Source of the DNA: Flavivirga aquimarina
GTDB taxonomy: Bacteria; Bacteroidota; Bacteroidia; Flavobacteriales; Flavobacteriaceae
Assembly (NCBI RefSeq): GCF_030540835.1
Contig: NZ_JAUOEK010000101.1
Coordinates: 1-64,000, forward strand
DNA length: 64,000 nt
Direction of reading: 5' to 3'
Part shown: positions 1-64,000 of the stretch, piece after piece
Position numbering within the stretch: position 1 is the first letter of the stretch
Layout: each line of letters begins with the position of its first letter
Position numbers and translations under genes: made by a program
The notes under the pieces: generated by a model
What the model saw: the letters and a program-made list of their open reading frames with translations, nothing else
What the model was told of the DNA's origin: nothing
Databases searched by the model: none

Positions 1-350
1 AATTGAACTTTTTGTTGTTGATCTAGCATAGGTAAAAGAATATTTTTACTCTTTTAAGATACAAAAAAAGGAGTAGAAAATCTTCGATTTCTACTCCTTT
101 TCATTACTATTTAAGTCTTAATAGACTTTTTCAGTGGCCTCTTGAAAAAGCAGTCTTTTTTTTGTCAAGAATAAGTGAAAAACTTCTACAAGAGATTGAA
201 TAGGGGTAGGAGTTGATTTGTCCAAATGACTTCAATTAAGGGATTTAAATAGTTTTCTAGTGAGTGAAAATGTAAGTAAAAAAACGCTCGTTTTTATAAA
301 CGAATTTCAAGAAAATAAACAGTCTTAAATTTAAAGAAATCACCAAAAAC
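1..350. other. Intergenic region with two terminator-like hairpins
   Basis: No gene is supported here. Positions 66-101 form a strong hairpin (AAAAGGAGTAG against CTACTCCTTTT with a short TTC loop), and 123-163 a second one (AGACTTTTTCA against TGAAAAAGCAGTCT, one bulge) followed by eight T residues on the + strand. They probably end a transcript entering from left of the window. The stretch 170-350 shows nothing recognisable. Confidence 0.5.
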
Positions 351-385
351 AAAAAGACCGCCTAATATTTTTAGACGGTCTTTTT
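351..385 (-). terminator. Rho-independent terminator of the GSII gene
   Basis: AAAAAGACCG at 351 pairs with CGGTCTTTTT ending at 385, with one mismatch lower in the stem and an A/T loop. It lies 35 nt beyond the stop codon of the minus-strand glutamine synthetase, and A/T tracts on both sides would let it work in both directions. Confidence 0.8.
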
Positions 386-419
386 CTTATTATGAACAAA
401 TAATACTAGTTAAATATTA

Positions 420-1436
420 TTAGATGTTAGCGGATTTAACAGTCTTAACAATTCTACCAGCAATTTTATATGGATCTCCGTTTGAAGCAGGTCTTCTGTC
501 TTCTAACCATCCTTTCCATCCTTTTTCTACAGTAATAATAGGAATACGAATAGATGCCCCTCTATCAGATACTCCATAAGAGAAATCAGTAATAGAAGCT
601 GTTTCATGTAAACCAGTTAAACGTTGGTCGTTAAACTCACCATAAACTTCAATGTGTTCTTTAGTAACAGGTCTAAATGCTTCACATATTTTCTCGTAAA
701 CTTCTTGAGAACCACAAGTTCTTAAAGTTGTATTAGAGAAGTTTGCGTGCATACCAGAACCATTCCAGTCACCTTTTACTGGTTTAGGGTGGTATTCGAT
801 ATAGTATCCGTACTTTTCAGTTAATCTGTCTAGTAAATATCTAGCAATCCAAATTTCATCACCAGCTTTTTTAGCGCCTTTAGCAAATAATTGGAATTCC
901 CATTGTCCACTGGCAACTTCTTGGTTAATACCTTCAAAATTTAAACCAGCATCGATACATAAATTAGCATGTTCTTCTACAAAGTCTCTACCATGTGTGT
1001 TTTTTCCACCAACAGAGCAGTAGTACATACCCTGTGGTCCAGGATATCCTCCAATTGGGAATCCTAAAGGTAATTGTGTATGTGTATCCATGATAAAGTA
1101 TTCTTGCTCAAAACCAAACCAGAAATCATTATCATTGTCATCAATAGTAGCTCTTGCATTAGATTCATGCGGTGTTCCGTCTGCATTTAAAACTTCAGTC
1201 ATTACTAAATATCCATTAATACGAGCAGGATCTGGGTATATCGCAACAGGTTTTAATAAACAGTCTGAAGAACCTCCTTCTGCTTGTTTTGTTGATGAAC
1301 CGTCAAAAGACCAAGTACTTAACTCTTCTAATGTTCCTTTAAAGTTTTCATGCTCTTCTACTTTGGTTTTACTTCTCAAATTTTGAGTTGGCTTGTAACC
1401 ATCTAACCAAAGATATTCTAATTTGATTTTTGCCAT
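420..1436 (-). CDS. glnII: Glutamine synthetase, type II (beta-grasp/GSII)
   Basis: Predicted to make glutamine from glutamate, ammonia and ATP in the cytoplasm. At 338 residues it has the short GSII (eukaryote-like) length rather than the roughly 470 of GSI. Visible landmarks are the beta-grasp N-terminus (KLEYLWLDGYKPTQNLRSK), the Glu-rich ATP/metal strand WFGFEQEYF (about 105-113), GINQEVASGQWEFQ (about 168-181), NGSGMHANFS (about 225-234) and the C-terminal RGASIRIP segment. It is divergent from a GSIII gene across a 279-bp region with a flavobacterial promoter and a repeat operator, so nitrogen control of both is likely. No adenylylation site is expected for GSII. Family assignment is secure; the regulation is inferred. 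Confidence 0.93.
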   Translation of the reverse strand: MAKIKLEYLWLDGYKPTQNLRSKTKVEEHENFKGTLEELSTWSFDGSSTKQAEGGSSDCLLKPVAIYPDPARINGYLVMTEVLNADGTPHESNARATIDDNDNDFWFGFEQEYFIMDTHTQLPLGFPIGGYPGPQGMYYCSVGGKNTHGRDFVEEHANLCIDAGLNFEGINQEVASGQWEFQLFAKGAKKAGDEIWIARYLLDRLTEKYGYYIEYHPKPVKGDWNGSGMHANFSNTTLRTCGSQEVYEKICEAFRPVTKEHIEVYGEFNDQRLTGLHETASITDFSYGVSDRGASIRIPIITVEKGWKGWLEDRRPASNGDPYKIAGRIVKTVKSANI

Positions 1437-1473
1437 AATAAATATTTTATGAATGAAATTTTAATAATAATCA

Positions 1474-1503
1474 CAAATATATATTTTTATATAAATACTT
1501 CAA
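1474..1503 (-). promoter_or_regulatory. Promoter of the GSII gene
   Basis: On the minus strand, TTG (1503-1501) is followed after 19 nt by TATATTTG (1481-1474). This is an excellent match to the Bacteroidota sigma-A promoter (TTG, N17-23, TAnnTTTG). The implied start lies about 30 nt before the ATG at 1436. Confidence 0.75.
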
Positions 1504-1511
1504 GTTTAAAG

Positions 1512-1569
1512 GGGGTATTTTAATATAAGTATCAGTTATTTTTGTTTATACCCCATAATTTTGGGGTTT
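1512..1569. promoter_or_regulatory. GGGGTAT repeat operator between the two glutamine synthetase genes
   Basis: Three related half-sites occur: GGGGTAT (1512-1518, + strand), its inverse ATACCCC (1548-1554) and GGGGTTT (1563-1569, + strand). The last two form a perfect inverted repeat ACCCCA-TAATTT-TGGGGT (1550-1567). G/C runs of this kind are rare in this A/T-rich intergenic DNA. The site sits just upstream of the GSII -33 box and about 90 bp upstream of the GSIII -7 box, so it is probably a regulator-binding site for nitrogen control. The regulator is unknown. Confidence 0.5.
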
Positions 1570-1660
1570 ATTTTAAAAAAAGAGTATTATTTTATATAAA
1601 AATTGAAAAAATGTTAACAATAAATTTTAATGTTTTAATGTTTTTATTGTTTTAGCTACT

Positions 1661-1668
1661 TATTTTTG
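1661..1668 (+). promoter_or_regulatory. -7 box of the GSIII promoter
   Basis: TATTTTTG matches TAnnTTTG and lies 47 nt upstream of the ATG at 1716. No convincing TTG is seen at the usual -33 spacing, so the promoter may be activator-dependent. Confidence 0.6.
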
Positions 1669-1715
1669 CAGTAATATATAAATTATTGCTCAAAACTAAT
1701 ATTAATTAACTGAGA

Positions 1716-3902
1716 ATGTCAACATTAAGATTTCACGCTATTAAAGAGTCCCTTGCATACAAGCCAATTATCGTAGAGGAAAAAGAACGTAGGTCGGATT
1801 TGTTTGGAAAGCATGTATTTAATGAGAGTACCATGCGTCAATACTTAACAAAAGATGCTTTTAAAGGTGTTACAAATGCGATTGAATACGGCAAAAAAAT
1901 AGATAGAAGTATTGCAGATCAAGTGGCTTCTTCAATGAAAGATTGGGCTTTATCTAAAGGAGTAACACATTACACACATTGGTTTCAGCCATTAACCGGA
2001 GCTACTGCCGAAAAGCACGACGCATTTTTTGAAACTATTGGAGATGGTATAGCTATTGAAAAATTTGGAGGAACTCAATTAGTACAGCAAGAACCAGATG
2101 CTTCCAGTTTTCCAAGTGGAGGTATTAGAAATACATTCGAAGCACGAGGTTATACAGCTTGGGATCCTACATCTCCGGCATTTATTTATGGTACAACACT
2201 GTGTATTCCAACCATCTTTGTGGCTTATACTGGTGAAGCATTAGATTATAAAACTCCATTATTAAGAGCATTGCATGCTGTAGATGATGCAGCAACAGCA
2301 ATTTGTAAATATTTTGATAAAAATGTAAAGAAAGTATCATCGTCTTTAGGTTGGGAGCAAGAATATTTTTTAGTAGATAAAATGTTGGCAGCGAGCCGTC
2401 CGGATATTTCCTTAACCGGAAGAACATTATTAGGACATTCTCCTGCAAAAGGACAGCAATTAGACGATCATTATTTTGGATCTATTCCCAGTAGAGCATT
2501 AAATTTTATGCGCGAACTGGAAACAGAATGTATGCTTTTAGGTATTCCGGTAAAAACCCGGCATAACGAAGTAGCTCCAAACCAATTTGAATTAGCGCCA
2601 ATTTATGAAGAAGCTAATTTAGCGGTAGACCATAACTCTCTTTTAATGGATATTATGGGGCGTGTAGCATCGCGCCATAACTTTAAAGTATTACTTCATG
2701 AAAAACCATTTGAAGGTATTAATGGATCTGGTAAACATAATAATTGGTCTTTGTCTACAGATACAGGTGTTAATTTATTGGGGCCAGGAAAAACCCCGAT
2801 GAGTAATCTTCAATTTTTAACATTTTTTATTAATACTATTAAAGCGGTTCATGAGCATGAAGCGCTTTTAAGAGCAGCGATCGCTTCGGCCGGAAACGAC
2901 CATAGATTAGGGGCTAACGAAGCGCCTCCAGCAATAATTTCAGTATTTATAGGGGAGCAATTAACCAAGGTTTTAGAAGAATTAGAAGGTGTTACTAAAG
3001 GGAAATTATCACCACAAGAAAAAACAGAACTTAAATTAAATGTTGTTGGTAAAATACCTGATGTGTTACTTGATAATACCGACAGAAACAGAACGTCTCC
3101 TTTTGCATTTACAGGTAATAAATTTGAGTTTAGAGCAGTAGGTTCTACAGCGAATTGTGGAAGCCCTATGACCATTTTAAATACCATAGTAGCGAAACAA
3201 TTAAGAGATTTTAAAATTGAAGTAGATGCGTTAATTGATAAGAAAGATTTAAAGAAAGACGAAGCTATATTCAATGTATTGAGAGAATACATTAAATCGA
3301 CTAAAAATATTTTATTTGAAGGAAACGGTTATGATAAAGCATGGGAAGAAGAAGCTAAGAAAAGAGGTTTAAGTAATAATAAAACGACCCCTGAAGCTTT
3401 AAAAGCCAAGGTATCAAAACAAACCATTGCATTATTTGAAGAAATGAATGTGATGAGTAAGATTGAAGTCGAAGCACGTTATGAAATTGAGATTGAAGCC
3501 TATATAAAACATATTCAAATAGAAAGCCGCGTATTGGGGGATATTTCACGTAATCATATAGTACCAACTGCTGTAAAATATCAAAATATTTTAATTGAAA
3601 ACGTTAGAGGTTTAAAGGAAATATTTGATAAAAAGTTTAATTCTGTATCAAAAGCACAAATAGATTTAATTGAAGAAATTTCCAGTCATATTGAAAGCAT
3701 TAATGTCAATGTTACAAAAATGATAAACGAACGCAAAAAGGTAAATGCCATTAAGGATATAGAAAAGAAAGCATTAGGTTATTGTAATGATGTGAAACCT
3801 TTGTTTGATGATATACGCTACCATTGTGATAAATTGGAATTATTGGTTGATGATGAGATTTGGCCACTAACCAAGTATAGAGAATTGTTGTTTACAAGAT
3901 AG
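1716..3902 (+). CDS. glnN: Glutamine synthetase, type III (GlnN)
   Basis: A 728-residue glutamine synthetase of the large GSIII class typical of Bacteroidota and cyanobacteria. GSIII markers are visible: the N-terminal domain with FGKHVFNESTMRQYL, HYTHWFQPLTGATAEKHDAF (about 86-105), the GWEQEYFLVD metal-site strand (about 213-222), HNEVAPNQFELAP (about 284-296), NGSGKHNNWS (about 337-346) and AGNDHRLGANEAPPA (about 392-406), plus a helical C-terminal extension of roughly 150 residues. It runs divergently from the GSII gene. Having both GSII and GSIII side by side allows division of labour between nitrogen states, but that is inference. No partner gene follows; the downstream region is repeat-rich. 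Confidence 0.95.
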   Translation: MSTLRFHAIKESLAYKPIIVEEKERRSDLFGKHVFNESTMRQYLTKDAFKGVTNAIEYGKKIDRSIADQVASSMKDWALSKGVTHYTHWFQPLTGATAEKHDAFFETIGDGIAIEKFGGTQLVQQEPDASSFPSGGIRNTFEARGYTAWDPTSPAFIYGTTLCIPTIFVAYTGEALDYKTPLLRALHAVDDAATAICKYFDKNVKKVSSSLGWEQEYFLVDKMLAASRPDISLTGRTLLGHSPAKGQQLDDHYFGSIPSRALNFMRELETECMLLGIPVKTRHNEVAPNQFELAPIYEEANLAVDHNSLLMDIMGRVASRHNFKVLLHEKPFEGINGSGKHNNWSLSTDTGVNLLGPGKTPMSNLQFLTFFINTIKAVHEHEALLRAAIASAGNDHRLGANEAPPAIISVFIGEQLTKVLEELEGVTKGKLSPQEKTELKLNVVGKIPDVLLDNTDRNRTSPFAFTGNKFEFRAVGSTANCGSPMTILNTIVAKQLRDFKIEVDALIDKKDLKKDEAIFNVLREYIKSTKNILFEGNGYDKAWEEEAKKRGLSNNKTTPEALKAKVSKQTIALFEEMNVMSKIEVEARYEIEIEAYIKHIQIESRVLGDISRNHIVPTAVKYQNILIENVRGLKEIFDKKFNSVSKAQIDLIEEISSHIESINVNVTKMINERKKVNAIKDIEKKALGYCNDVKPLFDDIRYHCDKLELLVDDEIWPLTKYRELLFTR

Positions 3903-3950
3903 TGTTTGTTACTTCTAGTAATTTTAATGTTTAGAAACTGTATCAAGAAG

Positions 3951-4010
3951 TTGGGCGTTACCCCAAAAAAAGGGTCGGGCTTGTAGCCTGTCTTGAGTGG
4001 AGTCGAAAGG
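3951..4010 (+). repeat. Dispersed repeat cluster (GGGTCGGGCTTGT and GTCGAAAGG types)
   Basis: TTGGGCGTTACCCC and GGGTCGGGCTTGT (3972-3984) are followed directly by AGCCTGTCTTGAG and GGAGTCGAAAGG (to 4010). The first motif recurs inverted at 30591-30603. The second belongs to the CTTGAG...GTCGAAAGG family also found at 20431-20480, 22612-22634 and 44575-44620. These look like fragments of genomic dispersed palindromic elements. Confidence 0.6.
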
Positions 4011-4159
4011 TTACAAAACATCATAGCGGGGGCAAAGGCCCCATGCTTACCTGCTTTTCATTAGCTTGAAGGTTATTTAATTCTAACGTTTACACCTTCA
4101 AAATAACTTAAAAATAATACAACGAAACCGTTCCTAAAAAAATATTCTTATGCTCAAAT

Positions 4160-4285
4160 GTGGTTTTAATAAGTCTATTATTAAGTTCATGCGAAAATGA
4201 AACTTCAGATATAGATTCGTCCACTACAACAGTCGAACAGGGATCTCTAGAGCAAGATTGGAAAAAAACACCTTGTTGGTGGTAG
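4160..4285 (+). pseudogene. Truncated lipoprotein gene (N-terminal remnant)
   Basis: Reading from a GTG at 4160, the frame encodes 41 residues that begin as a clear lipoprotein signal, VLISLLLSSCENETSD, with Cys as residue 11, followed by a short polar stretch ending at a TAG. There is no ATG in frame (an ATG at 4151 is in another frame), and no domain follows. This looks like the start of a lipoprotein gene whose body was lost, possibly when the VOC/AraC unit just downstream arrived. Function cannot be inferred. Confidence 0.4.
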
Positions 4286-4293
4286 TGTTTATC

Positions 4294-4689
4294 CTATAGC
4301 ATTTCGACTATTTGTATTTTATTTCCGCAAGTGTCATTGAAAACAGCAATTTTTACAGTTCCCATTTCTGTTGGGTTTACACTAAATTCGACTCCAAGAT
4401 TATTCAGTCTGTCATATTCTTGTTGCACATTTTCAACATTAAATTGAGTATATGGAATCCCAGCATCAAAAAGTGCCTTTTGATAAGTTTTGGCAGGTTC
4501 AAAATGTTTGGGTGAAGGTTCTAATAATATTTCGGCTCCGTCTTGTTCTTCCTTGTTTACAACTGTTAACCACCTATTTTCTTCGCTTAGCGGAACATCC
4601 ACTTTTTTTATAAATCCCAATGTTTCGGTATAGAACTTTAGAGCTTTTTCTTGGTCTTGAACAGGAATACTTAATACTTTTATTTTCAT
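4294..4689 (-). CDS. VOC (glyoxalase/bleomycin-resistance) family protein
   Basis: A 131-residue single VOC domain with the expected paired beta-alpha-beta-beta-beta modules: KVLSIPVQDQEKALKFYTETLGF at the N-terminus and MGTVKIAVFNDTCGNKIQIVE at the C-terminus. VOC proteins are metal-dependent dioxygenases, isomerases, glutathione transferases or binding proteins; the substrate cannot be told here. It lies 32 nt downstream of an AraC-type regulator gene on the same strand, and the pair looks like a small operon in a repeat-flanked accessory patch. Confidence 0.85.
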   Translation of the reverse strand: MKIKVLSIPVQDQEKALKFYTETLGFIKKVDVPLSEENRWLTVVNKEEQDGAEILLEPSPKHFEPAKTYQKALFDAGIPYTQFNVENVQQEYDRLNNLGVEFSVNPTEMGTVKIAVFNDTCGNKIQIVEML

Positions 4690-4721
4690 CTTTTTTGATT
4701 TTTAATTAGATACTCCAAATT

Positions 4722-5135
4722 TCAAGAATCAACTTTAGATTGACTTTGCGAAAATTGCTCTTTTTGAAAATCAGTTGGTGTTTTTCCAGTCTTTTTTTTG
4801 AAAAGTGTGCTGAATGAACTTGGGCTTTCGAATCCGACCGAATAACAAGTTTCTGATACCGACATTCCCATTCTTAAATAGATTTTTGATTTTGTAATCC
4901 TTTTGTCTATTAAATACTGTCTTGGTGTCTGTCCGTAGTATTTTTTGAACAATCTCAGAAGATGAAACTTTGAAGTAAATCTGATGTGTGAGAGTAAATC
5001 CAAGTTCAATTCTTTGTCGAAGTTATTCTCAATATAATTTCGCATTCCAATTACGGTTTGAATTTGTCTATCGTTAGAATAGCAAATTCCTTTAATTCGA
5101 TTGATTTCTTTTTGATAGAATGTCATTTTGTTCAT
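4722..5135 (-). CDS. AraC family transcriptional regulator, DNA-binding domain only
   Basis: About 137 residues carrying the double helix-turn-helix of AraC/XylS proteins: MRNYIENNFDKELNLDLLSH, FHLLRLFKKYYGQTPRQYL, and the second half ETCYSVGFESPSSFSTLFKKKTGKTPTDF. There is no ligand-binding domain, so its signal must come from a partner or its own expression. A frame extends upstream to a TTG at 5144, but the ATG at 5135 is preferred. It is co-directional with the VOC gene and probably controls it. Confidence 0.85.
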   Translation of the reverse strand: MNKMTFYQKEINRIKGICYSNDRQIQTVIGMRNYIENNFDKELNLDLLSHIRFTSKFHLLRLFKKYYGQTPRQYLIDKRITKSKIYLRMGMSVSETCYSVGFESPSSFSTLFKKKTGKTPTDFQKEQFSQSQSKVDS

Positions 5136-5487
5136 TACTGCCAACTATAATGGTATGAAATCGCTTTAATGCTTTATATCAGAAGTTAAACGAAGTTATA
5201 TTTTTTTCCTGATAAAGTCAAGAAAAGTTCAATAAAGCAAAGTTGTAATTTTTAGAAAACCGTGTTACTAAAAGCATGGTTTTATAATTCAAAAAAGGTG
5301 TAAGAAATTCCTCGATGATAACATTGAGGTTTCTAATTGAATTGTCATTCTTGCGAAAACAGGGATCTAGTAAAGGAATATTGTTTGTGTTTGATGAAAA
5401 ACTTTGTTGATAAAACGTTATTCCTATTTCGAATATGCTAATATATTTTTAAAATATTACTTTACTTTTGCATCACAATACAAGATT
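5136..5487. other. Intergenic region with hairpins and a dispersed repeat
   Basis: Two imperfect hairpins are visible: AAAACCGTG (5256-5264) with CATGGTTTT (5275-5283), and CCTCGATG with CATTGAGG (about 5309-5329). Positions 5344-5370 (GTCATTCTTGCGAAAACAGG and GATC) are a fragment of a dispersed repeat family. Nothing coding is seen. The start of the region reads GCCAACTATAATGG, resembling the inter-cassette sequences that border small accessory genes in flavobacteria. Confidence 0.45.
5463..5470 (+). promoter_or_regulatory. -7 box of the purM promoter
   Basis: TACTTTTG, a perfect TAnnTTTG, ends 17 nt before the ATG at 5488. This supports the ATG at 5488 over the longer frame starting at 5404, because the box would otherwise lie inside the coding region. 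Confidence 0.7.
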
Positions 5488-6666
5488 ATGGGTCAAGAAG
5501 TTTCAAAACGATATGCACAACGTGGTGTTTCGGCATCAAAAGAAGATGTGCACAATGCTATTAAGAATATTGATAAAGGATTGTTTCCAAAAGCATTCTG
5601 TAAAATAGTCCCAGATTATTTGACAAATGATGAGGATTATTGCTTGATTATGCATGCCGATGGAGCCGGAACAAAATCATCCTTAGCTTATATGTATTGG
5701 AAAGAAACCGGAGATGTTTCAGTTTGGAAAGGTATTGCACAAGATGCATTAATAATGAATATTGACGACTTACTTTGTGTAGGTGCTACAGATAATATTA
5801 TGTTGTCTTCTACCATAGGAAGAAACAAGAATTTAATTCCGGGAGAAGTTATTTCTGCAATTATAAATGGAACAGAAGAATTGCTAGAAGACTTAAAATC
5901 GTTTGGAGTTACTATTCATTCTACCGGAGGAGAAACCGCCGATGTTGGAGATTTGGTAAGAACTATTATTGTAGATTCTACGGTAACAGCAAGAATGAAA
6001 CGAGACGATGTTATTGATAATGCAAACATTAAAGCAGGAGATGTTATTGTTGGATTGGAGTCTTTTGGACAAGCAACTTACGAGAAAACATATAATGGCG
6101 GTATGGGAAGTAATGGTTTAACGTCTGCCCGTCATGATGTTTTTAGTAAGTATTTGGCAGAAAAATACCCTGAAAGTTATGATGCATCAGTTCCAGAAAA
6201 TTTGGTGTATTCTGGAGGTGTAAAATTAACAGATGCTGTTGACGATGCTCCTATAGATGCTGGTAAATTAGTGCTATCGCCAACACGAACATACGCGCCA
6301 ATTATTAAAAAAATATTATCAGAATATAACAGCGAACATATTCATGGAATGATTCATTGCAGTGGAGGTGCTCAAACTAAAATCCTTCATTTTGTAGATG
6401 AGTTGCATATTATAAAAGATAATATGTTTCCGATTCCGCCATTATTTAAACTCATTCAAAAACAATCTAAAACCGATTGGAAAGAAATGTACCAAGTGTT
6501 TAATTGTGGTCATAGAATGGAATTATATGTATCGCCAGAAATTGCCGAAAATATTATCGCTATTTCTAAATCTTTTCAAGTTAATGCTAAAATAATTGGT
6601 AGAGTAGAAGCTTCAAAAACAAAAAAACTCACTATAAAATCTGAGTTTGGAGTATTTGATTATTAA
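5488..6666 (+). CDS. purM: Phosphoribosylformylglycinamidine cyclo-ligase (AIR synthase), Bacteroidota type
   Basis: A 392-residue AIR synthase-related protein predicted to close the imidazole ring of FGAM to AIR in purine synthesis. It has the PurM fold signatures RYAQRGVSASKEDVHNAI at the N-terminus, HADGAGTKSSLAYMYW, WKGIAQDALIMNIDDLLCVGA, STGGETADVGDLVRTI and GMIHCSGGAQTKI. The extended length and motif variants are those of the Bacteroidota enzyme. The start at 5488 fits a -7 box just upstream. It is monocistronic; the next gene has its own promoter. The alternative is a PurM paralogue of other function, but no other candidate is in the window. Confidence 0.82.
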   Translation: MGQEVSKRYAQRGVSASKEDVHNAIKNIDKGLFPKAFCKIVPDYLTNDEDYCLIMHADGAGTKSSLAYMYWKETGDVSVWKGIAQDALIMNIDDLLCVGATDNIMLSSTIGRNKNLIPGEVISAIINGTEELLEDLKSFGVTIHSTGGETADVGDLVRTIIVDSTVTARMKRDDVIDNANIKAGDVIVGLESFGQATYEKTYNGGMGSNGLTSARHDVFSKYLAEKYPESYDASVPENLVYSGGVKLTDAVDDAPIDAGKLVLSPTRTYAPIIKKILSEYNSEHIHGMIHCSGGAQTKILHFVDELHIIKDNMFPIPPLFKLIQKQSKTDWKEMYQVFNCGHRMELYVSPEIAENIIAISKSFQVNAKIIGRVEASKTKKLTIKSEFGVFDY

Positions 6667-6704
6667 ATTTTATTTAATATGGTATGATTATTGATAGCGA
6701 TTTG

Positions 6705-6712
6705 TAAATTTG
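6705..6712 (+). promoter_or_regulatory. -7 box of the DUF3078 gene promoter
   Basis: TAAATTTG, a perfect TAnnTTTG, lies 23 nt before the ATG at 6736 and argues for that start rather than the TTG at 6691. Confidence 0.65.
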
Positions 6713-6735
6713 TACAACTAATTCAAGGCTATACT

Positions 6736-7707
6736 ATGAAAAATGTTCTATTAATCCCTCTTTGTTTCTTTTTTCAATTTATTTCTGCACAACCTGATTC
6801 GCTGTTTTTACAAGAAAAGAATAAAGAAAAGCAAGAGCAGGAAGGTGGGCCACAATGGGTTCAAAAAAATAAAGCAACTATAGATTTAAGCGAAGTTGCA
6901 TTTGTTAATTGGAATTCTGGTGGTAGTAATTCTATATCTGGTCTTTTTGGAATGCAATCTTCAGCAAATTATAGTGATAAATATTTCTCGTGGAGAAATA
7001 ATGCATCTGTACGTTATGGTATAAATAAACAACAAGCCAGAGAATTAAGAAAAACAGATGATTTACTTGAAATTAATTCAGATATTGGTTATAAACCCAA
7101 CGAATCGTCAGATTGGTTTTATTCTGCAAAGCTTAATTTTAAAACCCAGCTTACTAATGGGTATTCGTATCCAAATAAAGAAGTACCAATTTCCAGATTG
7201 ATGGCTCCAGGATATTTATTCTTTGGTGGTGGTATGGAATACGGAAAAAATATTGAAAAATTATCGTTTTATTTCTCTCCAATAACTTTAAAGGCAACTT
7301 TTGTATTAGATGAAGATTTGGCTAATGCAGGATCTTTTGGAGTTGAACCAGCTGTTCTAGACGAAAGCGGCAATGTGCTTATACCGGGAGAGCGTTTAAG
7401 AAAAGAAGTAGGTATTTTGATGACTAATAGCTATGAAATGGAGGTTGTTGATAATGTTAATATGAAGCATAAAGTGAGTTTGTATTCCGACTATGTAAAT
7501 AATTTTGGAAATGTAGATTTAGATTGGCAAATCGATTTTAATTTTAAAGTGAATAGTTTTATAAGAGCCACTCTAGGATCTCATTTTAGGTATGATGATG
7601 ATGTAAAAACAACCGAACCTTCAGAGGTTGAAGGCGAGTTTGATGAAGCTGGTGCTAAATTGCAGTGGAAACAGATTTTAGGCGTTGGATTTGCTGTTGA
7701 TTTTTAA
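6736..7707 (+). CDS. DUF3078 family exported protein
   Basis: 323 residues with a clear Sec signal peptide (KNVLLIPLCFFFQFISAQ). The mature part shows alternating, aromatic-rich beta strands such as FVNWNSGGSNSISGLFG, WFYSAKLNFKTQL, LSFYFSPITLKATF and a final IRATLGSHFRYDDDV...WKQILGVGFAVDF strand ending in Phe, which suggests an outer-membrane or surface beta-barrel. DUF3078 has no established biochemical role. It is a single-gene unit with its own promoter. Confidence 0.8.
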   Translation: MKNVLLIPLCFFFQFISAQPDSLFLQEKNKEKQEQEGGPQWVQKNKATIDLSEVAFVNWNSGGSNSISGLFGMQSSANYSDKYFSWRNNASVRYGINKQQARELRKTDDLLEINSDIGYKPNESSDWFYSAKLNFKTQLTNGYSYPNKEVPISRLMAPGYLFFGGGMEYGKNIEKLSFYFSPITLKATFVLDEDLANAGSFGVEPAVLDESGNVLIPGERLRKEVGILMTNSYEMEVVDNVNMKHKVSLYSDYVNNFGNVDLDWQIDFNFKVNSFIRATLGSHFRYDDDVKTTEPSEVEGEFDEAGAKLQWKQILGVGFAVDF

Positions 7708-7894
7708 AATGAATACTTTTCTTTTTATTTCAAAAATTTGTTAACTTTTTTGTGTTAATAAATAATTATAATTCTTAAAATCAGTTATTTAAGTATTATT
7801 TCTTGTAAACTTTATGATTTTTGTCATGCTTTGAGTTGTTCACTTTAGCTATATTTATACCTTAATTGAATAATCCGAAAACAACAACTTACCA

Positions 7895-10447
7895 ATGAAT
7901 GAAAATGTGACAAAAACGCTACCAAAAATGTACACGCAAGACCAGGCTTATACCGCATCATTAAAATATTTTAACAATGATGATTTAGCAGCACGTGTAT
8001 GGTTAAATAAATATGCACTTAAAGATTCTCAAGGAAATATTTATGAGCTAACTCCAAACGACATGCACCTTCGAATTGCCAACGAACTGGCAAGAGTAGA
8101 AAAAAAATATGCTAATCCATTATCGGCAGATACTATTTTTAATTTAATTAAAGATTTTAAATATATAGTGCCGCAAGGTAGCCCTATGGCGGGAATAGGA
8201 AACCCGTTTCAAATAGCGTCACTTTCTAATTGTTTTGTAATCGGGAATTCGGGAGAATCAGATTCCTATGGTGGTATCATGAAAATTGATCAAGAGCAAG
8301 TTCAGCTCATGAAGCGTAGAGGAGGTGTAGGGCACGATTTATCTCATATCCGCCCCAAAGGCTCTAGCGTTAAGAACTCAGCATTAACATCTACGGGCAT
8401 TGTCCCCTTTATGGAACGCTACTCTAATTCGACCAGAGAAGTTGCACAAGATGGTAGACGAGGGGCATTAATGCTATCAGTTTCAATTAACCATCCGGAT
8501 TCAGAAGACTTTATTGATGCAAAATTAGAACAAGGTAAAGTTACTGGAGCGAATGTGTCTGTTAGAATGGATGATGATTTCATGAAAGCTGTAAAAAATG
8601 GTTCAGATTATATTCAAAAATATCCGATATTTAGTGCAAACCCTAAAGTTTTAAAAACAATAAAAGCGAACGATTTATGGAAAAAGATTGTACATAATGC
8701 CTGGAAATCAGCCGAACCGGGCATCTTATTTTGGGACACTATTATAAAAGAATCTGTTCCAGATTGCTACGCAGATTTGGGTTATAAAACTGTGTCTACA
8801 AACCCTTGTGGAGAAATTCCTCTATGTCCTTACGATTCTTGTAGATTGTTGGCAATTAATTTATTTTCTTATGTAGAAAACCCTTTTACAAAACATGCTG
8901 AGTTTAATTTTTCTTTATTCAAAAAGCATATTGTAGCGGCGCAACGCCTCATGGATAATATCATTGATTTAGAACTGGAAAAAATTGATACTATTTTACA
9001 AAAGATTGACGAAGATCCAGAGTTGAATGAGGTTAAAGCGACTGAGCGTAATTTATGGGTTAATATAAAACAAAAAGCAGAAGAAGGACGTAGAACGGGT
9101 ATTGGTATTACAGCAGAAGGTGATATGTTGGCTGCATTAGGTATTCAATATGGTAGTAAGGAAGGTAATGCTTTTTCGTTAGAAGTACATAAAACAATTG
9201 CTATAGAAGCCTACAGGGCATCGGTACATTTGGCTAAAGAGCGTGGCGCTTTTTCTATTTTTGATGCAGAACGCGAAAAAAACAATCCATTTATACAGCG
9301 TTTAAAAGAAGCAGATAGTAAGCTATATTACGAAATGTTGGAATATGGTAGACGAAATATTGCGCTACTTACTATAGCGCCAACAGGAACAACCAGTTTG
9401 ATGACGCAAACAACATCTGGAATTGAGCCTGTATTTTTACCAGTTTATAAACGCAGAAGAAAAGTGAATCCGGGCGATAAAGAAGCACGTGTGGATTTTG
9501 TTGATGAAGTAGGTGATTCATGGGAAGAATATGTCGTTTTTCATCACAGATTTAAACAATGGATGGAAGTAAATGGCATTGATACCTCTAAAAACTTTTC
9601 ACAAGATGAGTTAGATGATTTGGTAAAACAGTCGCCATATTATAAAGCAACTTCTAATGATGTAGATTGGTTAAGTAAAGTGAGCATGCAAGGTGTTATT
9701 CAAAAATGGGTAGATCACTCGATAAGTGTAACGATAAACCTGCCTAATGATGTTTCTGAAGATTTAGTGGGAAAACTATACTTAAAAGCATGGGAAGTAG
9801 GTTGTAAAGGTGTAACTGTTTATAGAGATGGTTCTCGTTCTGGTGTATTAATTTCCAATGATGAAAAAAAAGAAGAAGAGTCGAGTTTATTAACGACATT
9901 TCCTGTAAAGCGTCCTCAGGTATTGGAAGCAGATGTAGTTCGTTTTCAGAATAATAAAGAAAAATGGATAGCTTTTATAGGTATTATTGATGATAAACCT
10001 TATGAGATTTTTACTGGATTAACAGATGATGAAGATGGTATTTTAATTCCTCGTTGGGTAAACAACGGATTAATAATAAAGAACAAAACAGAAAATGGTT
10101 TATCCCGTTACGATTTTCAATACGAAAATAAGAGAGGTTATAAAACGACTATAGAAGGTTTATCTCATAAATTTAATCCAGAATTCTGGAACTATGCAAA
10201 GCTTATTTCCAGTACGCTTCGTCATGGTATGCCCATTGATAAAATTGTTGATTTAATTAATAGTTTACAATTGGATAGTGAGTCTATTAATACCTGGAAA
10301 AATGGTGTAGGTCGTGCATTAAAACGTTATGTGGAAGATGGCACACAGGCTAAAGGACATACTTGCGACTCTTGTAAGTCTAAAAACTTAATTTATCAAG
10401 AAGGTTGTTTGACTTGTAAAGACTGCGGATCTTCAAAGTGTGGCTAA
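7895..10447 (+). CDS. nrdJ: Adenosylcobalamin-dependent ribonucleoside-diphosphate reductase (class II)
   Basis: 850 residues; a class II ribonucleotide reductase that makes deoxyribonucleotides using a B12-derived thiyl radical, independent of oxygen. Motifs seen are ASLSNCFVIGN (first active-site Cys), RRGGVGHDLSHIRPKGS, NPCGEIPL (about 302-309, catalytic Cys), TAPTGT-like IAPTGTTS (about 490) and VGCKGVTVYRDGSR near 640. The C-terminus ends in a Cys-rich zinc ribbon, CDSCKSKNLIYQEGCLTC followed by CGSSKCG, as in many class II enzymes. No cobalamin riboswitch is visible in the 187-nt leader. It pairs with IcmF (19.0 kb) as the second B12 enzyme of the window. Confidence 0.93.
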   Translation: MNENVTKTLPKMYTQDQAYTASLKYFNNDDLAARVWLNKYALKDSQGNIYELTPNDMHLRIANELARVEKKYANPLSADTIFNLIKDFKYIVPQGSPMAGIGNPFQIASLSNCFVIGNSGESDSYGGIMKIDQEQVQLMKRRGGVGHDLSHIRPKGSSVKNSALTSTGIVPFMERYSNSTREVAQDGRRGALMLSVSINHPDSEDFIDAKLEQGKVTGANVSVRMDDDFMKAVKNGSDYIQKYPIFSANPKVLKTIKANDLWKKIVHNAWKSAEPGILFWDTIIKESVPDCYADLGYKTVSTNPCGEIPLCPYDSCRLLAINLFSYVENPFTKHAEFNFSLFKKHIVAAQRLMDNIIDLELEKIDTILQKIDEDPELNEVKATERNLWVNIKQKAEEGRRTGIGITAEGDMLAALGIQYGSKEGNAFSLEVHKTIAIEAYRASVHLAKERGAFSIFDAEREKNNPFIQRLKEADSKLYYEMLEYGRRNIALLTIAPTGTTSLMTQTTSGIEPVFLPVYKRRRKVNPGDKEARVDFVDEVGDSWEEYVVFHHRFKQWMEVNGIDTSKNFSQDELDDLVKQSPYYKATSNDVDWLSKVSMQGVIQKWVDHSISVTINLPNDVSEDLVGKLYLKAWEVGCKGVTVYRDGSRSGVLISNDEKKEEESSLLTTFPVKRPQVLEADVVRFQNNKEKWIAFIGIIDDKPYEIFTGLTDDEDGILIPRWVNNGLIIKNKTENGLSRYDFQYENKRGYKTTIEGLSHKFNPEFWNYAKLISSTLRHGMPIDKIVDLINSLQLDSESINTWKNGVGRALKRYVEDGTQAKGHTCDSCKSKNLIYQEGCLTCKDCGSSKCG

Positions 10448-10460
10448 TATCTAGCATAAA

Positions 10461-10504
10461 AATAAGAAGAAGATATGTTTAAGTAAATATATCTTCTTCT
10501 TATT
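10461..10504. terminator. Bidirectional terminator between nrdJ and the ABC ATPase gene
   Basis: AATAAGAAGAAGATAT (10461-10476) and ATATCTTCTTCTTATT (10489-10504) form a perfect 16-bp stem with a 12-nt loop. It separates convergent genes and overlaps the last stop codon of the minus-strand gene. Confidence 0.85.
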
Positions 10505-11166
10505 TAATCTAAAGTACCTATACTTAAATACTTGTAATCTTCTAGTTCTTTTAAATCATTAATAAGCTTAGTGCTACCATTTTTTAAAAGATAAATAGTA
10601 TCAGAAACAGAAATAAGATGCCTGTACATATGATCGGTTATTATAATAGCTTTATTTTGTTTTTCACCCTCAATGAGTGCTTTTATTCTTTCAATGTATA
10701 AAGGAGCAACAAGAGAGAAAGGTTCATCTAAAAGCGCTATTTTTCCTGAGCATTTTAATATTAAGTAAATTTCTATTATTCTACGTTCGCCACCAGATAA
10801 CTTATTGAAATAAAGGTTTTTAAATGGAATAAATGTTTCGAATACATTAACAAATGTATCCCAGTCTACCTGAAAAAGGTTAAAGGCGGTCTTAATTTTT
10901 ATCTTATTGGGAACAAAATGGTGTTGAGGCAAATAACTAATTAATTTGGTTTGGTATAGTGGTTTTAAAATAGGAGTATTATTAATCCTTACTAAGCTAT
11001 ATTTAGCTCTTAGATTACCAAAAACAATATTTAAAAGGCAGCTTTTTCCACAACCATTACTTCCTAGAATGCCTGTAATTTTTCCTGTTTCAACTTTTAA
11101 GTAAACACCATTTAAAATGAGTTTATTATTAAAATAAAGTTCGACGTTATCAATCTCTATAATCAT
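10504..11166 (-). CDS. ABC transporter ATP-binding protein
   Basis: A 220-residue single ABC ATPase. Walker A is GSNGCGKS (about 35-42), the signature is LSGGE (about 123-127), Walker B is KIALLDEP (about 142-149), and the H-loop is ITDH. The sequence between Walker A and signature is short and atypical. Its gene overlaps by 4 bp the end of a small membrane-protein gene upstream, so the two probably form a transporter or a self-standing pair. The substrate is unknown, and with only one short membrane partner it may not be a complete transporter. Confidence 0.85.
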   Translation of the reverse strand: MIIEIDNVELYFNNKLILNGVYLKVETGKITGILGSNGCGKSCLLNIVFGNLRAKYSLVRINNTPILKPLYQTKLISYLPQHHFVPNKIKIKTAFNLFQVDWDTFVNVFETFIPFKNLYFNKLSGGERRIIEIYLILKCSGKIALLDEPFSLVAPLYIERIKALIEGEKQNKAIIITDHMYRHLISVSDTIYLLKNGSTKLINDLKELEDYKYLSIGTLD

Positions 11167-11450
11167 ACAAATTCCTTAAGAAGTAAAAGAGAGGGAATAC
11201 TTAAAAACAGGTCGATAACAAATAAAAGTGAAAACAATTTAAAAGTAGAAATACCTAAGTTTTTGTAAAATATTAGTTTTCGTTTTGCGCTTGTCTCATT
11301 TATAAAGTACCATAAGAAAACAACTAATACTAGTTTGGCAATAAGAAAAGGAATAATATCATATTCTAAATACGAGAAAACAATATTCAGGCCAAAAGAC
11401 CAAAAAATAAAAGGCCTGTAAAAAACGAATATGGAAAATAATTGATTCAT
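11163..11450 (-). CDS. Small membrane protein coupled to an ABC ATPase
   Basis: A 95-residue protein with about three predicted membrane segments (IFVFYRPFIFWSFGLNIVFS, IIPFLIAKLVLVVFLWYFI and LFSLLFVIDLFLSIPSLLLL). It is not a recognised family. The 4-bp overlap with the downstream ATPase gene implies translational coupling and a joint function, possibly as a mini-permease or membrane anchor. Confidence 0.7.
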   Translation of the reverse strand: MNQLFSIFVFYRPFIFWSFGLNIVFSYLEYDIIPFLIAKLVLVVFLWYFINETSAKRKLIFYKNLGISTFKLFSLLFVIDLFLSIPSLLLLKEFV

Positions 11451-11541
11451 ATATATGATTAGAAACGTTGTAAGTTGAATATTATTCTAATCTAATGATT
11501 AATAGGCGGATGTATTCGTGCTGAAAATTCATAAATTATCG

Positions 11542-11549
11542 TATTTTTG
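11542..11549 (+). promoter_or_regulatory. -7 box of the prfA promoter
   Basis: TATTTTTG lies 20 nt before the ATG at 11570 and fits TAnnTTTG. Confidence 0.6.
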
Positions 11550-11569
11550 ATTCCCAATTAAAAAGGTAG

Positions 11570-12646
11570 ATGTTAGAGAAATTACAAATAGTAAAGCAGC
11601 GTTTTGATGAGGTTAGCGATTTAATTATTCAACCTGATATAATTACAGACCAAAAACGTTATGTAGAACTTAATAGAGAATACAAAGACTTGCGAATTCT
11701 TATGGATAAGCGAGAATTATACATAGAACTTACAGACAATTTAAAGGAAGCTGAATCCATTATTGCAGATGGGAGTGATGCCGAAATGATTGAAATGGCC
11801 AAAATGCAGTATGATGAGGCTAAAGAAGGTATTCCTAAGTTAGAAGAAGAAATAAAAGTGCTTTTAATTCCTAAAGACCCCGAAGATGCTAAAAATGCAG
11901 TGGTTGAATTACGAGCAGGAACTGGTGGTGATGAAGCGAGTATTTTTGCGGGTGATTTGTTTAGAATGTACACTAAATACTGTGAAGGAAGGGGTTGGCG
12001 CGTAGATACTGTAGATTTTAGTGAAGGAACTAATGGAGGTTTTAAAGAAATTCAGTTTGAGGTTAGTGGAGAAGATGTTTACGGAACTTTAAAATTTGAA
12101 GCCGGCGTACATCGTGTGCAACGTGTACCACAAACCGAAACTCAAGGGCGTGTACATACAAGTGCCGCCACAGTTATGGTATTTCCAGAAGCAGAAGAGT
12201 TTGATGTAGAAATCAACCCAAAAGAGGTACGTATTGACTTTTTCTGTTCATCAGGTCCAGGAGGGCAGTCAGTGAATACTACTTATTCGGCAGTACGTTT
12301 AACGCATATTCCTACTGGCTTGGTAGCACAATGTCAGGACCAGAAATCGCAACATAAAAATAAAGAGAAAGCCTTTAAAGTATTGCGTTCTCGATTATAC
12401 GACTTAGAGTTGGCGAAAAAACAAGAAGAAGATGCTGCTAAACGTGGTAGTATGGTGTCATCTGGAGACAGAAGTGCTAAGATTAGAACCTATAATTACC
12501 CACAAGGCCGTGTAACTGATCATAGAATAGGCTTAACACTTTACGATTTAAGTAATATTGTAAACGGAGATATACAAAAAATCATTGATGAATTGATGTT
12601 AGCTGAAAACACTGAAAAGTTAAAGGCTAATGATGATGTAATCTAA
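11570..12646 (+). CDS. prfA: Peptide chain release factor 1
   Basis: 358 residues; releases nascent protein at UAA and UAG codons. The GGQ hydrolysis motif is in [20 protein letters not shown] (about 223-242). The stop-codon tripeptide sits in [19 protein letters not shown], reading PQT where Escherichia coli has PAT, in line with RF1 (PxT) and not RF2 (SPF). The C-terminal [19 protein letters not shown] is also RF1-like. An Asn/Gln-type PrmC methylation target is present at the GGQ. Length is normal. A terminator follows directly. Confidence 0.96.
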
Positions 12647-12653
12647 AATATTT

Positions 12654-12677
12654 AGCCTCTACTTTGAGGCTTTTTTT
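12654..12677 (+). terminator. prfA terminator abutting the next start codon
   Basis: AGCCTC (12654-12659), loop TACTTT, GAGGCT (12666-12671), then seven T residues ending exactly at the A of the next ATG (12678). Ribosome access to that start on a read-through transcript would be limited by the hairpin. Confidence 0.75.
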
Positions 12678-13352
12678 ATGAAGAAAAAAACTTTAATATT
12701 CTTAGTTGCTATAGGAATTATACAATTAATACTTTGGAGTTTTAATATTCTTAGATTTTATAATTATCCATCTACAGCTAACGAACCTGGTATAAAGGAA
12801 GGGGCAAGAATTATTTGGACTAGTTTAGTAAAGCCAGAAAGACTAGATTTTGTTTGTTTTAATACAGAATTTGAAGATTTAGGGAAATTCGAAGCTGTTA
12901 TGCGATTAGTTGGTTTACCCGGCGATGTTGTACAAATAAAAAAAGGAAACCTTTATGTAAATAACTTACTCGTAGATAATGAAATTGAATTGAGAAGGCT
13001 TTATAAATGCAGTAAAGAGTATTTTTATGAAAATGTAGAACCTGTAATCAAGGATAATAATTTTAATTATTTTTTATATCATCAAGATTCAATGGTGGTG
13101 TACTTGAATGAAAGTCTAGTTAAGGAATTAAGGTTTAATCTAAAAAGAGATATTGAGCCTTTAAATGAAAGAAATGAAAATGTGAGTAGAGTTTATAATA
13201 AAGATTGGAATCTTGATAATTTTGGACCTTTGAAAATTCCTAAAAATAAATACTTTTTAATTGGAGATAATAGAAAGAATTCAATTGATTCAAGAATCAC
13301 AGGTTTGGTTGATAAAGAGGATATTTTAGGTACAATAATTTATATTTGGTAA
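12678..13352 (+). CDS. Signal peptidase I-like protein (S26 fold) lacking the Ser/Lys pair
   Basis: 224 residues with one N-terminal membrane segment and S26 boxes: [15 protein letters not shown] (box B), [22 protein letters not shown] (box D) and [11 protein letters not shown] (box E). In active enzymes box B reads SMxPT or SNEPT with the nucleophile Ser; here the codon is GCT (Ala) and the Thr is Gly. In box D the general-base Lys before Arg (KR.VGLPGD) is replaced by Met (ATG). Both catalytic residues therefore seem lost, while the fold and GDN box remain. It may be a non-catalytic paralogue with a chaperone or regulatory role, or a decaying copy. It overlaps nothing, and pyrF begins 7 nt later. 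Confidence 0.8.
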
Positions 13353-13359
13353 TAATTCA

Positions 13360-14178
13360 ATGGTAACAAACGAACTCATACAACAAATCAAAAAAAAGAA
13401 ATCCTTTTTGTGTATAGGATTAGATGTTGATTTAAATAAAATTCCAGAACACCTTTTAAAAGAAGAAGACCCTATTTTTGCTTTCAATAAGGCAATTATT
13501 GACGCCACACACCATTTATGTGTCGCTTATAAGCCCAATACAGCATTTTATGAAGCTTATGGTTTAAAAGGATGGAAAGCTTTAGAGAAAACCATTAATT
13601 ACTTAAATGAAAAGCATCCCGAAATTTTTACGATAGCAGATGCTAAACGAGGCGATATTGGTAATACAAGTACCATGTACGCCAAAGCATTTTTTGAAGA
13701 TTTGGCTTTCGATTCTGTAACTGTGGCGCCTTATATGGGTAAAGATTCCGTAGAGCCTTTTTTGGCTTTCGAAAATAAACATACCATACTTTTAGCATTA
13801 ACATCCAACCAAGGAGCGTTTGATTTTCAAACGAAAACAGTTGAAGGAAAAGAGCTTTACAAGCAGGTTTTAGAAACTTCTAAAACTTGGGAGAATTCAG
13901 AAAACCTAATGTATGTGGTTGGAGCTACTAAAGCAGAATATTTAGCAGATATCAGGCAAATTATCCCAGACAGCTTTTTGTTAGTACCAGGAGTTGGAGC
14001 CCAGGGTGGTAATTTACAAGACGTTTGTAAATATGGAATGAATCATCAAATAGGCTTACTTATTAATTCTTCTCGCGGGATTATTTACGCATCTAAAGAC
14101 CCCGATTTTGCCGAAGCAGCTGCTATAAAAGCCAAAGAACTTCAACAAGAGATGGAAGTAGAGTTAAAACGCTATTAG
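13360..14178 (+). CDS. pyrF: Orotidine 5'-phosphate decarboxylase
   Basis: 272 residues, the longer type-2 OMP decarboxylase of Bacteroidota. It makes UMP from OMP in pyrimidine synthesis. Landmarks are [12 protein letters not shown] (about 17-28), [12 protein letters not shown], the catalytic [13 protein letters not shown] (about 92-104, with the Asp-Lys-x-x-Asp array), [11 protein letters not shown] and the phosphate-binding [10 protein letters not shown] and [12 protein letters not shown]. It follows the S26-like gene by 7 nt, so it may be co-transcribed with it. Confidence 0.93.
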
Positions 14179-14256
14179 TTTTCTTGATTGAATAGTTTTG
14201 TACCTTTAATTTTCTTTTCGTTTTTTTGTTTCATACTGTTAGTAATTAAAAACTAA

Positions 14257-14472
14257 AGTTTAGTGTCTAGACAAATTTTATTTGGAGAAATAGAGGGAAT
14301 TGAAGAAAACCACTGAGCTAATTTAGTTATATATGCCAGTTTAAAAAGGCTAGTTACGATTTAATTGATCATAATAAATTATGTTTGGGCTGACCCCAAG
14401 GACCTGATGAATTGGAGACTTTCTGAGGCAGACGTTCCGATTGCACAACAATTGATTAAAATCTGTGCATAG
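14257..14472 (+). pseudogene. Degraded reading frame with internal stops
   Basis: One frame runs 14257-14472 with stops at 14314 (TGA) and 14362 (TAA). The pieces are protein-like: VSRQILFGEIEGIEENH, then ANLVIYASLKRLVTI, then ADPKDLMNWRLSEADVPIAQ and a Cys-Ala end. There is no start codon. The first piece faintly recalls the beginning of SRA (YDG) domains (FGEIEGI), but this is a weak impression. It occupies most of the 424-nt space between pyrF and the next gene; nothing else is seen there. Confidence 0.3.
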
Positions 14473-14602
14473 TGGTATATATAGTTCATTATATCTAAGC
14501 ATTGAAACTATACATTTTCAAAAGGAACTACTAGTTTTGAAATTAACTTGGTGTTAGGCGTAGATGAAAATCACATACAAATTAAATATTAATATAAAAA
14601 AT

Positions 14603-15478
14603 ATGAAAAACTACAGTAAACTAATCATTTTTTTGCTTTTCGTTTTTATTTTTTCTTGCGCTAACCAAGGAGACAGAAACATAGAAATGAAAGATATGTA
14701 CCCGTGGTGTGTAGTCATGTTTGATTCCATAGAAAGAACCCCTGCCCAACGCATACACATGTTAAAAGATATGGGCTTTGTTAAATATGCTTATGACTGG
14801 AAAGACAAGCATTTAGATGATATGGAAAGCGAATTTCAATTAGCTAAAGAAAACAATATAGAGATCATTTCTGTTTGGCTATGGCTTAATGCAAAAAGAG
14901 ACAGCCTTGGTAAGTTAAGCCCATCAAACAATAGGATGTTCGATATTGTAAAGAAATCACAACTTAAAACTACCTTGTGGCTAAGCTTTAGCAATAACTT
15001 TTTTGAAGATCGTACTCAAGAGCAATCAATGGAAACGGCTATAGAGATGATCAAGTTTGTAAATACGAAAGCAAAAGAAATAGGTTGTGATATTGCGTTA
15101 TATAATCACCGGGGATGGTTTGGTAATCCGAATAATCAAGTTGAGATTATTAAAGCGCTTCCTGAATACAATTTGAAAATGGTATATAACTTTCACCATG
15201 CTCACGATTATTTAGAGGACTTTCCTCAAATTATAAAAAAAATAAAGCCTTATTTAGCTTCGGTCAATTTAAATGGTATGAAGAAAGAAGGATCAAAAAT
15301 TTTACCCATTGGAAGTGGTGATTATGAAACAGAGATGATAAAACTACTAATAATGGATGAGGTTTTTGATGGCCCATGGGGAATATTAGGTCATGTAGAA
15401 AATGACGATGCAAAAAGCGTTTTAGAGCGTAATATTGAAGGATTAAACTCTTTGATGGTAGGTTCTATATTAGAGTAG
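14603..15478 (+). CDS. TIM-barrel lipoprotein, sugar phosphate isomerase/epimerase-like
   Basis: Starting at the ATG at 14603 gives 291 residues with a lipobox signal (SKLIIFLLFVFIFSC); the upstream ATG at 14564 would add a hydrophilic leader and is less likely. The mature part resembles xylose isomerase-like TIM barrels: QRIHMLKDMGFVKYAYDW, EIISVWLWLNA, TLWLSFS, IALYNHRGWFGN, MVYNFHHAHDYLEDFP and VNLNGMKKEGSKILPIGSGD. The conserved His, Glu and Asp positions fit a metal-dependent epimerase. It is probably periplasmic carbohydrate processing; the substrate is unknown. It ends 1 nt before the BtuF-like gene. Confidence 0.75.
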   Translation: MKNYSKLIIFLLFVFIFSCANQGDRNIEMKDMYPWCVVMFDSIERTPAQRIHMLKDMGFVKYAYDWKDKHLDDMESEFQLAKENNIEIISVWLWLNAKRDSLGKLSPSNNRMFDIVKKSQLKTTLWLSFSNNFFEDRTQEQSMETAIEMIKFVNTKAKEIGCDIALYNHRGWFGNPNNQVEIIKALPEYNLKMVYNFHHAHDYLEDFPQIIKKIKPYLASVNLNGMKKEGSKILPIGSGDYETEMIKLLIMDEVFDGPWGILGHVENDDAKSVLERNIEGLNSLMVGSILE

Positions 15479-15479
15479 T

Positions 15480-16301
15480 ATGAAGAAAACTATTAATCTT
15501 ATAAAAGACCAATTAAGTCGAAGCATTCATTTAAAAGAAACTCCAAAGCGTATTATTTCGTTAGTGCCGAGTCAAACCGAATTATTATGTGATTTAGGTT
15601 TAGAAAATGCACTAGTTGGTGTTACCAAATTTTGTATTCATCCGCAGCATATAAGAACAGATGTAGCTGTGGTTGGTGGTACTAAGCAAATTCATTTAGA
15701 TAAAATTAAAGCGTTACAACCAGATATTATTCTTTGTAATAAAGAAGAGAATACTAAAGACATTGTCGAAGCTTGCGAAACCATTTGTAATGTACATATT
15801 TCAGATATTTTCATAATTGATGATAGTTTAGAGTTGATTCATCAATACGGTGTAATTTTTAATAAATCAAGTGAAGCGTTTGCTATAATTAATACAATAC
15901 AAGGAGAGATAAAAGATTTCAAGACTTTCATTAAAAATAAACCCATATTAAAAGCAGTTTATTTTATTTGGAAAAATCCTTGGATGGTCGCTGCTAATAA
16001 CACCTTTATTAATTATGCATTGAAGCTTAATAAGTTTGAAAATATTTTCGAAAAAGAGAATCGTTACCCTGAAATAGAACTTAGTGAATCGATTATTAAT
16101 AAAGACGTAGATACTGTGCTTTTATCTAGTGAACCTTACCCGTTTAAAGAAAAGCATAAAAGAGATATCCAGAAGTTTTATCCCAACGCAGAAGTGATTT
16201 TAGCAGATGGTGAGATGTTTTCCTGGTATGGCTCCAGACTGATAAAAGCTTTTAAATACTTTAAAAACTTGCGCCTAAGTCTTGAGAATAATCAATCTTA
16301 G
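15480..16301 (+). CDS. Helical-backbone metal receptor, BtuF-like but without signal peptide
   Basis: 273 residues of the periplasmic-binding-protein class III family (cobalamin and siderophore receptors): RIISLVPSQTELLCDLGLENALVGVTKFC, KIKALQPDIILCNKEENTKD, the long linker helix, and TVLLSSEPYPFKEKH with FSWYGSRLIKAF near the C-terminus. The N-terminus (MKKTINLIKDQLSRSIHL) is polar with no export signal, so the protein is probably cytoplasmic, which is unusual for a binding protein. The start sits 1 nt after the previous stop. It could be a corrinoid-handling protein for NrdJ and IcmF, but nothing here proves the ligand. Confidence 0.78.
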   Translation: MKKTINLIKDQLSRSIHLKETPKRIISLVPSQTELLCDLGLENALVGVTKFCIHPQHIRTDVAVVGGTKQIHLDKIKALQPDIILCNKEENTKDIVEACETICNVHISDIFIIDDSLELIHQYGVIFNKSSEAFAIINTIQGEIKDFKTFIKNKPILKAVYFIWKNPWMVAANNTFINYALKLNKFENIFEKENRYPEIELSESIINKDVDTVLLSSEPYPFKEKHKRDIQKFYPNAEVILADGEMFSWYGSRLIKAFKYFKNLRLSLENNQS

Positions 16302-16407
16302 TAGTATCATCTACAAAGTTTGCAATGCTTTTTTCTAATTCTTTTAAGCTAATTAGCTTGTTTAAGTTTGGTTTTATTTTACCAACCCTACAAAAATGTG
16401 TACTCAT
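16261..16407 (-). CDS. Possible 48-residue small protein antisense to the BtuF-like 3' end
   Basis: The minus-strand ATG at 16407 opens a 48-residue frame (MSTHFCRVGKIKPNLNKLIS, then a Glu/Lys helix, then VDDTTKIDYSQDLGASF). Composition is protein-like and the last 41 nt overlap the convergent gene. No family is recognised and no clear promoter is seen, so it could be chance. Confidence 0.3.
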   Translation of the reverse strand: MSTHFCRVGKIKPNLNKLISLKELEKSIANFVDDTTKIDYSQDLGASF

Positions 16408-16511
16408 AACTTCTTTTTTATATATAAAGTACGAATAATGGCATGTATTAGACGTAACAAAAAAGTTAAATAATTACTAAATTTTTATATAACAGTCAGT
16501 AAATAGGAGTA

Positions 16512-16688
16512 TTACCTAGCTAAATATTTTAGCTTATTAAGTTTATCGAGCAGTTTAATAGCTCGATATTCGGAAATGTCACTTAAAGCAGAATCAGTTT
16601 GACGAAAATTATAAGCTTGTTCAACAAGTTCTTTGTAACGTTGATGAAGTTTTCCTTGATCATCCTTTATGTTGTCTATTCTTTTCAT
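16512..16688 (-). CDS. Small helical protein, Lacal_2735-like
   Basis: A 58-residue frame from an ATG at 16688: KRIDNIKDDQGKLHQRYKEL, VEQAYNFRQTDSALSDISEY and RAIKLLDKLNKLKYLAR. The pattern KLxxRYKxLxEQAYxxxxTDxxLSD...A..LLxxLxxL resembles the short flavobacterial Lacal_2735-type proteins, which are about 55-60 residues of paired helices with unknown function. It is monocistronic and lies between the BtuF-like gene and the DUF4197 gene. Confidence 0.65.
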   Translation of the reverse strand: MKRIDNIKDDQGKLHQRYKELVEQAYNFRQTDSALSDISEYRAIKLLDKLNKLKYLAR

Positions 16689-16876
16689 GCAAACGGAAAT
16701 AACAAGTAACTAAATATACATTTTTTATTCAGAAATCAAAAAGAATAACAGAACTATTTTTATTGAAACATGTTCATTTTTAGATAGTTGTGAGTATTGT
16801 ATTATAAGAGAAAACAAAGTGGAAAGGATGGTTTTATGAGCCGGAGATGCAATAAATAATATAGGACGTATAAATA

Positions 16877-16920
16877 AAAGAGGTCTGTAAAGTAAATAAA
16901 ATGACTTTTCAGACCTCTTT
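16877..16920 (-). terminator. Terminator of the DUF4197 gene
   Basis: AAAGAGGTCTG (16877-16887) pairs perfectly with CAGACCTCTTT (16910-16920) and on the minus strand is followed by TATTTATA. It lies 18 nt past the stop codon at 16939. The rest of 16689-16876 shows nothing convincing. Confidence 0.75.
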
Positions 16921-16938
16921 AAAACCGTAATGTTTTGT

Positions 16939-17649
16939 TTATTTATCCTGCAAAGCAAAAACTTTTTTCAATAAATCTGTTGTTCTAGAAGATAGTTTCG
17001 TTCTAATTTCCGTTTCTTCAACAGCAATCATAGTAAATACACCTTTTAAAGCCTCCCCGGTAACATAGTCTGTCAAGTCCGGATTCACATTATTAGTAAA
17101 AGGGATATTATTGTACTTGTTTATCAAATTGCTCCAAATTTTATCAGCTCCAACTTTACCAAACGAACTTTTTATAACCGGATTAAACTTATTATACAAA
17201 GCTGTTTTGGTTTTGCTACTTAAGTATTGAGTTGCTGCATCGTTATTGCCTAGCAGAATATTTTTAGCATCGGCAAATGTTATCCCCTTAACAGCGTCAA
17301 CAAAAATAGGCGTAGCTTCTTTTACGGCATCTTCAGCCGCTCTGTTAAGCACTTTTAAGCCTTCGTCTGCTAATTTACTTAAGCCAATATCTCTAAGCGT
17401 TTTGTCAACTTTTTGTAATTCTTCAGGTAGTAATATTTTCACTAATTCATTTTTAAAAAAACCGTCAGTTTGAGTCAGTTTTGTAACTTGTTTGTCTATT
17501 CCAAAATCTAATGCCTGTCTTAAACCAGAAGCAATATCAGTATTGCTTAAAACACCTTCGCTTTGTGGTAATTGATTAACAACTTGTTGCAATTCTGCAC
17601 ATGCAGTAAGATTAAAAATTAGGAGAATAATTAAGAATTTACGAATCAT
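16939..17649 (-). CDS. DUF4197 family lipoprotein
   Basis: 236 residues with a lipoprotein signal (KFLIILLIFNLTAC) and the DUF4197 body: GLRQALDFGIDKQVTKLTQTDGFF, IKILLPEELQKVDKTLRDIG-type helix, LNRAAEDAVKEATPIFVDAVKGITFADAKNIL and YVTGEALKGVFTMIAVEETEIR. The family is mostly alpha-helical and exported to the periplasm, with no known activity. It is a single-gene unit with its own terminator. Confidence 0.88.
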   Translation of the reverse strand: MIRKFLIILLIFNLTACAELQQVVNQLPQSEGVLSNTDIASGLRQALDFGIDKQVTKLTQTDGFFKNELVKILLPEELQKVDKTLRDIGLSKLADEGLKVLNRAAEDAVKEATPIFVDAVKGITFADAKNILLGNNDAATQYLSSKTKTALYNKFNPVIKSSFGKVGADKIWSNLINKYNNIPFTNNVNPDLTDYVTGEALKGVFTMIAVEETEIRTKLSSRTTDLLKKVFALQDK

Positions 17650-18004
17650 AGTTTTTGGGTTTTATATGTTTAACAAAGATATATTTTATAGATGAAACCT
17701 CTTTAAATATTATTTCTAATATTAAATCGGTTCATTTAACTTAATTTTTTTTTTAGAAAATTGCTTTATGTAAAAGGCACCTTGAAATCAAGATGCCTTT
17801 TCTGCAAACCAAAATAATCTAATTAAAATTTAACCTTTAAGTGTCAATAGATTATTTTTCACTAAACCTATTTTTTAGACACGAAGAAAAAAGAAAAGTC
17901 ACAATTTTTTTTAAAAATAATGTAAAAAATTGCTTAAATGTTATGTGATATTAATTAAACAGATTGATAATCAGCTGCTTATTTTTTTTAAAAATAAAGT
18001 TTAA
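17650..18004. other. Intergenic region with one terminator-like hairpin
   Basis: AAAAGGCACCTTGA and TCAAGATGCCTTTT (17772-17801) form a hairpin with one mismatch, about 205 nt beyond the purU stop and not close to any gene end. Either purU has a long 3' untranslated region or a short untranslated RNA ends here. The sequence TTTTTTTTAAAAATAA occurs twice (about 17909 and 17979). No coding frame is supported. Confidence 0.4.
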
Positions 18005-18859
18005 CTAAGAAAAAATAACCGTTTTATTATTATAAACCATTACTTTTCTATCAGAATGTAGTTTAACAGCATTAGCCAAAACAATTTTTTCTAAATCGCG
18101 TCCTTTGGCAATTAAATCTTGAATAGAATGTGTATGAGATACATGGGCTACATCTTGTTCAATTATAGGTCCGGCATCAAGTTCTTCAGTGACATAATGA
18201 CTCGTAGCTCCAATAATTTTCACACCACGTTTATAGGCCGAATGATAAGGTTTAGCACCAACAAAGGCAGGAAGAAAAGAATGGTGAATATTAATTATTT
18301 TGTTAGGATACTTATCAATAAGTTTTCCGGAAACAATTTGCATATATCTAGCTAAAACTATAAAATCTATTTGGTGCAGCTCTAATAATTCCAATTGTTT
18401 GTTTTCGGCTTCTTCTTTAGTGTCTTTAGTAACAGGAATATGATAAAATGGGATTTTAAAATTATCAGCAATAGGTTTTAGATCTAAATGATTACTTATT
18501 ATAAACGGAATTTCTAAGTTAAGTTCACCAGAGTTGTAACGTCCTAACAAATCGTATAAGCAATGATCGTATTTAGAAATAAACAAAGCCATTTTTGGCT
18601 TGGTTGCAGAAGAATAAATACGCCATTTCATTTCAAACACATTAGCCAAAGTATTCTTAAATAATTCCTTAAAATTGTTAGTAGAGAAGCTGTCTTCTAT
18701 GAATTCGCTTTCTAAACGCATGAAAAAAATGTCTTGTTCTCTGTCTACATGTTGGTCTATATAAACAATATTACCTCCTTCATTAGCAATAAAATTTGTT
18801 ACAGAAGCAATGATGTTAGAACGGTCTTTACAATGAATTAAAAGTGTAATTTTATTCAT
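18005..18859 (-). CDS. purU: Formyltetrahydrofolate deformylase
   Basis: 284 residues from the ATG at 18859. An N-terminal ACT domain (KITLLIHCKDRSNIIASVTNFI, about 2-80) precedes a formyltransferase-fold hydrolase domain with IGRYN-like LLGRYNSGELNLEIPFIISNH, LARYMQIVS, NIHHSFLPAFVGAKPYHSAYKRGVKIIGATSHYVTEELDAGPII (catalytic Asn/His/Asp set). It cleaves formyl-THF to formate and THF, feeding formate-dependent purine synthesis and one-carbon balance. The TTG at 18868 is a less likely start, given the -7 box just upstream. Confidence 0.93.
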   Translation of the reverse strand: MNKITLLIHCKDRSNIIASVTNFIANEGGNIVYIDQHVDREQDIFFMRLESEFIEDSFSTNNFKELFKNTLANVFEMKWRIYSSATKPKMALFISKYDHCLYDLLGRYNSGELNLEIPFIISNHLDLKPIADNFKIPFYHIPVTKDTKEEAENKQLELLELHQIDFIVLARYMQIVSGKLIDKYPNKIINIHHSFLPAFVGAKPYHSAYKRGVKIIGATSHYVTEELDAGPIIEQDVAHVSHTHSIQDLIAKGRDLEKIVLANAVKLHSDRKVMVYNNKTVIFS

Positions 18860-18881
18860 GAGATTCAAAATCGATTAGCTC

Positions 18882-18889
18882 CAAAATTA
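18882..18889 (-). promoter_or_regulatory. -7 box of the purU promoter
   Basis: On the minus strand the sequence reads TAATTTTG, a perfect TAnnTTTG, 22 nt before the ATG at 18859. Confidence 0.6.
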
Positions 18890-19005
18890 GTTTAAAAAAT
18901 AGATAAGAAACAGTTGGTGTTATAATTTTAGATAATTTTATGTAAATGCTTGGTTTTTTTGAATATTTCGTAAATTGCGGTACTTAAAAATCATATTCTT
19001 TACGA

Positions 19006-22000
19006 ATGAAACAAGAAACACCATATAAACCAAAACATAAAGTCCGTATAGTAACAGCAGCATCATTGTTTGATGGGCACGATGCATCCATAAATATCAT
19101 GCGTCGAATCATTCAAGCTACTGGTGTAGAGGTGATTCATTTAGGACATGATAGGAGTGTAGAAGAAGTTGTAAATACAGCGATTCAGGAAGATGTAAAT
19201 GCGATTTGTTTAACTTCTTATCAAGGAGGGCATAATGAGTATTTTAAGTACATGTACGATTTGTTAAAGGAAAAAGGAGCGGGTCATATTAAAATTTTTG
19301 GAGGAGGTGGCGGTGTTATTTTACCGTCTGAGATTAAAGATTTAATGGACTATGGTATTACTCGTATATATTCTCCTGATGATGGACGCGAAATGGGATT
19401 GCAAGGAATGATTAATGATTTGGTTGAAAAGGCCGACAGCCCCACTCCAACTCTCCCCAAAAGGGAGAGAGTCATAGAAGCTCTAAAAAGAAAAGATGTT
19501 AATATAATAGCAAGATTAATTTCATTATCTGAAAATAGACATGACGAATTTGACACTCTGTTTTTACAGCAGCGTAAAAGTTCCTTCCCTTCGGGGAGGC
19601 TAGGAGGGGCTATTCTAGGAATTACAGGAACCGGAGGTGCAGGAAAATCTAGTTTAGTAGATGAGTTGGTAAGGAGGTTCTTAACCGATTTTCCGGAAAA
19701 AACAATTGGAATTGTTTCGGTAGATCCATCGAAACGAAAAACAGGTGGTGCTTTGTTAGGAGATAGAATTCGTATGAATGCTATAAACTCACCTCGCGTT
19801 TATATGCGCAGTTTAGCAACGCGCCAATCTAATTTAGCATTGTCTAAATACGTAAATGAAGCTGTAGAAGTTTTAAAAGCAGCCGAATATGATTTAATTA
19901 TTTTGGAAACATCTGGTATTGGACAATCTGATACTGAAATTATAGAACATTCTGATATGTCGTTATATGTTATGACTCCCGAATTTGGAGCTGCAACGCA
20001 GTTGGAAAAGATAGATATGCTTGATTTCGCAGATTTGGTTGCCATTAATAAATTTGACAAACGTGGTGCTTTAGATGCCTTACGTGACGTTAAAAAGCAG
20101 TATATGCGTAATAACAATTTGTGGGAAGTTCCGCAAGATGAATTACCGGTTTTTGGAACCATTGCCTCTCAATTTAACGATCCGGGAATGAACACACTTT
20201 ATAAAGCTGTTCTTGATAAGTTGGTTGAAAAAGCGGAAGCAGATTTAAAATCAACTTTTACCATATCTGATGAAATGAGTGAGAAGGTTTTTGTGATTCC
20301 ACCTTCAAGAACACGTTATTTATCTGAGATAGCAGAAACGAATCGGGCTTACGATCAAAAAGCTAACAGTCAGGTTGAAGTGGCCCAAAAACTTTATGGT
20401 ATTTATAAAACAATTTGTTCAGTTACGAATGTCACCTTGAACACTTCGACTGCGCTCAGTGTAAACTCCATCGAAAGGTCTTTTATAGGAAAACTAAGTT
20501 TAGACAATGACGAGATCCTAAAACAAGCTCAGGATGATAATAAGAACTTTGTTAAACTTCTTATCGCAGAATTCGACCGCGTAAAACTTAATCTAGACCC
20601 TTATAACTGGGAAATCATTATAGGTTGGGAAGAAAAAGTAAATAAATATAAAAATCCTATCTATTCATTTAAAGTTCGAGATAAGGAAATAAATATAGAA
20701 ACGCATACAGAGTCATTATCCCATACTCAGATTCCAAAAGTAGCATTACCTAAATATCAGGCATGGGGAGATATTCTGCGTTGGTGTTTACAAGAAAATG
20801 TACCGGGAGAATTTCCTTTTGCATCAGGTTTGTATCCCTTTAAAAGAACAGGAGAAGACCCAGCAAGAATGTTTGCGGGAGAGGGAGGACCAGAGCGTAC
20901 CAACCGTCGTTTTCATTATGTAAGTATGGGACTGCCTGCAAAACGTTTATCGACGGCATTCGATAGTGTGACACTTTACGGGAACGATCCGGATCATCGC
21001 CCGGATATTTATGGGAAAATTGGAAATGCAGGTGTTTCAGTTTGTTGTTTAGACGATGCTAAAAAACTGTATTCCGGTTTTAATTTGGCAGATGTCAAAA
21101 CATCTGTGAGTATGACCATTAACGGCCCGGCACCTATGTTATTAGGCTTTTTTATGAATGCCGCCATAGACCAACAATGCGAAATATATATAAAAGAAAA
21201 AGGTTTAGAAAAAGATGTTAAAGCTAAAATAGCTACTATTTATAAAGGAAAAGAACGTCCAAAATATAATGGAGAATTACCAGAAGGTAATAATGGCTTA
21301 GGGTTAATGTTACTTGGTGTTACGGGAGATCAGGTATTACCATCAGACATTTATAATGAGATTAAGACAAAAACCATAGCACAAGTTAGAGGAACCGTTC
21401 AGGCTGATATTTTAAAGGAAGACCAAGCTCAAAATACTTGTATCTTTTCTACCGAATTTGCGCTGCGATTAATGGGTGATGTTCAAGAATATTTTATTGA
21501 AAATAATGTTCGTAATTTTTATTCGGTATCCATTTCAGGGTATCATATAGCAGAAGCAGGAGCCAACCCTATTACACAATTAGCCTTAACACTTTCTAAT
21601 GGATTCACTTATGTGGAATATTATTTAAGTCGAGGCATGGATATTAATAAATTTGGTCCAAACTTATCGTTTTTCTTTTCCAATGGTATCGATCCGGAAT
21701 ATGCTGTGATAGGTAGAGTAGCCCGAAAGATATGGGCTAAAGCGATGAAGCATAAATACGGTGCTAATATTAGAGCGCAAATGCTTAAATATCATATTCA
21801 AACTTCCGGACGCAGTTTGCATGCACAGGAAATAGATTTTAATGACATTCGAACCACGTTACAAGCTTTATATGCTATTTACGATAATTGCAACTCATTG
21901 CATACGAACGCTTACGATGAAGCCATAACAACACCCACAGAAGAATCTGTGCGTCGTGCTATGGCCATTCAACTAATCATAAATAAAGAATTAGGTTTGG

Positions 22001-22482
22001 CGAAGAATGAAAACCCGATTCAGGGATCTTTTATTATTGAAGAACTTACCGATTTAGTTGAAGAAGCCGTATTACTTGAATTTGATAGAATTACAGAGCG
22101 AGGAGGCGTGTTAGGTGCTATGGAAACGATGTACCAACGTAGCAAAATTCAAGAAGAAAGCTTGTATTATGAGACTTTAAAGCATAATGGTAAATTTCCA
22201 ATAGTTGGAGTGAATACATTTTTGAGTTCAAAAGGGTCACCAACAATACTTCCAAAAGAGGTCATTCGAGCTACAGAAGAAGAAAAACAACTTCAAATAA
22301 AAACGTTAGAGAATCTTCATCAAGCAAATGATACAAAAGCCTTATTAAAAGAGCTACAAACAAAGGCCATTCACAACGAGAATATTTTTGAAGTACTTAT
22401 GGAAGTTTGTAAAGTATGTTCTTTAGGAGAGATTACGCATGCGTTATTTGAAGTAGGAGGCCAGTATCGCCGAAATATGTAA
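19006..22482 (+). CDS. icmF: Fused isobutyryl-CoA mutase/methylmalonyl-CoA mutase family protein with G-protein chaperone domain
   Basis: 1158 residues in the IcmF order. The B12-binding domain (about 10-140) has [16 protein letters not shown] (the base-on DxH motif), TSYQGGH and FGGGGG. The MeaI-type GTPase domain (about 195-450) has Walker [10 protein letters not shown] (about 207-215), [20 protein letters not shown] and [14 protein letters not shown]. The acyl-CoA mutase barrel (about 560-1158) has [28 protein letters not shown] and [16 protein letters not shown]. It rearranges branched acyl-CoA esters using adenosylcobalamin, with built-in cofactor loading. Oddly, four dispersed-repeat segments are translated in frame in the two linkers (about residues 145-155, 191-204, 476-492 and 502-511), outside the catalytic cores. 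Confidence 0.92.
19437..19470 (+). repeat. Repeat element 1 inside icmF
   Basis: CTCTCCCCAAAAGGGAGAG (19451-19469) is a near-perfect palindrome typical of dispersed bacterial repeats, translated as [11 protein letters not shown] in the linker between the B12 and GTPase domains. Confidence 0.65.
19577..19615 (+). repeat. Repeat element 2 inside icmF
   Basis: TTCCTTCCCTTCGGGGAGGC followed by TAGGAGGGGC belongs to the widespread CCCTTCGGGGAGG repeat type. It is read in frame as [13 protein letters not shown] directly before the GTPase Walker A strand. Confidence 0.7.
20431..20480 (+). repeat. Repeat element 3 inside icmF
   Basis: GTCACCTTGAACACTTCGAC, TGCGCTCAGTGTAAACTCC and ATCGAAAGGTC form a known dispersed repeat layout with internal CACTTCGAC...GCTCAGTG complementarity. 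It is translated as [17 protein letters not shown] in the GTPase-mutase linker. Related copies are at 44031-44081 and 3985-4010. Confidence 0.7.
20509..20537 (+). repeat. Repeat element 4 inside icmF
   Basis: GAGATCCTAAAACAAGCTCA with GGATGA is the reverse complement of the CCTGAACTTGTTTCAGGATC family seen at 32256-32280. It is translated as [10 protein letters not shown], 28 nt after repeat element 3. Confidence 0.65.
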
Positions 22483-22488
22483 GCAGAG

Positions 22489-22692
22489 AACCACTTTTTG
22501 CCAAAGCAAAAAGTGCGTGAATCGCTTATCCCGAGAGAAACCTCGGGATCTATATAATAGGTGTTATAATCAAGTTACCATTTTTTGCTAAAGCAAAAAG
22601 TGTGTGAATGGCTTACCCTGAGCGAAGTCGAAGGGTCTAATACAAAGAACTACTTTTCATCTTACAAAAGTGTCTGAATCGTTTATTCTGAG
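22489..22692 (+). repeat. Three diverged tandem repeats downstream of icmF
   Basis: Three units start ACCACTTTTTGCCAAAGCAA (22490), TTACCATTTTTTGCTAAAGC (22575) and AACTACTTTTCATC (22649). Each contains AAAAGTGYGTGAATCG-like sequence and ends in TTATCCCGAG, TTACCCTGAG or TTATTCTGAG. Spacing is about 85 and 74 nt. Each of the first two ends in a different palindromic tail (CCCGAGagaaaCCTCGGG; CCTGAGCGAAGTCGAAGGG). The same ending, CGTTTATTCTGAGG, occurs at 57540. Confidence 0.6.
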
Positions 22693-22904
22693 TCTTTCAA
22701 TTTTAAGGCAGACTATAAGGTAGAAGATATTGCACTGAAAACAATTTAGTAGATGTAAACTACTATATTTAACTTCTAGATTATATTAAACTTATACCAA
22801 GGTTTATCGTAGATAAATTTAAGTTTTTATTGGTCCCAAATGGAGTTAAAACTATGTACTTTAGTGCATGTTGCTTTCAGCTTCTAAAAACTTTTGACAC
22901 GAAC

Positions 22905-23012
22905 CAGCCTGCCGGCTGGCAGGTTTAACGAATTCACACGAATTCAGTTTTACCATATTTCACGAAGCAGACTTTCAGTCTGCCAAAACGAACCTATGGA
23001 CTTGCAGTCCAT
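22905..23012 (+). repeat. Array of three short hairpins
   Basis: CCTGCCGGCTGGCAGG (22909-22924), GCAGACT-TTC-AGTCTGC (22967-22983) and ATGGACT-TGC-AGTCCAT (22996-23012) follow each other, with a duplicated ACGAATTCA between the first two. The last two share the core GACT-TNC-AGTC with different outer arms. The remaining parts of the 734-nt interval before the next gene show no coding frame. Confidence 0.6.
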
Positions 23013-23096
23013 GGTTTAGTTCAGGAGTTTACGTAAAAGTAAGGTATCTTTTTTGTATTAAAGTTTAAAAAAAAGAAAACCAAAAGCATATTTTAA

Positions 23097-23104
23097 TAGC
23101 TTTG
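23097..23104 (+). promoter_or_regulatory. -7 box upstream of the T9SS modular protein gene
   Basis: TAGCTTTG fits TAnnTTTG. It lies 113 nt before the ATG at 23217, leaving a leader of about 105 nt without any obvious structure. Confidence 0.5.
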
Positions 23105-23216
23105 TATAATTATATTTATAATAATTTTATTATAAATTTTAGTGACCTAAATTTTTATTTTATAGATTTAATGGCATGCATGTTATATTGTAATGCTGTA
23201 CAAAAAACAACCTACT

Positions 23217-26200
23217 ATGCAAGAGGATATTAACCTACAGTTTCGCTTGTTACTATTACCTATAGTTACATTTTATTTTTTTATTTTTTCATGGCAAGCA
23301 CATAGTTCCTATAATAATGGAAACTATAGTGAACATTCTTTAAAAAAGGTAGAAATATCGCCTCCAGTATTGAGTACTCCTGCGAACAATGCAACTTATC
23401 AAAGCAATTATGTTTCGCTATCATGGATTGCTGCAACTGATTCCAACGGAGGAGCATTGACTTATGATTTGTATTTGGGGACAACATTAAGTCCTTCATT
23501 GTTTAGGGTCGATTTGACTGAGAATTGGGTAAATGAAAATTTTACAGAGTTTGTGATTTCCCAAATAGTAGATGGAAAAAAATATTTTGAATTTTTCCAT
23601 TCGGGATTAGAGTATGAGACTACTTACTATTGGAAGGTAGTGGCTAAAGATGGTACAGGTGCCGAAAAAAATAGCGAGGTTTTCTCTTTTACAACAGATA
23701 GAGAGAATAATCTGCCTACTGCTCCTGTATTACGTACACCGGTTAATGGTGCCATAGATGTTTCTAGGAACATAACACTTGAGTGGGAACCAAGTGTAGA
23801 TATTGATAACGATATCGTAACCTATAACCTTTTTCTAGGAAGTAATGCCTCTAACCCATATGATGTAAGCTTGTTGGCTTCTGGATTACAAAATCCCTCG
23901 TACAACTTTGTAACACCTTTAGATGATCAAAAAACCTATTTTTGGAGGGTAGAAGCTATCGACGGGTATAGTAATCAGAAGGTTTCACATGCTGGTAGTC
24001 TATTCACTTGGCAATTTACCATAGAAAACTATAAAAATGATGCCCCTGTTATGGGGACTATTTTCTCTCCAAGTGATGGTACAAAGAACATTACCACTAA
24101 GCCTGTGTTACAATGGCCGGCAGCGACAGATAAAGATGGAGATGCAGTTATTTATGGTCTATATTTGGGAAATTCTCAAACTAATTTAGTTGAGATAGCC
24201 ATTGGGTTAAGAGAAAACAAATATCAAGTAGATTTAAAAAACCCATACACCACTTACTATTGGAGGGTAGTAGCTTATGATGAAAACGGAGGTACTACAG
24301 AAGGGCCTATCCTTTCGTTTACTCCTTGGGAACAGCCCTCTCCAAGTATTTCTGTTGAAATGGTAGAAGTTACCGGAGGTGATTTTAATATGGGAAATAG
24401 AGACTACGAAAATATACTACCGAGTTTTGAAACTTTTGGGCTTATACCACAGCCGGAACTCTATCCGCAAAGATTGGTTACGCTAAATGATTACAAAATT
24501 GGTAAGTATGAAATCACATATGGACAATTTTTAATTTTTTTACAAAGTATTCAAAATAACTGGAGTATTAATATCGGTACTAATAGGCTTGTTTTTGAAC
24601 AGAGTGAATTAAACAGTCAAGGGAATCTGGTAACCAAGAGTTATGACCTTTGTGAGGTAAAAACAGGGGATGATGCTTTCGACTTTAAGACAGATTCGAA
24701 ACTTCTCTGGGATGGAGCACAATTAGAAGTGAAGGCAGGTTTTGAAAATTATCCAATGAACTGGATTTTACCTAAAGGAGCAGAGTTATTTGCCGATTGG
24801 TTGGGATATCGTTTGCCTACAGAAGCAGAATGGGAGTATGCAGCTCTGGGTGGAAGTCAATCTAACGATTATATCTATAGTGGTACTAATGATGTAAATA
24901 GTGCAGGTTGGTACTTATGGAATGGAAAAAACCCAGATAATCCCATGACAGGATATGGAGCGGGAGTGCCAGCAAGAGATGGAGTGGGTACGCATGAAGT
25001 AGGAGGTAAAATTGCCAATGAGTTAGGTATCTATGATATGTCTGGAAACGTTAGGGAACTCTGTCAAGATTTTTATAGCGGAACCTATTACCACAAAGGA
25101 GATAATTTTAACCCATTAGGGCCTGCTAGTGGAACATATTATGCCCTTCGTGGAGGAGCATGGTGCGGTTTAGAATATGAAATGTTTTCGAAAGCAAGGA
25201 AGGATACGTATAGAGTAGGACCAAGAGAAACCGGAGTAAGAGTTGTATCAAATCATCCAGACAATAAAAATGCATTGGTTTATGGTATTGTTCGTAATGA
25301 AAATGGAGACCTTTTACAAAACGTTAAGTTAAAAACAAGTAAAGGGGAAGCTTTTACAGATGAAAAAGGTAGATATATTTTTCAATTTGCTAATGGTAGC
25401 AGCACTGTTATAACCCCAGAGCAGCAAGGTTACACATTTTCGCCATCACAAGTACATCTAAGTGAATTGCCTGATAAGACGCTTCACGTAAATTTTAAAG
25501 CCTATCTAGATAGAGATTATACTATTTCTGGTGTTGTTAAAGATTCTAATGGAGACCCCATAGAAAATGTATTAATTAATGGACTGCTTGAAACAGTTAA
25601 AACAAATTCAGAAGGTTTTTACTCCATTTCAGTTCCTAAAAATCAAAGCTTTACTTTAGAACCTGAACTTTTGGGCTATCGGTTTACCAATGTTTCTGAG
25701 AAAATAGAAAATATTCAAAGCGATATAAACGATTTGGACTTTACAGCAGAATATATTGGATATGTTACGATCTCCGGAATTGTTCATCGAACTACTCTAT
25801 CCCTTATAAAAAATGGTGTTCGAATCTTAGGACTTCCTGGAGCCCCAGTAGTTACATCTGGTAATGGGAATTATTACAAGCAAGTTACAAAGGGATGGTC
25901 TGGAGTCTTAACTCCTATAGATGATGAAGCTTTTTTTATTCCTAAGGAACTGGTAGTTTCTAATGCTGTAACCAATTTATCCCAAAATTTTCAAATTTTT
26001 AATAGTAATTCTAAAACCATAACGGGTATGGTTAAAGATAATAGAGGTAATCCTATGCCGGGAGTACGCATCCTTTTAGGGGCATCTAATGAAATTGTAA
26101 CAGGTGTAGATGGCAAGTTTGCTACGAAACTGAATGTTGGTTGGGAAGGGAAGCTTAAAGCTGTATTTAACAATTATGATGTTTCCCCTCTTGAATATAA

Positions 26201-26771
26201 TCTAAAGGTAGAAAACGAAAATAATGCCTCACCACTATTTGTAATGACTCCTCCTGGAGATTATAAAGTATCTGGCGAAATTAAAGACGATATGGGTAAC
26301 CCAATTCAAGGAGTGGTTTTGAATGGCTTTTTAGAAAAAATTCAAACCGATGTTCAAGGGAAATATTCCGTTTGGGTAGACACTGGTCATACTACGACGG
26401 TTACTCCTAGTTTGTCAGGGAGTAATTTCGTTCCTATAAACAGAAATATTATCAATATTAGTTCGGATGAAAATAATGTGAATTTTGCGATTGCCGAATC
26501 ACTTTCTATTGCCGAAGAAGGCACTGATGAAAAACAAGCAGTTTTGATATATCCAAACCCATTGGTAGAAGAAAAATTGTATATTATTTTTAATAAAAAT
26601 ACAATGGTAAATGAAGTGCTCATTTTTGATAGCCGTACCTTGATTCACCAAATACCGATAGCTAGTGTAACAAACAAAGTTGAGATTAAACGTAATTTGC
26701 CTTCTGGGTTTTATATCGTTAAAATTAAAACAGATAATGAATCCTATATTAGAAAATTGATTGTTCGTTAA
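23217..26771 (+). CDS. Large exported modular protein: Fn3-like, formylglycine-generating-like, carboxypeptidase-regulatory-like repeats, T9SS sorting domain
   Basis: 1184 residues from the ATG at 23217; an ATG 8 codons upstream is possible. After a signal peptide (LLLLPIVTFYFFIFSWQAHS) come three fibronectin-like modules, each with a YDLYLG/YNLFLG/YGLYLG strand and a TYYWKVVA or TYYWRVVA strand. A SUMF1/FGE-like domain (about 380-680) has VEVTGGDFNMGN, RLPTEAEWEYAA, YDMSGNVRELCQDFY and LRGGAWCG. It shows only one of the two FGE active-site Cys positions, so it is probably not a sulfatase-activating enzyme. Then follow five beta-sandwich repeats with the motif SGxVKDxxGNPIxxVxxxG, and a type A C-terminal sorting domain (IYPNPLVEEKLYI...FYIVKIKTDNESYIRKLIVR). 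Likely cell-surface or secreted; role unknown. Confidence 0.85.
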   Translation: MQEDINLQFRLLLLPIVTFYFFIFSWQAHSSYNNGNYSEHSLKKVEISPPVLSTPANNATYQSNYVSLSWIAATDSNGGALTYDLYLGTTLSPSLFRVDLTENWVNENFTEFVISQIVDGKKYFEFFHSGLEYETTYYWKVVAKDGTGAEKNSEVFSFTTDRENNLPTAPVLRTPVNGAIDVSRNITLEWEPSVDIDNDIVTYNLFLGSNASNPYDVSLLASGLQNPSYNFVTPLDDQKTYFWRVEAIDGYSNQKVSHAGSLFTWQFTIENYKNDAPVMGTIFSPSDGTKNITTKPVLQWPAATDKDGDAVIYGLYLGNSQTNLVEIAIGLRENKYQVDLKNPYTTYYWRVVAYDENGGTTEGPILSFTPWEQPSPSISVEMVEVTGGDFNMGNRDYENILPSFETFGLIPQPELYPQRLVTLNDYKIGKYEITYGQFLIFLQSIQNNWSINIGTNRLVFEQSELNSQGNLVTKSYDLCEVKTGDDAFDFKTDSKLLWDGAQLEVKAGFENYPMNWILPKGAELFADWLGYRLPTEAEWEYAALGGSQSNDYIYSGTNDVNSAGWYLWNGKNPDNPMTGYGAGVPARDGVGTHEVGGKIANELGIYDMSGNVRELCQDFYSGTYYHKGDNFNPLGPASGTYYALRGGAWCGLEYEMFSKARKDTYRVGPRETGVRVVSNHPDNKNALVYGIVRNENGDLLQNVKLKTSKGEAFTDEKGRYIFQFANGSSTVITPEQQGYTFSPSQVHLSELPDKTLHVNFKAYLDRDYTISGVVKDSNGDPIENVLINGLLETVKTNSEGFYSISVPKNQSFTLEPELLGYRFTNVSEKIENIQSDINDLDFTAEYIGYVTISGIVHRTTLSLIKNGVRILGLPGAPVVTSGNGNYYKQVTKGWSGVLTPIDDEAFFIPKELVVSNAVTNLSQNFQIFNSNSKTITGMVKDNRGNPMPGVRILLGASNEIVTGVDGKFATKLNVGWEGKLKAVFNNYDVSPLEYNLKVENENNASPLFVMTPPGDYKVSGEIKDDMGNPIQGVVLNGFLEKIQTDVQGKYSVWVDTGHTTTVTPSLSGSNFVPINRNIINISSDENNVNFAIAESLSIAEEGTDEKQAVLIYPNPLVEEKLYIIFNKNTMVNEVLIFDSRTLIHQIPIASVTNKVEIKRNLPSGFYIVKIKTDNESYIRKLIVR

Positions 26772-26929
26772 TAATATGTAAAATGACAATTGCTTTAGTC
26801 TGTTGAATAGTTAGATGAAATTGGAGTTTTCTAATATAGATACATAAATCATTTATGATCAATCGTAAAACCTTATGCAACCATTTTAAGTATCAGGCAT
26901 CTAACAAACAAAAACTTTGATTTCAAGTT

Positions 26930-27346
26930 ATGAAAAATGCTACTCTAATTCTACTGATATTACTTTTGTTTAATTGTAAATCTGATGATGGCACTCCACA
27001 AGGAGATATAGATCTGATAGGTGAATGGAAGCTGATAGAACAATTAGCAGACCCGGGAGATGGAAGTGGCACCTTTCTACCTATTGAAAGTGATAAGGTT
27101 ATTACGTTTTTTAACGATGGAACCGTTACTTCTAATGGGCTTTTATGTTCTATGAGCTCTGAAGCTGGTACAGAAGACACCGGGATTTATGAAGCAATTG
27201 AAACTTCGTTTAGCTATGGTGAAATTACTCCAGACAATTGCGTCTCTAATTTTTTTAACGTAGTGTATTATAAAATAGAAGGGGCTAATCTAATATTATG
27301 GTATCAATGTATAGAAAGTTGTGGATTCAAGTTTGAAAAAATTTAG
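26930..27346 (+). CDS. Small lipoprotein, lipocalin-like
   Basis: 138 residues with a lipobox at Cys16 (NATLILLILLLFNC). The mature part has IGEWKLIEQL near the start, ITFFNDGTVTSNG, and a C-terminal YYKIEGANLILWYQC...CGFKFEKI, the strand pattern of lipocalin-like domains common in Bacteroidota. Four Cys near the C-terminal half may form disulfides. No enzymatic role can be assigned. The 158-nt upstream interval shows no clear promoter. Confidence 0.7.
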   Translation: MKNATLILLILLLFNCKSDDGTPQGDIDLIGEWKLIEQLADPGDGSGTFLPIESDKVITFFNDGTVTSNGLLCSMSSEAGTEDTGIYEAIETSFSYGEITPDNCVSNFFNVVYYKIEGANLILWYQCIESCGFKFEKI

Positions 27347-27356
27347 AAACTTTTCA

Positions 27357-27752
27357 CTATAAGGTTAACAACCAAGTACGTTGTAACTTTTTAAACTTTT
27401 TCAGTTCACTACGTAAAATAGGTAAGAAGTCTTTACCATTACTGTTAGAACGTTCCAAACGGTATGAGTTTTTATAAAGCATATTTGTAAGACGCTTAAG
27501 CGAAGCAATATGTTTATATTTTTTTTCAGAAAAACGGGCTTGTTCTGCATTTAAAATTTCTGGAACTAATGATACTGATTGTTGTACAATGTCTCCAGAA
27601 AAATAAATGTTAGAATCTTCGGTACCATCACTTTTTAAAATGGATAAGTCGTGATTAAGATACTTGGAAATACTTTGAGAAAGTGCGAAAATCTCAATAG
27701 CTTTTTTATAAATCGGTAATTCCGATAGGTTTAATGGGGTATTCGTTGACAT
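27357..27752 (-). CDS. Four-helix-bundle-like protein (23S IVP-type)
   Basis: 131 residues, all-helical. LPIYKKAIEIFALSQSISKY at about 12-31 matches the first helix of the S23/four-helix-bundle family found in 23S rRNA intervening-sequence proteins (pattern LxVxxKAxELxxxVxxL). Later helices include DIVQQSVSLVPEILNAEQARF and YKHIASLKRLTNMLYKNSYRLE. It is divergent from the Lrp-type gene and appears to be a distant paralogue of the gene at 28322-28825. Function unknown. Confidence 0.65.
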   Translation of the reverse strand: MSTNTPLNLSELPIYKKAIEIFALSQSISKYLNHDLSILKSDGTEDSNIYFSGDIVQQSVSLVPEILNAEQARFSEKKYKHIASLKRLTNMLYKNSYRLERSNSNGKDFLPILRSELKKFKKLQRTWLLTL

Positions 27753-27829
27753 AAGTTCTTTTTTCTTAGCTTTTTACCAAATTTACTCACAAGAAGTTAT
27801 ATACAACTTTAGGTTTTAAAGTAAAAACG

Positions 27830-27837
27830 TATATTTG
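27830..27837 (+). promoter_or_regulatory. -7 box of the Lrp/AsnC gene promoter
   Basis: TATATTTG, a perfect TAnnTTTG, lies 37 nt before the ATG at 27875. Confidence 0.6.
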
Positions 27838-27874
27838 CTTTAGATTTTAATTATTTATAGTTAAATTTCATTAA

Positions 27875-28318
27875 ATGGAGATAGATAGGCTTAATTGGAA
27901 GATTTTAAAGTGTTTACAAGAGAATGCACGCCTTTCTAATGCCGAAATTGGCCGACGTGTTGGTGTAAGTTCTCCAGCAGTTTCAGAGCGTATTAAAAAG
28001 ATGGAAGACTTAGGTGTTATAGAAGGCTATAAAGGGATTGTTTCTCCGTTTGAAGTGGGGTATCAATTAAAGGCTATCATTACTCTGCGAGCTTTTATGG
28101 GTAAGCTAAAACCGTTTTTAGTAAAAGTGAAAACGTACGATGAGGTTGTGAACTGCTATCGCATTACTGGCGACGAAAATATTGTTATGGAAGTGGTTTT
28201 AAAAAATCAAAAACATTTAGAGACTTTTATAGATCAACTTATCATATATGGAGAGAGTAAAACACAAATTGTGTTGTCTGATGTTGTAAAACAAAAAGAG
28301 ATTGAATCGTTGAAATAA
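27875..28318 (+). CDS. Lrp/AsnC family transcriptional regulator
   Basis: 147 residues. The N-terminal winged HTH reads DRLNWKILKCLQENARLSNAEIGRRVGVSSPAVSERIKKMEDLGVIEGYKGIV, and the C-terminal RAM (ligand-sensing) domain has YDEVVNCYRITGDENIVMEV. It probably senses an amino acid and may act on the flanking genes or its own promoter. It converges with the next gene, only 3 nt between stops. Confidence 0.93.
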   Translation: MEIDRLNWKILKCLQENARLSNAEIGRRVGVSSPAVSERIKKMEDLGVIEGYKGIVSPFEVGYQLKAIITLRAFMGKLKPFLVKVKTYDEVVNCYRITGDENIVMEVVLKNQKHLETFIDQLIIYGESKTQIVLSDVVKQKEIESLK

Positions 28319-28321
28319 CGG

Positions 28322-28825
28322 TTACAGGTCTTTAAAGAAATCGTCTGGATTAAAAGGGATGTCATCGTCTGGATCTTTATCATCATAATTCACCCCTGGA
28401 GGATTAAAAAGTCCCCAACGATCAATAATATAATTCCATGGATCGAATGTTTTTACCCATTCAGCAAACAAGATACGAAACGCTTCCACCTCGGTTCTTA
28501 ATAAGTCTAAATATTCAATATCTTTAAAGCCGTGCATTTGTATCCCACGTGCATCTGTGATAAGTTCCCGTGCTGCTTTACGAATTATGGCTGCATTTTC
28601 CATTTTTATATCATATAACATATCCTCGGCAGAAGCACCAGCAATTTTTGCCGGAATTAGCAATGAGTTTTCTCGCATGTAGCTAATATTGCTTTTTATC
28701 ATTTCTGATTGAATTTCCTGTTCAAAATCAATATCGGTTTTTTCAACAGATGCTACAATATGATCTACTAGCTCTTGTATTTCCATAGCTTTTTGAAATA
28801 CCGGTAGTTTATGCCACTTATCCAT
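28322..28825 (-). CDS. Four-helix-bundle-like protein with acidic tail
   Basis: 167 residues. LPVFQKAMEIQELVDHIVAS (about 7-26) matches the same first-helix pattern as the 27357-27752 protein. Further helices are SEMIKSNISYMRENSLLIPAKIAGASAEDM and MENAAIIRKAARELITDARGI. The C-terminus is a low-complexity acidic, Pro/Asp-rich tail (DDKDPDDDIPFNPDDFFKDL). It may be an RNA- or nucleotide-associated helical protein; no function is established. It precedes the VOC/MFS genes in the opposite transcription order (6 nt downstream of the VOC stop), so may be in their operon. Confidence 0.65.
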   Translation of the reverse strand: MDKWHKLPVFQKAMEIQELVDHIVASVEKTDIDFEQEIQSEMIKSNISYMRENSLLIPAKIAGASAEDMLYDIKMENAAIIRKAARELITDARGIQMHGFKDIEYLDLLRTEVEAFRILFAEWVKTFDPWNYIIDRWGLFNPPGVNYDDKDPDDDIPFNPDDFFKDL

Positions 28826-28831
28826 ACATAT

Positions 28832-29209
28832 TTAGTTTATACGCCATGGCGGATTTTTTCTATTTTTTCCAGCATGATATAAAATAATGTGATTACCATC
28901 AGGATCTTGTAAATGAGCCTCGCGCCACAACCATGATTTATCTTCAGGTAATTGGGTAAAAATAATACCTTTTCCTTGAAGATTGGTTACTAAATCGTCA
29001 AGATTATTATCTTCAAAATAGATCGTAATGCCATCTCCTTTTGCTAAGGTGTCTACTTTATGAATTGAAAACGTACTATCGCCATCAGGACATTCAAATC
29101 TTACATATCTTGGAGCTGCATCCACTATAAGATGCAACCCCAAGGTTTTATAAAATTCTGTAGCTTTTTCAACATCTAAAGACGGTATTGTTATTTGATT
29201 TAAATCCAT
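28832..29209 (-). CDS. VOC family protein
   Basis: 125 residues, one VOC domain: LNQITIPSLDVEKATEFYKTLGLHLIV, YVRFECPDGDSTFSIHK, GITIYFEDNNLDDLVTNLQ and the C-terminal WREAHLQDPDGNHIILYHAGK. The retained His/Glu positions fit metal binding. It overlaps the preceding MFS gene by 10 bp, so the two are translated together, perhaps linking export and modification of one compound. Confidence 0.88.
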   Translation of the reverse strand: MDLNQITIPSLDVEKATEFYKTLGLHLIVDAAPRYVRFECPDGDSTFSIHKVDTLAKGDGITIYFEDNNLDDLVTNLQGKGIIFTQLPEDKSWLWREAHLQDPDGNHIILYHAGKNRKNPPWRIN

Positions 29210-30453
29210 AATATGTCTTTTTCTTCTTCGTCTTTTATTTTTTCTTTATGTTTCTTTTTTGCATTCAAATATTGCCTTAATATAAATAATAATAGTATAC
29301 TAAGTGTGGCAAGCAAAGTAATAATGTACCAGGTGTTTTCAAAACCAACAGCATCTGCCATTCGCATACCTGCATTATGTCCAAAAACATGTGCTATTGA
29401 AAATGCAATACTATACAGTGCCATATATTCACCCTGATTTCCCTTTTTAGCTCTGTCCATAGTGAACGCATTAGAAAAAGGAAATGTTATCATTTCACCA
29501 AAAGACATTAATAACATGCCAATTATTAGAATTCCTATCCAAGGTGTAAAATTTAAGATAATAAAACTTAGTCCTGTTAAAATAGCTCCAAATAGCATGA
29601 GTCCAGATTTAGTAAAATTGGTATTTTCTAACCATTTTATCAAAGGCATTTCGAATAGAAAAATGAAAAACCCATTCATTCCTAAAAGAATACCTATTTC
29701 AAATTCACTTAAATGATGCACATCTTTATAATATAAAGGCATCGTAGAAAAGTATTGCAAGAATACAATTCCAAAGAGTACCATAGCTACAAGAAAAATT
29801 AAAAATGCTTTATCTTGATAAGCAGATTTTGGATTTTCTGTTATAACATCGTCCAATATTTTTGCTTTTTTAGGATTCAAAACATTTACAAGCACCAATG
29901 TTGCAATAATACATGTGATACCATCTATCCAAAATAAACCGCCATAGCTAAGTGTTGTAATAATGATACCACCAACAGCCGGCCCGGCAGAAAACCCAAG
30001 GTTTATAGCCAAACGAATTAGTGTTACAGATCGTGTTTTGTTTTCAGGTTTACTGTAAGCACTTAGAGCTACAAACATAGCCGGTCTAAACATATCTGCT
30101 ACTAGCATCACTAAAAAAATGCCTAAACAAAAAGATACAAATGTGTATAGAAACTGCAATGCAATAAATAGAAATCCGGTAACTAATAAGCTAAATGCCA
30201 TAACTTTATAATACCCGATTTTATCGGTTAATTTTCCACCCAACCATGATCCAACAACAGAGCCTAAACCAAACGCACTCATAATCCATCCAACATCACT
30301 CATGGTAAAATTAAGACTCTTGGTTAAATACAGCGATAAAAATGGAATGACCATAGTTCCTGCTCTATTTATAAGTGTTATTAAAGAGAGCCACCATACT
30401 TCTTTTGATAAGCCTTTAAAAGTGTTTAAGTAATTGTTGAATAGTGTTTTCAT
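29200..30453 (-). CDS. MFS transporter
   Basis: 417 residues with about 12 membrane segments and the MFS loop 2-3 motif GSWLGGKLTDKIGYYKVM (about 68-85), typical of drug/metabolite:H+ antiporters. The C-terminus is charged (KKKHKEKIKDEEEKD). The ATG at 30453 is the only sensible start. It heads an operon with the VOC gene and probably the four-helix-bundle gene. Substrate unknown. Confidence 0.88.
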   Translation of the reverse strand: MKTLFNNYLNTFKGLSKEVWWLSLITLINRAGTMVIPFLSLYLTKSLNFTMSDVGWIMSAFGLGSVVGSWLGGKLTDKIGYYKVMAFSLLVTGFLFIALQFLYTFVSFCLGIFLVMLVADMFRPAMFVALSAYSKPENKTRSVTLIRLAINLGFSAGPAVGGIIITTLSYGGLFWIDGITCIIATLVLVNVLNPKKAKILDDVITENPKSAYQDKAFLIFLVAMVLFGIVFLQYFSTMPLYYKDVHHLSEFEIGILLGMNGFFIFLFEMPLIKWLENTNFTKSGLMLFGAILTGLSFIILNFTPWIGILIIGMLLMSFGEMITFPFSNAFTMDRAKKGNQGEYMALYSIAFSIAHVFGHNAGMRMADAVGFENTWYIITLLATLSILLLFILRQYLNAKKKHKEKIKDEEEKDILWI

Positions 30454-30522
30454 GAGTTCTAATTGTTCAAGTTTCTGTTTTCAAATGTTTGATTTTAATT
30501 AAAAGTTGATTTTGTGCAAAAA

Positions 30523-30551
30523 AAAAGTCCGACTGTGAAGTCGGACTTTTT
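30523..30551. terminator. Strong hairpin with T tract in a divergent intergenic region
   Basis: AAAAGTCCGAC (30523-30533), loop TGTGAA, GTCGGACTTTTT (30540-30551). On the minus strand it is followed by ten T residues, the best form of a terminator, 70 nt before the MFS start. No gene ends nearby on either strand, so it may be an attenuator in the MFS leader or the end of a short RNA. Confidence 0.65.
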
Positions 30552-30758
30552 AATATTGTAATATTTTATACTTATATCACCACAATATATAACAAGCCCG
30601 ACCCTTTCTCTTTAGAGAGGTCCACTGTTTTTTACAAATTGTGACGTTAAGACGCATGTTTATTTTATTTTGAAGCTTCAAAGCTAGGTAAAATATTCTT
30701 AAGTTGTATTTTTGAAATGAAAATATTTTTCAAAAATGAATAAAATAGCAAACTAAAA
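30552..30758. other. Regulatory stretch between MFS and P450 genes
   Basis: ACAAGCCCGACCC (30591-30603) is an inverted copy of the dispersed repeat at 3972-3984. TTTGAAGCTTCAAA (30669-30682) is a perfect 14-bp palindrome, and TTTTTGAAA...TTTTTCAAAAA (30709-30735) an imperfect one, both upstream of the P450 promoter and possible operator sites. No coding frame is supported. Confidence 0.45.
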
Positions 30759-30766
30759 TACTTTTG
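30759..30766 (+). promoter_or_regulatory. -7 box of the cytochrome P450 promoter
   Basis: TACTTTTG, a perfect TAnnTTTG, lies 23 nt before the ATG at 30790. Confidence 0.65.
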
Positions 30767-30789
30767 GATTTAAAACAGAATAGGATTAT

Positions 30790-32196
30790 ATGAGCGACCA
30801 TACATTAATTGAAGTTAAAAATTTAAAATCTCCAAAGGGCACATTCCTATTAGGGCATTTACCTCAATTTAATACTTATAATAAACATCAGGTGTTAGAG
30901 CGTTGGGTAGATGAGTGTGGCGAATTATTCAAAATACATTTTGTAGGGAAGGAATTTGTGGTATCTGCAAATCCAGATTTTAATAATAAAATGCTGCGAT
31001 TAAGGCCAGAAGGTTTTAAACGTTTTTCTAAAATTGATGAGATTTTAAAGGAAATGGGAGTCGATGGCGTTTTTAACGCAGAAGGCGCTACATGGAAAAG
31101 GCAAAGGAAACCTACGGCAGAGGCTTTAAGTGTAAAAAACATAAAAGCATTTTACCCTGTAATTCTGGATAAAACTAAGGTGATTCTTGAAAAGTTTAAA
31201 AACTATGCTCAGCAAAAAACCATCGTAGATGTGCAAAAAGAATTTATGGCATTTACCATTGATATTACGACTGAGATTGCTTTCGGACATAAGTTGGATA
31301 CCATAAATAATAAATCGAATAGTTTTCAAAAACATTTAGAAGTTATTTTTCCAATGATTAATACGCGTGTTACTGCACCAATTCCTATATGGCGATATTT
31401 TAAAAGAGAAAAGGATAAAATACTAGATGCTTCTTTAAAAGCTATTGAAAAAGTAATTTATGAATTTATTGACGATGCTAAAAAACGAATTGCAGAAAAT
31501 CCGAAATTAAGGGAGCAGCCTTCAAATTTTTTAGAAGCCTTATTGGTAGAAAATGAGGATGTGAATTTTACCGACAAAGAAATTTACGGAAATGTATTTA
31601 CGATACTATTGGCAGGTGAAGACACCACATCTAACTCACTGTCTTGGGCCATGTATTATTTAGCTCAACATCCTGAAATTGTGGCTAAGGTAAGAGCGGA
31701 AGCTAAGGATATATATACTGAGGATACACCAAATATGTATGAACATATAGACCAATTGAAATACGCAAATGCAGTAGCTCAGGAGGCGATGCGGTTAAAA
31801 CCAACAACGCCTCAATTATATTTAGAATCTAATGAAGATGTTATTATAGATAATTTGTTTATACCTAAGGGAACCAGTATTATTTTGCAGAATAAAGTTG
31901 CGCAAACGGATGAGGCTTATTTTTCTAATCCCGATAGTTTTGTTCCGGAAAGGTGGATGGTTAATGGGTGTCCGATGCACAAAAACCATGTGCCCAATGT
32001 TATGAGAGCTTTTGGAGGTGGTGCGAGATATTGTCCGGGGATGCATTTAGCTAAAACGGAAATGATTATTTTAATTTCTACTTTGTGCAAACATTTTGAT
32101 TTTAAATTAGAAGTTAAACCAGAACAAATTAGAGAACAATTTGAATTTACCATGTACCCGGAAAATTTAAAAGTAGCTTTTATACCTGTAAATTAA
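30790..32196 (+). CDS. Cytochrome P450
   Basis: 468 residues; a haem-thiolate mono-oxygenase. The oxygen-binding I-helix is LAGEDTTSNSLSWAM (about 275-289), the K-helix ExxR is EAMR (about 331-334), and the haem loop is FGGGARYCPGMHLAKTE with the ligand Cys at 415. No membrane anchor or fused reductase is present, so it is a soluble enzyme needing external redox partners, none of which is in the window. The length and loop resemble CYP102/CYP4-like bacterial P450s acting on fatty acids or terpenoids, but the substrate is not determinable. Confidence 0.92.
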   Translation: MSDHTLIEVKNLKSPKGTFLLGHLPQFNTYNKHQVLERWVDECGELFKIHFVGKEFVVSANPDFNNKMLRLRPEGFKRFSKIDEILKEMGVDGVFNAEGATWKRQRKPTAEALSVKNIKAFYPVILDKTKVILEKFKNYAQQKTIVDVQKEFMAFTIDITTEIAFGHKLDTINNKSNSFQKHLEVIFPMINTRVTAPIPIWRYFKREKDKILDASLKAIEKVIYEFIDDAKKRIAENPKLREQPSNFLEALLVENEDVNFTDKEIYGNVFTILLAGEDTTSNSLSWAMYYLAQHPEIVAKVRAEAKDIYTEDTPNMYEHIDQLKYANAVAQEAMRLKPTTPQLYLESNEDVIIDNLFIPKGTSIILQNKVAQTDEAYFSNPDSFVPERWMVNGCPMHKNHVPNVMRAFGGGARYCPGMHLAKTEMIILISTLCKHFDFKLEVKPEQIREQFEFTMYPENLKVAFIPVN

Positions 32197-32255
32197 TATT
32201 GAACTTAAAAGCATTAAAAAGAATTCGAATATTTGATAAGTGTTATATGGTAAGT

Positions 32256-32280
32256 GTCACCCTGAACTTGTTTCAGGGTC
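32256..32280 (+). repeat. Dispersed palindromic repeat (CCTGAACTTGTTTCAGG)
   Basis: GTCACCCTGAACTTGTTTCA with GGGTC forms the stem CCCTGAA...TTCAGGG. It lies between the P450 and DUF1684 genes. Relatives are in icmF (20509-20537, inverted) and mnmD (46493-46512). Confidence 0.7.
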
Positions 32281-32361
32281 TTATAAACCATTTGATTAAC
32301 AAATTAGGAACATTAAAAAATAAACAAAATAGTATAACCACTTTTAAAAAGATAAAAAACC

Positions 32362-32970
32362 ATGGCTCTAAAAAATATTTTAATAGTATTGTTTTTAGTA
32401 TCAATATATAGTTGTGCCCAGGAAAAAAAGCCTCTTTTGGGAGATACCGAGTTTCAACGTAAAATGAATGCAGATTATAAAGATGCTACAAAATCGCCTT
32501 TAAAAGATAAAGACAGGAAGAATTTCAAAGGGTTGGACTTCTTTAAGTTTGATTCTACTTATGTGGTAACCGCTCAATTTAAAAGAACTTTGGATGAAAA
32601 GCCTTTTAAAATGAAAACAACGACAGAAAGGCTTCCAATTTATGTAAAGTATGGTGAACTTACTTTTAATCTTAAAGGAGAGCATTTTACATTGAGTATT
32701 TATCAAAATCAAGGTTTGATAGAAAAAGAAGGATACGAAGATTATTTGTTTCTACCTTTTTTAGATGAAACCAACGGATTTGAAAGTTATGGTGGCGGAC
32801 GTTATATTGATGCCAGAATTCCGGAAGGTGATACGCTTATTTTAGATTTTAATACAGCATATAACCCGTACTGTGCTTATAATGATAGATACTCTTGCCC
32901 TATAGTGCCTCGGAAAAATTATTTAAAGGCTAGGATTGAGGCTGGGGTTATGGCTTTTGGGGAGCATTAA
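32362..32970 (+). CDS. DUF1684 family lipoprotein
   Basis: 202 residues with a lipoprotein signal (LKNILIVLFLVSIYSC). The DUF1684 body shows FQRKMNADYKDATKSPL at the start, LPIYVKYGELTFNLKG, LFLPFLDETNGFESYGGGRYID and the signature YNPYCAYNDRYSCPIVPRKNYL, followed by AGV. The family is found in periplasmic and secreted proteins and has no known activity. It stands alone, convergent with the next gene 11 nt away. Confidence 0.88.
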   Translation: MALKNILIVLFLVSIYSCAQEKKPLLGDTEFQRKMNADYKDATKSPLKDKDRKNFKGLDFFKFDSTYVVTAQFKRTLDEKPFKMKTTTERLPIYVKYGELTFNLKGEHFTLSIYQNQGLIEKEGYEDYLFLPFLDETNGFESYGGGRYIDARIPEGDTLILDFNTAYNPYCAYNDRYSCPIVPRKNYLKARIEAGVMAFGEH

Positions 32971-32981
32971 GTTAAATTAAA

Positions 32982-33701
32982 TTATGTTGGCTTTACGGTG
33001 TTGTATAATGTTTTGTTCAGATGTTTATATTTAATTGTTTTTGCCAAATATTTAATAATTTCTTGAGCCATTGACTTTTCTTTAATTTCACAGAGCTCAA
33101 AAAATAGCGAATTATTTCCAACAATATAAATATTCTTTCGTGATGAAATTAATTTCCATTTATCTAATTTTTGTTCTGCGAAAATTTCTAATTCCGATTC
33201 GTTTATTGGATATGTGTTTGATTTTGTGTATCCACTTGACCTCGCAAATGGAAATTTTATATCAATTTTTTCTCCGTTTTCAAATAGTAAAATTAGTTGG
33301 TCTCCTTTTGCAAGTCCCATTTCTTGAACATTGCTATAAATATCTAAATAGATTCTGTCTTGAAATATCGAAAAAGAAATTCCAATATGTTCATGACTAA
33401 CTGCTATTTCTCCAATTTGCTTAAAATACATTGGCAAATACTTATAGTCATTTTGTGTAATATTATTGAAATGTATTGAAGTTGTTCCTTCAAAATCATC
33501 TTTTTGAACTACAAGTTCAATTTTACTAATTGCTTGTTCAAGAGTTAATTCCTTTTTTTCTATATGAGGAAACATTCTATAGTCTTCCTTCTCAAAACTT
33601 AATTCAGAAAAAGTGTTTTCAGATTCGTAATTATTTTTACTTTTCCGATTAAGCCAGATAAATGCAAAAATTCCAATAATTATGAAGAATACTATTTCCA
33701 T
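32982..33701 (-). CDS. Membrane-anchored protein of unknown function
   Basis: 239 residues. One N-terminal membrane helix (EIVFFIIIGIFAFIWL) is followed directly by a basic stretch, placing the body in the cytoplasm. The rest is a mixed alpha/beta domain with no motif I recognise (IGISFSIFQDRIYLDIY, QLILLFENGEKIDIKFPF). It is separated from the crcB gene by 85 nt; a distinct promoter is not clear. Codon use and A/T content look slightly richer than the neighbours. Confidence 0.6.
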   Translation of the reverse strand: MEIVFFIIIGIFAFIWLNRKSKNNYESENTFSELSFEKEDYRMFPHIEKKELTLEQAISKIELVVQKDDFEGTTSIHFNNITQNDYKYLPMYFKQIGEIAVSHEHIGISFSIFQDRIYLDIYSNVQEMGLAKGDQLILLFENGEKIDIKFPFARSSGYTKSNTYPINESELEIFAEQKLDKWKLISSRKNIYIVGNNSLFFELCEIKEKSMAQEIIKYLAKTIKYKHLNKTLYNTVKPT

Positions 33702-33786
33702 ACGAGATTTTTATTCAACATTATATACAACGATTTTATATCTAATATTAAACGAATATAGAAGAAAATTTCTACAAAATAAAGTT

Positions 33787-34152
33787 TTACCTTACCAAAA
33801 ACATCCCCGCAAACACAGCCAAAAAACCAATAACAAAACTGGCAATAGTATAAATAGCAAAGCTTGTAAAATCGCCTGATTTTAAAAACACATGGTTTTC
33901 GTAAGCAAAGGTTGAAAAGGTGGTAAAACCACCACAAAAGCCGGTAGCTAAAAGTAAGGTTTGGTTTTGTGTTAAGGAATCATTTTTTGCAGCCAGACCA
34001 AGTATTATACCAATAAGTAAACTTCCTATAATATTAGCAGCAAAAGTACCATAGGGTATACCGGTTTGTGTACTGTTTAAATACTTGCCAATAATATAAC
34101 GAAGTACACTACCAAAGCCACCACCCAAAAAAACCAATAAGAGACTCTTCAT
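33787..34152 (-). CDS. crcB: Fluoride channel CrcB/Fluc
   Basis: 121 residues with four membrane helices. Fluc signatures are GGGFGSVLRYIIGKYL (about 10-25), GTFAANIIGSLLIGI (about 36-50, containing the conserved Asn of the pore) and TGFCGGFTTFSTFAYE (about 71-86, with the phenylalanine-box and central Na+ site region). It forms a dual-topology dimer that lets fluoride leave the cell. Its start is 3 nt from the stop of the SRPBCC/GyrI-like gene, so both are co-transcribed. No fluoride riboswitch is apparent. Confidence 0.92.
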   Translation of the reverse strand: MKSLLLVFLGGGFGSVLRYIIGKYLNSTQTGIPYGTFAANIIGSLLIGIILGLAAKNDSLTQNQTLLLATGFCGGFTTFSTFAYENHVFLKSGDFTSFAIYTIASFVIGFLAVFAGMFLVR

Positions 34153-34155
34153 GTA

Positions 34156-35175
34156 TTATTTAACAGCGATATAAATTTCAGTAATCCAATCAGCTGGATT
34201 AGGGGTACTCATAGGGTCTGTTAAATACGTCTCTAACATAGGTCCTTTTTCTGTAAACTCATGACCGTTTTCTGGTATATATGCCATAACAGATTCCCAA
34301 GCTTCTTTCAGGTTTTCATAATTACCTTTCAGGGTTGTTTTAACAGCTTTAAAAGATTCTAACTGTCCGGTTAAAATATCACTTTCTGTACTTACCACCT
34401 TAGTAGTTGTTGGAACGCAACAAGAGAACATGACAGCATTATTTTTTTCATCCCATTTGTGATAATATGTAAAAGGAGCTCCAGCCATCGCTATTTTATT
34501 AGTCATAGCATAGTTGCCAATTTTAGGCATCATTTCGGTCATTTTAGCCTCTAATTCGGTTATTTTACAAGAGGTTGTATTGTATAAATAATAGCCACCG
34601 CTATGTTCTGTGATACCGTCAATTTTAATGCTGTATTTTTTCATATCGGCAGAAACAACACTGTCCAGTTTTTCTAAACTACGTTCGTAATGTGGTCCGA
34701 TTTGTTTTTCCATTCCGCCAGTAAACGTAGCAAAAGCCTTAAAACCAAATGGCAAGTCTTTTCCAGAAATTGTCCAGGTCGCATCTGTAGAGCCATCGTC
34801 ATTAGGAGTAAATTTCCAATCGATATTAGAAGTAGGGAACTCAGCAAACTGTAAGTTCTGTTTAATAGATTCATTAGGAACCGTTTCAAGCGTTTTCATG
34901 ATGCCTATACCATCTTTATCTTCCCAGGAATAAGAACCTCCTGCACCTTTGCTTTGCTCAGAAAGTGTAATAATCATATCAGGATCGGCTTCGGCCCAAG
35001 AAGACCAGGCTTCCCAGTTTTTAAAATCGATAACATTATCATAAATAACAGCAGCAGGTGCTTTTATTGTTCGGGTTCTAGTAACTTCAAATGAGTTAGG
35101 TTGTACAGCAATATAAATGGAAGTTCCTATAATGGCAATAAGTAATAAGAATAAAATGTATTTAAAAGCTTTCAT
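34156..35175 (-). CDS. SRPBCC domain + GyrI-like domain protein, membrane-anchored
   Basis: 339 residues. A single N-terminal membrane helix (YILFLLLIAIIGTSIYIAV) is followed by an SRPBCC/polyketide cyclase-like domain (about 28-165; TRTRTIKAPAAVIYDNVIDFKNWEAWSSW) and a C-terminal GyrI-like small-molecule-binding domain (about 190-339; KITELEAKMTEMMPKIGNYA, ESDILTGQLESFKAVKTTLKGNYENLKEAWESVMAYI). The combination is common in flavobacteria and suggests binding of a hydrophobic ligand. It heads an operon with crcB. Confidence 0.82.
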   Translation of the reverse strand: MKAFKYILFLLLIAIIGTSIYIAVQPNSFEVTRTRTIKAPAAVIYDNVIDFKNWEAWSSWAEADPDMIITLSEQSKGAGGSYSWEDKDGIGIMKTLETVPNESIKQNLQFAEFPTSNIDWKFTPNDDGSTDATWTISGKDLPFGFKAFATFTGGMEKQIGPHYERSLEKLDSVVSADMKKYSIKIDGITEHSGGYYLYNTTSCKITELEAKMTEMMPKIGNYAMTNKIAMAGAPFTYYHKWDEKNNAVMFSCCVPTTTKVVSTESDILTGQLESFKAVKTTLKGNYENLKEAWESVMAYIPENGHEFTEKGPMLETYLTDPMSTPNPADWITEIYIAVK

Positions 35176-35302
35176 TTTTATTTTTTTGAGGAATTAAACA
35201 AACCAAAGATAATCATTTTAAAACGCGTTTAATAAATTATTATATTTGTTGCAAATAAATTAAATTTTTATTAACCGAAAGAATGTTTTTGTAATTAATC
35301 AA

Positions 35303-35310
35303 TAATTTTG
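35303..35310 (+). promoter_or_regulatory. -7 box of the M49 peptidase promoter
   Basis: TAATTTTG fits TAnnTTTG and lies 51 nt before the ATG at 35362. Confidence 0.5.
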
Positions 35311-35361
35311 AAGTCGTTAATAATCAGTTTTTTGAATAATAATTAAAAATTTTTATATAAA

Positions 35362-37401
35362 ATGAACCCAAAAATAATACTAAATTTAGCACTCATAACA
35401 GCTTTATTCTTGTCCTGTGGTCAAGAAAAGTCTAAAGAAAATACAGAAGGTACAGAAATAAAAGAAAGCGAAACTTTTAATTATAAAGTAGAGCAGTTTG
35501 CAGATATTCAAATACTCCGTTATCAAATCCCTGGATGGGAAAACTTAACTTTAAAAGAACAAACATTAGTGTACTATCTTACTCAGGCAGGTTTAGCAGG
35601 ACGAGATATTATGTGGGATCAAAACTATAGGCATAATCTTAAAATAAGAAAAGCTCTTGAACATATATATTCAAATTATAATGGTGATAAAGCTTCAGAA
35701 GATTGGAAGGTTTTTGAAACTTATTTAAAACGTGTTTGGTTTAGTAACGGAATTCATCATCATTATTCAAACGACAAATTAAAACCTGAGTTTTCTTCAG
35801 ATTATTTAAAACAATTATTAGCAGATACAAATGCCACTTTAGAAGGAGAGGCTTTCGATGTTATTTTTAACAGTGCGGATGCGAAAAAAGTAAATCAGTC
35901 AAAAGGTGTTGATAATGTAGGGCTTTCTGCGGTTAATTTTTACGGACCAGATGTTACTAATAGTGATGTAGAGAGTTTTTATGCTGCGAAGCAATCTCCA
36001 GATCTTAAAAAACCGTTGTCGTTTGGTTTAAATTCACAACTGGTAAAAGAAAATGGCGTATTAAAAGAGCGTGTTTATAAATCGGGTGGTTTATATGGTT
36101 CGGCTATCGATGAAATTATTAAATGGTTAGAATTAGCAAAGGGCGTTGCTGAAAATAAGGCACAGGGTGATGCTTTAGGTTTGCTAATTGCGTATTATAA
36201 AACGGGAGATTTACAAACTTGGGACGATTATAATGTCGCATGGACGGCTGCCACAGACGGTAATATTGATTATATAAACAGTTTTATTGAAGTGTATAAC
36301 GATCCGTTAGGGTATAGAGGTTCTTATGAGTCGATTATTGAAATTAATGATTTTGATATGTCTCAAAAAATGAAAGTACTATCGGAGAATGCCCAATGGT
36401 TTGAAGATCATTCTCCGTTAATGGACGCTCATAAAAAAGATAGTGTTGTTGGTGTTACTTATAAAGTAGTTACTGTAGCGGGTGAAGCTGGTGATGCCTC
36501 GCCAAGTACACCAATAGGGGTTAATTTGCCTAATGCGAATTGGATTAGAAAAGAAATAGGAAGTAAATCTGTTTCTTTAGGAAATATTATACATGCCTAT
36601 AATAATGTTGGAGGTACTGAACGTTTAAAAGAGTTTGTTCATGACGAAGAAGAATTGGTGTTAGCAGAAAAATATGGACAATTATCTCGTAAATTACACA
36701 CAGCATTACATGAGGTTATAGGTCATGCATCTGGGCAATTAAATCCGAGAGTAGGAGAAACTAAAGAAACGTTAAAAAATTATGCGTCTACATTGGAAGA
36801 AGGACGCGCAGATTTGGTTGGATTGTATTTTTTATATGATGCCAAATTACAGAAGCTTGGTTTAGTAGATGATTGGAAGGCTGTTGGAAAAACAGCTTAT
36901 AACCATTATATAAGAAATGGTCTTATGTTGCAATTAATTCGTTTAAATTTAGGGGATGATGTAGAAGAATCGCATATGAGAAACAGGCAATGGGTGAGTG
37001 CCTGGGTATTTGAAAAAGGTAAAGCAGATAATGTTATTGAAAAAGTAACACGCGATGGCAAAACGTATTTCAATATTAATGATTATGATAAACTACATGA
37101 TCTTTTTGGACAATTATTACGTGAAACACAACGTATAAAATCTGAAGGTGATTACTCTGCTGTTGAAGCTTTAGTGGAAAATTATGGCGTTAAAGTAGAT
37201 CAGACGATACACGCAGAAGTTTTAGAGCGCAATAAACAATTTTTATCGGCGCCATATAATGGCTTTGTAAATCCGGTATTAGTTACAGAGACTAATGAAG
37301 CAGGAGATATTATAGAAGTAAAAGTAACACAGCCAGACTCCTTTGCCGGTCAGATGTTAGATTATAGTAAAAACTATAATTTCTTACCAGAGGTAAACTA
37401 G
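35362..37401 (+). CDS. Dipeptidyl peptidase III-like lipoprotein (family M49)
   Basis: 679 residues with a lipobox (LALITALFLSC). The M49 zinc site is LHEVIGHASG, i.e. HEXXGH with the first His at residue 450, plus the second motif EEGRAD around 478-483. It probably removes dipeptides from peptide N-termini in the periplasm. The signal and lipid anchor set it apart from the cytosolic eukaryotic enzyme. It is a single-gene unit with a strong terminator. Confidence 0.9.
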   Translation: MNPKIILNLALITALFLSCGQEKSKENTEGTEIKESETFNYKVEQFADIQILRYQIPGWENLTLKEQTLVYYLTQAGLAGRDIMWDQNYRHNLKIRKALEHIYSNYNGDKASEDWKVFETYLKRVWFSNGIHHHYSNDKLKPEFSSDYLKQLLADTNATLEGEAFDVIFNSADAKKVNQSKGVDNVGLSAVNFYGPDVTNSDVESFYAAKQSPDLKKPLSFGLNSQLVKENGVLKERVYKSGGLYGSAIDEIIKWLELAKGVAENKAQGDALGLLIAYYKTGDLQTWDDYNVAWTAATDGNIDYINSFIEVYNDPLGYRGSYESIIEINDFDMSQKMKVLSENAQWFEDHSPLMDAHKKDSVVGVTYKVVTVAGEAGDASPSTPIGVNLPNANWIRKEIGSKSVSLGNIIHAYNNVGGTERLKEFVHDEEELVLAEKYGQLSRKLHTALHEVIGHASGQLNPRVGETKETLKNYASTLEEGRADLVGLYFLYDAKLQKLGLVDDWKAVGKTAYNHYIRNGLMLQLIRLNLGDDVEESHMRNRQWVSAWVFEKGKADNVIEKVTRDGKTYFNINDYDKLHDLFGQLLRETQRIKSEGDYSAVEALVENYGVKVDQTIHAEVLERNKQFLSAPYNGFVNPVLVTETNEAGDIIEVKVTQPDSFAGQMLDYSKNYNFLPEVN

Positions 37402-37432
37402 ATTTTTTTTGGAGCAAAAAGGACATAAATAT

Positions 37433-37463
37433 AAAAGAACAGACCTTAAGGGTCTGTTCTTTT
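37433..37463. terminator. Terminator downstream of the M49 peptidase gene
   Basis: AAAAGAACAGACC (37433-37445), loop TTAAG, GGTCTGTTCTTTT (37451-37463): a perfect 13-bp stem with U tract in both directions. Confidence 0.85.
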
Positions 37464-37532
37464 ATTCACACTAAAAGTCAAAAGAATCAAGTTAATAACA
37501 ATAAGTATGCTAATTATTATTAGAATTTTCAT
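37446..37532 (-). CDS. Possible 28-residue single-membrane-span peptide
   Basis: From an ATG at 37532 the minus strand encodes MKILIIISILIVINLILLTF followed by SVNKRTDP, a hydrophobic helix with a basic tail, ending inside the loop of the terminator at 37433-37463. Tiny membrane peptides of this type are real in many bacteria, and the stop-in-terminator layout fits a compact gene, but A/T-rich DNA makes such frames by chance. Confidence 0.35.
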   Translation of the reverse strand: MKILIIISILIVINLILLTFSVNKRTDP

Positions 37533-37693
37533 TTGTTTGAGTTTGTTTAGTTACATACTAGATGCATAATTATTAAAAAGGTTGCGTGAAAATCTTACAA
37601 CTATTTATATAACAGTTAAAGTTTGTTTTTTCCTACCTTATTAATCATCGTATTATTTAGACCCCGATATTCTTAAATTGTTTAGAATTTATA

Positions 37694-39187
37694 TTATTGG
37701 GATTTAACCGGGGTAATACCTATTGTGAATTTGTATCCAAATTGTAATTGAAAAAATGAAGCACGACCTGTTGAAACATCTCTTATACTTTTCATTCTGA
37801 GAAAGATTGATTGTGATTTTTTATCATTAGGATAGAAAAAGATTTCTGCTTTTACGGCTTGAGTTTTTAAATAACTGGGTTCTTGAAGCATATTTGAAGA
37901 ATACTCCCCTAGATAGGAATAGCCTTTTAATTCATAACCAAGGTTTAAACCAAAATTATTATAGCGTTTTAATTCTATATCGGCTGCAATACCATAGCCT
38001 AAACTTTTAAAATTTATATTTTCAACATTAACACCTGTTTTAATTGGAGTTACATGATAGGTCAACGGTGAGCGCAATGACATCCAAAAAGGAGACTCTT
38101 TAAAAAACCTAAAATTAATAATATTAACATCTAATCCCATTTCAAGATTTGACCGCTGCAATAGTTGTAATTTGCTTTCATTAAAATTATAGATTCCGAC
38201 ATTATTAGGTGTTGCAGTTAAAAAATCTTCATCATTATCAAGTCTTGAATACCGAACAAAAGGAGAAACTTTTTTTAAGTAATAAAAAGCTGTTCTTGGA
38301 AAGCTAAACGGATGAATAAAAAAATCGGCTTGCCCTTCTATTTGAAATAAGCCATTAGCTTCGTTGCTAAAAAGCCCTAAAGCATCTGTGTAGGCTCTTA
38401 GATCCAGTACGTGTTGTAATTTAGTGTTATTAATAATTTTGTATACGCGACGTTTATTTACGTTTGCATCGTTCGCATCTTCTTTAGAAGGAAAATTATA
38501 TGTAATGTCATCGGGAACATAGTTATTCCCTAAACTAGGGTGGTAATCTAAAACATCTATTAACCTTACTTTTAATGTCTTTAGCTGATCATTGTTATAA
38601 ATTATATCGTTTTTTTTTCTCACATAATGTGAAAACTCTAAATAATCTCTATGGGAGGATTTGCGAGTGTAATGTAAAATACTTACAGGTGAAATAATTT
38701 CAAAATAAAAATAAGCATCGTCATTTTCTAATTCTAATCTGGCATCTATAATGCTACCTTCACATAATTCTATGCCAATTAACTTAAATTTAGCTGTTTT
38801 CGGAATAGCTGTGTAATGTTTAGAATTTTGTATTTCTTCTAATGAAGTTAAAGGAATGTATTTTAAATTCTTTTGTGTTAATTTATTAGATGTTTTGCTA
38901 AAATTTTTATTTAAAACAGAAAAAAACTTTTTAACATTTTTGATGTAAAACTGAATTGGAGTGTTGTCGCCCGGGACTTCAAATTTCCCTAGTTTACTTT
39001 GGCTTTCTGCATTAAAAGCGTCTAATACTATTTTTTTTTGAGTTTCAGTACTATAAAGGCTATCTGAAGAAATAGGTTGATTGTCTCCTATAATATAAAA
39101 AGTTTCTTTATTGTCTTGTTTTACTTGTTCTTGTGCAAAGATGTGAGATGTGAGCAGTAAAAATGTTATTACAATTTTAGTTTTCAT
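37694..39187 (-). CDS. Exported outer-membrane-barrel-like protein linked to a two-component system
   Basis: 497 residues from the ATG at 39187 (an upstream ATG at 39220 gives a poorer signal). It has a signal peptide (KTKIVITFLLLTSHIFAQ). The first half is a soluble region with no recognised domain; the second half has amphipathic aromatic strands typical of a beta-barrel (FWMSLRSPLTYHVTPIKTG, FGLNLGYELKGYSYLG, VKAEIFFYPND, FFQLQFGYKFTIGI). It lies 70 nt downstream of the response regulator gene. A 28-bp element shared with the head of the kinase operon lies just upstream, which suggests it is a target of that system. Confidence 0.7.
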   Translation of the reverse strand: MKTKIVITFLLLTSHIFAQEQVKQDNKETFYIIGDNQPISSDSLYSTETQKKIVLDAFNAESQSKLGKFEVPGDNTPIQFYIKNVKKFFSVLNKNFSKTSNKLTQKNLKYIPLTSLEEIQNSKHYTAIPKTAKFKLIGIELCEGSIIDARLELENDDAYFYFEIISPVSILHYTRKSSHRDYLEFSHYVRKKNDIIYNNDQLKTLKVRLIDVLDYHPSLGNNYVPDDITYNFPSKEDANDANVNKRRVYKIINNTKLQHVLDLRAYTDALGLFSNEANGLFQIEGQADFFIHPFSFPRTAFYYLKKVSPFVRYSRLDNDEDFLTATPNNVGIYNFNESKLQLLQRSNLEMGLDVNIINFRFFKESPFWMSLRSPLTYHVTPIKTGVNVENINFKSLGYGIAADIELKRYNNFGLNLGYELKGYSYLGEYSSNMLQEPSYLKTQAVKAEIFFYPNDKKSQSIFLRMKSIRDVSTGRASFFQLQFGYKFTIGITPVKSQ

Positions 39188-39217
39188 ATGGTTGTTTTTG
39201 AATTGATTAATTAAAAT

Positions 39218-39264
39218 CAAAACTCGATTAAATAACTATATGAAAACATACCCGATACTAGGTA
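39218..39264 (-). promoter_or_regulatory. Shared 28-bp activator element (copy 1) and weak -7 box
   Basis: On the minus strand TACCTAGTATCGGGTA (39264-39249), a 7-2-7 inverted repeat, is followed by TGTTTTCATATA (39248-39237), then 11 nt, then GAGTTTTG (39225-39218), a one-mismatch TAnnTTTG. The element overlaps the last codons of the regulator gene. Copy 2 at 42340-42367 matches it at 26 of 28 positions with the same 11-nt spacing. NarL-type regulators bind TACC...GGTA 7-2-7 sites, and a NarL/FixJ regulator is encoded directly upstream. Confidence 0.7.
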
Positions 39265-39884
39265 AACTTATACTTTTTCTCTAATGCATACCGCATTAAT
39301 TCTCCTTTCCCCTGAAGCCCTAAAATACGTGCCATATTTTTACGGTGGGTATCAACTGTATGGACACCGATAAAGAGTAAATCGGCAATTTCGCGAGAAG
39401 TTTTTCCTTGAGCAATAAGTTCAAGAATTTCTATTTGTCTCTTTGTTAAAACACCTTTAGCTTTAATATCAGATTTTGAATTTAAAGCATTAGTATTAAT
39501 ATTAGCATCTAAATAGGTTTCTCCTTTTGAAACCGCTAAAAGGGCATTATAGACCTCTCTTAAGGATGAATTTTTTAGTATGTACCCAGAAGCCCCTGCA
39601 TCCATCATTTGTTGAATAGCTTCTATTTGATCGAACATGGTAAAAGCTAATACTTTTATTTCTGGGAATTCTTTTTTTATAAGTTTGGTAGCAGTAATAC
39701 CATCCATTTTGGGCATTCTAATATCAGTAATAACAACATTAGGGCGTTTTAACCGAATGATATGCATTAATTCTTCGCCATTAGTGGCAGTACCTAAAAT
39801 AGAAATATCCTTTTCGTATTCCAAAAGTAATTTGATGCCATCAATTAAGGATTGATGATCTTCTGCTATGGCTAATCGTATCAT
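39258..39884 (-). CDS. NarL/FixJ family response regulator
   Basis: 208 residues. The receiver domain has phospho-acceptor Asp54 in VVITDIRMPKMDG, acidic pair ED at 8-9, and Lys in GYILKNSSLREV. The C-terminal LuxR-type HTH is LTKRQIEILELIAQGKTSREIADLLFIGVHTVDTHRKNMARILGL. Its start overlaps the kinase stop (ATGA), so the two are translated together. The likely binding sites are the two 28-bp elements at this locus. Confidence 0.93.
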   Translation of the reverse strand: MIRLAIAEDHQSLIDGIKLLLEYEKDISILGTATNGEELMHIIRLKRPNVVITDIRMPKMDGITATKLIKKEFPEIKVLAFTMFDQIEAIQQMMDAGASGYILKNSSLREVYNALLAVSKGETYLDANINTNALNSKSDIKAKGVLTKRQIEILELIAQGKTSREIADLLFIGVHTVDTHRKNMARILGLQGKGELMRYALEKKYKFT

Positions 39885-41764
39885 ATAGGTATGTCTATTA
39901 TTATAGTTGTTCCTTTGTTTATTTCGGATTCAATGGTCATAGTACCATTTAAGTGGTCTATACGCTTATCTATACTGCTAATTCCCATCCCTTTATTTTT
40001 AGTTGTTATTTGGCTATGATCAAAACCTTTACCATTGTCTTCGACCATGATATTTAAACGGTCTTTATGGTTGGTTAAATGTATGGTAGCTTCAGTAGCG
40101 TTAGCATGTTTAATAATATTGGTCACCAGTTCCTGAATAATTCTAAAAATAGTTAATTCTAAGCTGTTCTCTAAACGATCTTCTAACTCATGGTCTACAA
40201 CATAAATGGAAATTTTATTAGAAACAGATATTTTATCTGCCATATTCTGTATGGCTTTAAGCAAACCTTGCTTGGCAATTACTCCGGAATTTTTGGCATG
40301 TGCTATAGAGCGTATTTTTTGATAGGCTTCGTCAATGAGTTTTGTGGTTTTATCAAATAACTCAGGTGTTTGTTTGTCTTTAAAAACATTAAAATGAAGT
40401 TTGACAGTAGCCATAAGTCCGCCCAAATCGTCATGTAAATCGTTGGCGATACGTTGACGCTCTTTTTCCTGTCCTTCAATCATGGCATCAATACTTATTA
40501 GTTCTTGTTCTTTTAAAACGGTTGCTAGTTTTTGAGTTTCGAGGGCTTTTTCTTGTTCGGCTAGTTTTTGTTTGCGTTTGGTGTTTTTATAGATGAGAAT
40601 TACCATAATACTTATAAATAATAAAAGTGTTAGCGCCCCCATTAAAAGATTACGTTTTTGGCGCTGCTCTTTTTCAATATTTGTTTGTAATTGAATGTTC
40701 TCTTTCTCTTTTTTTTCAGTTTCGTATTTTATATTATATTCTTCAACTTTTTTTAGTAGATTTAGGTTGCTTACGGAGTCATTTAGTATTTCAAATTGTT
40801 TTCTATACGCTAAGGCTTTATCGTATTTTTTTAATGATTCATAAAAATTTGATAGGTCTTCAGAAACATAAGATTTCATTTTTATATTTCTCACAGTATC
40901 AGCATATTTTTCAGCCTTTGAATAATAATATATAGTTGAATCAACTTTGTTCTTGAGTCTATTAATTACAGCTTTATTAAAATATAAACTAGTTAAACCC
41001 TCTTTCGTTATATTATACTTTAAAGCTTCGTTAAAATAATATTCAGCAGAATCAATATTTTTTAATTGGCCTAAATAAATACCTCCAATATTTTGCAAAA
41101 TAGAACCACTGATTTTAGAGGTGGGTTTAATTTTTATAGCTTTTTTGTAATAAAATAATGATGAATCTATGTTGTTTATAGAGCTGAAATAAGTACCTAA
41201 GTTATTATAATTATAAACTAAATTATTTGTGTCTTTAAGAATTAATAGATCTGAAAGGTTTTTATTTAAATAATAATAGTATTTAGATTTATTGTTAATT
41301 CTAGAATAGGTGTTAGCGAGCTTTTGATAAAGTTTAGTTCTTTCTTTTCTTACTAAATTATCACTACCGTCTAAGAATTTTAGGGATGACAAAAAATAGT
41401 AAATAGCTGAATCATTATATTTGTTTAATACTCTATGAATATTACCTAAACCATAATTAAGTTTAGCTTTTTCTTTATTACTTAAATACTGATAATTAGC
41501 TTTTGACTTATGTAAATATATCTTAGAAGAGTTTTTATTTATCCAATAAGAGTTTTTATATAGTTCATAATAAATTTTATTTTTCTCATTTGCTGTAAAG
41601 CTATAATTAATTAAACTTTCTTCAAGTAAATTAATAGCTTTATTGTGCTCTTTTTTTTGGTATAAAACTAATGAGGAATCTATGATTTTTAGAGTCAAAT
41701 CATTCTGCCCATAATTTGATTTAAAGCATAGTGTTAATAGAATGATTAGGCTTTTTTTTATCAT
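39881..41764 (-). CDS. TPR-containing sensor histidine kinase (HisKA_3 type)
   Basis: 627 residues. A signal sequence leads into about six tetratricopeptide-like repeats (about 20-340; for example LVYNYNNLGTYFSSINNIDSSLFYYKKAIKI) that probably sense in the periplasm. Then come a coiled coil, one membrane helix (LLMGALTLLLFISIMVILIY, about 373-392), the dimerisation/phospho-acceptor segment EKERQRIANDLHDDLGG (His444) and an HATPase domain ending VEDNGKGFDHSQITTKNKGMGISSI. It overlaps the regulator gene by 4 bp and the upstream gene by 1 bp, so the three form one tightly coupled operon. Confidence 0.92.
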   Translation of the reverse strand: MIKKSLIILLTLCFKSNYGQNDLTLKIIDSSLVLYQKKEHNKAINLLEESLINYSFTANEKNKIYYELYKNSYWINKNSSKIYLHKSKANYQYLSNKEKAKLNYGLGNIHRVLNKYNDSAIYYFLSSLKFLDGSDNLVRKERTKLYQKLANTYSRINNKSKYYYYLNKNLSDLLILKDTNNLVYNYNNLGTYFSSINNIDSSLFYYKKAIKIKPTSKISGSILQNIGGIYLGQLKNIDSAEYYFNEALKYNITKEGLTSLYFNKAVINRLKNKVDSTIYYYSKAEKYADTVRNIKMKSYVSEDLSNFYESLKKYDKALAYRKQFEILNDSVSNLNLLKKVEEYNIKYETEKKEKENIQLQTNIEKEQRQKRNLLMGALTLLLFISIMVILIYKNTKRKQKLAEQEKALETQKLATVLKEQELISIDAMIEGQEKERQRIANDLHDDLGGLMATVKLHFNVFKDKQTPELFDKTTKLIDEAYQKIRSIAHAKNSGVIAKQGLLKAIQNMADKISVSNKISIYVVDHELEDRLENSLELTIFRIIQELVTNIIKHANATEATIHLTNHKDRLNIMVEDNGKGFDHSQITTKNKGMGISSIDKRIDHLNGTMTIESEINKGTTIIIDIPI

Positions 41765-42294
41765 TATTTATAGTTGAGTTTATTAGGATCATCAGGGACT
41801 TCATTAGTTGCCGTGGCAATACCTGTTCGATCATTTTTTTTCTCTATGTTATAAATACTATCAAAGCGAATCTCAACGATTCTTTTTCTTGGACGATTTT
41901 TTAGAAACCTCTCAAATCGTTTACCATTGATTTTAAAATCAAATGACACTAGATATAGCTTGTTAGAGTTAGAGTTTTGTTGATAATCAACTTTAAAATT
42001 AGCCGTAAAAGTTCTTCCTCGTTTTTTTGTTTTTTTCAAATTTATTGAACACACTTTTTTATATGTAAAAAACAAAACTCGATATTCGTGTTTTTTTTTA
42101 TTTTTTAATTGATAAACATGAAGTTTTTTTTCTATAATACCTTTAAGCCCATCTGGAATAGATTGGTAATCAATTTCTTTGTTTTCTATGCATGGATTTT
42201 GTTGGCAAATAGCATTGTTAGCAAAAAATAAGGTGAAAGTAAAAGTCAATACTGTAATAAAGATCGATGATTTTTTTAATTTATTGATTTTCAT
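41764..42294 (-). CDS. Basic exported protein heading the two-component operon
   Basis: 176 residues with a signal peptide (IFITVLTFTFTLFFANNAIC). The mature protein is Lys/Arg-rich (KKTKKRGRTF, RFLKNRPRKRIVEIRFD) with two Cys near the start and one near residue 82. VFLVSFDFKINGKRFERFL-like strands suggest a beta domain. I do not recognise the family. Its stop overlaps the kinase start (TAATG), so it is translationally coupled to the kinase and may be its periplasmic ligand-binding partner or inhibitor (inference). Confidence 0.65.
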   Translation of the reverse strand: MKINKLKKSSIFITVLTFTFTLFFANNAICQQNPCIENKEIDYQSIPDGLKGIIEKKLHVYQLKNKKKHEYRVLFFTYKKVCSINLKKTKKRGRTFTANFKVDYQQNSNSNKLYLVSFDFKINGKRFERFLKNRPRKRIVEIRFDSIYNIEKKNDRTGIATATNEVPDDPNKLNYK

Positions 42295-42320
42295 AAGGGT
42301 TGGATTAATTATTAATACTA

Positions 42321-42367
42321 CAAATGTGTAATAAAAGTTTATATGAAAACATACCCAATAGTAGGTA
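42321..42367 (-). promoter_or_regulatory. Shared 28-bp activator element (copy 2) and weak -7 box
   Basis: On the minus strand TACCTACTATTGGGTA (42367-42352), then TGTTTTCATATA (42351-42340), then 11 nt, then CACATTTG (42328-42321), another one-mismatch TAnnTTTG. It lies 27 nt before the ATG at 42294. Compared with copy 1, the two differences fall inside the 7-2-7 repeat centre, while the TACC/GGTA arms are unchanged. Confidence 0.7.
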
Positions 42368-42505
42368 TATCAGTCGATTAAGATACTGAAATATATTTAA
42401 TAAGAAGTAATTTCGTACAATTATAAGATTTTTATAAAAAAGAGTTTCAATATCTAAAAACCTTACATGATCTTAGATATATAAGCATTTAATTTTATAC
42501 GCAAT

Positions 42506-42541
42506 AAAAAAACCAGAGAAGTCCACTTCTCTGGTTTTTTT
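42506..42541 (-). terminator. Terminator downstream of the broken lipoprotein gene
   Basis: AAAAAAACCAGAGAAGT (42506-42522) pairs with ACTTCTCTGGTTTTTTT (42525-42541), a perfect 17-bp stem with a 2-nt loop. It is placed to end the minus-strand transcript of 42583-43670. Confidence 0.8.
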
Positions 42542-42582
42542 AAACTGTCAACCTGTTTTAAGTTGACTATAATTTATAAGGC

Positions 42583-43670
42583 CTATTTTCTTTTAAAAAT
42601 ATAGGTCTCATTATAAGTTTGACCATTATATGTGTAGGTGTCAGTAATTACTAATTCGCCAGATACAATAGAAGCCGTTGCATTTTCACTACCAAAATAT
42701 ATGGAGCCATTTTCGAATGTTTGGTTATTAGATGGGGTTATGAAGTCTTCAAATTTGAAATCTATAATAGTAAACGTGTTTTTATCTTCGTTATAGACCC
42801 AATTACCAGAATATTTTTCATCTTCATCTTCAGATGTATATTCTGCAGTACAAGAACTACTACTTGCTTGTCTATCGATACTCTTGTAAACCCCTTTATG
42901 AGTTTCATAATAGCTACCATCTTTACTAAGAACTAATGTCCATACAGATTCATCGATATAACTTTCAACAGTTATTGTTTCTTCGTTTTCACACTCAATA
43001 GTTTCTGTTTCTTCAGCATTTTCTCCTTGACCTCTATCAAAAACCCATTCACCAACAATAGAAGCGTTACCACCCCATGCTTCAACTTCTACACAAATTG
43101 TTACAATTTGACTAATGTTATTTTCTGAATCATAAATACATAAATCTGCACAAAACTGCCCAGCTGGGAAAGAGTCTTCAAATCTACATCAATTTCATAC
43201 TCACCATCTATTAGGGTTTTGTTAGATTTTAATGGCCCTCTATTTTTTTGAGATTTGTTAGTTTTTATATCAACAGATTTATTAGTATTAAAACTAGAAA
43301 CCGATATATCAAAATGCCCAGAAGCAGTGTTATCATCAGAATCTTTGAATAATAAATAAGCTCCTGCTATATTTGTTTCAGTTGTTGAAAATTTTAAATT
43401 AAAACCGGTATTTTGAAAAGCTTCAGCTTGATTTGAATTTAATTCAAGGTTTAGATTACTATTAGGAGCTGGAGGCGTTCCCTGATTTTGTGTTGCTCCA
43501 TCAATAGAAATATCAGAATTCAAATTAGCAAGAGGTACAGGAACTTCTTCCTGTTGATTTTACTCGTTCGCTAATTGCTCATTTTCATTGCCATTATTGT
43601 CATCCGACGAACAAGAAAATACTAGAATTTAAAAAATAGTTAATGCAAATAATGTTTTAAATAATTTCAT
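42583..43670 (-). pseudogene. Lipoprotein pseudogene with two nonsense codons and a frameshift
   Basis: From an ATG at 43670 the frame reads MKLFKTLFALTIF, stop (TAA, 43629-43631), ILVFSCSSDDNNGNENEQLA plus NE, stop (TAA, 43560-43562), then NQQEEVPVPLANLNSDISID and onward to about 43190. There the continuation DSFPAGQFCADLCIYDSENN shifts to the next frame, giving VEAWGGNASIVGEWVFDRGQ and a C-terminal TYNGQTYNETYIFKRK stop at 42583. The reassembled product is a roughly 360-residue lipoprotein with CSSDD lipobox and a C-terminal lipocalin-like strand pattern (NASIVGEWVF). Codon structure is still good, so decay is recent. Sequencing error is possible but needs three separate events. Confidence 0.75.
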
Positions 43671-43808
43671 AGAATTTGTAATAAATTGATTAATAATAAA
43701 TTTGGTTGTGCATATCTAGAAGTATTAGTTTTATTAGCCAAATATCTGAAACAGATTGCCCACTTAAAAATACAATAATTGACAAAAGACAAAAAATCAG
43801 TTAAAGTG

Positions 43809-43994
43809 TTATTTGAAGAAGAATTTTATAGTTACTATAAATAAAATGAAAGCTATAAAAGCTAAAAGCACCCATATACTGCCAGAGTAAAAGCGTTTAT
43901 GTAGTTTTAAATCTTTTCGGTAGGTAAACCCTATTATAATAGCAAAGACAATAAAAAATAAAACTCCGAAAATGATTTGACCTTTACTAAACAT
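43809..43994 (-). CDS. Small two-helix membrane protein
   Basis: 61 residues from the ATG at 43994 (six codons shorter than the longest frame). Two membrane helices (QIIFGVLFFIVFAIIIGFTY and IWVLLAFIAFILFIVTIKFF) are joined by a basic loop with RKDLKLHKRFYSGS. Proteins with this layout are widely conserved and unnamed in flavobacteria. It is divergent from the MazG-like gene. Confidence 0.7.
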   Translation of the reverse strand: MFSKGQIIFGVLFFIVFAIIIGFTYRKDLKLHKRFYSGSIWVLLAFIAFILFIVTIKFFFK

Positions 43995-44030
43995 ATAGTT
44001 ATTTTTATGCAAATTTAATTAATAATGATG

Positions 44031-44081
44031 AGATTCCCACTTGGTCACTTCGACTACGCTCAGTGGCCAAGTGAGAATGAC
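44031..44081 (+). repeat. Dispersed palindromic repeat in the leader of the MazG-like gene
   Basis: CCCACTTGG (44037) pairs with CCAAGTGAG (44067), and inside it CACTTCGAC/GCTCAGTG form a second stem, followed by GAATGAC. The repeat ends 12 nt before the ATG at 44094 and creates an apparent upstream extension (MMRFPLGHFDYAQ) that is not real protein. Confidence 0.75.
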
Positions 44082-44093
44082 AAAAAAGTATTT

Positions 44094-44480
44094 ATGAAAA
44101 ACAAAATAGAAGCCGTAAAAGCATTTCATACGGCATTTAAAATTGGCCATAGGGAATCGCCTAAAGCAGATTTAGGAAAAGAGAAAAATACGCTTCGTTT
44201 CAATTTAATGAAAGAAGAAAACGAAGAGTATTTAGAAGCTGCCAATACTAATGATTTAGTTGAAGTAGCTGATGCGTTGGGAGATATGCTTTATATTTTA
44301 TGTGGTACGATTATAGAGCATGGCATGCAATATAAAATTGAAGAAGTGTTTGATGAAATACAGCGTAGTAATATGAGTAAATTGGGAGTAGACGGACAAC
44401 CTATTTATAGAGAAGATGGGAAAGTACTTAAAGGCCCCAATTATTTTAAGCCTAATATTGAATCGATATTAGATAAATAA
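44094..44480 (+). CDS. MazG-like nucleoside triphosphate pyrophosphohydrolase
   Basis: 128 residues from the ATG at 44094. All-alpha NTP-PPase fold with the metal-binding EExEYxEA...DxxD pattern: LMKEENEEYLEAANTNDLVEVADALGDMLYILCGTII, followed by VFDEIQRSNMSKLG and a Lys/Asn-Tyr-Phe-Lys-Pro tail. This subfamily (phosphoribosyl-ATP pyrophosphohydrolase-like) cleaves non-canonical or excess NTPs. The frame continues upstream to 44025 through a repeat, so the longer start is rejected. Confidence 0.88.
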   Translation: MKNKIEAVKAFHTAFKIGHRESPKADLGKEKNTLRFNLMKEENEEYLEAANTNDLVEVADALGDMLYILCGTIIEHGMQYKIEEVFDEIQRSNMSKLGVDGQPIYREDGKVLKGPNYFKPNIESILDK

Positions 44481-44508
44481 AATAGGTTTCTAAAAGTGTT
44501 AGAAACAA

Positions 44509-44625
44509 AAATTGTCTCATCTAGCGTAGTCGAGAATGTTTTAATAGTTAAGATATTGAAAAAGTTCTCGACTTTAGCCTGTCTTGAGCGTTCGCCTGCC
44601 GGACGGGCAGACGAAAGGCTCGAAC
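44509..44625. repeat. Repeat cluster between the MazG-like gene and ilvE
   Basis: TTGTCTCATCTAGCGTAGTC and GAGAAT (44512-44537) face TTCTCGACTTTAGCCTGTC and TTGAGCG (44565-44590), followed by CGCCTGCCGGACGGGCAG (44593-44610) and ACGAAAGGCTCGA. These are fragments of the same dispersed families seen at 3985 and 22905. GTTTCTAA/TTAGAAAC (44486-44506) just before may be the MazG terminator. Confidence 0.6.
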
Positions 44626-44683
44626 AGACATTTAAGTGTTTTAAGCTTTAATTTATAAAGATGAACAATAAATATATATAAGT

Positions 44684-45754
44684 TTATTCAACTTTATACC
44701 TCCAACCAAAAGGATCTTCAGCTTTATTTGTTTGAATATCGGTAATGCGTTTCTTTAAAGAATTGGCATACGATGTATCATCTAATTCTGGTAAATCATA
44801 ATCAGTATCCTTATAACCAAAACCAGCAATTGGAGAAATAACAGCAGCAGTACCTGCTCCAAACATTTCTTTTAAAGAACCATCTTTAGCAGCAGAAACA
44901 ACCTCTTGTACCGTTAGTTTTCTAACTTCAACAGAAATACCTTCAGCTTCAGCCAATTCAATAATACTTTTACGTGTAATACCATCCAGAATTCTATCAC
45001 TAGTTGGCCCGGTAATTAGAGTATCGTTTATACGAACAAAAATATTCATGGCTCCGGCTTCTTCGATATACTCGTGGGTATTATCATCGGTCCAAATAAC
45101 TTGTTGATACCCCTTATCTATAGCCAATTGCGTTGGATAAAATTGTCCGGCATAATTACCGCCAGCTTTAGCAAAACCAACACCACCATTTGCAGAACGT
45201 GAGTATTTTTCTTCAATTAAAACCTTTACTTTTCCAGAAAAATAAGAACCGGAAGGAGCAGTAGCAATAATAAAAGTGTATTCATCGGCAGGAGAGGCAT
45301 GAAAACCATTACCGGAAGCAAAAACAAAAGGTCTTATATATAAGGAACTTCCATCTTGTTTAGGAATCCATTCACTATCAACTTGTAATAACGTTTTTAG
45401 CCCATCCATAAAATAATTTTCCGGTAACTCTGGAATAGCTAAACGCTTAGATGAAATATTTAAACGTTTAAAATTATCTATAGGGCGAAATAACCAGACA
45501 TCATCATTCGCATCTTTATAAGCTTTCATACCTTCAAAAACAGATTGACCGTAATGAAAAATCTTAGCAGACGGATCTAAACTAATAGCTTGATAAGGAA
45601 CGACCTTAGGTGCTTGCCATTTACCGTCTTTAAAATGACATTCCAGCATGTGATCTGAAAATACATGCCCAAATTTTAAATTACCAAAATCTACATCATT
45701 AATTTTAGTAGTTTTGGTTTTTATAATCTCTATGTTATTGATTATAGTATTCAT
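44684..45754 (-). CDS. ilvE: Branched-chain amino acid aminotransferase
   Basis: 356 residues, fold-type IV PLP aminotransferase. It transfers amino groups to and from Leu, Ile and Val. The PLP lysine is Lys196 in GFAKAGGNYAG, with HYGQSVFEGMKAY (about 67-79), EEAGAMNIFV, and the phosphate-cup TSDRILDGITRKSIIELA and MFGAGTAAVISPI. Length and motifs are those of the branched-chain subfamily and not of D-alanine or ADC-lyase relatives. It has its own promoter, divergent from the DUF4920 gene. Confidence 0.94.
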   Translation of the reverse strand: MNTIINNIEIIKTKTTKINDVDFGNLKFGHVFSDHMLECHFKDGKWQAPKVVPYQAISLDPSAKIFHYGQSVFEGMKAYKDANDDVWLFRPIDNFKRLNISSKRLAIPELPENYFMDGLKTLLQVDSEWIPKQDGSSLYIRPFVFASGNGFHASPADEYTFIIATAPSGSYFSGKVKVLIEEKYSRSANGGVGFAKAGGNYAGQFYPTQLAIDKGYQQVIWTDDNTHEYIEEAGAMNIFVRINDTLITGPTSDRILDGITRKSIIELAEAEGISVEVRKLTVQEVVSAAKDGSLKEMFGAGTAAVISPIAGFGYKDTDYDLPELDDTSYANSLKKRITDIQTNKAEDPFGWRYKVE

Positions 45755-45775
45755 GGTCTAGTTTATTTGATATCA

Positions 45776-45783
45776 CAAATTTA
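45776..45783 (-). promoter_or_regulatory. -7 box of the ilvE promoter
   Basis: On the minus strand TAAATTTG, a perfect TAnnTTTG, lies 21 nt before the ATG at 45754. Confidence 0.65.
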
Positions 45784-45848
45784 AGTAAAAACGTTTTTAA
45801 AAAAACGGTATATTTATATAAATCGTTTAAAATTAAAATATTAATAAT

Positions 45849-46352
45849 ATGAAGCCGATTACCTTAGTAATTATATGTGTTTTAGTGTTAAATTCTTGCA
45901 AAAATAAAAATGAAGAACAACTAAAAATAACACCTAAAACAGAAGATATTGCATACACATCATTTGGGAAAAAGATTATTGCAGATGATGCGATTATGGC
46001 TACATCTATGGCCAAGCATTATAAAACTATGAGTACAGGAGACTCTATTAATTCTAAAATGATAGCTAAAGTAAACAGTGTATGTCAGGCAAAAGGCTGT
46101 TGGATGACTTTAAATTTAGAAGACGGCAACGAAGTTATGGTGAAATTTAAAGATTATGGTTTCTTTGTGCCTAAAGATATAACCGGAAAAGAAGTAATAG
46201 TAAATGGAAAAGCCTATGTAAAAGAAGTGTCAGTTGATGAGTTGAAACATTATGCCGAAGACGCAGATAAATCTACCGAAGAAATAGCAGCTATTACGCA
46301 ACCCAAACGAACTTACTCGTTTGAAGCTGATGGAGTTTTATTAAAACAATAA
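45849..46352 (+). CDS. DUF4920 family lipoprotein
   Basis: 167 residues with a short lipobox signal (ITLVIICVLVLNSC). The DUF4920 core is INSKMIAKVNSVCQAKGCWMTLNL, the paired Cys of CQAKGC being characteristic, then MVKFKDYGFFVPKDITGKEVIVNGKAYV and RTYSFEADGVLL. The C-x-x-x-x-C pair and OB-like strands suggest a periplasmic redox or metal role, not proven. It is followed after 1 nt by mnmD, so the two share an mRNA. Confidence 0.85.
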   Translation: MKPITLVIICVLVLNSCKNKNEEQLKITPKTEDIAYTSFGKKIIADDAIMATSMAKHYKTMSTGDSINSKMIAKVNSVCQAKGCWMTLNLEDGNEVMVKFKDYGFFVPKDITGKEVIVNGKAYVKEVSVDELKHYAEDADKSTEEIAAITQPKRTYSFEADGVLLKQ

Positions 46353-46353
46353 T

Positions 46354-47043
46354 TTGAAACGAGAAGTAGTAATAACCGCCGATGGTTCTTCAACCATTCA
46401 TTTACCCGATTGGAACGAGCAATATCACTCTAAACATGGTGCGATACAGGAAGCCTATCATGTATTTATAAAACATGGTTTGCATCATTTTTGTCATGCT
46501 GAACTCGTTTCAAAATCACATAAAAACATATCCATCCTAGAAATTGGTTTTGGTACTGGATTAAATGCTTTTATTTCGTTATTAGAAGTGGAGAAATTAG
46601 GTGTCACTGTTAACTATTTTGGGGTAGAAGGCTATCCTGTTTTAATGGATGAAATTAACCAATTAAATTACCCGACAACATTACAGGTAAAAGCTAAAGA
46701 AGCCTATTTTAAAAAACTACACGAAGTTTCTTGGGAAGAAAAGCATGTTATTACTGAAAATTTTACAATAGAAAAACAGCATCGTTTTTTTTCAGAAATT
46801 AAAGAAAAAAGCAAGTATCATATTATATATTTTGATGCTTTTGGAGCCAGAGTACAACCCGAATTATGGACAGAATCTATATTCTTAAACATGTATCGGG
46901 CATTAAAAGTAGGAGGTGTACTGGTAACATATTCAGCAAAAGGGAGTGTACGGCGTGCTATGGAATCTGTCGGTTTTAAAGTTGAACGACTACCTGGACC
47001 TCCTGGTAAACGTGAAATGCTCAGAGCCACAAAAAGGCTTTGA
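46354..47043 (+). CDS. mnmD: tRNA (5-methylaminomethyl-2-thiouridine)(34) methyltransferase
   Basis: 229 residues, SAM-dependent methyltransferase that finishes mnm5s2U34 in tRNA; in Bacteroidota it is a stand-alone MnmD. Motif I is ILEIGFGTGLNAFISLLE (about 60-77). The catalytic region is YHIIYFDAFGARVQPELWTE, with LKVGGVLVTYSAKGSVRRAM and VERLPGPPGKREMLRA. Start is TTG at 46354, one nt after the previous stop; no in-frame ATG lies near, so coupling is likely. A repeat segment (HAELVSKS) is translated in frame before motif I. Confidence 0.88.
   Translation: MKREVVITADGSSTIHLPDWNEQYHSKHGAIQEAYHVFIKHGLHHFCHAELVSKSHKNISILEIGFGTGLNAFISLLEVEKLGVTVNYFGVEGYPVLMDEINQLNYPTTLQVKAKEAYFKKLHEVSWEEKHVITENFTIEKQHRFFSEIKEKSKYHIIYFDAFGARVQPELWTESIFLNMYRALKVGGVLVTYSAKGSVRRAMESVGFKVERLPGPPGKREMLRATKRL
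46493..46512 (+). repeat. Dispersed repeat fragment inside mnmD
   Basis: GTCATGCTGAACTCGTTTCA is a half copy of the GTCACCCTGAACTTGTTTCAG repeat (32256). It is translated as HAELVSK, placed between two conserved parts (GLHHF and the motif I strand). Confidence 0.6.
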
Positions 47044-47136
47044 GCATTAGGATTCATCCAAATGTTACGCGCCTGTAAGGAAGCGTGACATTCAACGGAG
47101 TTGAATGCTTAGAGCCAAAAAGATGCTTTAAGTATT
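47013..47136 (+). repeat. Partial duplication of the mnmD 3' end around a palindrome
   Basis: ATGCTCAGAGCCACAAAAAG (47016, inside mnmD) recurs as ATGCTTAGAGCCAAAAAGAT (47106), both followed by GCTTTRA. The second copy could encode MLRAKKML and a stop, parallel to the real end MLRATKRL. Between them lies CATTCAACGGAGTTGAATG (47089-47107), a perfect hairpin. Confidence 0.5.
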
Positions 47137-47232
47137 ATTTTAAGACCTATAAATACTTATTTAGATTGTTAAACCTAATATAAATCATTAGCATACGGAT
47201 ATGTCTTTTTGTAACTTTAATAAAAAAAGAAA

Positions 47233-48138
47233 ATGCGAGTTTTAATAACAGGTGCGACAGGTTTAATAGGGCAGGAGATTGTAAAACTTTGTCAGGGAGA
47301 AGGTATTTCGGTTAATTATTTAACGACCAGGCGTTCTAAAATAGTTCAAACAGAAAGCTATCAGGGGTTTTATTGGAATCCTACAACTCAGGATATAGAT
47401 ACCAATTGTTTTAAAAATATTGACGCTATTTTTCATTTAGCAGGAGCAACAGTGTCTAAACGTTGGACTCCATCTTATAAAAAAGACATTTTATCTAGCA
47501 GAAAAATAACAACCCAGTTATTAATAAATGCTTTAAAAGGAGAGAGCCATACCATAAAACAAGTCATTTCTGCAAGTGCTATTGGAGTGTATTCAAGTTC
47601 ATTAATTAATTATTATGAAGAAGACTCTAAAGATTTTAGCAATTCTTTTTTAAGTGAAGTAGTACAATCATGGGAGCAGGAAGTAGATGCATTTTCTAAA
47701 CTGAATATAGTTGTTTCTAAAATACGAATCGGTTTGGTCTTATCTAAAAAAGGCGGTGCATTACAAGAAATAATTAAACCTATAAAAGTAGGATTGGGGG
47801 CAGCTTTAGGTAGCGGTACACAATGGCAGTCTTGGATTCATATTCAAGATTTGGCTAATATCTTTTTATATGTTTTAGAAAATAACTTAAAAGGTATTTA
47901 TAATGGCGTAGCTCCAAACCCTGTTACAAATAAAGAACTAACAAAAACCATAGCTAGTGTAATGCGCAAACCATTGTTTTTACCAAATATTCCTAAATTA
48001 TTTTTAAGATTTGTATTAGGTAAAATGCATATATTATTATTTGAAAGTCAGCGGGTCAGTTCTAAAAAAATAGAAAATAAAGGCTTTCATTTTAAGTATC
48101 ACCATTTACGCCCAGCCTTAGAAGCCTTGTTAGAGTAA
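47233..48138 (+). CDS. TIGR01777 family epimerase-like protein (SDR, YfcH-like)
   Basis: 301 residues of the extended SDR fold. NADP-binding GATGLIGQEIV (about 7-17), FHLAGATVSKRWTPSYKKDILSSRKITTQLL (about 75-105), VISASAIGVYSS (about 116-127) and a C-terminal DUF1731-like segment (FLRFVLGKMHILLFESQRVSSKKIENKGFHFKYHHL). The active-site Tyr-Lys pair is not in a classical position. Cellular role is unknown; some relatives affect cell division. Single-gene unit. Confidence 0.9.
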   Translation: MRVLITGATGLIGQEIVKLCQGEGISVNYLTTRRSKIVQTESYQGFYWNPTTQDIDTNCFKNIDAIFHLAGATVSKRWTPSYKKDILSSRKITTQLLINALKGESHTIKQVISASAIGVYSSSLINYYEEDSKDFSNSFLSEVVQSWEQEVDAFSKLNIVVSKIRIGLVLSKKGGALQEIIKPIKVGLGAALGSGTQWQSWIHIQDLANIFLYVLENNLKGIYNGVAPNPVTNKELTKTIASVMRKPLFLPNIPKLFLRFVLGKMHILLFESQRVSSKKIENKGFHFKYHHLRPALEALLE

Positions 48139-48180
48139 AGATTTAAACGTATTGTTAGAAGGTTGTTTTAAATGGAAACA

Positions 48181-48966
48181 TTATTGTATTCCAAATTCAC
48201 TGAACAAATCTTGTAAAATTTTAACATCTTTTGGTTTCGTTTCATCTCCATAAGAAATTGTAATGATACCTATAAAATCGTCAGAAACAACTATTTTTTG
48301 AAATTGGGTAAAGATGTAATCAGTGTCAATTTTAATTCCCATTACATTTTTCATATTAATTTTATACCATTGCGTTGCAATATTGGTTCCTACTCTAACT
48401 TGTCTTTTTCCAACAATATTTTGCATATCCTTTGTTAGAGAAAATGTACTATCCATATAATCAGATAATGTCATGTTCAAATCAATCAAAGGGTTTTTAT
48501 CTAGTTGTAGTACAACAGTTGGACGAAATTCGTTATAACTCTCATCTTTAGATGTGAATACCATCATGGCAGGGTTAAATTGTTTTAGAAATTTATTTGA
48601 GGTTAGCAAAGAGTTTATTTCACTTTTATAAGACTCAAGTAAATTAACAGGTTTATTTAACGAAATTTCAGTTCCAAGAGGAGAGTCATTAACAACTTCT
48701 AAATTACTAACAATTTCAGAATCAATTTTAGGAAAAGGCTTATCTTTTGGCTCTTTTTTTAATTTAAAAAGAGAATAAAAAAGCATGATTATACCAACAC
48801 CTGTTTCCACTATAAAAGTTGCAAAAAGAGGCGTTTTAAAATTTGATGCTAAATTACCAAAATCAAAAAATAAAGCGAGAATTGTTAATGATGTAATGAC
48901 TATATAAAATATTATGAATACCCAGAATAGTACCCATTTCATTGTTATGCTTTGTTTGTCATTCAT
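48181..48966 (-). CDS. Two-pass membrane protein of unknown function
   Basis: 261 residues from the ATG at 48966. Two membrane helices (WVLFWVFIIFYIVITSLTILALFF and FATFIVETGVGIIMLFYSLF), then a soluble domain (about 110-261) with LLESYKSEINSLLTSN, TVVLQLDKNPLIDLNMTLSDYM, VRVGTNIATQWYKINMKNVMGI and a final IITISYGDETKPKDVKILQDLFSEFG. The domain pattern recalls the PsbP/DUF1795-like beta-sheet fold. Its 3' end is 43 nt from the convergent SDR gene. Confidence 0.6.
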   Translation of the reverse strand: MNDKQSITMKWVLFWVFIIFYIVITSLTILALFFDFGNLASNFKTPLFATFIVETGVGIIMLFYSLFKLKKEPKDKPFPKIDSEIVSNLEVVNDSPLGTEISLNKPVNLLESYKSEINSLLTSNKFLKQFNPAMMVFTSKDESYNEFRPTVVLQLDKNPLIDLNMTLSDYMDSTFSLTKDMQNIVGKRQVRVGTNIATQWYKINMKNVMGIKIDTDYIFTQFQKIVVSDDFIGIITISYGDETKPKDVKILQDLFSEFGIQ

Positions 48967-49169
48967 TTTAGTTAGGTTTATACGGTTTATACTCTTTGGT
49001 TGTAAAAAGAGGTTATGCAATTTAGTATATTTTTCTTACAAGTAAAAACAGCTCAGTTTTTACAAAGTAATTTTAAAATAAATAATGTCCCGTATTCAAA
49101 TAGCGTTGCAAAAATGAGGTGTACAAATAAATTTAAAATATTTAATGACATTATGACATTTTTGTAATA

Positions 49170-49188
49170 TTGGCAGTACTTTTGCCAA
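49170..49188 (+). promoter_or_regulatory. grpE promoter with overlapping inverted repeat
   Basis: TACTTTTG (49177-49184), a perfect -7 box, lies within TTGGCA-GTACTTT-TGCCAA (49170-49188). An inverted repeat centred on the -7 box is ideally placed for a repressor, consistent with heat-shock control of grpE-dnaJ. The repressor is unknown; it is not the CIRCE sequence of HrcA. Confidence 0.6.
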
Positions 49189-49225
49189 CTAAATTTAGTA
49201 TTTGTATAAAAATTTAAATGCAATA

Positions 49226-49777
49226 ATGAGTAAGAAAGATAAAACTAACGATATTGAAAACGACCCAATAGAAGGTGTACAAAACGAAACTGTTGAAGTT
49301 GAGGAGCAAAGTGTCGAGGAGCAAACTGTAGAAGAAAAGCTTCAAGCAGAATTAAAACAAGAAAAAGATAAATTTCTACGTTTATTTGCCGAATTTGAAA
49401 ACTATAAGCGACGTACCTCTAAAGAACGTATTGAGTTATTTTCGACAGCAAGTGAAGATGTCATGAAAACGCTATTACCGGTTCTTGATGATTTTGAGCG
49501 TGCATTAACTCATATAGAAGAAGACAAAGAGGCAGAAGAGTTACGCAAAGGTGTTTTATTAATTTATCAAAAGTTGGTAAAAACTTTAGAGCAAAAAGGT
49601 TTGTCGGCTGTTAAGATTGAAAAAGGCGATGATTTTAATCCAGATGATCATGAAGCTATTACGCAAATACCGGCTCCTAGTGATGATTTAAAAGGAAAAA
49701 TTATAGACGTTGTTGAAAAAGGATATAAACTTGGAGAAAAGATCATTCGTTTTCCAAAAGTTGTTATAGGGCAATAA
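49226..49777 (+). CDS. grpE: Nucleotide exchange factor GrpE
   Basis: 183 residues from the ATG at 49226 (a TTG at 49202 is less likely). The N-terminal acidic, Gln/Glu-rich tail leads into a long coiled coil (KLQAELKQEKDKFLRLFAEFENYKRRTSKERIEL), then LLPVLDDFERAL, and the C-terminal beta-domain FNPDDHEAITQIPAPSDDLKGKIIDVVEKGYKLGEKIIRFPKVVIG. It drives ADP release from DnaK. dnaJ follows after 9 nt; dnaK is not in the window. Confidence 0.95.
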   Translation: MSKKDKTNDIENDPIEGVQNETVEVEEQSVEEQTVEEKLQAELKQEKDKFLRLFAEFENYKRRTSKERIELFSTASEDVMKTLLPVLDDFERALTHIEEDKEAEELRKGVLLIYQKLVKTLEQKGLSAVKIEKGDDFNPDDHEAITQIPAPSDDLKGKIIDVVEKGYKLGEKIIRFPKVVIGQ

Positions 49778-49786
49778 AATATAGAC

Positions 49787-50905
49787 ATGGCTAAAAGAGA
49801 CTATTACGAGGTATTAGGAGTTAGTAAAGGCGCAACTGCAGCCGAAATAAAGAAAGCTTACCGAAAGAAGGCTATTGAGTTTCATCCAGATAAGAATCCG
49901 GATGATAAGAACGCAGAAGCCAAATTTAAAGAAGCAGCAGAAGCCTATGAGGTATTGAGTGATGCCGATAAAAAAGCACGTTACGATCAGTTTGGCCATC
50001 AAGCCTTTGAAAATGGCGGCAGCGGTTTTGGCGGCGGTGGTATGAATATGGACGACATTTTTAGTCAGTTTGGAGATATTTTTGGCGGCGGCTTTGGCGG
50101 TGGCGGATTCTCTGGTTTTGGCGGTGGTGGTCAACGTCGTGTAAAAGGCAGCAATCTTCGTATTCGTGTTAAATTAACTCTAGAAGAAATAGCAAATGGC
50201 GTAGAGAAAAAAGTTAAGGTAAAACGTAAAGTTCAAGCACCAGGAACTACCTATAAAACATGCTCGACATGTAATGGTAGTGGACAGGTAACGCGTATAA
50301 CCAATACTATTTTAGGTAGAATGCAAACAGCTTCTCCGTGTAATGTATGCGGTGGGGCAGGACAAACTATAGATAAAAAGCCAAGCGATGCAGATTCGCA
50401 GGGCTTAAAAGTAGCAGAAGAAACAGTATCTATTAAAATACCTGCGGGTGTAGTAGATGGTATGCAACTTAAAGTATCTAGTAAAGGAAACGAAGCTCCG
50501 GGCAATGGTGTTTCTGGAGACCTTATAGTTGTTATTGAAGAAGAGGTACATGACAAATTACAACGCGAAGGCGATAATTTGCATTACGATTTATACGTGA
50601 GTTATCCAGATGCTGTTTTAGGGACTTCTAAAGAAATTGATACAGTAACAGGTAAAGTACGTATAAAAGTAGAAGCAGGTGTACAATCTGGTAAAATTTT
50701 GCGCTTACGCGGAAAAGGAATACCAAGTATAAATGGTTACGGAAAAGGAGATTTGTTGGTACATGTGAATGTATGGACACCAAAAACGTTGAATAAACAA
50801 CAACGAGAATTTTTTGAATCAATGAGAGAAGATGAACATTTCGCACCAAAGCCTGAAAGTTCGGATAAATCGTTTTTTGAAAAAGTAAAAGATATGTTCT
50901 CTTAG
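49787..50905 (+). CDS. dnaJ: Chaperone DnaJ
   Basis: 372 residues. The J domain (about 3-68) has the HPD in [13 protein letters not shown], and the Gly/Phe-rich region (about 75-117) is strong ([16 protein letters not shown]). The Cys-rich domain is short: only two motifs, CSTCNGSG and CNVCGGAG, instead of four CxxCxGxG, so probably one zinc centre instead of two. The C-terminal substrate-binding domains have [21 protein letters not shown] and [25 protein letters not shown]. It feeds clients to DnaK. Operon with grpE. Confidence 0.94.
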
Positions 50906-50968
50906 TAGGAAAAGGTTATAGATAATTAGGAGCAAGTTTATGCCTCTAGTAGCAAGTTCTTATAAAGT

Positions 50969-51090
50969 TTTGTTATTAATATATAAAAAATAACTATATT
51001 TGAATTATCACTAAATTTATTTTAGTGGTAATTTTTCTTTTTCATAGCAATTTTTTTCCCATCCTTAATTTATTAAGGGTGGGTTTTGTT
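50969..51090 (+). ncRNA. Candidate short transcription unit (small RNA) between dnaJ and the ABC exporter
   Basis: TTTG (50969-50972), 22 nt, then TATATTTG (50995-51002) is a complete flavobacterial promoter. Just after the expected start comes a hairpin CACTAAA/TTTAGTG (51009-51027) with a T-rich tail, and then a terminator CCCATCCTTAA/TTAAGGGTGGG (51058-51083) followed by TTTTGTTTTTT. A transcript of about 75-80 nt with two hairpins would result. No protein of any size fits. Alternatively the promoter and hairpins are the leader of the ABC genes. Confidence 0.45.
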
Positions 51091-51199
51091 TTTTATAAAG
51101 TAGATTTTATTTTTAGTGCCTTTTACGGTATTATTCTATATGTTACTTTATAACATTTAATATATTTACAGACATCAAAAGTCAATTAAAAAATAAGTA

Positions 51200-52126
51200 A
51201 TGAGTAACTTACTCGAAGTTAAAGAAGTTTCTAAAAACTTCGGAGATTTCAAAGCACTTAATAAAGTGTCAATTACGGTTCCTAAAGGTAGTATCTTTGG
51301 TTTATTGGGACCTAACGGTGCAGGTAAAACAACGTTAATAAGAGTTATTAATCAAATTACTATGCCCGATTATGGTAAGGTGCATTTAGATGGCGAATTA
51401 CTCAATCCTATTCATATAAAAGATATTGGTTATTTACCAGAAGAACGTGGTCTTTACAAATCTATGAAAGTCGGAGAGCAAGCGTTATACTTAGCTCAAT
51501 TAAAAGGATTAAGTAAAGCAGAAGCGAGAACGCGCTTAAAATATTGGTTTGAACGTTTAGAAATAGGAGATTGGTGGAACAAGAAAATTCAAGAGCTATC
51601 AAAAGGAATGGCCCAAAAAATACAGTTTGTAGTCACAGTATTGCACCAACCAAAGCTTTTAATTTTCGATGAACCCTTTTCTGGTTTCGACCCTATAAAT
51701 GCCAATTTAATTAAAGACGAGATTTTACGTTTGAGAGAAGAAGGAGCAACAGTTATTTTTTCTACTCATAGAATGGAATCTGTTGAAGAACTATGTGATG
51801 ATATTGCGTTAATACATAAATCGAATAAAATTCTTGATGGTAAGCTAATTGATGTAAAACGGCAGTATAAGATAAATACTTATGAGGTCGGTATTCGAAC
51901 AAACAATAAGGAAAGTTTAGAGCAAGAATTGGCAAATAAGTTTGAAACTTCAATAGCAAATTTTAAAACTTTAGAAGATGAGTTGAAGTTAAATATAAAA
52001 CTATCAGAAACAGATACCCCTAATGATTTATTAAATTATTTAACCTCAAAAGGAGAGCTGTCTCATTTTGTTGAATTAATACCAAGTGTCAACGATATTT
52101 TTATTCAAACAGTAAAGAATAATTAA
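51200..52126 (+). CDS. ABC transporter ATP-binding protein (NatA-like)
   Basis: 308 residues. Walker A GPNGAGKTT (about 37-45), a Q-loop, the signature ELSKGMAQKIQFV (about 135-147), Walker B LLIFDEPFSGFDP and a His switch FSTHRM. The C-terminal 80 residues are the DUF4162-type domain found in NatA/YhaQ-like exporters (SHFVELIPSVNDIFIQTV). It energises the permease encoded 4 nt downstream, probably for Na+ or small-molecule export. Confidence 0.92.
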   Translation: MSNLLEVKEVSKNFGDFKALNKVSITVPKGSIFGLLGPNGAGKTTLIRVINQITMPDYGKVHLDGELLNPIHIKDIGYLPEERGLYKSMKVGEQALYLAQLKGLSKAEARTRLKYWFERLEIGDWWNKKIQELSKGMAQKIQFVVTVLHQPKLLIFDEPFSGFDPINANLIKDEILRLREEGATVIFSTHRMESVEELCDDIALIHKSNKILDGKLIDVKRQYKINTYEVGIRTNNKESLEQELANKFETSIANFKTLEDELKLNIKLSETDTPNDLLNYLTSKGELSHFVELIPSVNDIFIQTVKNN

Positions 52127-52130
52127 TTTT

Positions 52131-53444
52131 ATGAACCATTTACCACTCATAATAAAGCGCGAATACCTAACTAAGGTTAAGAATAAGTCATTTATAATCA
52201 TGACCATTCTAAGTCCTGTTATAATGATAGCACTTATTGCGTTTGTTGCCTATTTATCGCAGTTAAATAACGATAAAGTACGCGTTATTTCTATTTTAGA
52301 CGAGTCCGGGTTGGTACAAGATGTTTTTAAAAGCACAGAAACAACAGTCTACAATAAGCTGGAGGGCATGTCTTTAGAAGAAGCAAAAATAATTTCTAAA
52401 GAAACAGATTCTTATGGCTTGTTGTACATTGACAGGTTTGATGATATTGAAACCGTATCAAAGCATATCAAATTTTATTCAGAGGAATCTCCATCGATTA
52501 CATTTATATCAGACTTAGAAATTAAATTAGGTGAGAAGCTTACCAATTTACAACTTCGTAAAAATGATATAGATATTGAATTAATCAATACTTCAAAAAT
52601 AAGTGTCAATATAGCTCAAGAAAGTTTTACAGGAGAAAAAACATCTACAGTAGATAGTATCATTAAACTAGTATTTGGATTAGCTGCGGGCTATTTACTT
52701 TTTATGTTCATCATTATTTATGGTAATATGATTATGAGGAGTGTTATTGAGGAAAAAACCAGTAGAATTATTGAAGTTATTATCTCATCTGTAAAACCGG
52801 TGCAATTGATGCTAGGCAAAATTATAGGAACGTCTTTAGCTGGTATTACACAATTTATTATTTGGATGGTTTTTGGAGGACTTCTAATGACTATCGTTTC
52901 ATTAGTATTAGGTGTTAATTTACTTGAAACAGAAACACCACAACAAGAGTTAATGCAGATGGCTTCAGAAGGTATCGATTTTAAATATTTATTCGAATCG
53001 TTTAAAACCTCTTTAGAGAATTTACCTGTAATGAATCTTATCATAGCATTTATTCTATTTTTTGTATGCGGGTATTTGTTATACAGTTCACTATATGCAG
53101 CCATTGGTGCTGCCGTAGATAATGAAACAGATACGCAACAATTTTTATTTCCAATTATGGTGCCTTTAATTTTAGCAGTTTATATTGGTATCTTTACAGT
53201 TATAGAAGACCCGCATGGAACCGTATCAACTGTGTTTTCATTTATACCATTAACATCTCCAGTGGTTATGCTCATGCGTATTCCTTTTGGAGTCCCTTTA
53301 TGGCAACAATTGGTATCATTATTGTTGCTAATTGGTACATTTATGTTTACAGTTTGGTTTGCAGCAAAAATTTACCGCGTAGGTATTTTAATGTATGGCA
53401 AAAAACCGAGTTATAAAGAATTGATTAAATGGATTAAGTATTAA
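52131..53444 (+). CDS. ABC-2 type transporter permease (NatB/YhaP-like)
   Basis: 437 residues. One N-terminal membrane helix (FIIMTILSPVIMIALIAFVAYL), an extracytoplasmic domain of about 130 residues, then five or six helices with the conserved cytoplasmic EEKTSRIIEVIISSVKPVQLMLGKIIG between them (about 204-230). This layout is that of NatB-type Na+ exporters. It is separated by 4 nt from the ATPase gene and 1 nt from the MscS gene, so all are one operon. Confidence 0.92.
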   Translation: MNHLPLIIKREYLTKVKNKSFIIMTILSPVIMIALIAFVAYLSQLNNDKVRVISILDESGLVQDVFKSTETTVYNKLEGMSLEEAKIISKETDSYGLLYIDRFDDIETVSKHIKFYSEESPSITFISDLEIKLGEKLTNLQLRKNDIDIELINTSKISVNIAQESFTGEKTSTVDSIIKLVFGLAAGYLLFMFIIIYGNMIMRSVIEEKTSRIIEVIISSVKPVQLMLGKIIGTSLAGITQFIIWMVFGGLLMTIVSLVLGVNLLETETPQQELMQMASEGIDFKYLFESFKTSLENLPVMNLIIAFILFFVCGYLLYSSLYAAIGAAVDNETDTQQFLFPIMVPLILAVYIGIFTVIEDPHGTVSTVFSFIPLTSPVVMLMRIPFGVPLWQQLVSLLLLIGTFMFTVWFAAKIYRVGILMYGKKPSYKELIKWIKY

Positions 53445-53445
53445 T

Positions 53446-54339
53446 ATGTATCAAGATTTAGAAGATATAGAAGAAACTATAACAAAAAGTTCAATATGGG
53501 AGGTCTTTACGGATTTTACCAGAATTGCTCTTTATGAAAATGAAGCAGCTACCATTAAAATAACAGTAGGTTTTTTACTTTTAGTTTGTATATTTTTTAT
53601 ATTAACTAATGTTGTTCTTTCTTTTATTAATAAGTTAGTTACACGTAAGTTACCAACAGAAGATAAGGCCAAGTTTAATACCGTTTTTTCATTTTCACGT
53701 TGGTTTATTTATCTTATTGTATTATTAATAGCGTTTAGTACAGCGGGTATTAATGTAAATGCGATTTTAGCAGCTTCTGCCGGTTTATTAATTGGTGTTG
53801 GTCTTGCATTGCAGACACTATTTCAAGATATTATTTCGGGTATTTTTATTCTTGTAGATCAATCTGTTCATGTTGGTGATATTATTGAATTGGAAGGTAA
53901 AGTTGGGCGCGTTGAAGAAATTAAACTTCGTACAACCAGAGCAGTAACTATAGATAATAAAGTATTAGTAATCCCTAATCATTTATATTTAACTAACAGT
54001 TTATATAACTGGACACAAAATGGAACCAAAACCAGAGAAATTGTAGCAGTAGGGGTTGCTTATGGTAGCGATGTAGAGCTTGTAAAAAAGTTACTTTTAC
54101 AAGTAGCTTCAGAAAATAAAGATGTATTAAAGTATCCAGAACCATTGGTACTTTTTACAGATTTTGCCGATAGTTCCCTTAATTTTAAATTAATTGTTAC
54201 TATAAATGATAGCTTTCAAGCCGTCATACCAAAAAGCGACTTAAGATTTGCAATAGATAGAATATTTAGGGAAAACAATATAAGTATTCCGTTTCCTCAA
54301 AGAGACGTACATGTTATTTCCCAGAACAAAGAGATATAG
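53446..54339 (+). CDS. Small-conductance mechanosensitive channel (MscS family)
   Basis: 297 residues. About three membrane helices, the last (NVNAILAASAGLLIGVGLALQTLFQDIISGIFILVDQSVHVGDIIELEG, about 103-150) giving the MscS pore-lining pattern of Ala/Gly packing and the beta-domain entrance. The cytoplasmic cage follows (VRTRAVTIDNKVLVIPNHLYLTNSLYNWTQ-like). It opens with membrane tension to release solutes. Its place in the exporter operon suggests linked ion or osmotic balance. Confidence 0.92.
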   Translation: MYQDLEDIEETITKSSIWEVFTDFTRIALYENEAATIKITVGFLLLVCIFFILTNVVLSFINKLVTRKLPTEDKAKFNTVFSFSRWFIYLIVLLIAFSTAGINVNAILAASAGLLIGVGLALQTLFQDIISGIFILVDQSVHVGDIIELEGKVGRVEEIKLRTTRAVTIDNKVLVIPNHLYLTNSLYNWTQNGTKTREIVAVGVAYGSDVELVKKLLLQVASENKDVLKYPEPLVLFTDFADSSLNFKLIVTINDSFQAVIPKSDLRFAIDRIFRENNISIPFPQRDVHVISQNKEI

Positions 54340-54413
54340 AGAAGAAAGATTTAATAAATTTACAATACGAGTATGGATGTCTTTTTCATCTATATTCCTT
54401 AATATAAGATAAA

Positions 54414-55577
54414 ATGCCAAAAATATTAGTAATAGAAGACGAAGCTGCCATTAGACGTGTGCTAATTAAAATTCTTTCAGAAGAAAATGACTCCTATCAA
54501 GTAGAAGAAGCTGACGATGGTTTAGAAGGCATTGATAAAATTAAAAATGATGATTTTGATTTGGTACTTTGCGATATTAAAATGCCAAAAATGGATGGTG
54601 TTGAGGTTTTAGAAGCAGTTAAAAAAATTAAACCTGAAATTCCTATTGTCATGATTTCAGGACATGGTGATTTAGATACAGCTGTAAATACGATGCGCTT
54701 AGGAGCTTTTGATTACATATCTAAACCACCAGATTTAAATAGATTACTAAATACAGTTCGTAATGCATTAGACAAAAAAGAGTTAGTAGTTGAAAATAAA
54801 TTACTAAAGAAGAAAGTTAGCAAGAACTTTGAAATGATAGGAGAAAGCGAAGCTATTTCTCATATAAAAGATATTATTGAAAAAGTAGCACAAACAGATG
54901 CACGTGTACTCATTACAGGACCTAACGGAACAGGAAAAGAGTTAGTAGCCCATTGGTTGCACCAAAAAAGTGAGAGAGCAAGTGGGGCTATGATTGAGGT
55001 TAATTGTGCAGCGATACCAAGCGAACTTATTGAAAGTGAATTATTCGGTCATGTTAAAGGTGCTTTTACTAGTGCTGTTAAAGACAGAGCAGGTAAATTT
55101 GAAGCAGCAAATGGCGGTACTATTTTTTTAGATGAAATAGGAGATATGAGCTTGTCAGCTCAGGCTAAGGTGCTTAGAGCTTTACAAGAAAGCCGTATTC
55201 AGCGGGTAGGAAGTGATAAGGATATTAAAGTAAATGTTCGTGTAGTTGCAGCTACTAATAAAGATTTAAAAAAGGAAATTGCAGACGGTAAATTTCGAGA
55301 AGATTTATATCATAGATTAGCCGTAATATTAATTAAAGTACCAGCCCTAAATGACAGACGGGATGATATTCCTTTATTAGTAAATTATTTTTCAGATAAG
55401 ATTGCCGGCGAACAGGGAACTGCAAAAAAATCGTTTTCAAATAAAGCGATTAAGTTACTTCAGGATTATGATTGGACAGGAAATATTAGAGAGTTGCGCA
55501 ATGTTGTAGAACGTTTAATAATTCTTGGAGGTAGTGAAGTAAGTGAAGAAGATGTAAAGCTATTTGCTTCTAAATAA
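54414..55577 (+). CDS. NtrC-type response regulator without C-terminal HTH
   Basis: 387 residues. Receiver domain with phospho-Asp54 in LVLCDIKMPKMDG, then an AAA+ sigma-54 activator domain: Walker A GPNGTGKE (169-176), sigma-54 loop GAFTSA (216-221, where GAFTGA is standard), Walker B GGTIFLDEIGDM and the arginine-finger region. The sequence ends 30 residues after DWTGNIRELRNVVERLII, so the Fis-type DNA-binding domain is absent. Such a protein might act from solution or through another DNA-binding partner. It is 74 nt downstream of the MscS gene. No cognate kinase is adjacent. Confidence 0.88.
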   Translation: MPKILVIEDEAAIRRVLIKILSEENDSYQVEEADDGLEGIDKIKNDDFDLVLCDIKMPKMDGVEVLEAVKKIKPEIPIVMISGHGDLDTAVNTMRLGAFDYISKPPDLNRLLNTVRNALDKKELVVENKLLKKKVSKNFEMIGESEAISHIKDIIEKVAQTDARVLITGPNGTGKELVAHWLHQKSERASGAMIEVNCAAIPSELIESELFGHVKGAFTSAVKDRAGKFEAANGGTIFLDEIGDMSLSAQAKVLRALQESRIQRVGSDKDIKVNVRVVAATNKDLKKEIADGKFREDLYHRLAVILIKVPALNDRRDDIPLLVNYFSDKIAGEQGTAKKSFSNKAIKLLQDYDWTGNIRELRNVVERLIILGGSEVSEEDVKLFASK

Positions 55578-55592
55578 AATATATTTATAAAT

Positions 55593-55637
55593 AAAAAATG
55601 AGGTTATATGAATTTTTTCATATAACCTCATTTTTTT
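55593..55637. terminator. Bidirectional terminator between the NtrC-like gene and the 55657 gene
   Basis: AATGAGGTTATATGAA pairs with TTCATATAACCTCATT around a TTTT loop, flanked by A and T tracts. It serves both convergent genes. Confidence 0.85.
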
Positions 55638-55656
55638 GAATCTGATTGTCTAAGAC

Positions 55657-56424
55657 TTATTCGTCACAACTATTAATTAGTGATACATATTCGGAAGACA
55701 TAGATTTAATACGATTCATATAATGTGCTTTAACCTCCTTGACACTTTTTTCTGTCATATCTTCTAACGATTTATTATCTCTAAAAGGCTTGTAATTAAT
55801 ACATCCACAAATGTTTAAAGTTTCATTGTAAGTATTAATATTAGACGAAATAGCGTTTTCGTAAGAAAGCACTAATTTTTTCTTTTGTATTAATAATTCT
55901 TTTTCTTTTTGCTCAGCTAATTTTAATTTAATTTGCTGCTCTTTAAGCTTCAAAGCTTCTTGCTGTTGTTTTAGTTTCAGCTGTTCATTTTGTAAATCAG
56001 TAAGTTCACTACCTTGGCTATCAGCTTCAGCAAGATCTCCGTTATCATCATTAGAAGGAGTATTAGCAGAACATTTGTCAATTTCTATAACACTATTTTT
56101 ACCATAATCTCTGGCACGCTTTACATAAAAACGACCATTTTCAAAAGTATCAGCAGTATCAACTTTTGCTAATAACTCAATACATTTATCTGTAAGCTCT
56201 AAAGCAGCTTTGCAGTTACAACCTTTTAATTCTTCTTTAGCATGTTTAAAAGATTCTAAAGATCTGTTGGCATAATATTGTAAATGATTTATATTATTAG
56301 AATCATAAGAATCTTTAACATGAGAATACGCACTAACTAGGTACGAATTCGCATAGTCACATTCCTCTTGACCATTAATAATTAATGATGAAAATAGAAA
56401 CAATAATAAATAATAGTTTTTCAT
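55657..56424 (-). CDS. Exported coiled-coil protein of unknown function
   Basis: 255 residues with a signal peptide (NYYLLLFLFSSLIINGQ). A helical N-terminal domain with Cys pairs (EECDYAN, LKGCNCKAALELTDKC, IDKCSANT) is followed by a long Lys/Glu/Gln coiled coil (LKLKQQQEALKLKEQQIKLKLAEQKEKELL, about 152-181) and a Cys-containing end (LNICGCINYKPF, INSCDE). The nine Cys suggest disulfides in the periplasm. The family is not recognised. Upstream, CGTATAAAATT is directly repeated (56495 and 56514), 19 nt apart. Confidence 0.65.
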   Translation of the reverse strand: MKNYYLLLFLFSSLIINGQEECDYANSYLVSAYSHVKDSYDSNNINHLQYYANRSLESFKHAKEELKGCNCKAALELTDKCIELLAKVDTADTFENGRFYVKRARDYGKNSVIEIDKCSANTPSNDDNGDLAEADSQGSELTDLQNEQLKLKQQQEALKLKEQQIKLKLAEQKEKELLIQKKKLVLSYENAISSNINTYNETLNICGCINYKPFRDNKSLEDMTEKSVKEVKAHYMNRIKSMSSEYVSLINSCDE

Positions 56425-56651
56425 AAATTTGGTTTTAATAACATAAATATGGGTCGCAATTTATTAAAAACATTATTAAAAAAATGTATTTTGTCGTATA
56501 AAATTGCATTTTACGTATAAAATTATCGTTAAAACAATTTATTTGTAAGTTAAATACTTCAATTTTATGATTTGTAAGAAATAAATATTGATATAGTTAA
56601 TATGATATAATCGATAGCATTTTATATATTTAACCATATAAACTTCTTAGA

Positions 56652-57503
56652 ATGGACAATTACAAAGTAACCAAGAGCATATCATTAAAAAATTCTGAAA
56701 CTAAAATTATAATTGATAACGCAGAAAAAGAACTTAAAAACATCAGAAAAAAGTTAGGAAAACTACAAGATACACTTTATGCACATGGTAAATATGCCAT
56801 TTTAGTTTGTTTACAAGGAATGGATACATCTGGGAAAGATAGTTTGATACGAGAAGTTTTTAAAGATTTTAATGCAAGAGGTGTCGAAGTTCATAGTTTT
56901 AAGGTACCTACAGAATTAGAGTTAAAACATGATTATTTATGGAGACATTATATAGCACTGCCAGCTCGAGGTAAATTTGGTGTTTTTAATAGAACACACT
57001 ACGAAAATGTATTGGTAACAAGAGTGCATCCAGGTTATATTTTAGGAGAGAACATTCCAACTGTAAATACTATAGACGATATTGATGATGCGTTTTGGGA
57101 TATGCGTTTTGAGCAAATTAATAACTTCGAAAAACACATAGCAGAAAATGGCACCATTATTTTTAAATTTTTCTTAAATCTTTCAAAAGAAGAACAAAAA
57201 AACAGATTACTTCGTCGTTTAGAAAAACAAGAAAAAAACTGGAAGTTTTCTCCAAGCGATTTAAAAGAACGTAAACTATGGGACAAGTATCAAGTATGTT
57301 ATGAAGACGCTATAAATAGAACATCCAAACCGCATGCACCATGGTATCTTATTCCAGCAGATGATAAACCAACGGCACGTTATATAGTTGCTAAAACCAT
57401 GTACGATGCTTTAAATAAATATACAGACATACAAGAACCAGAATTGGATGACGAAATAAAAGCGAATTTGGAATTGTATAAAAAAGAACTTAATAATGAA
57501 TGA
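56652..57503 (+). CDS. Polyphosphate kinase 2 family protein
   Basis: 283 residues of the PPK2 P-loop kinase fold. Walker A is GMDTSGKDS (56-64), the lid and Walker B region includes HDYLWRHYIALPARGKFGVFNRTHYENVLVTRVHPG, and the C-terminal signature is FFLNLSKEEQKNRLLRRLEKQEKNWKFSPSDLKERKLWDKYQ. PPK2 enzymes move phosphate between polyphosphate and nucleotides, often making ADP or GTP. Nucleotide preference is not clear from the sequence. Single-gene unit. Confidence 0.93.
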   Translation: MDNYKVTKSISLKNSETKIIIDNAEKELKNIRKKLGKLQDTLYAHGKYAILVCLQGMDTSGKDSLIREVFKDFNARGVEVHSFKVPTELELKHDYLWRHYIALPARGKFGVFNRTHYENVLVTRVHPGYILGENIPTVNTIDDIDDAFWDMRFEQINNFEKHIAENGTIIFKFFLNLSKEEQKNRLLRRLEKQEKNWKFSPSDLKERKLWDKYQVCYEDAINRTSKPHAPWYLIPADDKPTARYIVAKTMYDALNKYTDIQEPELDDEIKANLELYKKELNNE

Positions 57504-57534
57504 GTAGGGTATTTACTAAATGTCTAAAGCGTTA

Positions 57535-57600
57535 AAATATAACCGTTTATTCTGAGGGTTCCTGACCCCGATAGCTATCGAGACCAGTACTCCTTCGCAA
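57535..57600 (+). repeat. Dispersed repeat fragments downstream of PPK2
   Basis: CCGTTTATTCTGAGGGTTCC (57542) matches the end of the 22648-22692 repeat unit. CCCGATAGCTATCGAGA (57566) contains the palindrome CGATAGCTATCG. CTCCTTCGCAAATGA follows. Confidence 0.6.
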
Positions 57601-57680
57601 ATGATATACTTAATTAGATTTTTAAGTATTTTTTAAAGAGGTAACCACTATCAATATATAATTAACTTTTAACGTAATTT

Positions 57681-57688
57681 TATATTTG
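57681..57688 (+). promoter_or_regulatory. -7 box of the M28 peptidase operon
   Basis: TATATTTG, a perfect TAnnTTTG, lies 53 nt before the ATG at 57742. Confidence 0.6.
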
Positions 57689-57741
57689 AGTAAGACTTAT
57701 AGTTTCATAGAAGTATTATCTTTAACTTCAAAAAATAACCT

Positions 57742-59151
57742 ATGAGGATTTTAAAGTCTGCCATTCTATTATTTTCGCTTTTATTATTTTTTAATGCTGG
57801 TTCTCAAACAGATGAAAACGTTATTAAAGAAATCTACAAACAGTCTTTAACTAACGGAAAGAGCTACGATTGGCTAAATTATTTGTCTAATCAGATAGGC
57901 GGACGATTATCTGGCTCTTTAAATGCAGAAAAAGCAGTAGCTTATACTAAAGAAGAACTAGATAAATTAGGATTGGATAAAGTCTGGTTACAACCGGTTA
58001 TGGTTCCAAAATGGGTACGCGGTTTTAAAGAATATGCTTTTATTGAATCTGAAAAAGGAAAGACTACGACAGTTAATATCTGTGCTTTGGGAGGTTCGGT
58101 TGCGACTCCAGCACTTGGTTTAAAAGCACATGTTGTAGAGGTTAAAAATTTCGAAGAATTAGAAACGCTTGGTAAAGAAAACGTAGAAGGTAAAATAGTG
58201 TTCTTTAACAGACCTATGCAAGCTGATTTAATTAGCACTTTTCAAGCTTATGGTGGATGTGTCAACCAGCGATACAAAGGAGCTGTTGAAGCTTCAAAGT
58301 ATGGTGCTGTTGGTGTTATCGTGAGATCTATGAATTTAAGATTAGACGATTTGCCACATACAGGAAGTATGACCTATGATGATTTACCGGTTTCAAAACG
58401 TATCCCGTCTGCAGCTATCAGTACTAATGATGCAGACTTGTTAAGTACCATGTTAAAGCTTAACAAATCCACGAAATTTTATTTTAAACAAAACTGTAAA
58501 CAACTAAAAGATGTTTTGTCCTATAATGTTATTGGACAAATAACAGGAAGTGAATTCCCAAATGAATATATGATAGTTGGCGGCCATTTAGACTCTTGGG
58601 ATTTAGGTGATGGCTCTCATGATGATGGTGCAGGTGTTGTACAATCCATGGATGTATTGCGTTTATTAAAAGAAACTGGAATAAAACCTAAAAGAAGTAT
58701 TAGAGTCGTATTATTTATGAATGAAGAGAATGGGTTACGAGGAGGAAAAAAATATGCAGAAGTTGCAAAACAAAAAGGAGAAAATCATGTATTTGCTTTA
58801 GAAAGTGATGCAGGTGGATTTACGTCTCGTGGGTTTTCTTTTGATTGTAGTGACGCCAGTTTTAATCAGGTGTTAAGTTGGCAACCGCTTTTTAAACCAT
58901 ATTTAATTCATTATTTTGAAAAAGGCGGTAGTGGAGCAGATGTGGGGCCTCTTAAAACGAATACGAATGTTTTGGCAGGATTAAGGCCGGATTCACAACG
59001 CTATTTTGATCACCACCACGCGAGTAGTGATACATTTGATGCAGTAAATAAACGCGAATTAGAATTGGGAGCAGCTACTATGACAGCTTTGGTTTATTTG
59101 TTTGATAAATATGGTGTTCCAGTAACAAAGAAAAGCCAATTGAAAAAATAA
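57742..59151 (+). CDS. M28 family exported peptidase
   Basis: 469 residues with a signal peptide (KSAILLFSLLLFFNAGSQ). A PA-like insert (about 110-250) sits in an M28 dizinc core: GGHLDSWDLGDGSHDDGAGVVQSMDVLRLL (first His and the bridging Asp), MNEENGLRGGKKYAE (catalytic Glu and zinc Glu), LESDAGGF and the final zinc ligand in HHHASSDTFDAV. It resembles plasma glutamate carboxypeptidase-type dipeptidases and probably degrades peptides outside the cytoplasm. Two short genes follow at 8 nt and 1 nt. Confidence 0.92.
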   Translation: MRILKSAILLFSLLLFFNAGSQTDENVIKEIYKQSLTNGKSYDWLNYLSNQIGGRLSGSLNAEKAVAYTKEELDKLGLDKVWLQPVMVPKWVRGFKEYAFIESEKGKTTTVNICALGGSVATPALGLKAHVVEVKNFEELETLGKENVEGKIVFFNRPMQADLISTFQAYGGCVNQRYKGAVEASKYGAVGVIVRSMNLRLDDLPHTGSMTYDDLPVSKRIPSAAISTNDADLLSTMLKLNKSTKFYFKQNCKQLKDVLSYNVIGQITGSEFPNEYMIVGGHLDSWDLGDGSHDDGAGVVQSMDVLRLLKETGIKPKRSIRVVLFMNEENGLRGGKKYAEVAKQKGENHVFALESDAGGFTSRGFSFDCSDASFNQVLSWQPLFKPYLIHYFEKGGSGADVGPLKTNTNVLAGLRPDSQRYFDHHHASSDTFDAVNKRELELGAATMTALVYLFDKYGVPVTKKSQLKK

Positions 59152-59159
59152 TTAGGAGA

Positions 59160-59483
59160 ATGTGGGAGGAAAAATTAAAAATTTACGACCAGCTTATAAG
59201 CAAATGCTCCAAATTTAAAAGAAAAGGAAAAACAATGCCTTATACTTCTGCCAATGGATACATGTTTTCTCTCTTTAATAAAGATTGCGAAATAGGGATT
59301 CGATTTTCGAAAGAGGTACAAGAAAAGTATATTAAGGCATTTAACTCATCCATATATAAATCTTACGGAGCCATCATGAAAGGCTACGTATTAATTCCAG
59401 AACATATGCTAGAAGATTTAGATAATGTAGCTCATTATTTAAATGAAAGCTACGATTATGTCATGTCACTAGAACCAAAATAA
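59160..59483 (+). CDS. Small TfoX/YjbR-like protein
   Basis: 107 residues, cytoplasmic. WEEKLKIYDQLISKC at the start, then KGKTMPYTSANGYMFSLFNKDCEIGIRFSKEVQEKYI, YGAIMKGYVLIPEHML and a helical end. The strand order resembles TfoX N-terminal or YjbR/MmcQ-like domains, seen in DNA-binding or nucleic-acid-associated small proteins, but the match is only by eye. An AGGAG precedes the ATG by 2 nt, unusual in this phylum. It is in an operon with the M28 gene (8 nt before) and the next gene (1 nt after). Confidence 0.6.
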   Translation: MWEEKLKIYDQLISKCSKFKRKGKTMPYTSANGYMFSLFNKDCEIGIRFSKEVQEKYIKAFNSSIYKSYGAIMKGYVLIPEHMLEDLDNVAHYLNESYDYVMSLEPK

Positions 59484-59484
59484 A

Positions 59485-60042
59485 ATGAATAGACTTATCA
59501 CAATTTTCACCTTATTAGTATCAACATTTGTAATAGCACAATCTGAAAAAGAAGTGTTGCCTTATTACGAAATACCGAGTCATCCAGAAAGTTACACCGC
59601 AGGAACAGTAGCTTCTAGAATGGTAGATGGATTGGGGTTTCGTTATTATTGGGCTACAAAAGGTTTGCGTAGTGAAGACTTAGCATATAAACCTGGTGAA
59701 ACTAGTCGTACCAGTGCAGAGACGGTAGATCATATATTTGGACTTTCAAATTTCATTCTTAATTCAGTATCTGAACAAGGAAAAAAGAAAGATCAAGAAG
59801 ATCTCTCTTTTGAGGAAAAAAGAAAGCAAACCTTATTGAATTTTAAAAAAGCGTCAGATATTTTAAGAACTATGGATGATGTGTCTCAATTTGATAATGA
59901 CAGATTCCCATTTTGGAATATTATTAATGGTCCTATAGCAGATGCTTTATGGCATTGTGGACAAGTAGTCATGCTACGTCGTGCTTCTGGTAATCCATTT
60001 AATTCTAAAGTAAGTGTTTTTACAGGTAAGGTTAGGGAATAA
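59485..60042 (+). CDS. DinB-like exported protein
   Basis: 185 residues with a signal peptide (RLITIFTLLVSTFVIAQ). The mature part has a four-helix DinB-like layout: MVDGLGFRYYWATKGLRSEDLAYKP, TVDHIFGLSNFILNSV and GPIADALWHCGQVVMLRRASGNPF, with His at the two expected metal positions (VDH and LWH). DinB superfamily proteins bind metal and often act on thiols or sugars; this one is exported and unassigned. It closes the M28 operon. Confidence 0.72.
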   Translation: MNRLITIFTLLVSTFVIAQSEKEVLPYYEIPSHPESYTAGTVASRMVDGLGFRYYWATKGLRSEDLAYKPGETSRTSAETVDHIFGLSNFILNSVSEQGKKKDQEDLSFEEKRKQTLLNFKKASDILRTMDDVSQFDNDRFPFWNIINGPIADALWHCGQVVMLRRASGNPFNSKVSVFTGKVRE

Positions 60043-60045
60043 GTA

Positions 60046-60072
60046 AAGATTGTTTACAGCAGTTTGTGCAAC
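60046..60072 (+). repeat. Direct repeat copy A flanking an accessory block
   Basis: AAGATTGTTTACAGCAGTTT with GTGCAAC. It aligns with copy B at 61078-61105 (AAGATTATTTACAAACGGTT with TGTGCAAC); the AAGATT.TTTACA and GTTTGTGCAAC parts are shared. The two bracket about 1 kb. Confidence 0.6.
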
Positions 60073-60218
60073 ATTTTAAGCACTTCTATTTTTAACAAGC
60101 TAATAAACTTTTACATTCTTGCTCCATCAAGTTTCGTTTTTTATGGGCATGAACACATATATTTTATTAGTTACCTTTTCACAATTATTACGTCTCCATC
60201 TCTTAGAGCTTTAAATAA

Positions 60219-60797
60219 TCATTTGTTATCTATACATTTTTGAATTTCTTTTCCTATTGCTTCTGACTCAAAATGGTCAGAATCATAATGTGGCATAAAT
60301 GAATAATTAAAGACTCCTAATCCCTCATATATAGGTTCATTTATTCCTTTGTATGGAAAATTATTTGAGTCATCAACAATTTCGATTGATTTTAAAGACT
60401 CTGATAAAACACAAATTCCAGCACTATAACCTCCATAAAGGAAGTCTTCTCTATTTATTAGTTTTTCGAAAATTTCATCAAATCCACTTAATTTCATAGC
60501 CATTCTCAATACAAATGTATTTCCACCACTTACCCAAATTCCTCCTAATGAAGTTAGTTTTATGTTTAGTTCGTCAGTCTTATCGAAGTATTCTTTTAAA
60601 TCTAATGGTTCAGCTTTGAACCCAATTTTATTTAATAATTCAATTTCTTCTTGTTGGTCTTTGTTAGCTCTTTCGGAGTCTGAACCAACCCAATCTCTTG
60701 AATTATTAATATGACCAATTTTATTGTTTTTAGGAATTAATTCCTTTAACTCTTCAATTTTATTACCAAATTTATATGATGACAAGTAGTATTTCAT
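60219..60797 (-). CDS. Peptidase E (S51), C-terminally truncated by a premature TGA
   Basis: 192 residues. Class I glutaminase-like fold with the nucleophile elbow GGYSAGICVL (Ser about 129) and GGIWVSGGNTFVLRMAM (about 88-104), YEGLGVFNYSFMPHYDSDH (the His position). The TGA at 60219-60221 cuts the frame. In the same frame the DNA continues with LFKALRDGDVIIVKR and a TAA at 60171, which looks like the proper C-terminal strand of the family. It therefore appears to be a nonsense mutant missing 15-16 residues, maybe inactive. S51 enzymes cleave N-terminal Asp dipeptides. Confidence 0.75.
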   Translation of the reverse strand: MKYYLSSYKFGNKIEELKELIPKNNKIGHINNSRDWVGSDSERANKDQQEEIELLNKIGFKAEPLDLKEYFDKTDELNIKLTSLGGIWVSGGNTFVLRMAMKLSGFDEIFEKLINREDFLYGGYSAGICVLSESLKSIEIVDDSNNFPYKGINEPIYEGLGVFNYSFMPHYDSDHFESEAIGKEIQKCIDNK

Positions 60798-60890
60798 ATT
60801 TTATTTTTTTCATTATTCTGACTAACGTCCTCCAGAGGAATTAATTTGCCAAGGGAAAATAGATGTTTTTTTTAATATCAAGACCATTGT

Positions 60891-61085
60891 TTAGTCCATT
60901 AATTTTAGGAATTCACTAGGAACGTATAATAATTCTTGGTAGCACCAACTATTTGGACAATCATCATTTAGTTCCGAGTGTTTAGCAATTCTTATCCTTA
61001 TTGCATCATTACCTTGGTCAGTTCCTGTATAAACTTCTCCAATCTCAAAAGCCCGTTCAATTATTCCAATAAGTAAGAAGATTAT
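60891..61085 (-). pseudogene. 5'-truncated gene remnant
   Basis: A frame of 64 codons with no start codon (it opens after a TAA at 61086-61088): LLIGIIERAFEIGEVYTGTD, QGNAIRIRIAKHSELNDDCP, then NSWCYQELLYVPSEFLKLMD and a stop at 60891. The sequence is protein-like, with charged helix and Cys content, but the N-terminal part is absent at direct repeat copy B. Family unknown. The 60798-60890 interval is empty. Confidence 0.5.
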
Positions 61086-61105
61086 TTACAAACGGTTTGT
61101 GCAAC
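61078..61105 (+). repeat. Direct repeat copy B flanking an accessory block
   Basis: AAGATTATTTACAAACGGTT with TGTGCAAC; see copy A at 60046-60072. It overlaps the broken end of the 60891-61085 remnant, as expected at a recombination boundary. Confidence 0.6.
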
Positions 61106-61130
61106 GATTATCAATATTGGGTATGATTTT

Positions 61131-61430
61131 TTATTCGGTTATTCTGTTTTTTAGATCCATTCTTCCATGTAAAATCCTTGTTATTTCTACTGGCTTGCTT
61201 TCTAAAATTCGATAAAAAATTATGTGGCGATTTGTTTTAAATCCGAATAATTTTGTGGTAATTCCATCATGATTTTTGCCCAAATCGGGGTTATTTGCAA
61301 TTTCTTGACAATTATCAAGTAGCATATTGTAGTAACTATCCGCTTGCTTTTCAGACCATTGTTCAAAAGTATAGTCCCAAATTCTATTTAAGTCTTCAAC
61401 TGCTTTGTTAGTCAGTCTATATTCAGCCAT
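61131..61430 (-). CDS. RelE/ParE family toxin
   Basis: 99 residues: MAEYRLTNKAVEDLNRIWDYTFEQWSEKQADSYYNMLL start, GKNHDGITTKLFGFKTNRHIIFYRI, then PVEITRILHGRMDLKNRI. The RLT-x-x-A-x-x-DL-x-x-IW-x-YT pattern and the ILHGRMD end are those of ParE, which inhibits DNA gyrase. The start overlaps the ParD stop by 8 bp. Confidence 0.92.
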   Translation of the reverse strand: MAEYRLTNKAVEDLNRIWDYTFEQWSEKQADSYYNMLLDNCQEIANNPDLGKNHDGITTKLFGFKTNRHIIFYRILESKPVEITRILHGRMDLKNRITE

Positions 61431-61674
61431 TCTTTTTTCGTCTCGCTTTTAATTCTTCAAGATTTTTTTTCGGGTCGAAATCGTGGGCGATTCCACTATC
61501 GATTCCTTCTTGAATAGCATTTCTTAAAGCAATGACCTTACTTTCCTCATTTTCTAAAAGTCGTAATCCAGCTCTGATTACTTCGCTGACATTCTTATAC
61601 CGACCAGCAGAAATTTGGGTATGTACAAATTGGTCAAAATAGTTTCCAAGTGATATGGATGTGTTTTTACTCAT
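61423..61674 (-). CDS. ParD-like antitoxin
   Basis: 83 residues. A ribbon-helix-helix N-terminus (TSISLGNYFDQFVHTQISAGRYKNVSEVIRAGLRLLENEE) binds DNA and the disordered C-terminal part (DFDPKKNLEELKARRKKNG) neutralises the toxin. It is upstream of the toxin gene in the standard antitoxin-first order, and should repress the operon promoter. Confidence 0.92.
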   Translation of the reverse strand: MSKNTSISLGNYFDQFVHTQISAGRYKNVSEVIRAGLRLLENEESKVIALRNAIQEGIDSGIAHDFDPKKNLEELKARRKKNG

Positions 61675-61933
61675 TATAGTAGTATTTTCTCAAAAATACC
61701 AATAATTGGTAAAATGTCCAAATTTTGGGTTGAGTGATCAAATTACACCAGATGGTCTTGGTTATGAGTATTAATAATTTTAAAAAAATATTACGGAAAA
61801 CCAAATGTATGTCACAAACTGCCTATAAACCCTAATATTATTGTGGGTTTCCCGAAGTTGATTGTTGTATAGATTGATTAAATTAGTTACATATTAAGTT
61901 ACTATTACATTATCAAACTAAATATTTAAAACC

Positions 61934-63145
61934 ATGAAAAAACACACAAAACGGTCAGCATTTTTTATCTTAATTTTATTAGTAATATTTTCCTGCTCGA
62001 AGGATAATGAACTAAATGAACTAGAAAATTCAAATATTAATTTACAAGAAAACTCAGTAGAACTATCTCAAGTAAAAGAGATCGCAGAAGAAATTTATTT
62101 TGCAACTAAAACTAATTCTAGCGCAAGTAAAGGTAATACTGTTAAATCTGAAAAAAGAACTATTGAGGCTATTAATGAAGTTAGGAATGAAAAAGGAAAA
62201 ACCTCGTTTTATGTGATAAATTATAATGAAGGAGGATATATTCTTTTGTCGGCTGATAAAAGAACCCAACCAATACTTGGATATTCTGAGAGCGGTAAAT
62301 TTGAGGTTGATGAAGATTCTTATCCTCTTGGATTAAAACTTTGGATGAAAGATGCTAAAAGTCAAATAACTGATATTCAAAATTCTAACATCGAACAATC
62401 GGAAAAAGAGAAACAAGCTTGGAAGCAAGTTCAATATGAAATAGCAAGTTCAAGTTCAAGCATATTAGCAAAAGAAGAACCTTTTGAATGTTACGAACAT
62501 ACTGAAACTATTACTGTAGGGCCTCTATTAAGCTCAACCTGGTATCAAACTGGAGCTTTTAATGATGCATTGTCATACATTAATTGTACTGGAGCTAATT
62601 TTCAGGTTTTTGCAGGCTGTGTTCCTATTGCTATGGCACAAGTAATGAAATACCATCAATACCCTACTAATTATAATTGGTCATCAATGCCTTTAACCTA
62701 TGGCACAACTACAACAGCAAATTTCATTGCAGATATTCATGATGCTATAGGTAATGTATATAGCGGTAATCCTATATATGATTGTGATGGAACTGGAGTA
62801 AGTGCTTCTGCAAATATGGGCAATGTTTTAAAAACCCAATTCAATTATTCTTCTGCGCTTTGGGCAAATTTTAATTATAACACCGTTAAAAGCAATCTAA
62901 ATTATAATAGACCTGTTATTTTAAGTGGAGATAATGGCTCAACAGGACATATGTGGGTTTGTGATGGATATCGTCAAACATCTTACTACTTTGCTGATTG
63001 TACTGGAGGTACGTTTTATCCCGTTTTTCATATGAATTGGGGTTGGAATGGAGCTTATGATGGCTATTATTCATATAACAATTTTAGCCCTAGTACTACA
63101 AACTATAATAATAACAAAAAAATGATTTATAACATAATACCTTAA
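61934..63145 (+). CDS. C10 (streptopain-like) cysteine protease, lipoprotein
   Basis: 403 residues with a lipobox (FFILILLVIFSC). A Spi-like pro-region (about 40-150: AEEIYFATK, EVRNEKGKTSFYVINYNEGGYILLSADKR) precedes the papain-fold domain: Cys229 in FQVFAGCVPIAMAQVMKYHQYP, and His339 in NGSTGHMWVCDGY, then the Asn/Trp segment FHMNWGWNGAYDGYY. No T9SS tail is seen; the lipid anchor should keep it at the envelope. It ends 4 nt before a small lipoprotein gene. Relatives include SpeB and the Bfp proteases of Bacteroides. Confidence 0.92.
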   Translation: MKKHTKRSAFFILILLVIFSCSKDNELNELENSNINLQENSVELSQVKEIAEEIYFATKTNSSASKGNTVKSEKRTIEAINEVRNEKGKTSFYVINYNEGGYILLSADKRTQPILGYSESGKFEVDEDSYPLGLKLWMKDAKSQITDIQNSNIEQSEKEKQAWKQVQYEIASSSSSILAKEEPFECYEHTETITVGPLLSSTWYQTGAFNDALSYINCTGANFQVFAGCVPIAMAQVMKYHQYPTNYNWSSMPLTYGTTTTANFIADIHDAIGNVYSGNPIYDCDGTGVSASANMGNVLKTQFNYSSALWANFNYNTVKSNLNYNRPVILSGDNGSTGHMWVCDGYRQTSYYFADCTGGTFYPVFHMNWGWNGAYDGYYSYNNFSPSTTNYNNNKKMIYNIIP

Positions 63146-63149
63146 TGTT

Positions 63150-63629
63150 ATGAAAAATTCATTAGTAATTTTAGTAGTTACATTACTTTTTGCGTGTGGC
63201 AAATCAAATGAAATGGAAGAACAATATAATTTAGATGTTGGTTTAGAGTTTTCTGTCCTTAATTCTCAAAATGAAGACATATTAAACCCCGAAAACCCCA
63301 ATCATTTGGATGTAGCAAACATTAAATTGTTATATGTTATCAATGGAGAAAAACAAGAAGTTTATAATCCGAATTTGGATAACCCAAGAAACTTTATGAT
63401 TTATAAACATGAAAACGAATATAGGATTAAAATAACTCTAAATCATTCTGAAACGTCAGGTAAATCAATTACTTATATTCAGTGGAACGATAGTGATGTT
63501 GACACTATAGAGGTTAACATAAACCGAACTCAAAATTCAATATTGCAAGATGAAATTTGGTTAAATGGTAAACAAGTATGGCAACGAGGAGATAATACAA
63601 TAGATCCTTATTTTGTGTTAAGAAAATAA
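63150..63629 (+). CDS. Small lipoprotein next to the C10 protease
   Basis: 159 residues with a lipobox (NSLVILVVTLLFAC). The rest has beta-sandwich-like strands (LEFSVLNSQNEDILNPENPN, IKLLYVINGEKQEVY, YRIKITLNHSETSGKSITYIQWNDSDVDTIEVNI and DEIWLNGKQVWQRG). No family is recognised. Being 4 nt after the protease gene, with the same lipoprotein type, it may be an inhibitor or accessory factor, as in Bacteroides C10 loci (inference). Confidence 0.7.
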   Translation: MKNSLVILVVTLLFACGKSNEMEEQYNLDVGLEFSVLNSQNEDILNPENPNHLDVANIKLLYVINGEKQEVYNPNLDNPRNFMIYKHENEYRIKITLNHSETSGKSITYIQWNDSDVDTIEVNINRTQNSILQDEIWLNGKQVWQRGDNTIDPYFVLRK

Positions 63630-63678
63630 TCTGAAAATGGAAAAGAAGAGGAAAAGTGGATGGAAGAAATTACCATTC

Positions 63679-63864
63679 CTAAAATTCGATATGAGAATTT
63701 AGAGTATAAAATGGGAGTACGGATTTACCATCAATAACTTTTACATTGGTAATTGCAACGATACTGGTATCTATAAGAATGAATTTTTTGACTTGTGGCG
63801 TAAAGTTTTGGGCATTTAGAGGAAATGCCATTAGTATAGATAGTACTAAAAATAAAGGCTTCAT
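63679..63864 (-). pseudogene. Truncated amidohydrolase gene (N-terminal part only)
   Basis: 61 codons: a signal peptide (KPLFLVLSILMAFPLNAQ) then FTPQVKKFILIDTSIVAITNVKVIDG, the standard start of exported amidohydrolases. After about 63723 the frame runs into unrelated sequence (KSVLPFYTLNSHIEF) and stops. No metal-binding HxH follows, so the enzyme body is lost. On the opposite strand 63630-63737 reads ITIPKIRYENLEYKMGVRIY in an open but startless frame, likely another fragment at the junction. Confidence 0.55.
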
Positions 63865-64000
63865 AATTTTTGAGTTAATCTGGTTTACTAAAGATACAAT
63901 AAATGATAGTTAAAACAGTAATAAAATGGCACTTGTAATAATCATTAGTTATAAGTAGCTTAACCACCATAAATCCTTATTATTCGCTTTATAAGCCATA

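What the first reader, a model, noticed from the sequence alone, without database searches (positions are those of the whole stretch)
12678..13352. Signal peptidase I homologue lacking both catalytic residues
Box B has Ala (GCT) instead of the nucleophile Ser and Gly instead of Thr; box D has Met (ATG) instead of the general-base Lys, while GDNR..S.DSR is intact. Loss of both residues without frame damage suggests a selected pseudoenzyme. A terminator hairpin ends at its start codon.
Basis: partly seen in the sequence, partly recalled or inferred. Interest (0 to 1): 0.55.

Follow-up and report, generated by a model that had tools for sequence, protein, structure and literature searches.

The report
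Dead signal peptidase kept by selection
This gene encodes a membrane protein built like the enzyme that trims export signals off secreted proteins, but with both of its cutting residues replaced; related bacteria keep similar cutter-less copies besides a normal enzyme, so it probably binds proteins rather than cuts them.

Summary
Confirmed and extended. Window 12678-13352 (+) encodes an intact 224-aa type I signal-peptidase homologue with Ala34 at the Ser nucleophile and Met75 at the Lys base. The same genome has a canonical LepB and another S26 gene, both Ser/Lys. The nearest relative (another genus, 51% identity, same prfA-pyrF slot) has the same Ala/Met pair; dN/dS 0.31 and neutral simulation show constraint after the loss.

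The gene belongs to a small S26 clade apart from LepB. Of 44 unbroken relatives, 27 lack both residues, 10 lack only Lys, 7 are Ser/Lys, none keeps Lys without Ser; 47 of 47 LepB rows checked are Ser/Lys. Twenty of 44 lie directly beside lepB; none of those has Lys, but the association is not significant.

So it is a retained pseudoenzyme of a known kind (S. pyogenes SipA, S. aureus SpsA), here within a clade where the dyad is lost repeatedly. A non-cleaving binder of exported proteins, or a LepB partner, is the likeliest role (inferred). Against: the gene is patchy (2 of 12 genomes of its genus) and has Ser/Lys relatives in the same slot.

The parts
12678..13352 (+). Small S26 signal-peptidase-like pseudoenzyme, 224 aa, Ala34/Met75 in place of the Ser/Lys dyad
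   Evidence: ORF and translation; PF10502 94.7 bits; TIGR02227 95.4 bits, cut-off 47; dyad table
12684..12740 (+). Single N-terminal membrane anchor, residues about 3-21
   Evidence: 19-residue hydropathy maximum 2.35, windows starting at residues 6 and 7; helix 3-21 in the model
12777..12779 (+). GCT codon: Ala34 at the nucleophile Ser position (box B)
12900..12902 (+). ATG codon: Met75 at the general-base Lys position (box D)
13263..13295 (+). Box [12 protein letters not shown], intact
   Evidence: D197, R199, D204 and R206 kept in 27 of 27 members that lack both dyad residues
12654..12677 (+). Intrinsic terminator of prfA whose T-run ends at the ATG of the S26 gene
   Evidence: the same hairpin directly before the ATG in G039, G219 and G1136, and the hairpin without the gene in G016
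11570..12646 (+). prfA (peptide chain release factor 1), upstream flank of the slot
   Evidence: name recalled from the sequence; conserved flank
13360..14178 (+). pyrF (orotidine-5'-phosphate decarboxylase), downstream flank, 7 bp after the S26 stop
   Evidence: name recalled; conserved flank

Best explanation
A membrane-anchored protein with the type I signal-peptidase fold that can no longer cleave by the Ser/Lys mechanism and is kept for a non-catalytic job on the outer face of the inner membrane. Shown here: dyad replaced by Ala/Met, rest of the signature and the frame intact, an Ala/Met sister, constraint after the loss, intact LepB elsewhere in the genome, a clade with recurrent dyad loss. 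Inferred: it still offers a peptide cleft and holds pre-proteins or freshly exported proteins without cutting them, as proposed for S. pyogenes SipA, or it works as a partner that tunes the cell's real LepB. I hold 'retained pseudoenzyme' at about 0.85 and the binder/partner mechanism at about 0.5; the figure below is for the whole statement.
For: Ala34/Met75 confirmed. Same pair in G039 at 51% identity. dN/dS 0.31 for that pair (dS 1.27, close to saturation), 0.056-0.244 for nine pairs of Gly/Gln members, 0.144 for a Ser/His-Ala/His pair. Neutral simulation: 0 of 500 replicates keep both frames open at 0.2, 0.4 or 0.6 substitutions per site per lineage. LepB control: Ser/Lys in 26 of 26 LepB rows covering both sites, from 23 genomes, and in 21 of 21 LepB beside family members. 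In the 27 members lacking both residues, P37, R76, D83, D197, R199, D204 and R206 are kept in 27 of 27. 20 of 44 lie directly beside lepB on its strand. Predicted fold: best second-look match is SipA 4n31_B, Z 16.8, rmsd 2.1, 121 aligned; SpsB 4wvi_A Z 15.5; E. coli 1t7d_A Z 14.2.
Against: No binding or expression data. The gene is patchy: 2 of 12 genomes of its genus have it, 10 have prfA next to pyrF. It is AT-rich (GC 0.267 against 0.372 and 0.354 for its flanks). The copy in the same slot of a congener (G010) is Ser/Lys and only 37% identical although the flanks are 97% and 89% identical. The dN/dS of 0.31 is above that of the Ser/Lys pairs in the slot, 0.18 and 0.24. It is not beside lepB in this genome. 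The link between lepB adjacency and Lys loss rests on 2-3 independent contrasts, and for loss of both residues the contrasts give no support. Peptide-cleft columns are only partly kept (the F84 position is Ala in 14 of 27). The model's residues 101-180 are untrusted. Some relatives are broken by stop codons (G199, G966; G856 has one in the matched stretch), so loss of the gene does happen.
Confidence: 0.62

Rival explanations
1. Relaxed relic: a dispensable second signal peptidase that lost catalysis and is drifting towards loss, caught before frame damage.
For: Patchy presence (2 of 12); relatives with stop codons; AT-rich; dN/dS of the Ala/Met pair, 0.31, is above that of two Ser/Lys pairs in the slot, 0.18 and 0.24.
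Against: Same Ala/Met pair and intact frame in a second genus; neutral simulation excludes unconstrained divergence to that distance; dN/dS 0.056-0.244 in nine Gly/Gln pairs.
Confidence: 0.14
2. Still an enzyme, with a different catalytic arrangement (for example Ser32 or another residue as nucleophile), as His replaces Lys in the Ser/His members of the clade.
For: 5 of 44 members have Ser/His, the pair known from eukaryotic and archaeal-type signal peptidases (recalled). Ser32 is Thr in the sister.
Against: Ala34 and Met75 cannot act as nucleophile or base; no Lys or His near box D is shared by the two Ala/Met genes; Gly/Gln, Ala/Phe and Glu/His members show no common alternative pair (by eye).
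Confidence: 0.07
3. Dedicated subunit of LepB: the small protein pairs with LepB in the membrane and modulates cleavage, like a non-catalytic subunit of a signal peptidase complex (one form of the partner mechanism in the best explanation).
For: 20 of 44 members sit directly beside lepB (adjacency needs 3 changes on the tree), with LepB Ser/Lys in 21 of 21 and Lys of their own in 0 of 20.
Against: The window gene is not beside lepB; contrasts too few for significance; most genomes searched lack a family member altogether (373 of 397); no complex could be modelled.
Confidence: 0.3
4. Sequencing or assembly error at the two codons.
For: One-base changes could make either codon.
Against: The independent genome G039 has Ala and Met at both sites.
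Confidence: 0.01

Closest known systems
Streptococcus pyogenes SipA (PDB 4n31; PMC4049620, passages seen)
   Same: SPase fold, both dyad residues replaced (Asp48/Gly85), peptide cleft said to be conserved, no cleavage seen; top row of the second-look structure comparison (Z 16.8).
   Different: SipA serves pilus assembly and lacks the equivalents of Gly272 and Ser278; the window protein keeps both (G196, S202), has Ala/Met, and sits between prfA and pyrF in a genome judged to be Bacteroidota.
Staphylococcus aureus SpsA (PMC12445088, passages seen)
   Same: A paralogue of the active signal peptidase that lacks two conserved catalytic residues and is dispensable.
   Different: Gram-positive; here the gene is on another contig than lepB. 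Sequence relation to SpsA was not tested.
Type I signal peptidase LepB (TIGR02227)
   Same: Family HMM over the cut-off, membrane anchor, boxes B, D and E in order.
   Different: No Ser or Lys; outside the LepB group in the tree (42-row clade 98/89); 224 aa against 525 aa for this genome's LepB.
Ser/Lys members in the same prfA-pyrF slot (G010, G219, G1136; G242 with only the prfA side seen)
   Same: Same slot, sister group in the tree (99/93), same terminator junction in G219 and G1136.
   Different: Dyad intact, so presumably active; 37% identity for G010.

Membership tests
Type I signal peptidase (active, S26A / TIGR02227) | Peptidase_S26 sequence family | tested here: met
   PF10502 94.7 bits (cut-off 22.9), TIGR02227 95.4 bits (cut-off 47)
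Type I signal peptidase (active, S26A / TIGR02227) | Ser nucleophile in box B | tested here: not met
   Ala34
Type I signal peptidase (active, S26A / TIGR02227) | Lys general base in box D | tested here: not met
   Met75
Type I signal peptidase (active, S26A / TIGR02227) | Box E GDNR..S.DSR | tested here: met
   [11 protein letters not shown]
Type I signal peptidase (active, S26A / TIGR02227) | SPase fold | tested here: met
   Ten-residue blocks 1-100 have pLDDT 83-94; SpsB Z 15.5, E. coli SPase Z 14.2. The alignment given to the predictor was mostly active signal peptidases, which favours this; residues 101-180 are low confidence
Type I signal peptidase (active, S26A / TIGR02227) | Cleaves signal peptides | not testable with these tools
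   needs an assay
SipA-type pseudo signal peptidase | SPase homologue without Ser and Lys | tested here: met
   definition from PMC4049620 passages
SipA-type pseudo signal peptidase | Encoded in a pilus/sortase locus (location recalled) | tested here: not met
   neighbours are prfA and pyrF
SipA-type pseudo signal peptidase | Needed for pilus polymerisation | not testable with these tools
   needs genetics
SpsA-type inactive paralogue of the cell's signal peptidase | An active-type Ser/Lys paralogue in the same genome | tested here: met
   LepB on contig C131 and a 382-aa S26 protein on C85, both Ser/Lys
SpsA-type inactive paralogue of the cell's signal peptidase | Next to the active paralogue (recalled for spsA/spsB) | tested here: not met
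   different contig here; met by 20 of 44 relatives

The most novel reading that the evidence does not exclude
Bacteroidota carry a two-part signal peptidase system: LepB plus a small signal-peptidase-fold subunit that arose as a second enzyme, repeatedly loses first its Lys and then its Ser, and now selects or holds substrates for LepB, a bacterial counterpart of a signal peptidase complex with a pseudo-catalytic subunit.
Probability: 0.2. Interest if true: 0.78.

Novelty: new variant of a known kind. Interest (0 to 1): 0.52.

Why it matters
In the passages read here, pseudo signal peptidases are described for Gram-positives (SipA, SpsA). Here is a clade, in a lineage judged to be Bacteroidota, with every stage from intact Ser/Lys through Ser-only to neither, side by side with a LepB that is Ser/Lys in 47 of 47 rows checked. 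It is a natural series for asking how an essential protease fold is turned into a non-catalytic one, whether the base is lost before the nucleophile, and whether bacterial signal peptidases have regulatory partners. It also warns about annotation: a protein without the dyad scores twice the NCBIfam equivalog cut-off for signal peptidase I.

Tried and rejected
Shifted dyad: looked for Ser/Thr and Lys/His shared by the two Ala/Met genes; none fits. Plasmid origin: tblastn against plasmids found 45 records, 45 of 45 under 60% identity; the 20 listed are annotated signal peptidase I at 26-27% identity. Names: the scan of genome contigs with the single protein found no relative; with alignment A1 it kept the best 80 of a capped list, of which one, L049, is a close relative (a MAG contig titled Chlorobiota, of the same length, 5701, as the G242 contig) and the rest are 22-53% matches from other groups. 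So genus and species of the window stay unknown. Phylum draw: 1 of 296, only the window itself. Lys-to-aromatic with Ser278-to-Ala: 7 of 8 aromatic members have Ala there against 1 of 36 others, but only 3-4 independent contrasts, not significant. lepB adjacency: 0 of 20 adjacent members have Lys, again too few contrasts; for loss of both residues the contrasts show nothing. In one search, 12 of 12 genomes of the genus match at E 1e-3, but 10 of them only at 1.2e-6 or weaker, in frames of 390-534 aa; I take these for LepB and the other S26 protein, not checked one by one. The PF10502 match on C42 (25.6 bits) lies in what looks like a thioredoxin-type ORF and was set aside. Papers: the listings of ten searches showed none on a Bacteroidota pseudo signal peptidase; listings were capped and only open-licence PMC is held, so absence in print is not shown. 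Passages on T9SS (PMC10202324) and SpA trafficking (PMC13104630) gave nothing useful.

Rows dropped before counts: two relatives broken by stop codons, G199 (L046, Gly/Gln) and the first of the G966 tandem pair (L146, Ser/Ser), are not among the 44. L147 (G856) is read as a 208-aa piece because of a TAG in the matched stretch. L047 and L150 are among the 44 but fall outside the 42-row clade; without them the counts are 27 neither, 9 Ser only, 6 Ser/Lys, 0 Lys only. Outside the clade, one of the 35 other rows of alignment A2, L128, shows Gly at the Ser column with Lys kept, so 'no Lys without Ser' is a statement about the 44 only. In one search three fragment rows that miss one or both sites were not counted, nor the reference row, which repeats the window genome's LepB.

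Full report
WHAT IS THERE. Window 12678-13352 (+) is an open frame of 224 codons between prfA (11570-12646) and pyrF (13360-14178) (the two flank names are recalled from their sequences). It matches Peptidase_S26 (94.7 bits, cut-off 22.9) and TIGR02227 signal peptidase I (95.4 bits, cut-off 47). Box B is [10 protein letters not shown] and box [13 protein letters not shown], so Ala34 stands at the nucleophile and Met75 at the general base; box [12 protein letters not shown] is whole. The assignment holds in a profile alignment to the solved SPase 4me8 and in two multiple alignments. One hydrophobic anchor lies at the N-terminus. The prfA terminator hairpin and its T-run end on the base before the ATG.

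OTHER S26 GENES IN THE GENOME. A PF10502 search of the 184-contig genome finds this gene, a 525-aa LepB on C131 and a 382-aa S26 protein on C85 (a weak match on C42 lies in what looks like a thioredoxin-type ORF). Both have Ser/Lys. The cell therefore need not depend on the window gene for signal peptidase activity (inference).

RELATIVES. Searches by the protein or by alignment A1 (18 rows) gave matches in 20 of 299 genomes of the family (E 1e-8), 24 of 397 of the family (E 1e-25), 17 of 395 of the order, 6 of 395 of the class and 1 of 296 of the phylum, the window itself; the draws overlap and each count includes the window's genome.

DYAD STATES. One search lists 44 unbroken relatives, the window gene included, with 7 LepB/S26 outgroups. 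States: Gly/Gln 15, Ser/Lys 7, Ser/His 5, Ala/Phe 4, Ala/His 3, Ala/Met 2, Ser/Tyr 2, and one each of Ala/Tyr, Gly/His, Glu/His, Ser/Gln, Ser/Phe, Ser/Ser. Grouped: 27 have neither residue, 10 keep only Ser, 7 keep both, 0 keep only Lys. LepB as control: 26 of 26 LepB rows that cover both sites, from 23 of 24 genomes searched (G966 had no match at 1e-60), and 21 of 21 LepB lying beside family members are Ser/Lys.

TREE. With the two dyad columns removed, an IQ-TREE of 51 rows puts 42 small proteins in one clade (98/89) apart from LepB; L047 and L150 fall outside it. The window gene and G039 (both Ala/Met) are sisters (100/98), and these join the four Ser/Lys proteins of G242, G010, G219 and G1136 (99/93). 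Fewest changes on the best tree: 11 for Ser/not Ser, 4 for Lys/not Lys, 18 for the full pair. Twelve of 48 inner branches are open, so the counts are a guide, and they do not say which way each change went. That no member has Lys without Ser suggests that Lys goes first; this is an inference from 44 related sequences. One distant protein outside the clade (L128) does have Gly with Lys kept.

SELECTION. Nei-Gojobori dN/dS: G000-G039 0.31 with dS 1.27, near saturation; G000-G010 0.58; Ser/Lys pairs in the slot 0.18 and 0.24; Ser/His with Ala/His 0.144; a Ser/His pair 0.109; nine Gly/Gln pairs 0.056-0.244. Neutral simulation from either Ala/Met gene at 0.2, 0.4 and 0.6 changes per site and lineage left both frames open in 0 of 500 replicates each time, with 6-13 stops per lineage. 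So these proteins have been held since the loss. Among the 27 without dyad, P37, R76, D83, D197, R199, D204 and R206 are kept in 27 of 27; cleft columns are less uniform.

THE SLOT. In the genus 2 of 12 genomes have an S26 gene between prfA and pyrF (G000 Ala/Met, G010 Ser/Lys) and 10 have the two flanks side by side, six of them with a pair of inverted REP-like repeats in the gap (repeats judged by eye). G039, G219 and G1136 have the gene in the same slot, G242 beside prfA with pyrF not seen. The junction 'terminator, T-run, ATG' is the same in G000, G039, G219 and G1136, and G016 has the terminator without the gene. Flanks of G000 and G010 are 97% and 89% identical but their S26 proteins only 37%, while G000 and G039 share 51%. 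The gene tree thus disagrees with the flanks: either allelic replacement or an old tandem pair sorted differently. G966 does have a tandem pair.

LEPB NEIGHBOURS. Twenty of 44 lie directly beside lepB on the same strand: 14 of one genus of another family, 5 in the window's family, and G1034 between two lepB genes. None of the 20 has Lys, 17 have neither residue. On the tree adjacency needs 3 changes and the independent contrasts (2-3) are too few for a test; for loss of both residues they show nothing.

STRUCTURE. AlphaFold2 on the window protein with 35 search for related loci proteins gave mean pLDDT 74.5; ten-residue blocks 1-100 are 83-94, residues 101-180 are 38-63 and untrusted. Foldseek ranks SpsB and E. 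coli SPase first; the second look puts SipA 4n31_B at Z 16.8, SpsB 4wvi_A at 15.5, E. coli 1t7d_A at 14.2. The input alignment was mostly active-type signal peptidases, which favours the SPase fold.

COMPARISON. SipA of S. pyogenes has Asp48/Gly85 for Ser/Lys, a conserved peptide cleft, no detected activity, and is needed for pilus polymerisation (PMC4049620, passages). SpsA of S. aureus lacks two catalytic residues and is dispensable (PMC12445088, passages). The Q-rule papers on Bacteroidetes signal peptidase (PMC5837995, PMC10653852, passages) showed no inactive paralogue in the passages returned. The window protein resembles SipA and SpsA in lacking the dyad while keeping the fold; it is not filed as an active signal peptidase, because both dyad residues fail.

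VERDICT. The added finding is a clade in which an otherwise invariant dyad is lost again and again, often next to lepB. The role is unproven; a non-cleaving binder of exported proteins or a LepB partner is the best guess.

Noticed in passing
L132-L145 (14 genomes of one genus, other family of the order): A Gly/Gln pseudo signal peptidase follows lepB within about 10 bp or overlaps its end in 14 of 14 genomes, with dN/dS of 0.056-0.244 for nine pairs.
   Followed up: partly
window 12647-13359 and L008, L030, L033, L166, L175-L187: The prfA-pyrF slot holds Ala/Met genes, Ser/Lys genes, or nothing; inverted REP-like repeats often fill it. Flank and gene identities disagree between G000 and G010.
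   Followed up: partly
L146 (G966): Tandem pair of small S26 genes, the first (Ser/Ser) broken by TAA, the second Ala/Phe.
   Followed up: no
44-row table, P0001 columns 75 and 202: Where Lys is replaced by Phe or Tyr, the Ser at the E. coli Ser278 position is Ala in 7 of 8 members, against 1 of 36 others; few independent contrasts.
   Followed up: partly
L170 (G1059): A member with Glu at the nucleophile position and His at the base position.
   Followed up: no
L039 and L040: Two close relatives differ at the nucleophile (Ser/His against Ala/His), a recent change with dN/dS 0.144.
   Followed up: partly
L128 (contig titled Zixiibacteriota): A distant S26 protein with Gly at the Ser column and Lys kept, outside the clade.
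   Followed up: no
L224 (G998), L226 (G1040): LepB matches flagged with an in-frame TAG in two class-level genomes; could be neighbouring genes read through.
   Followed up: no
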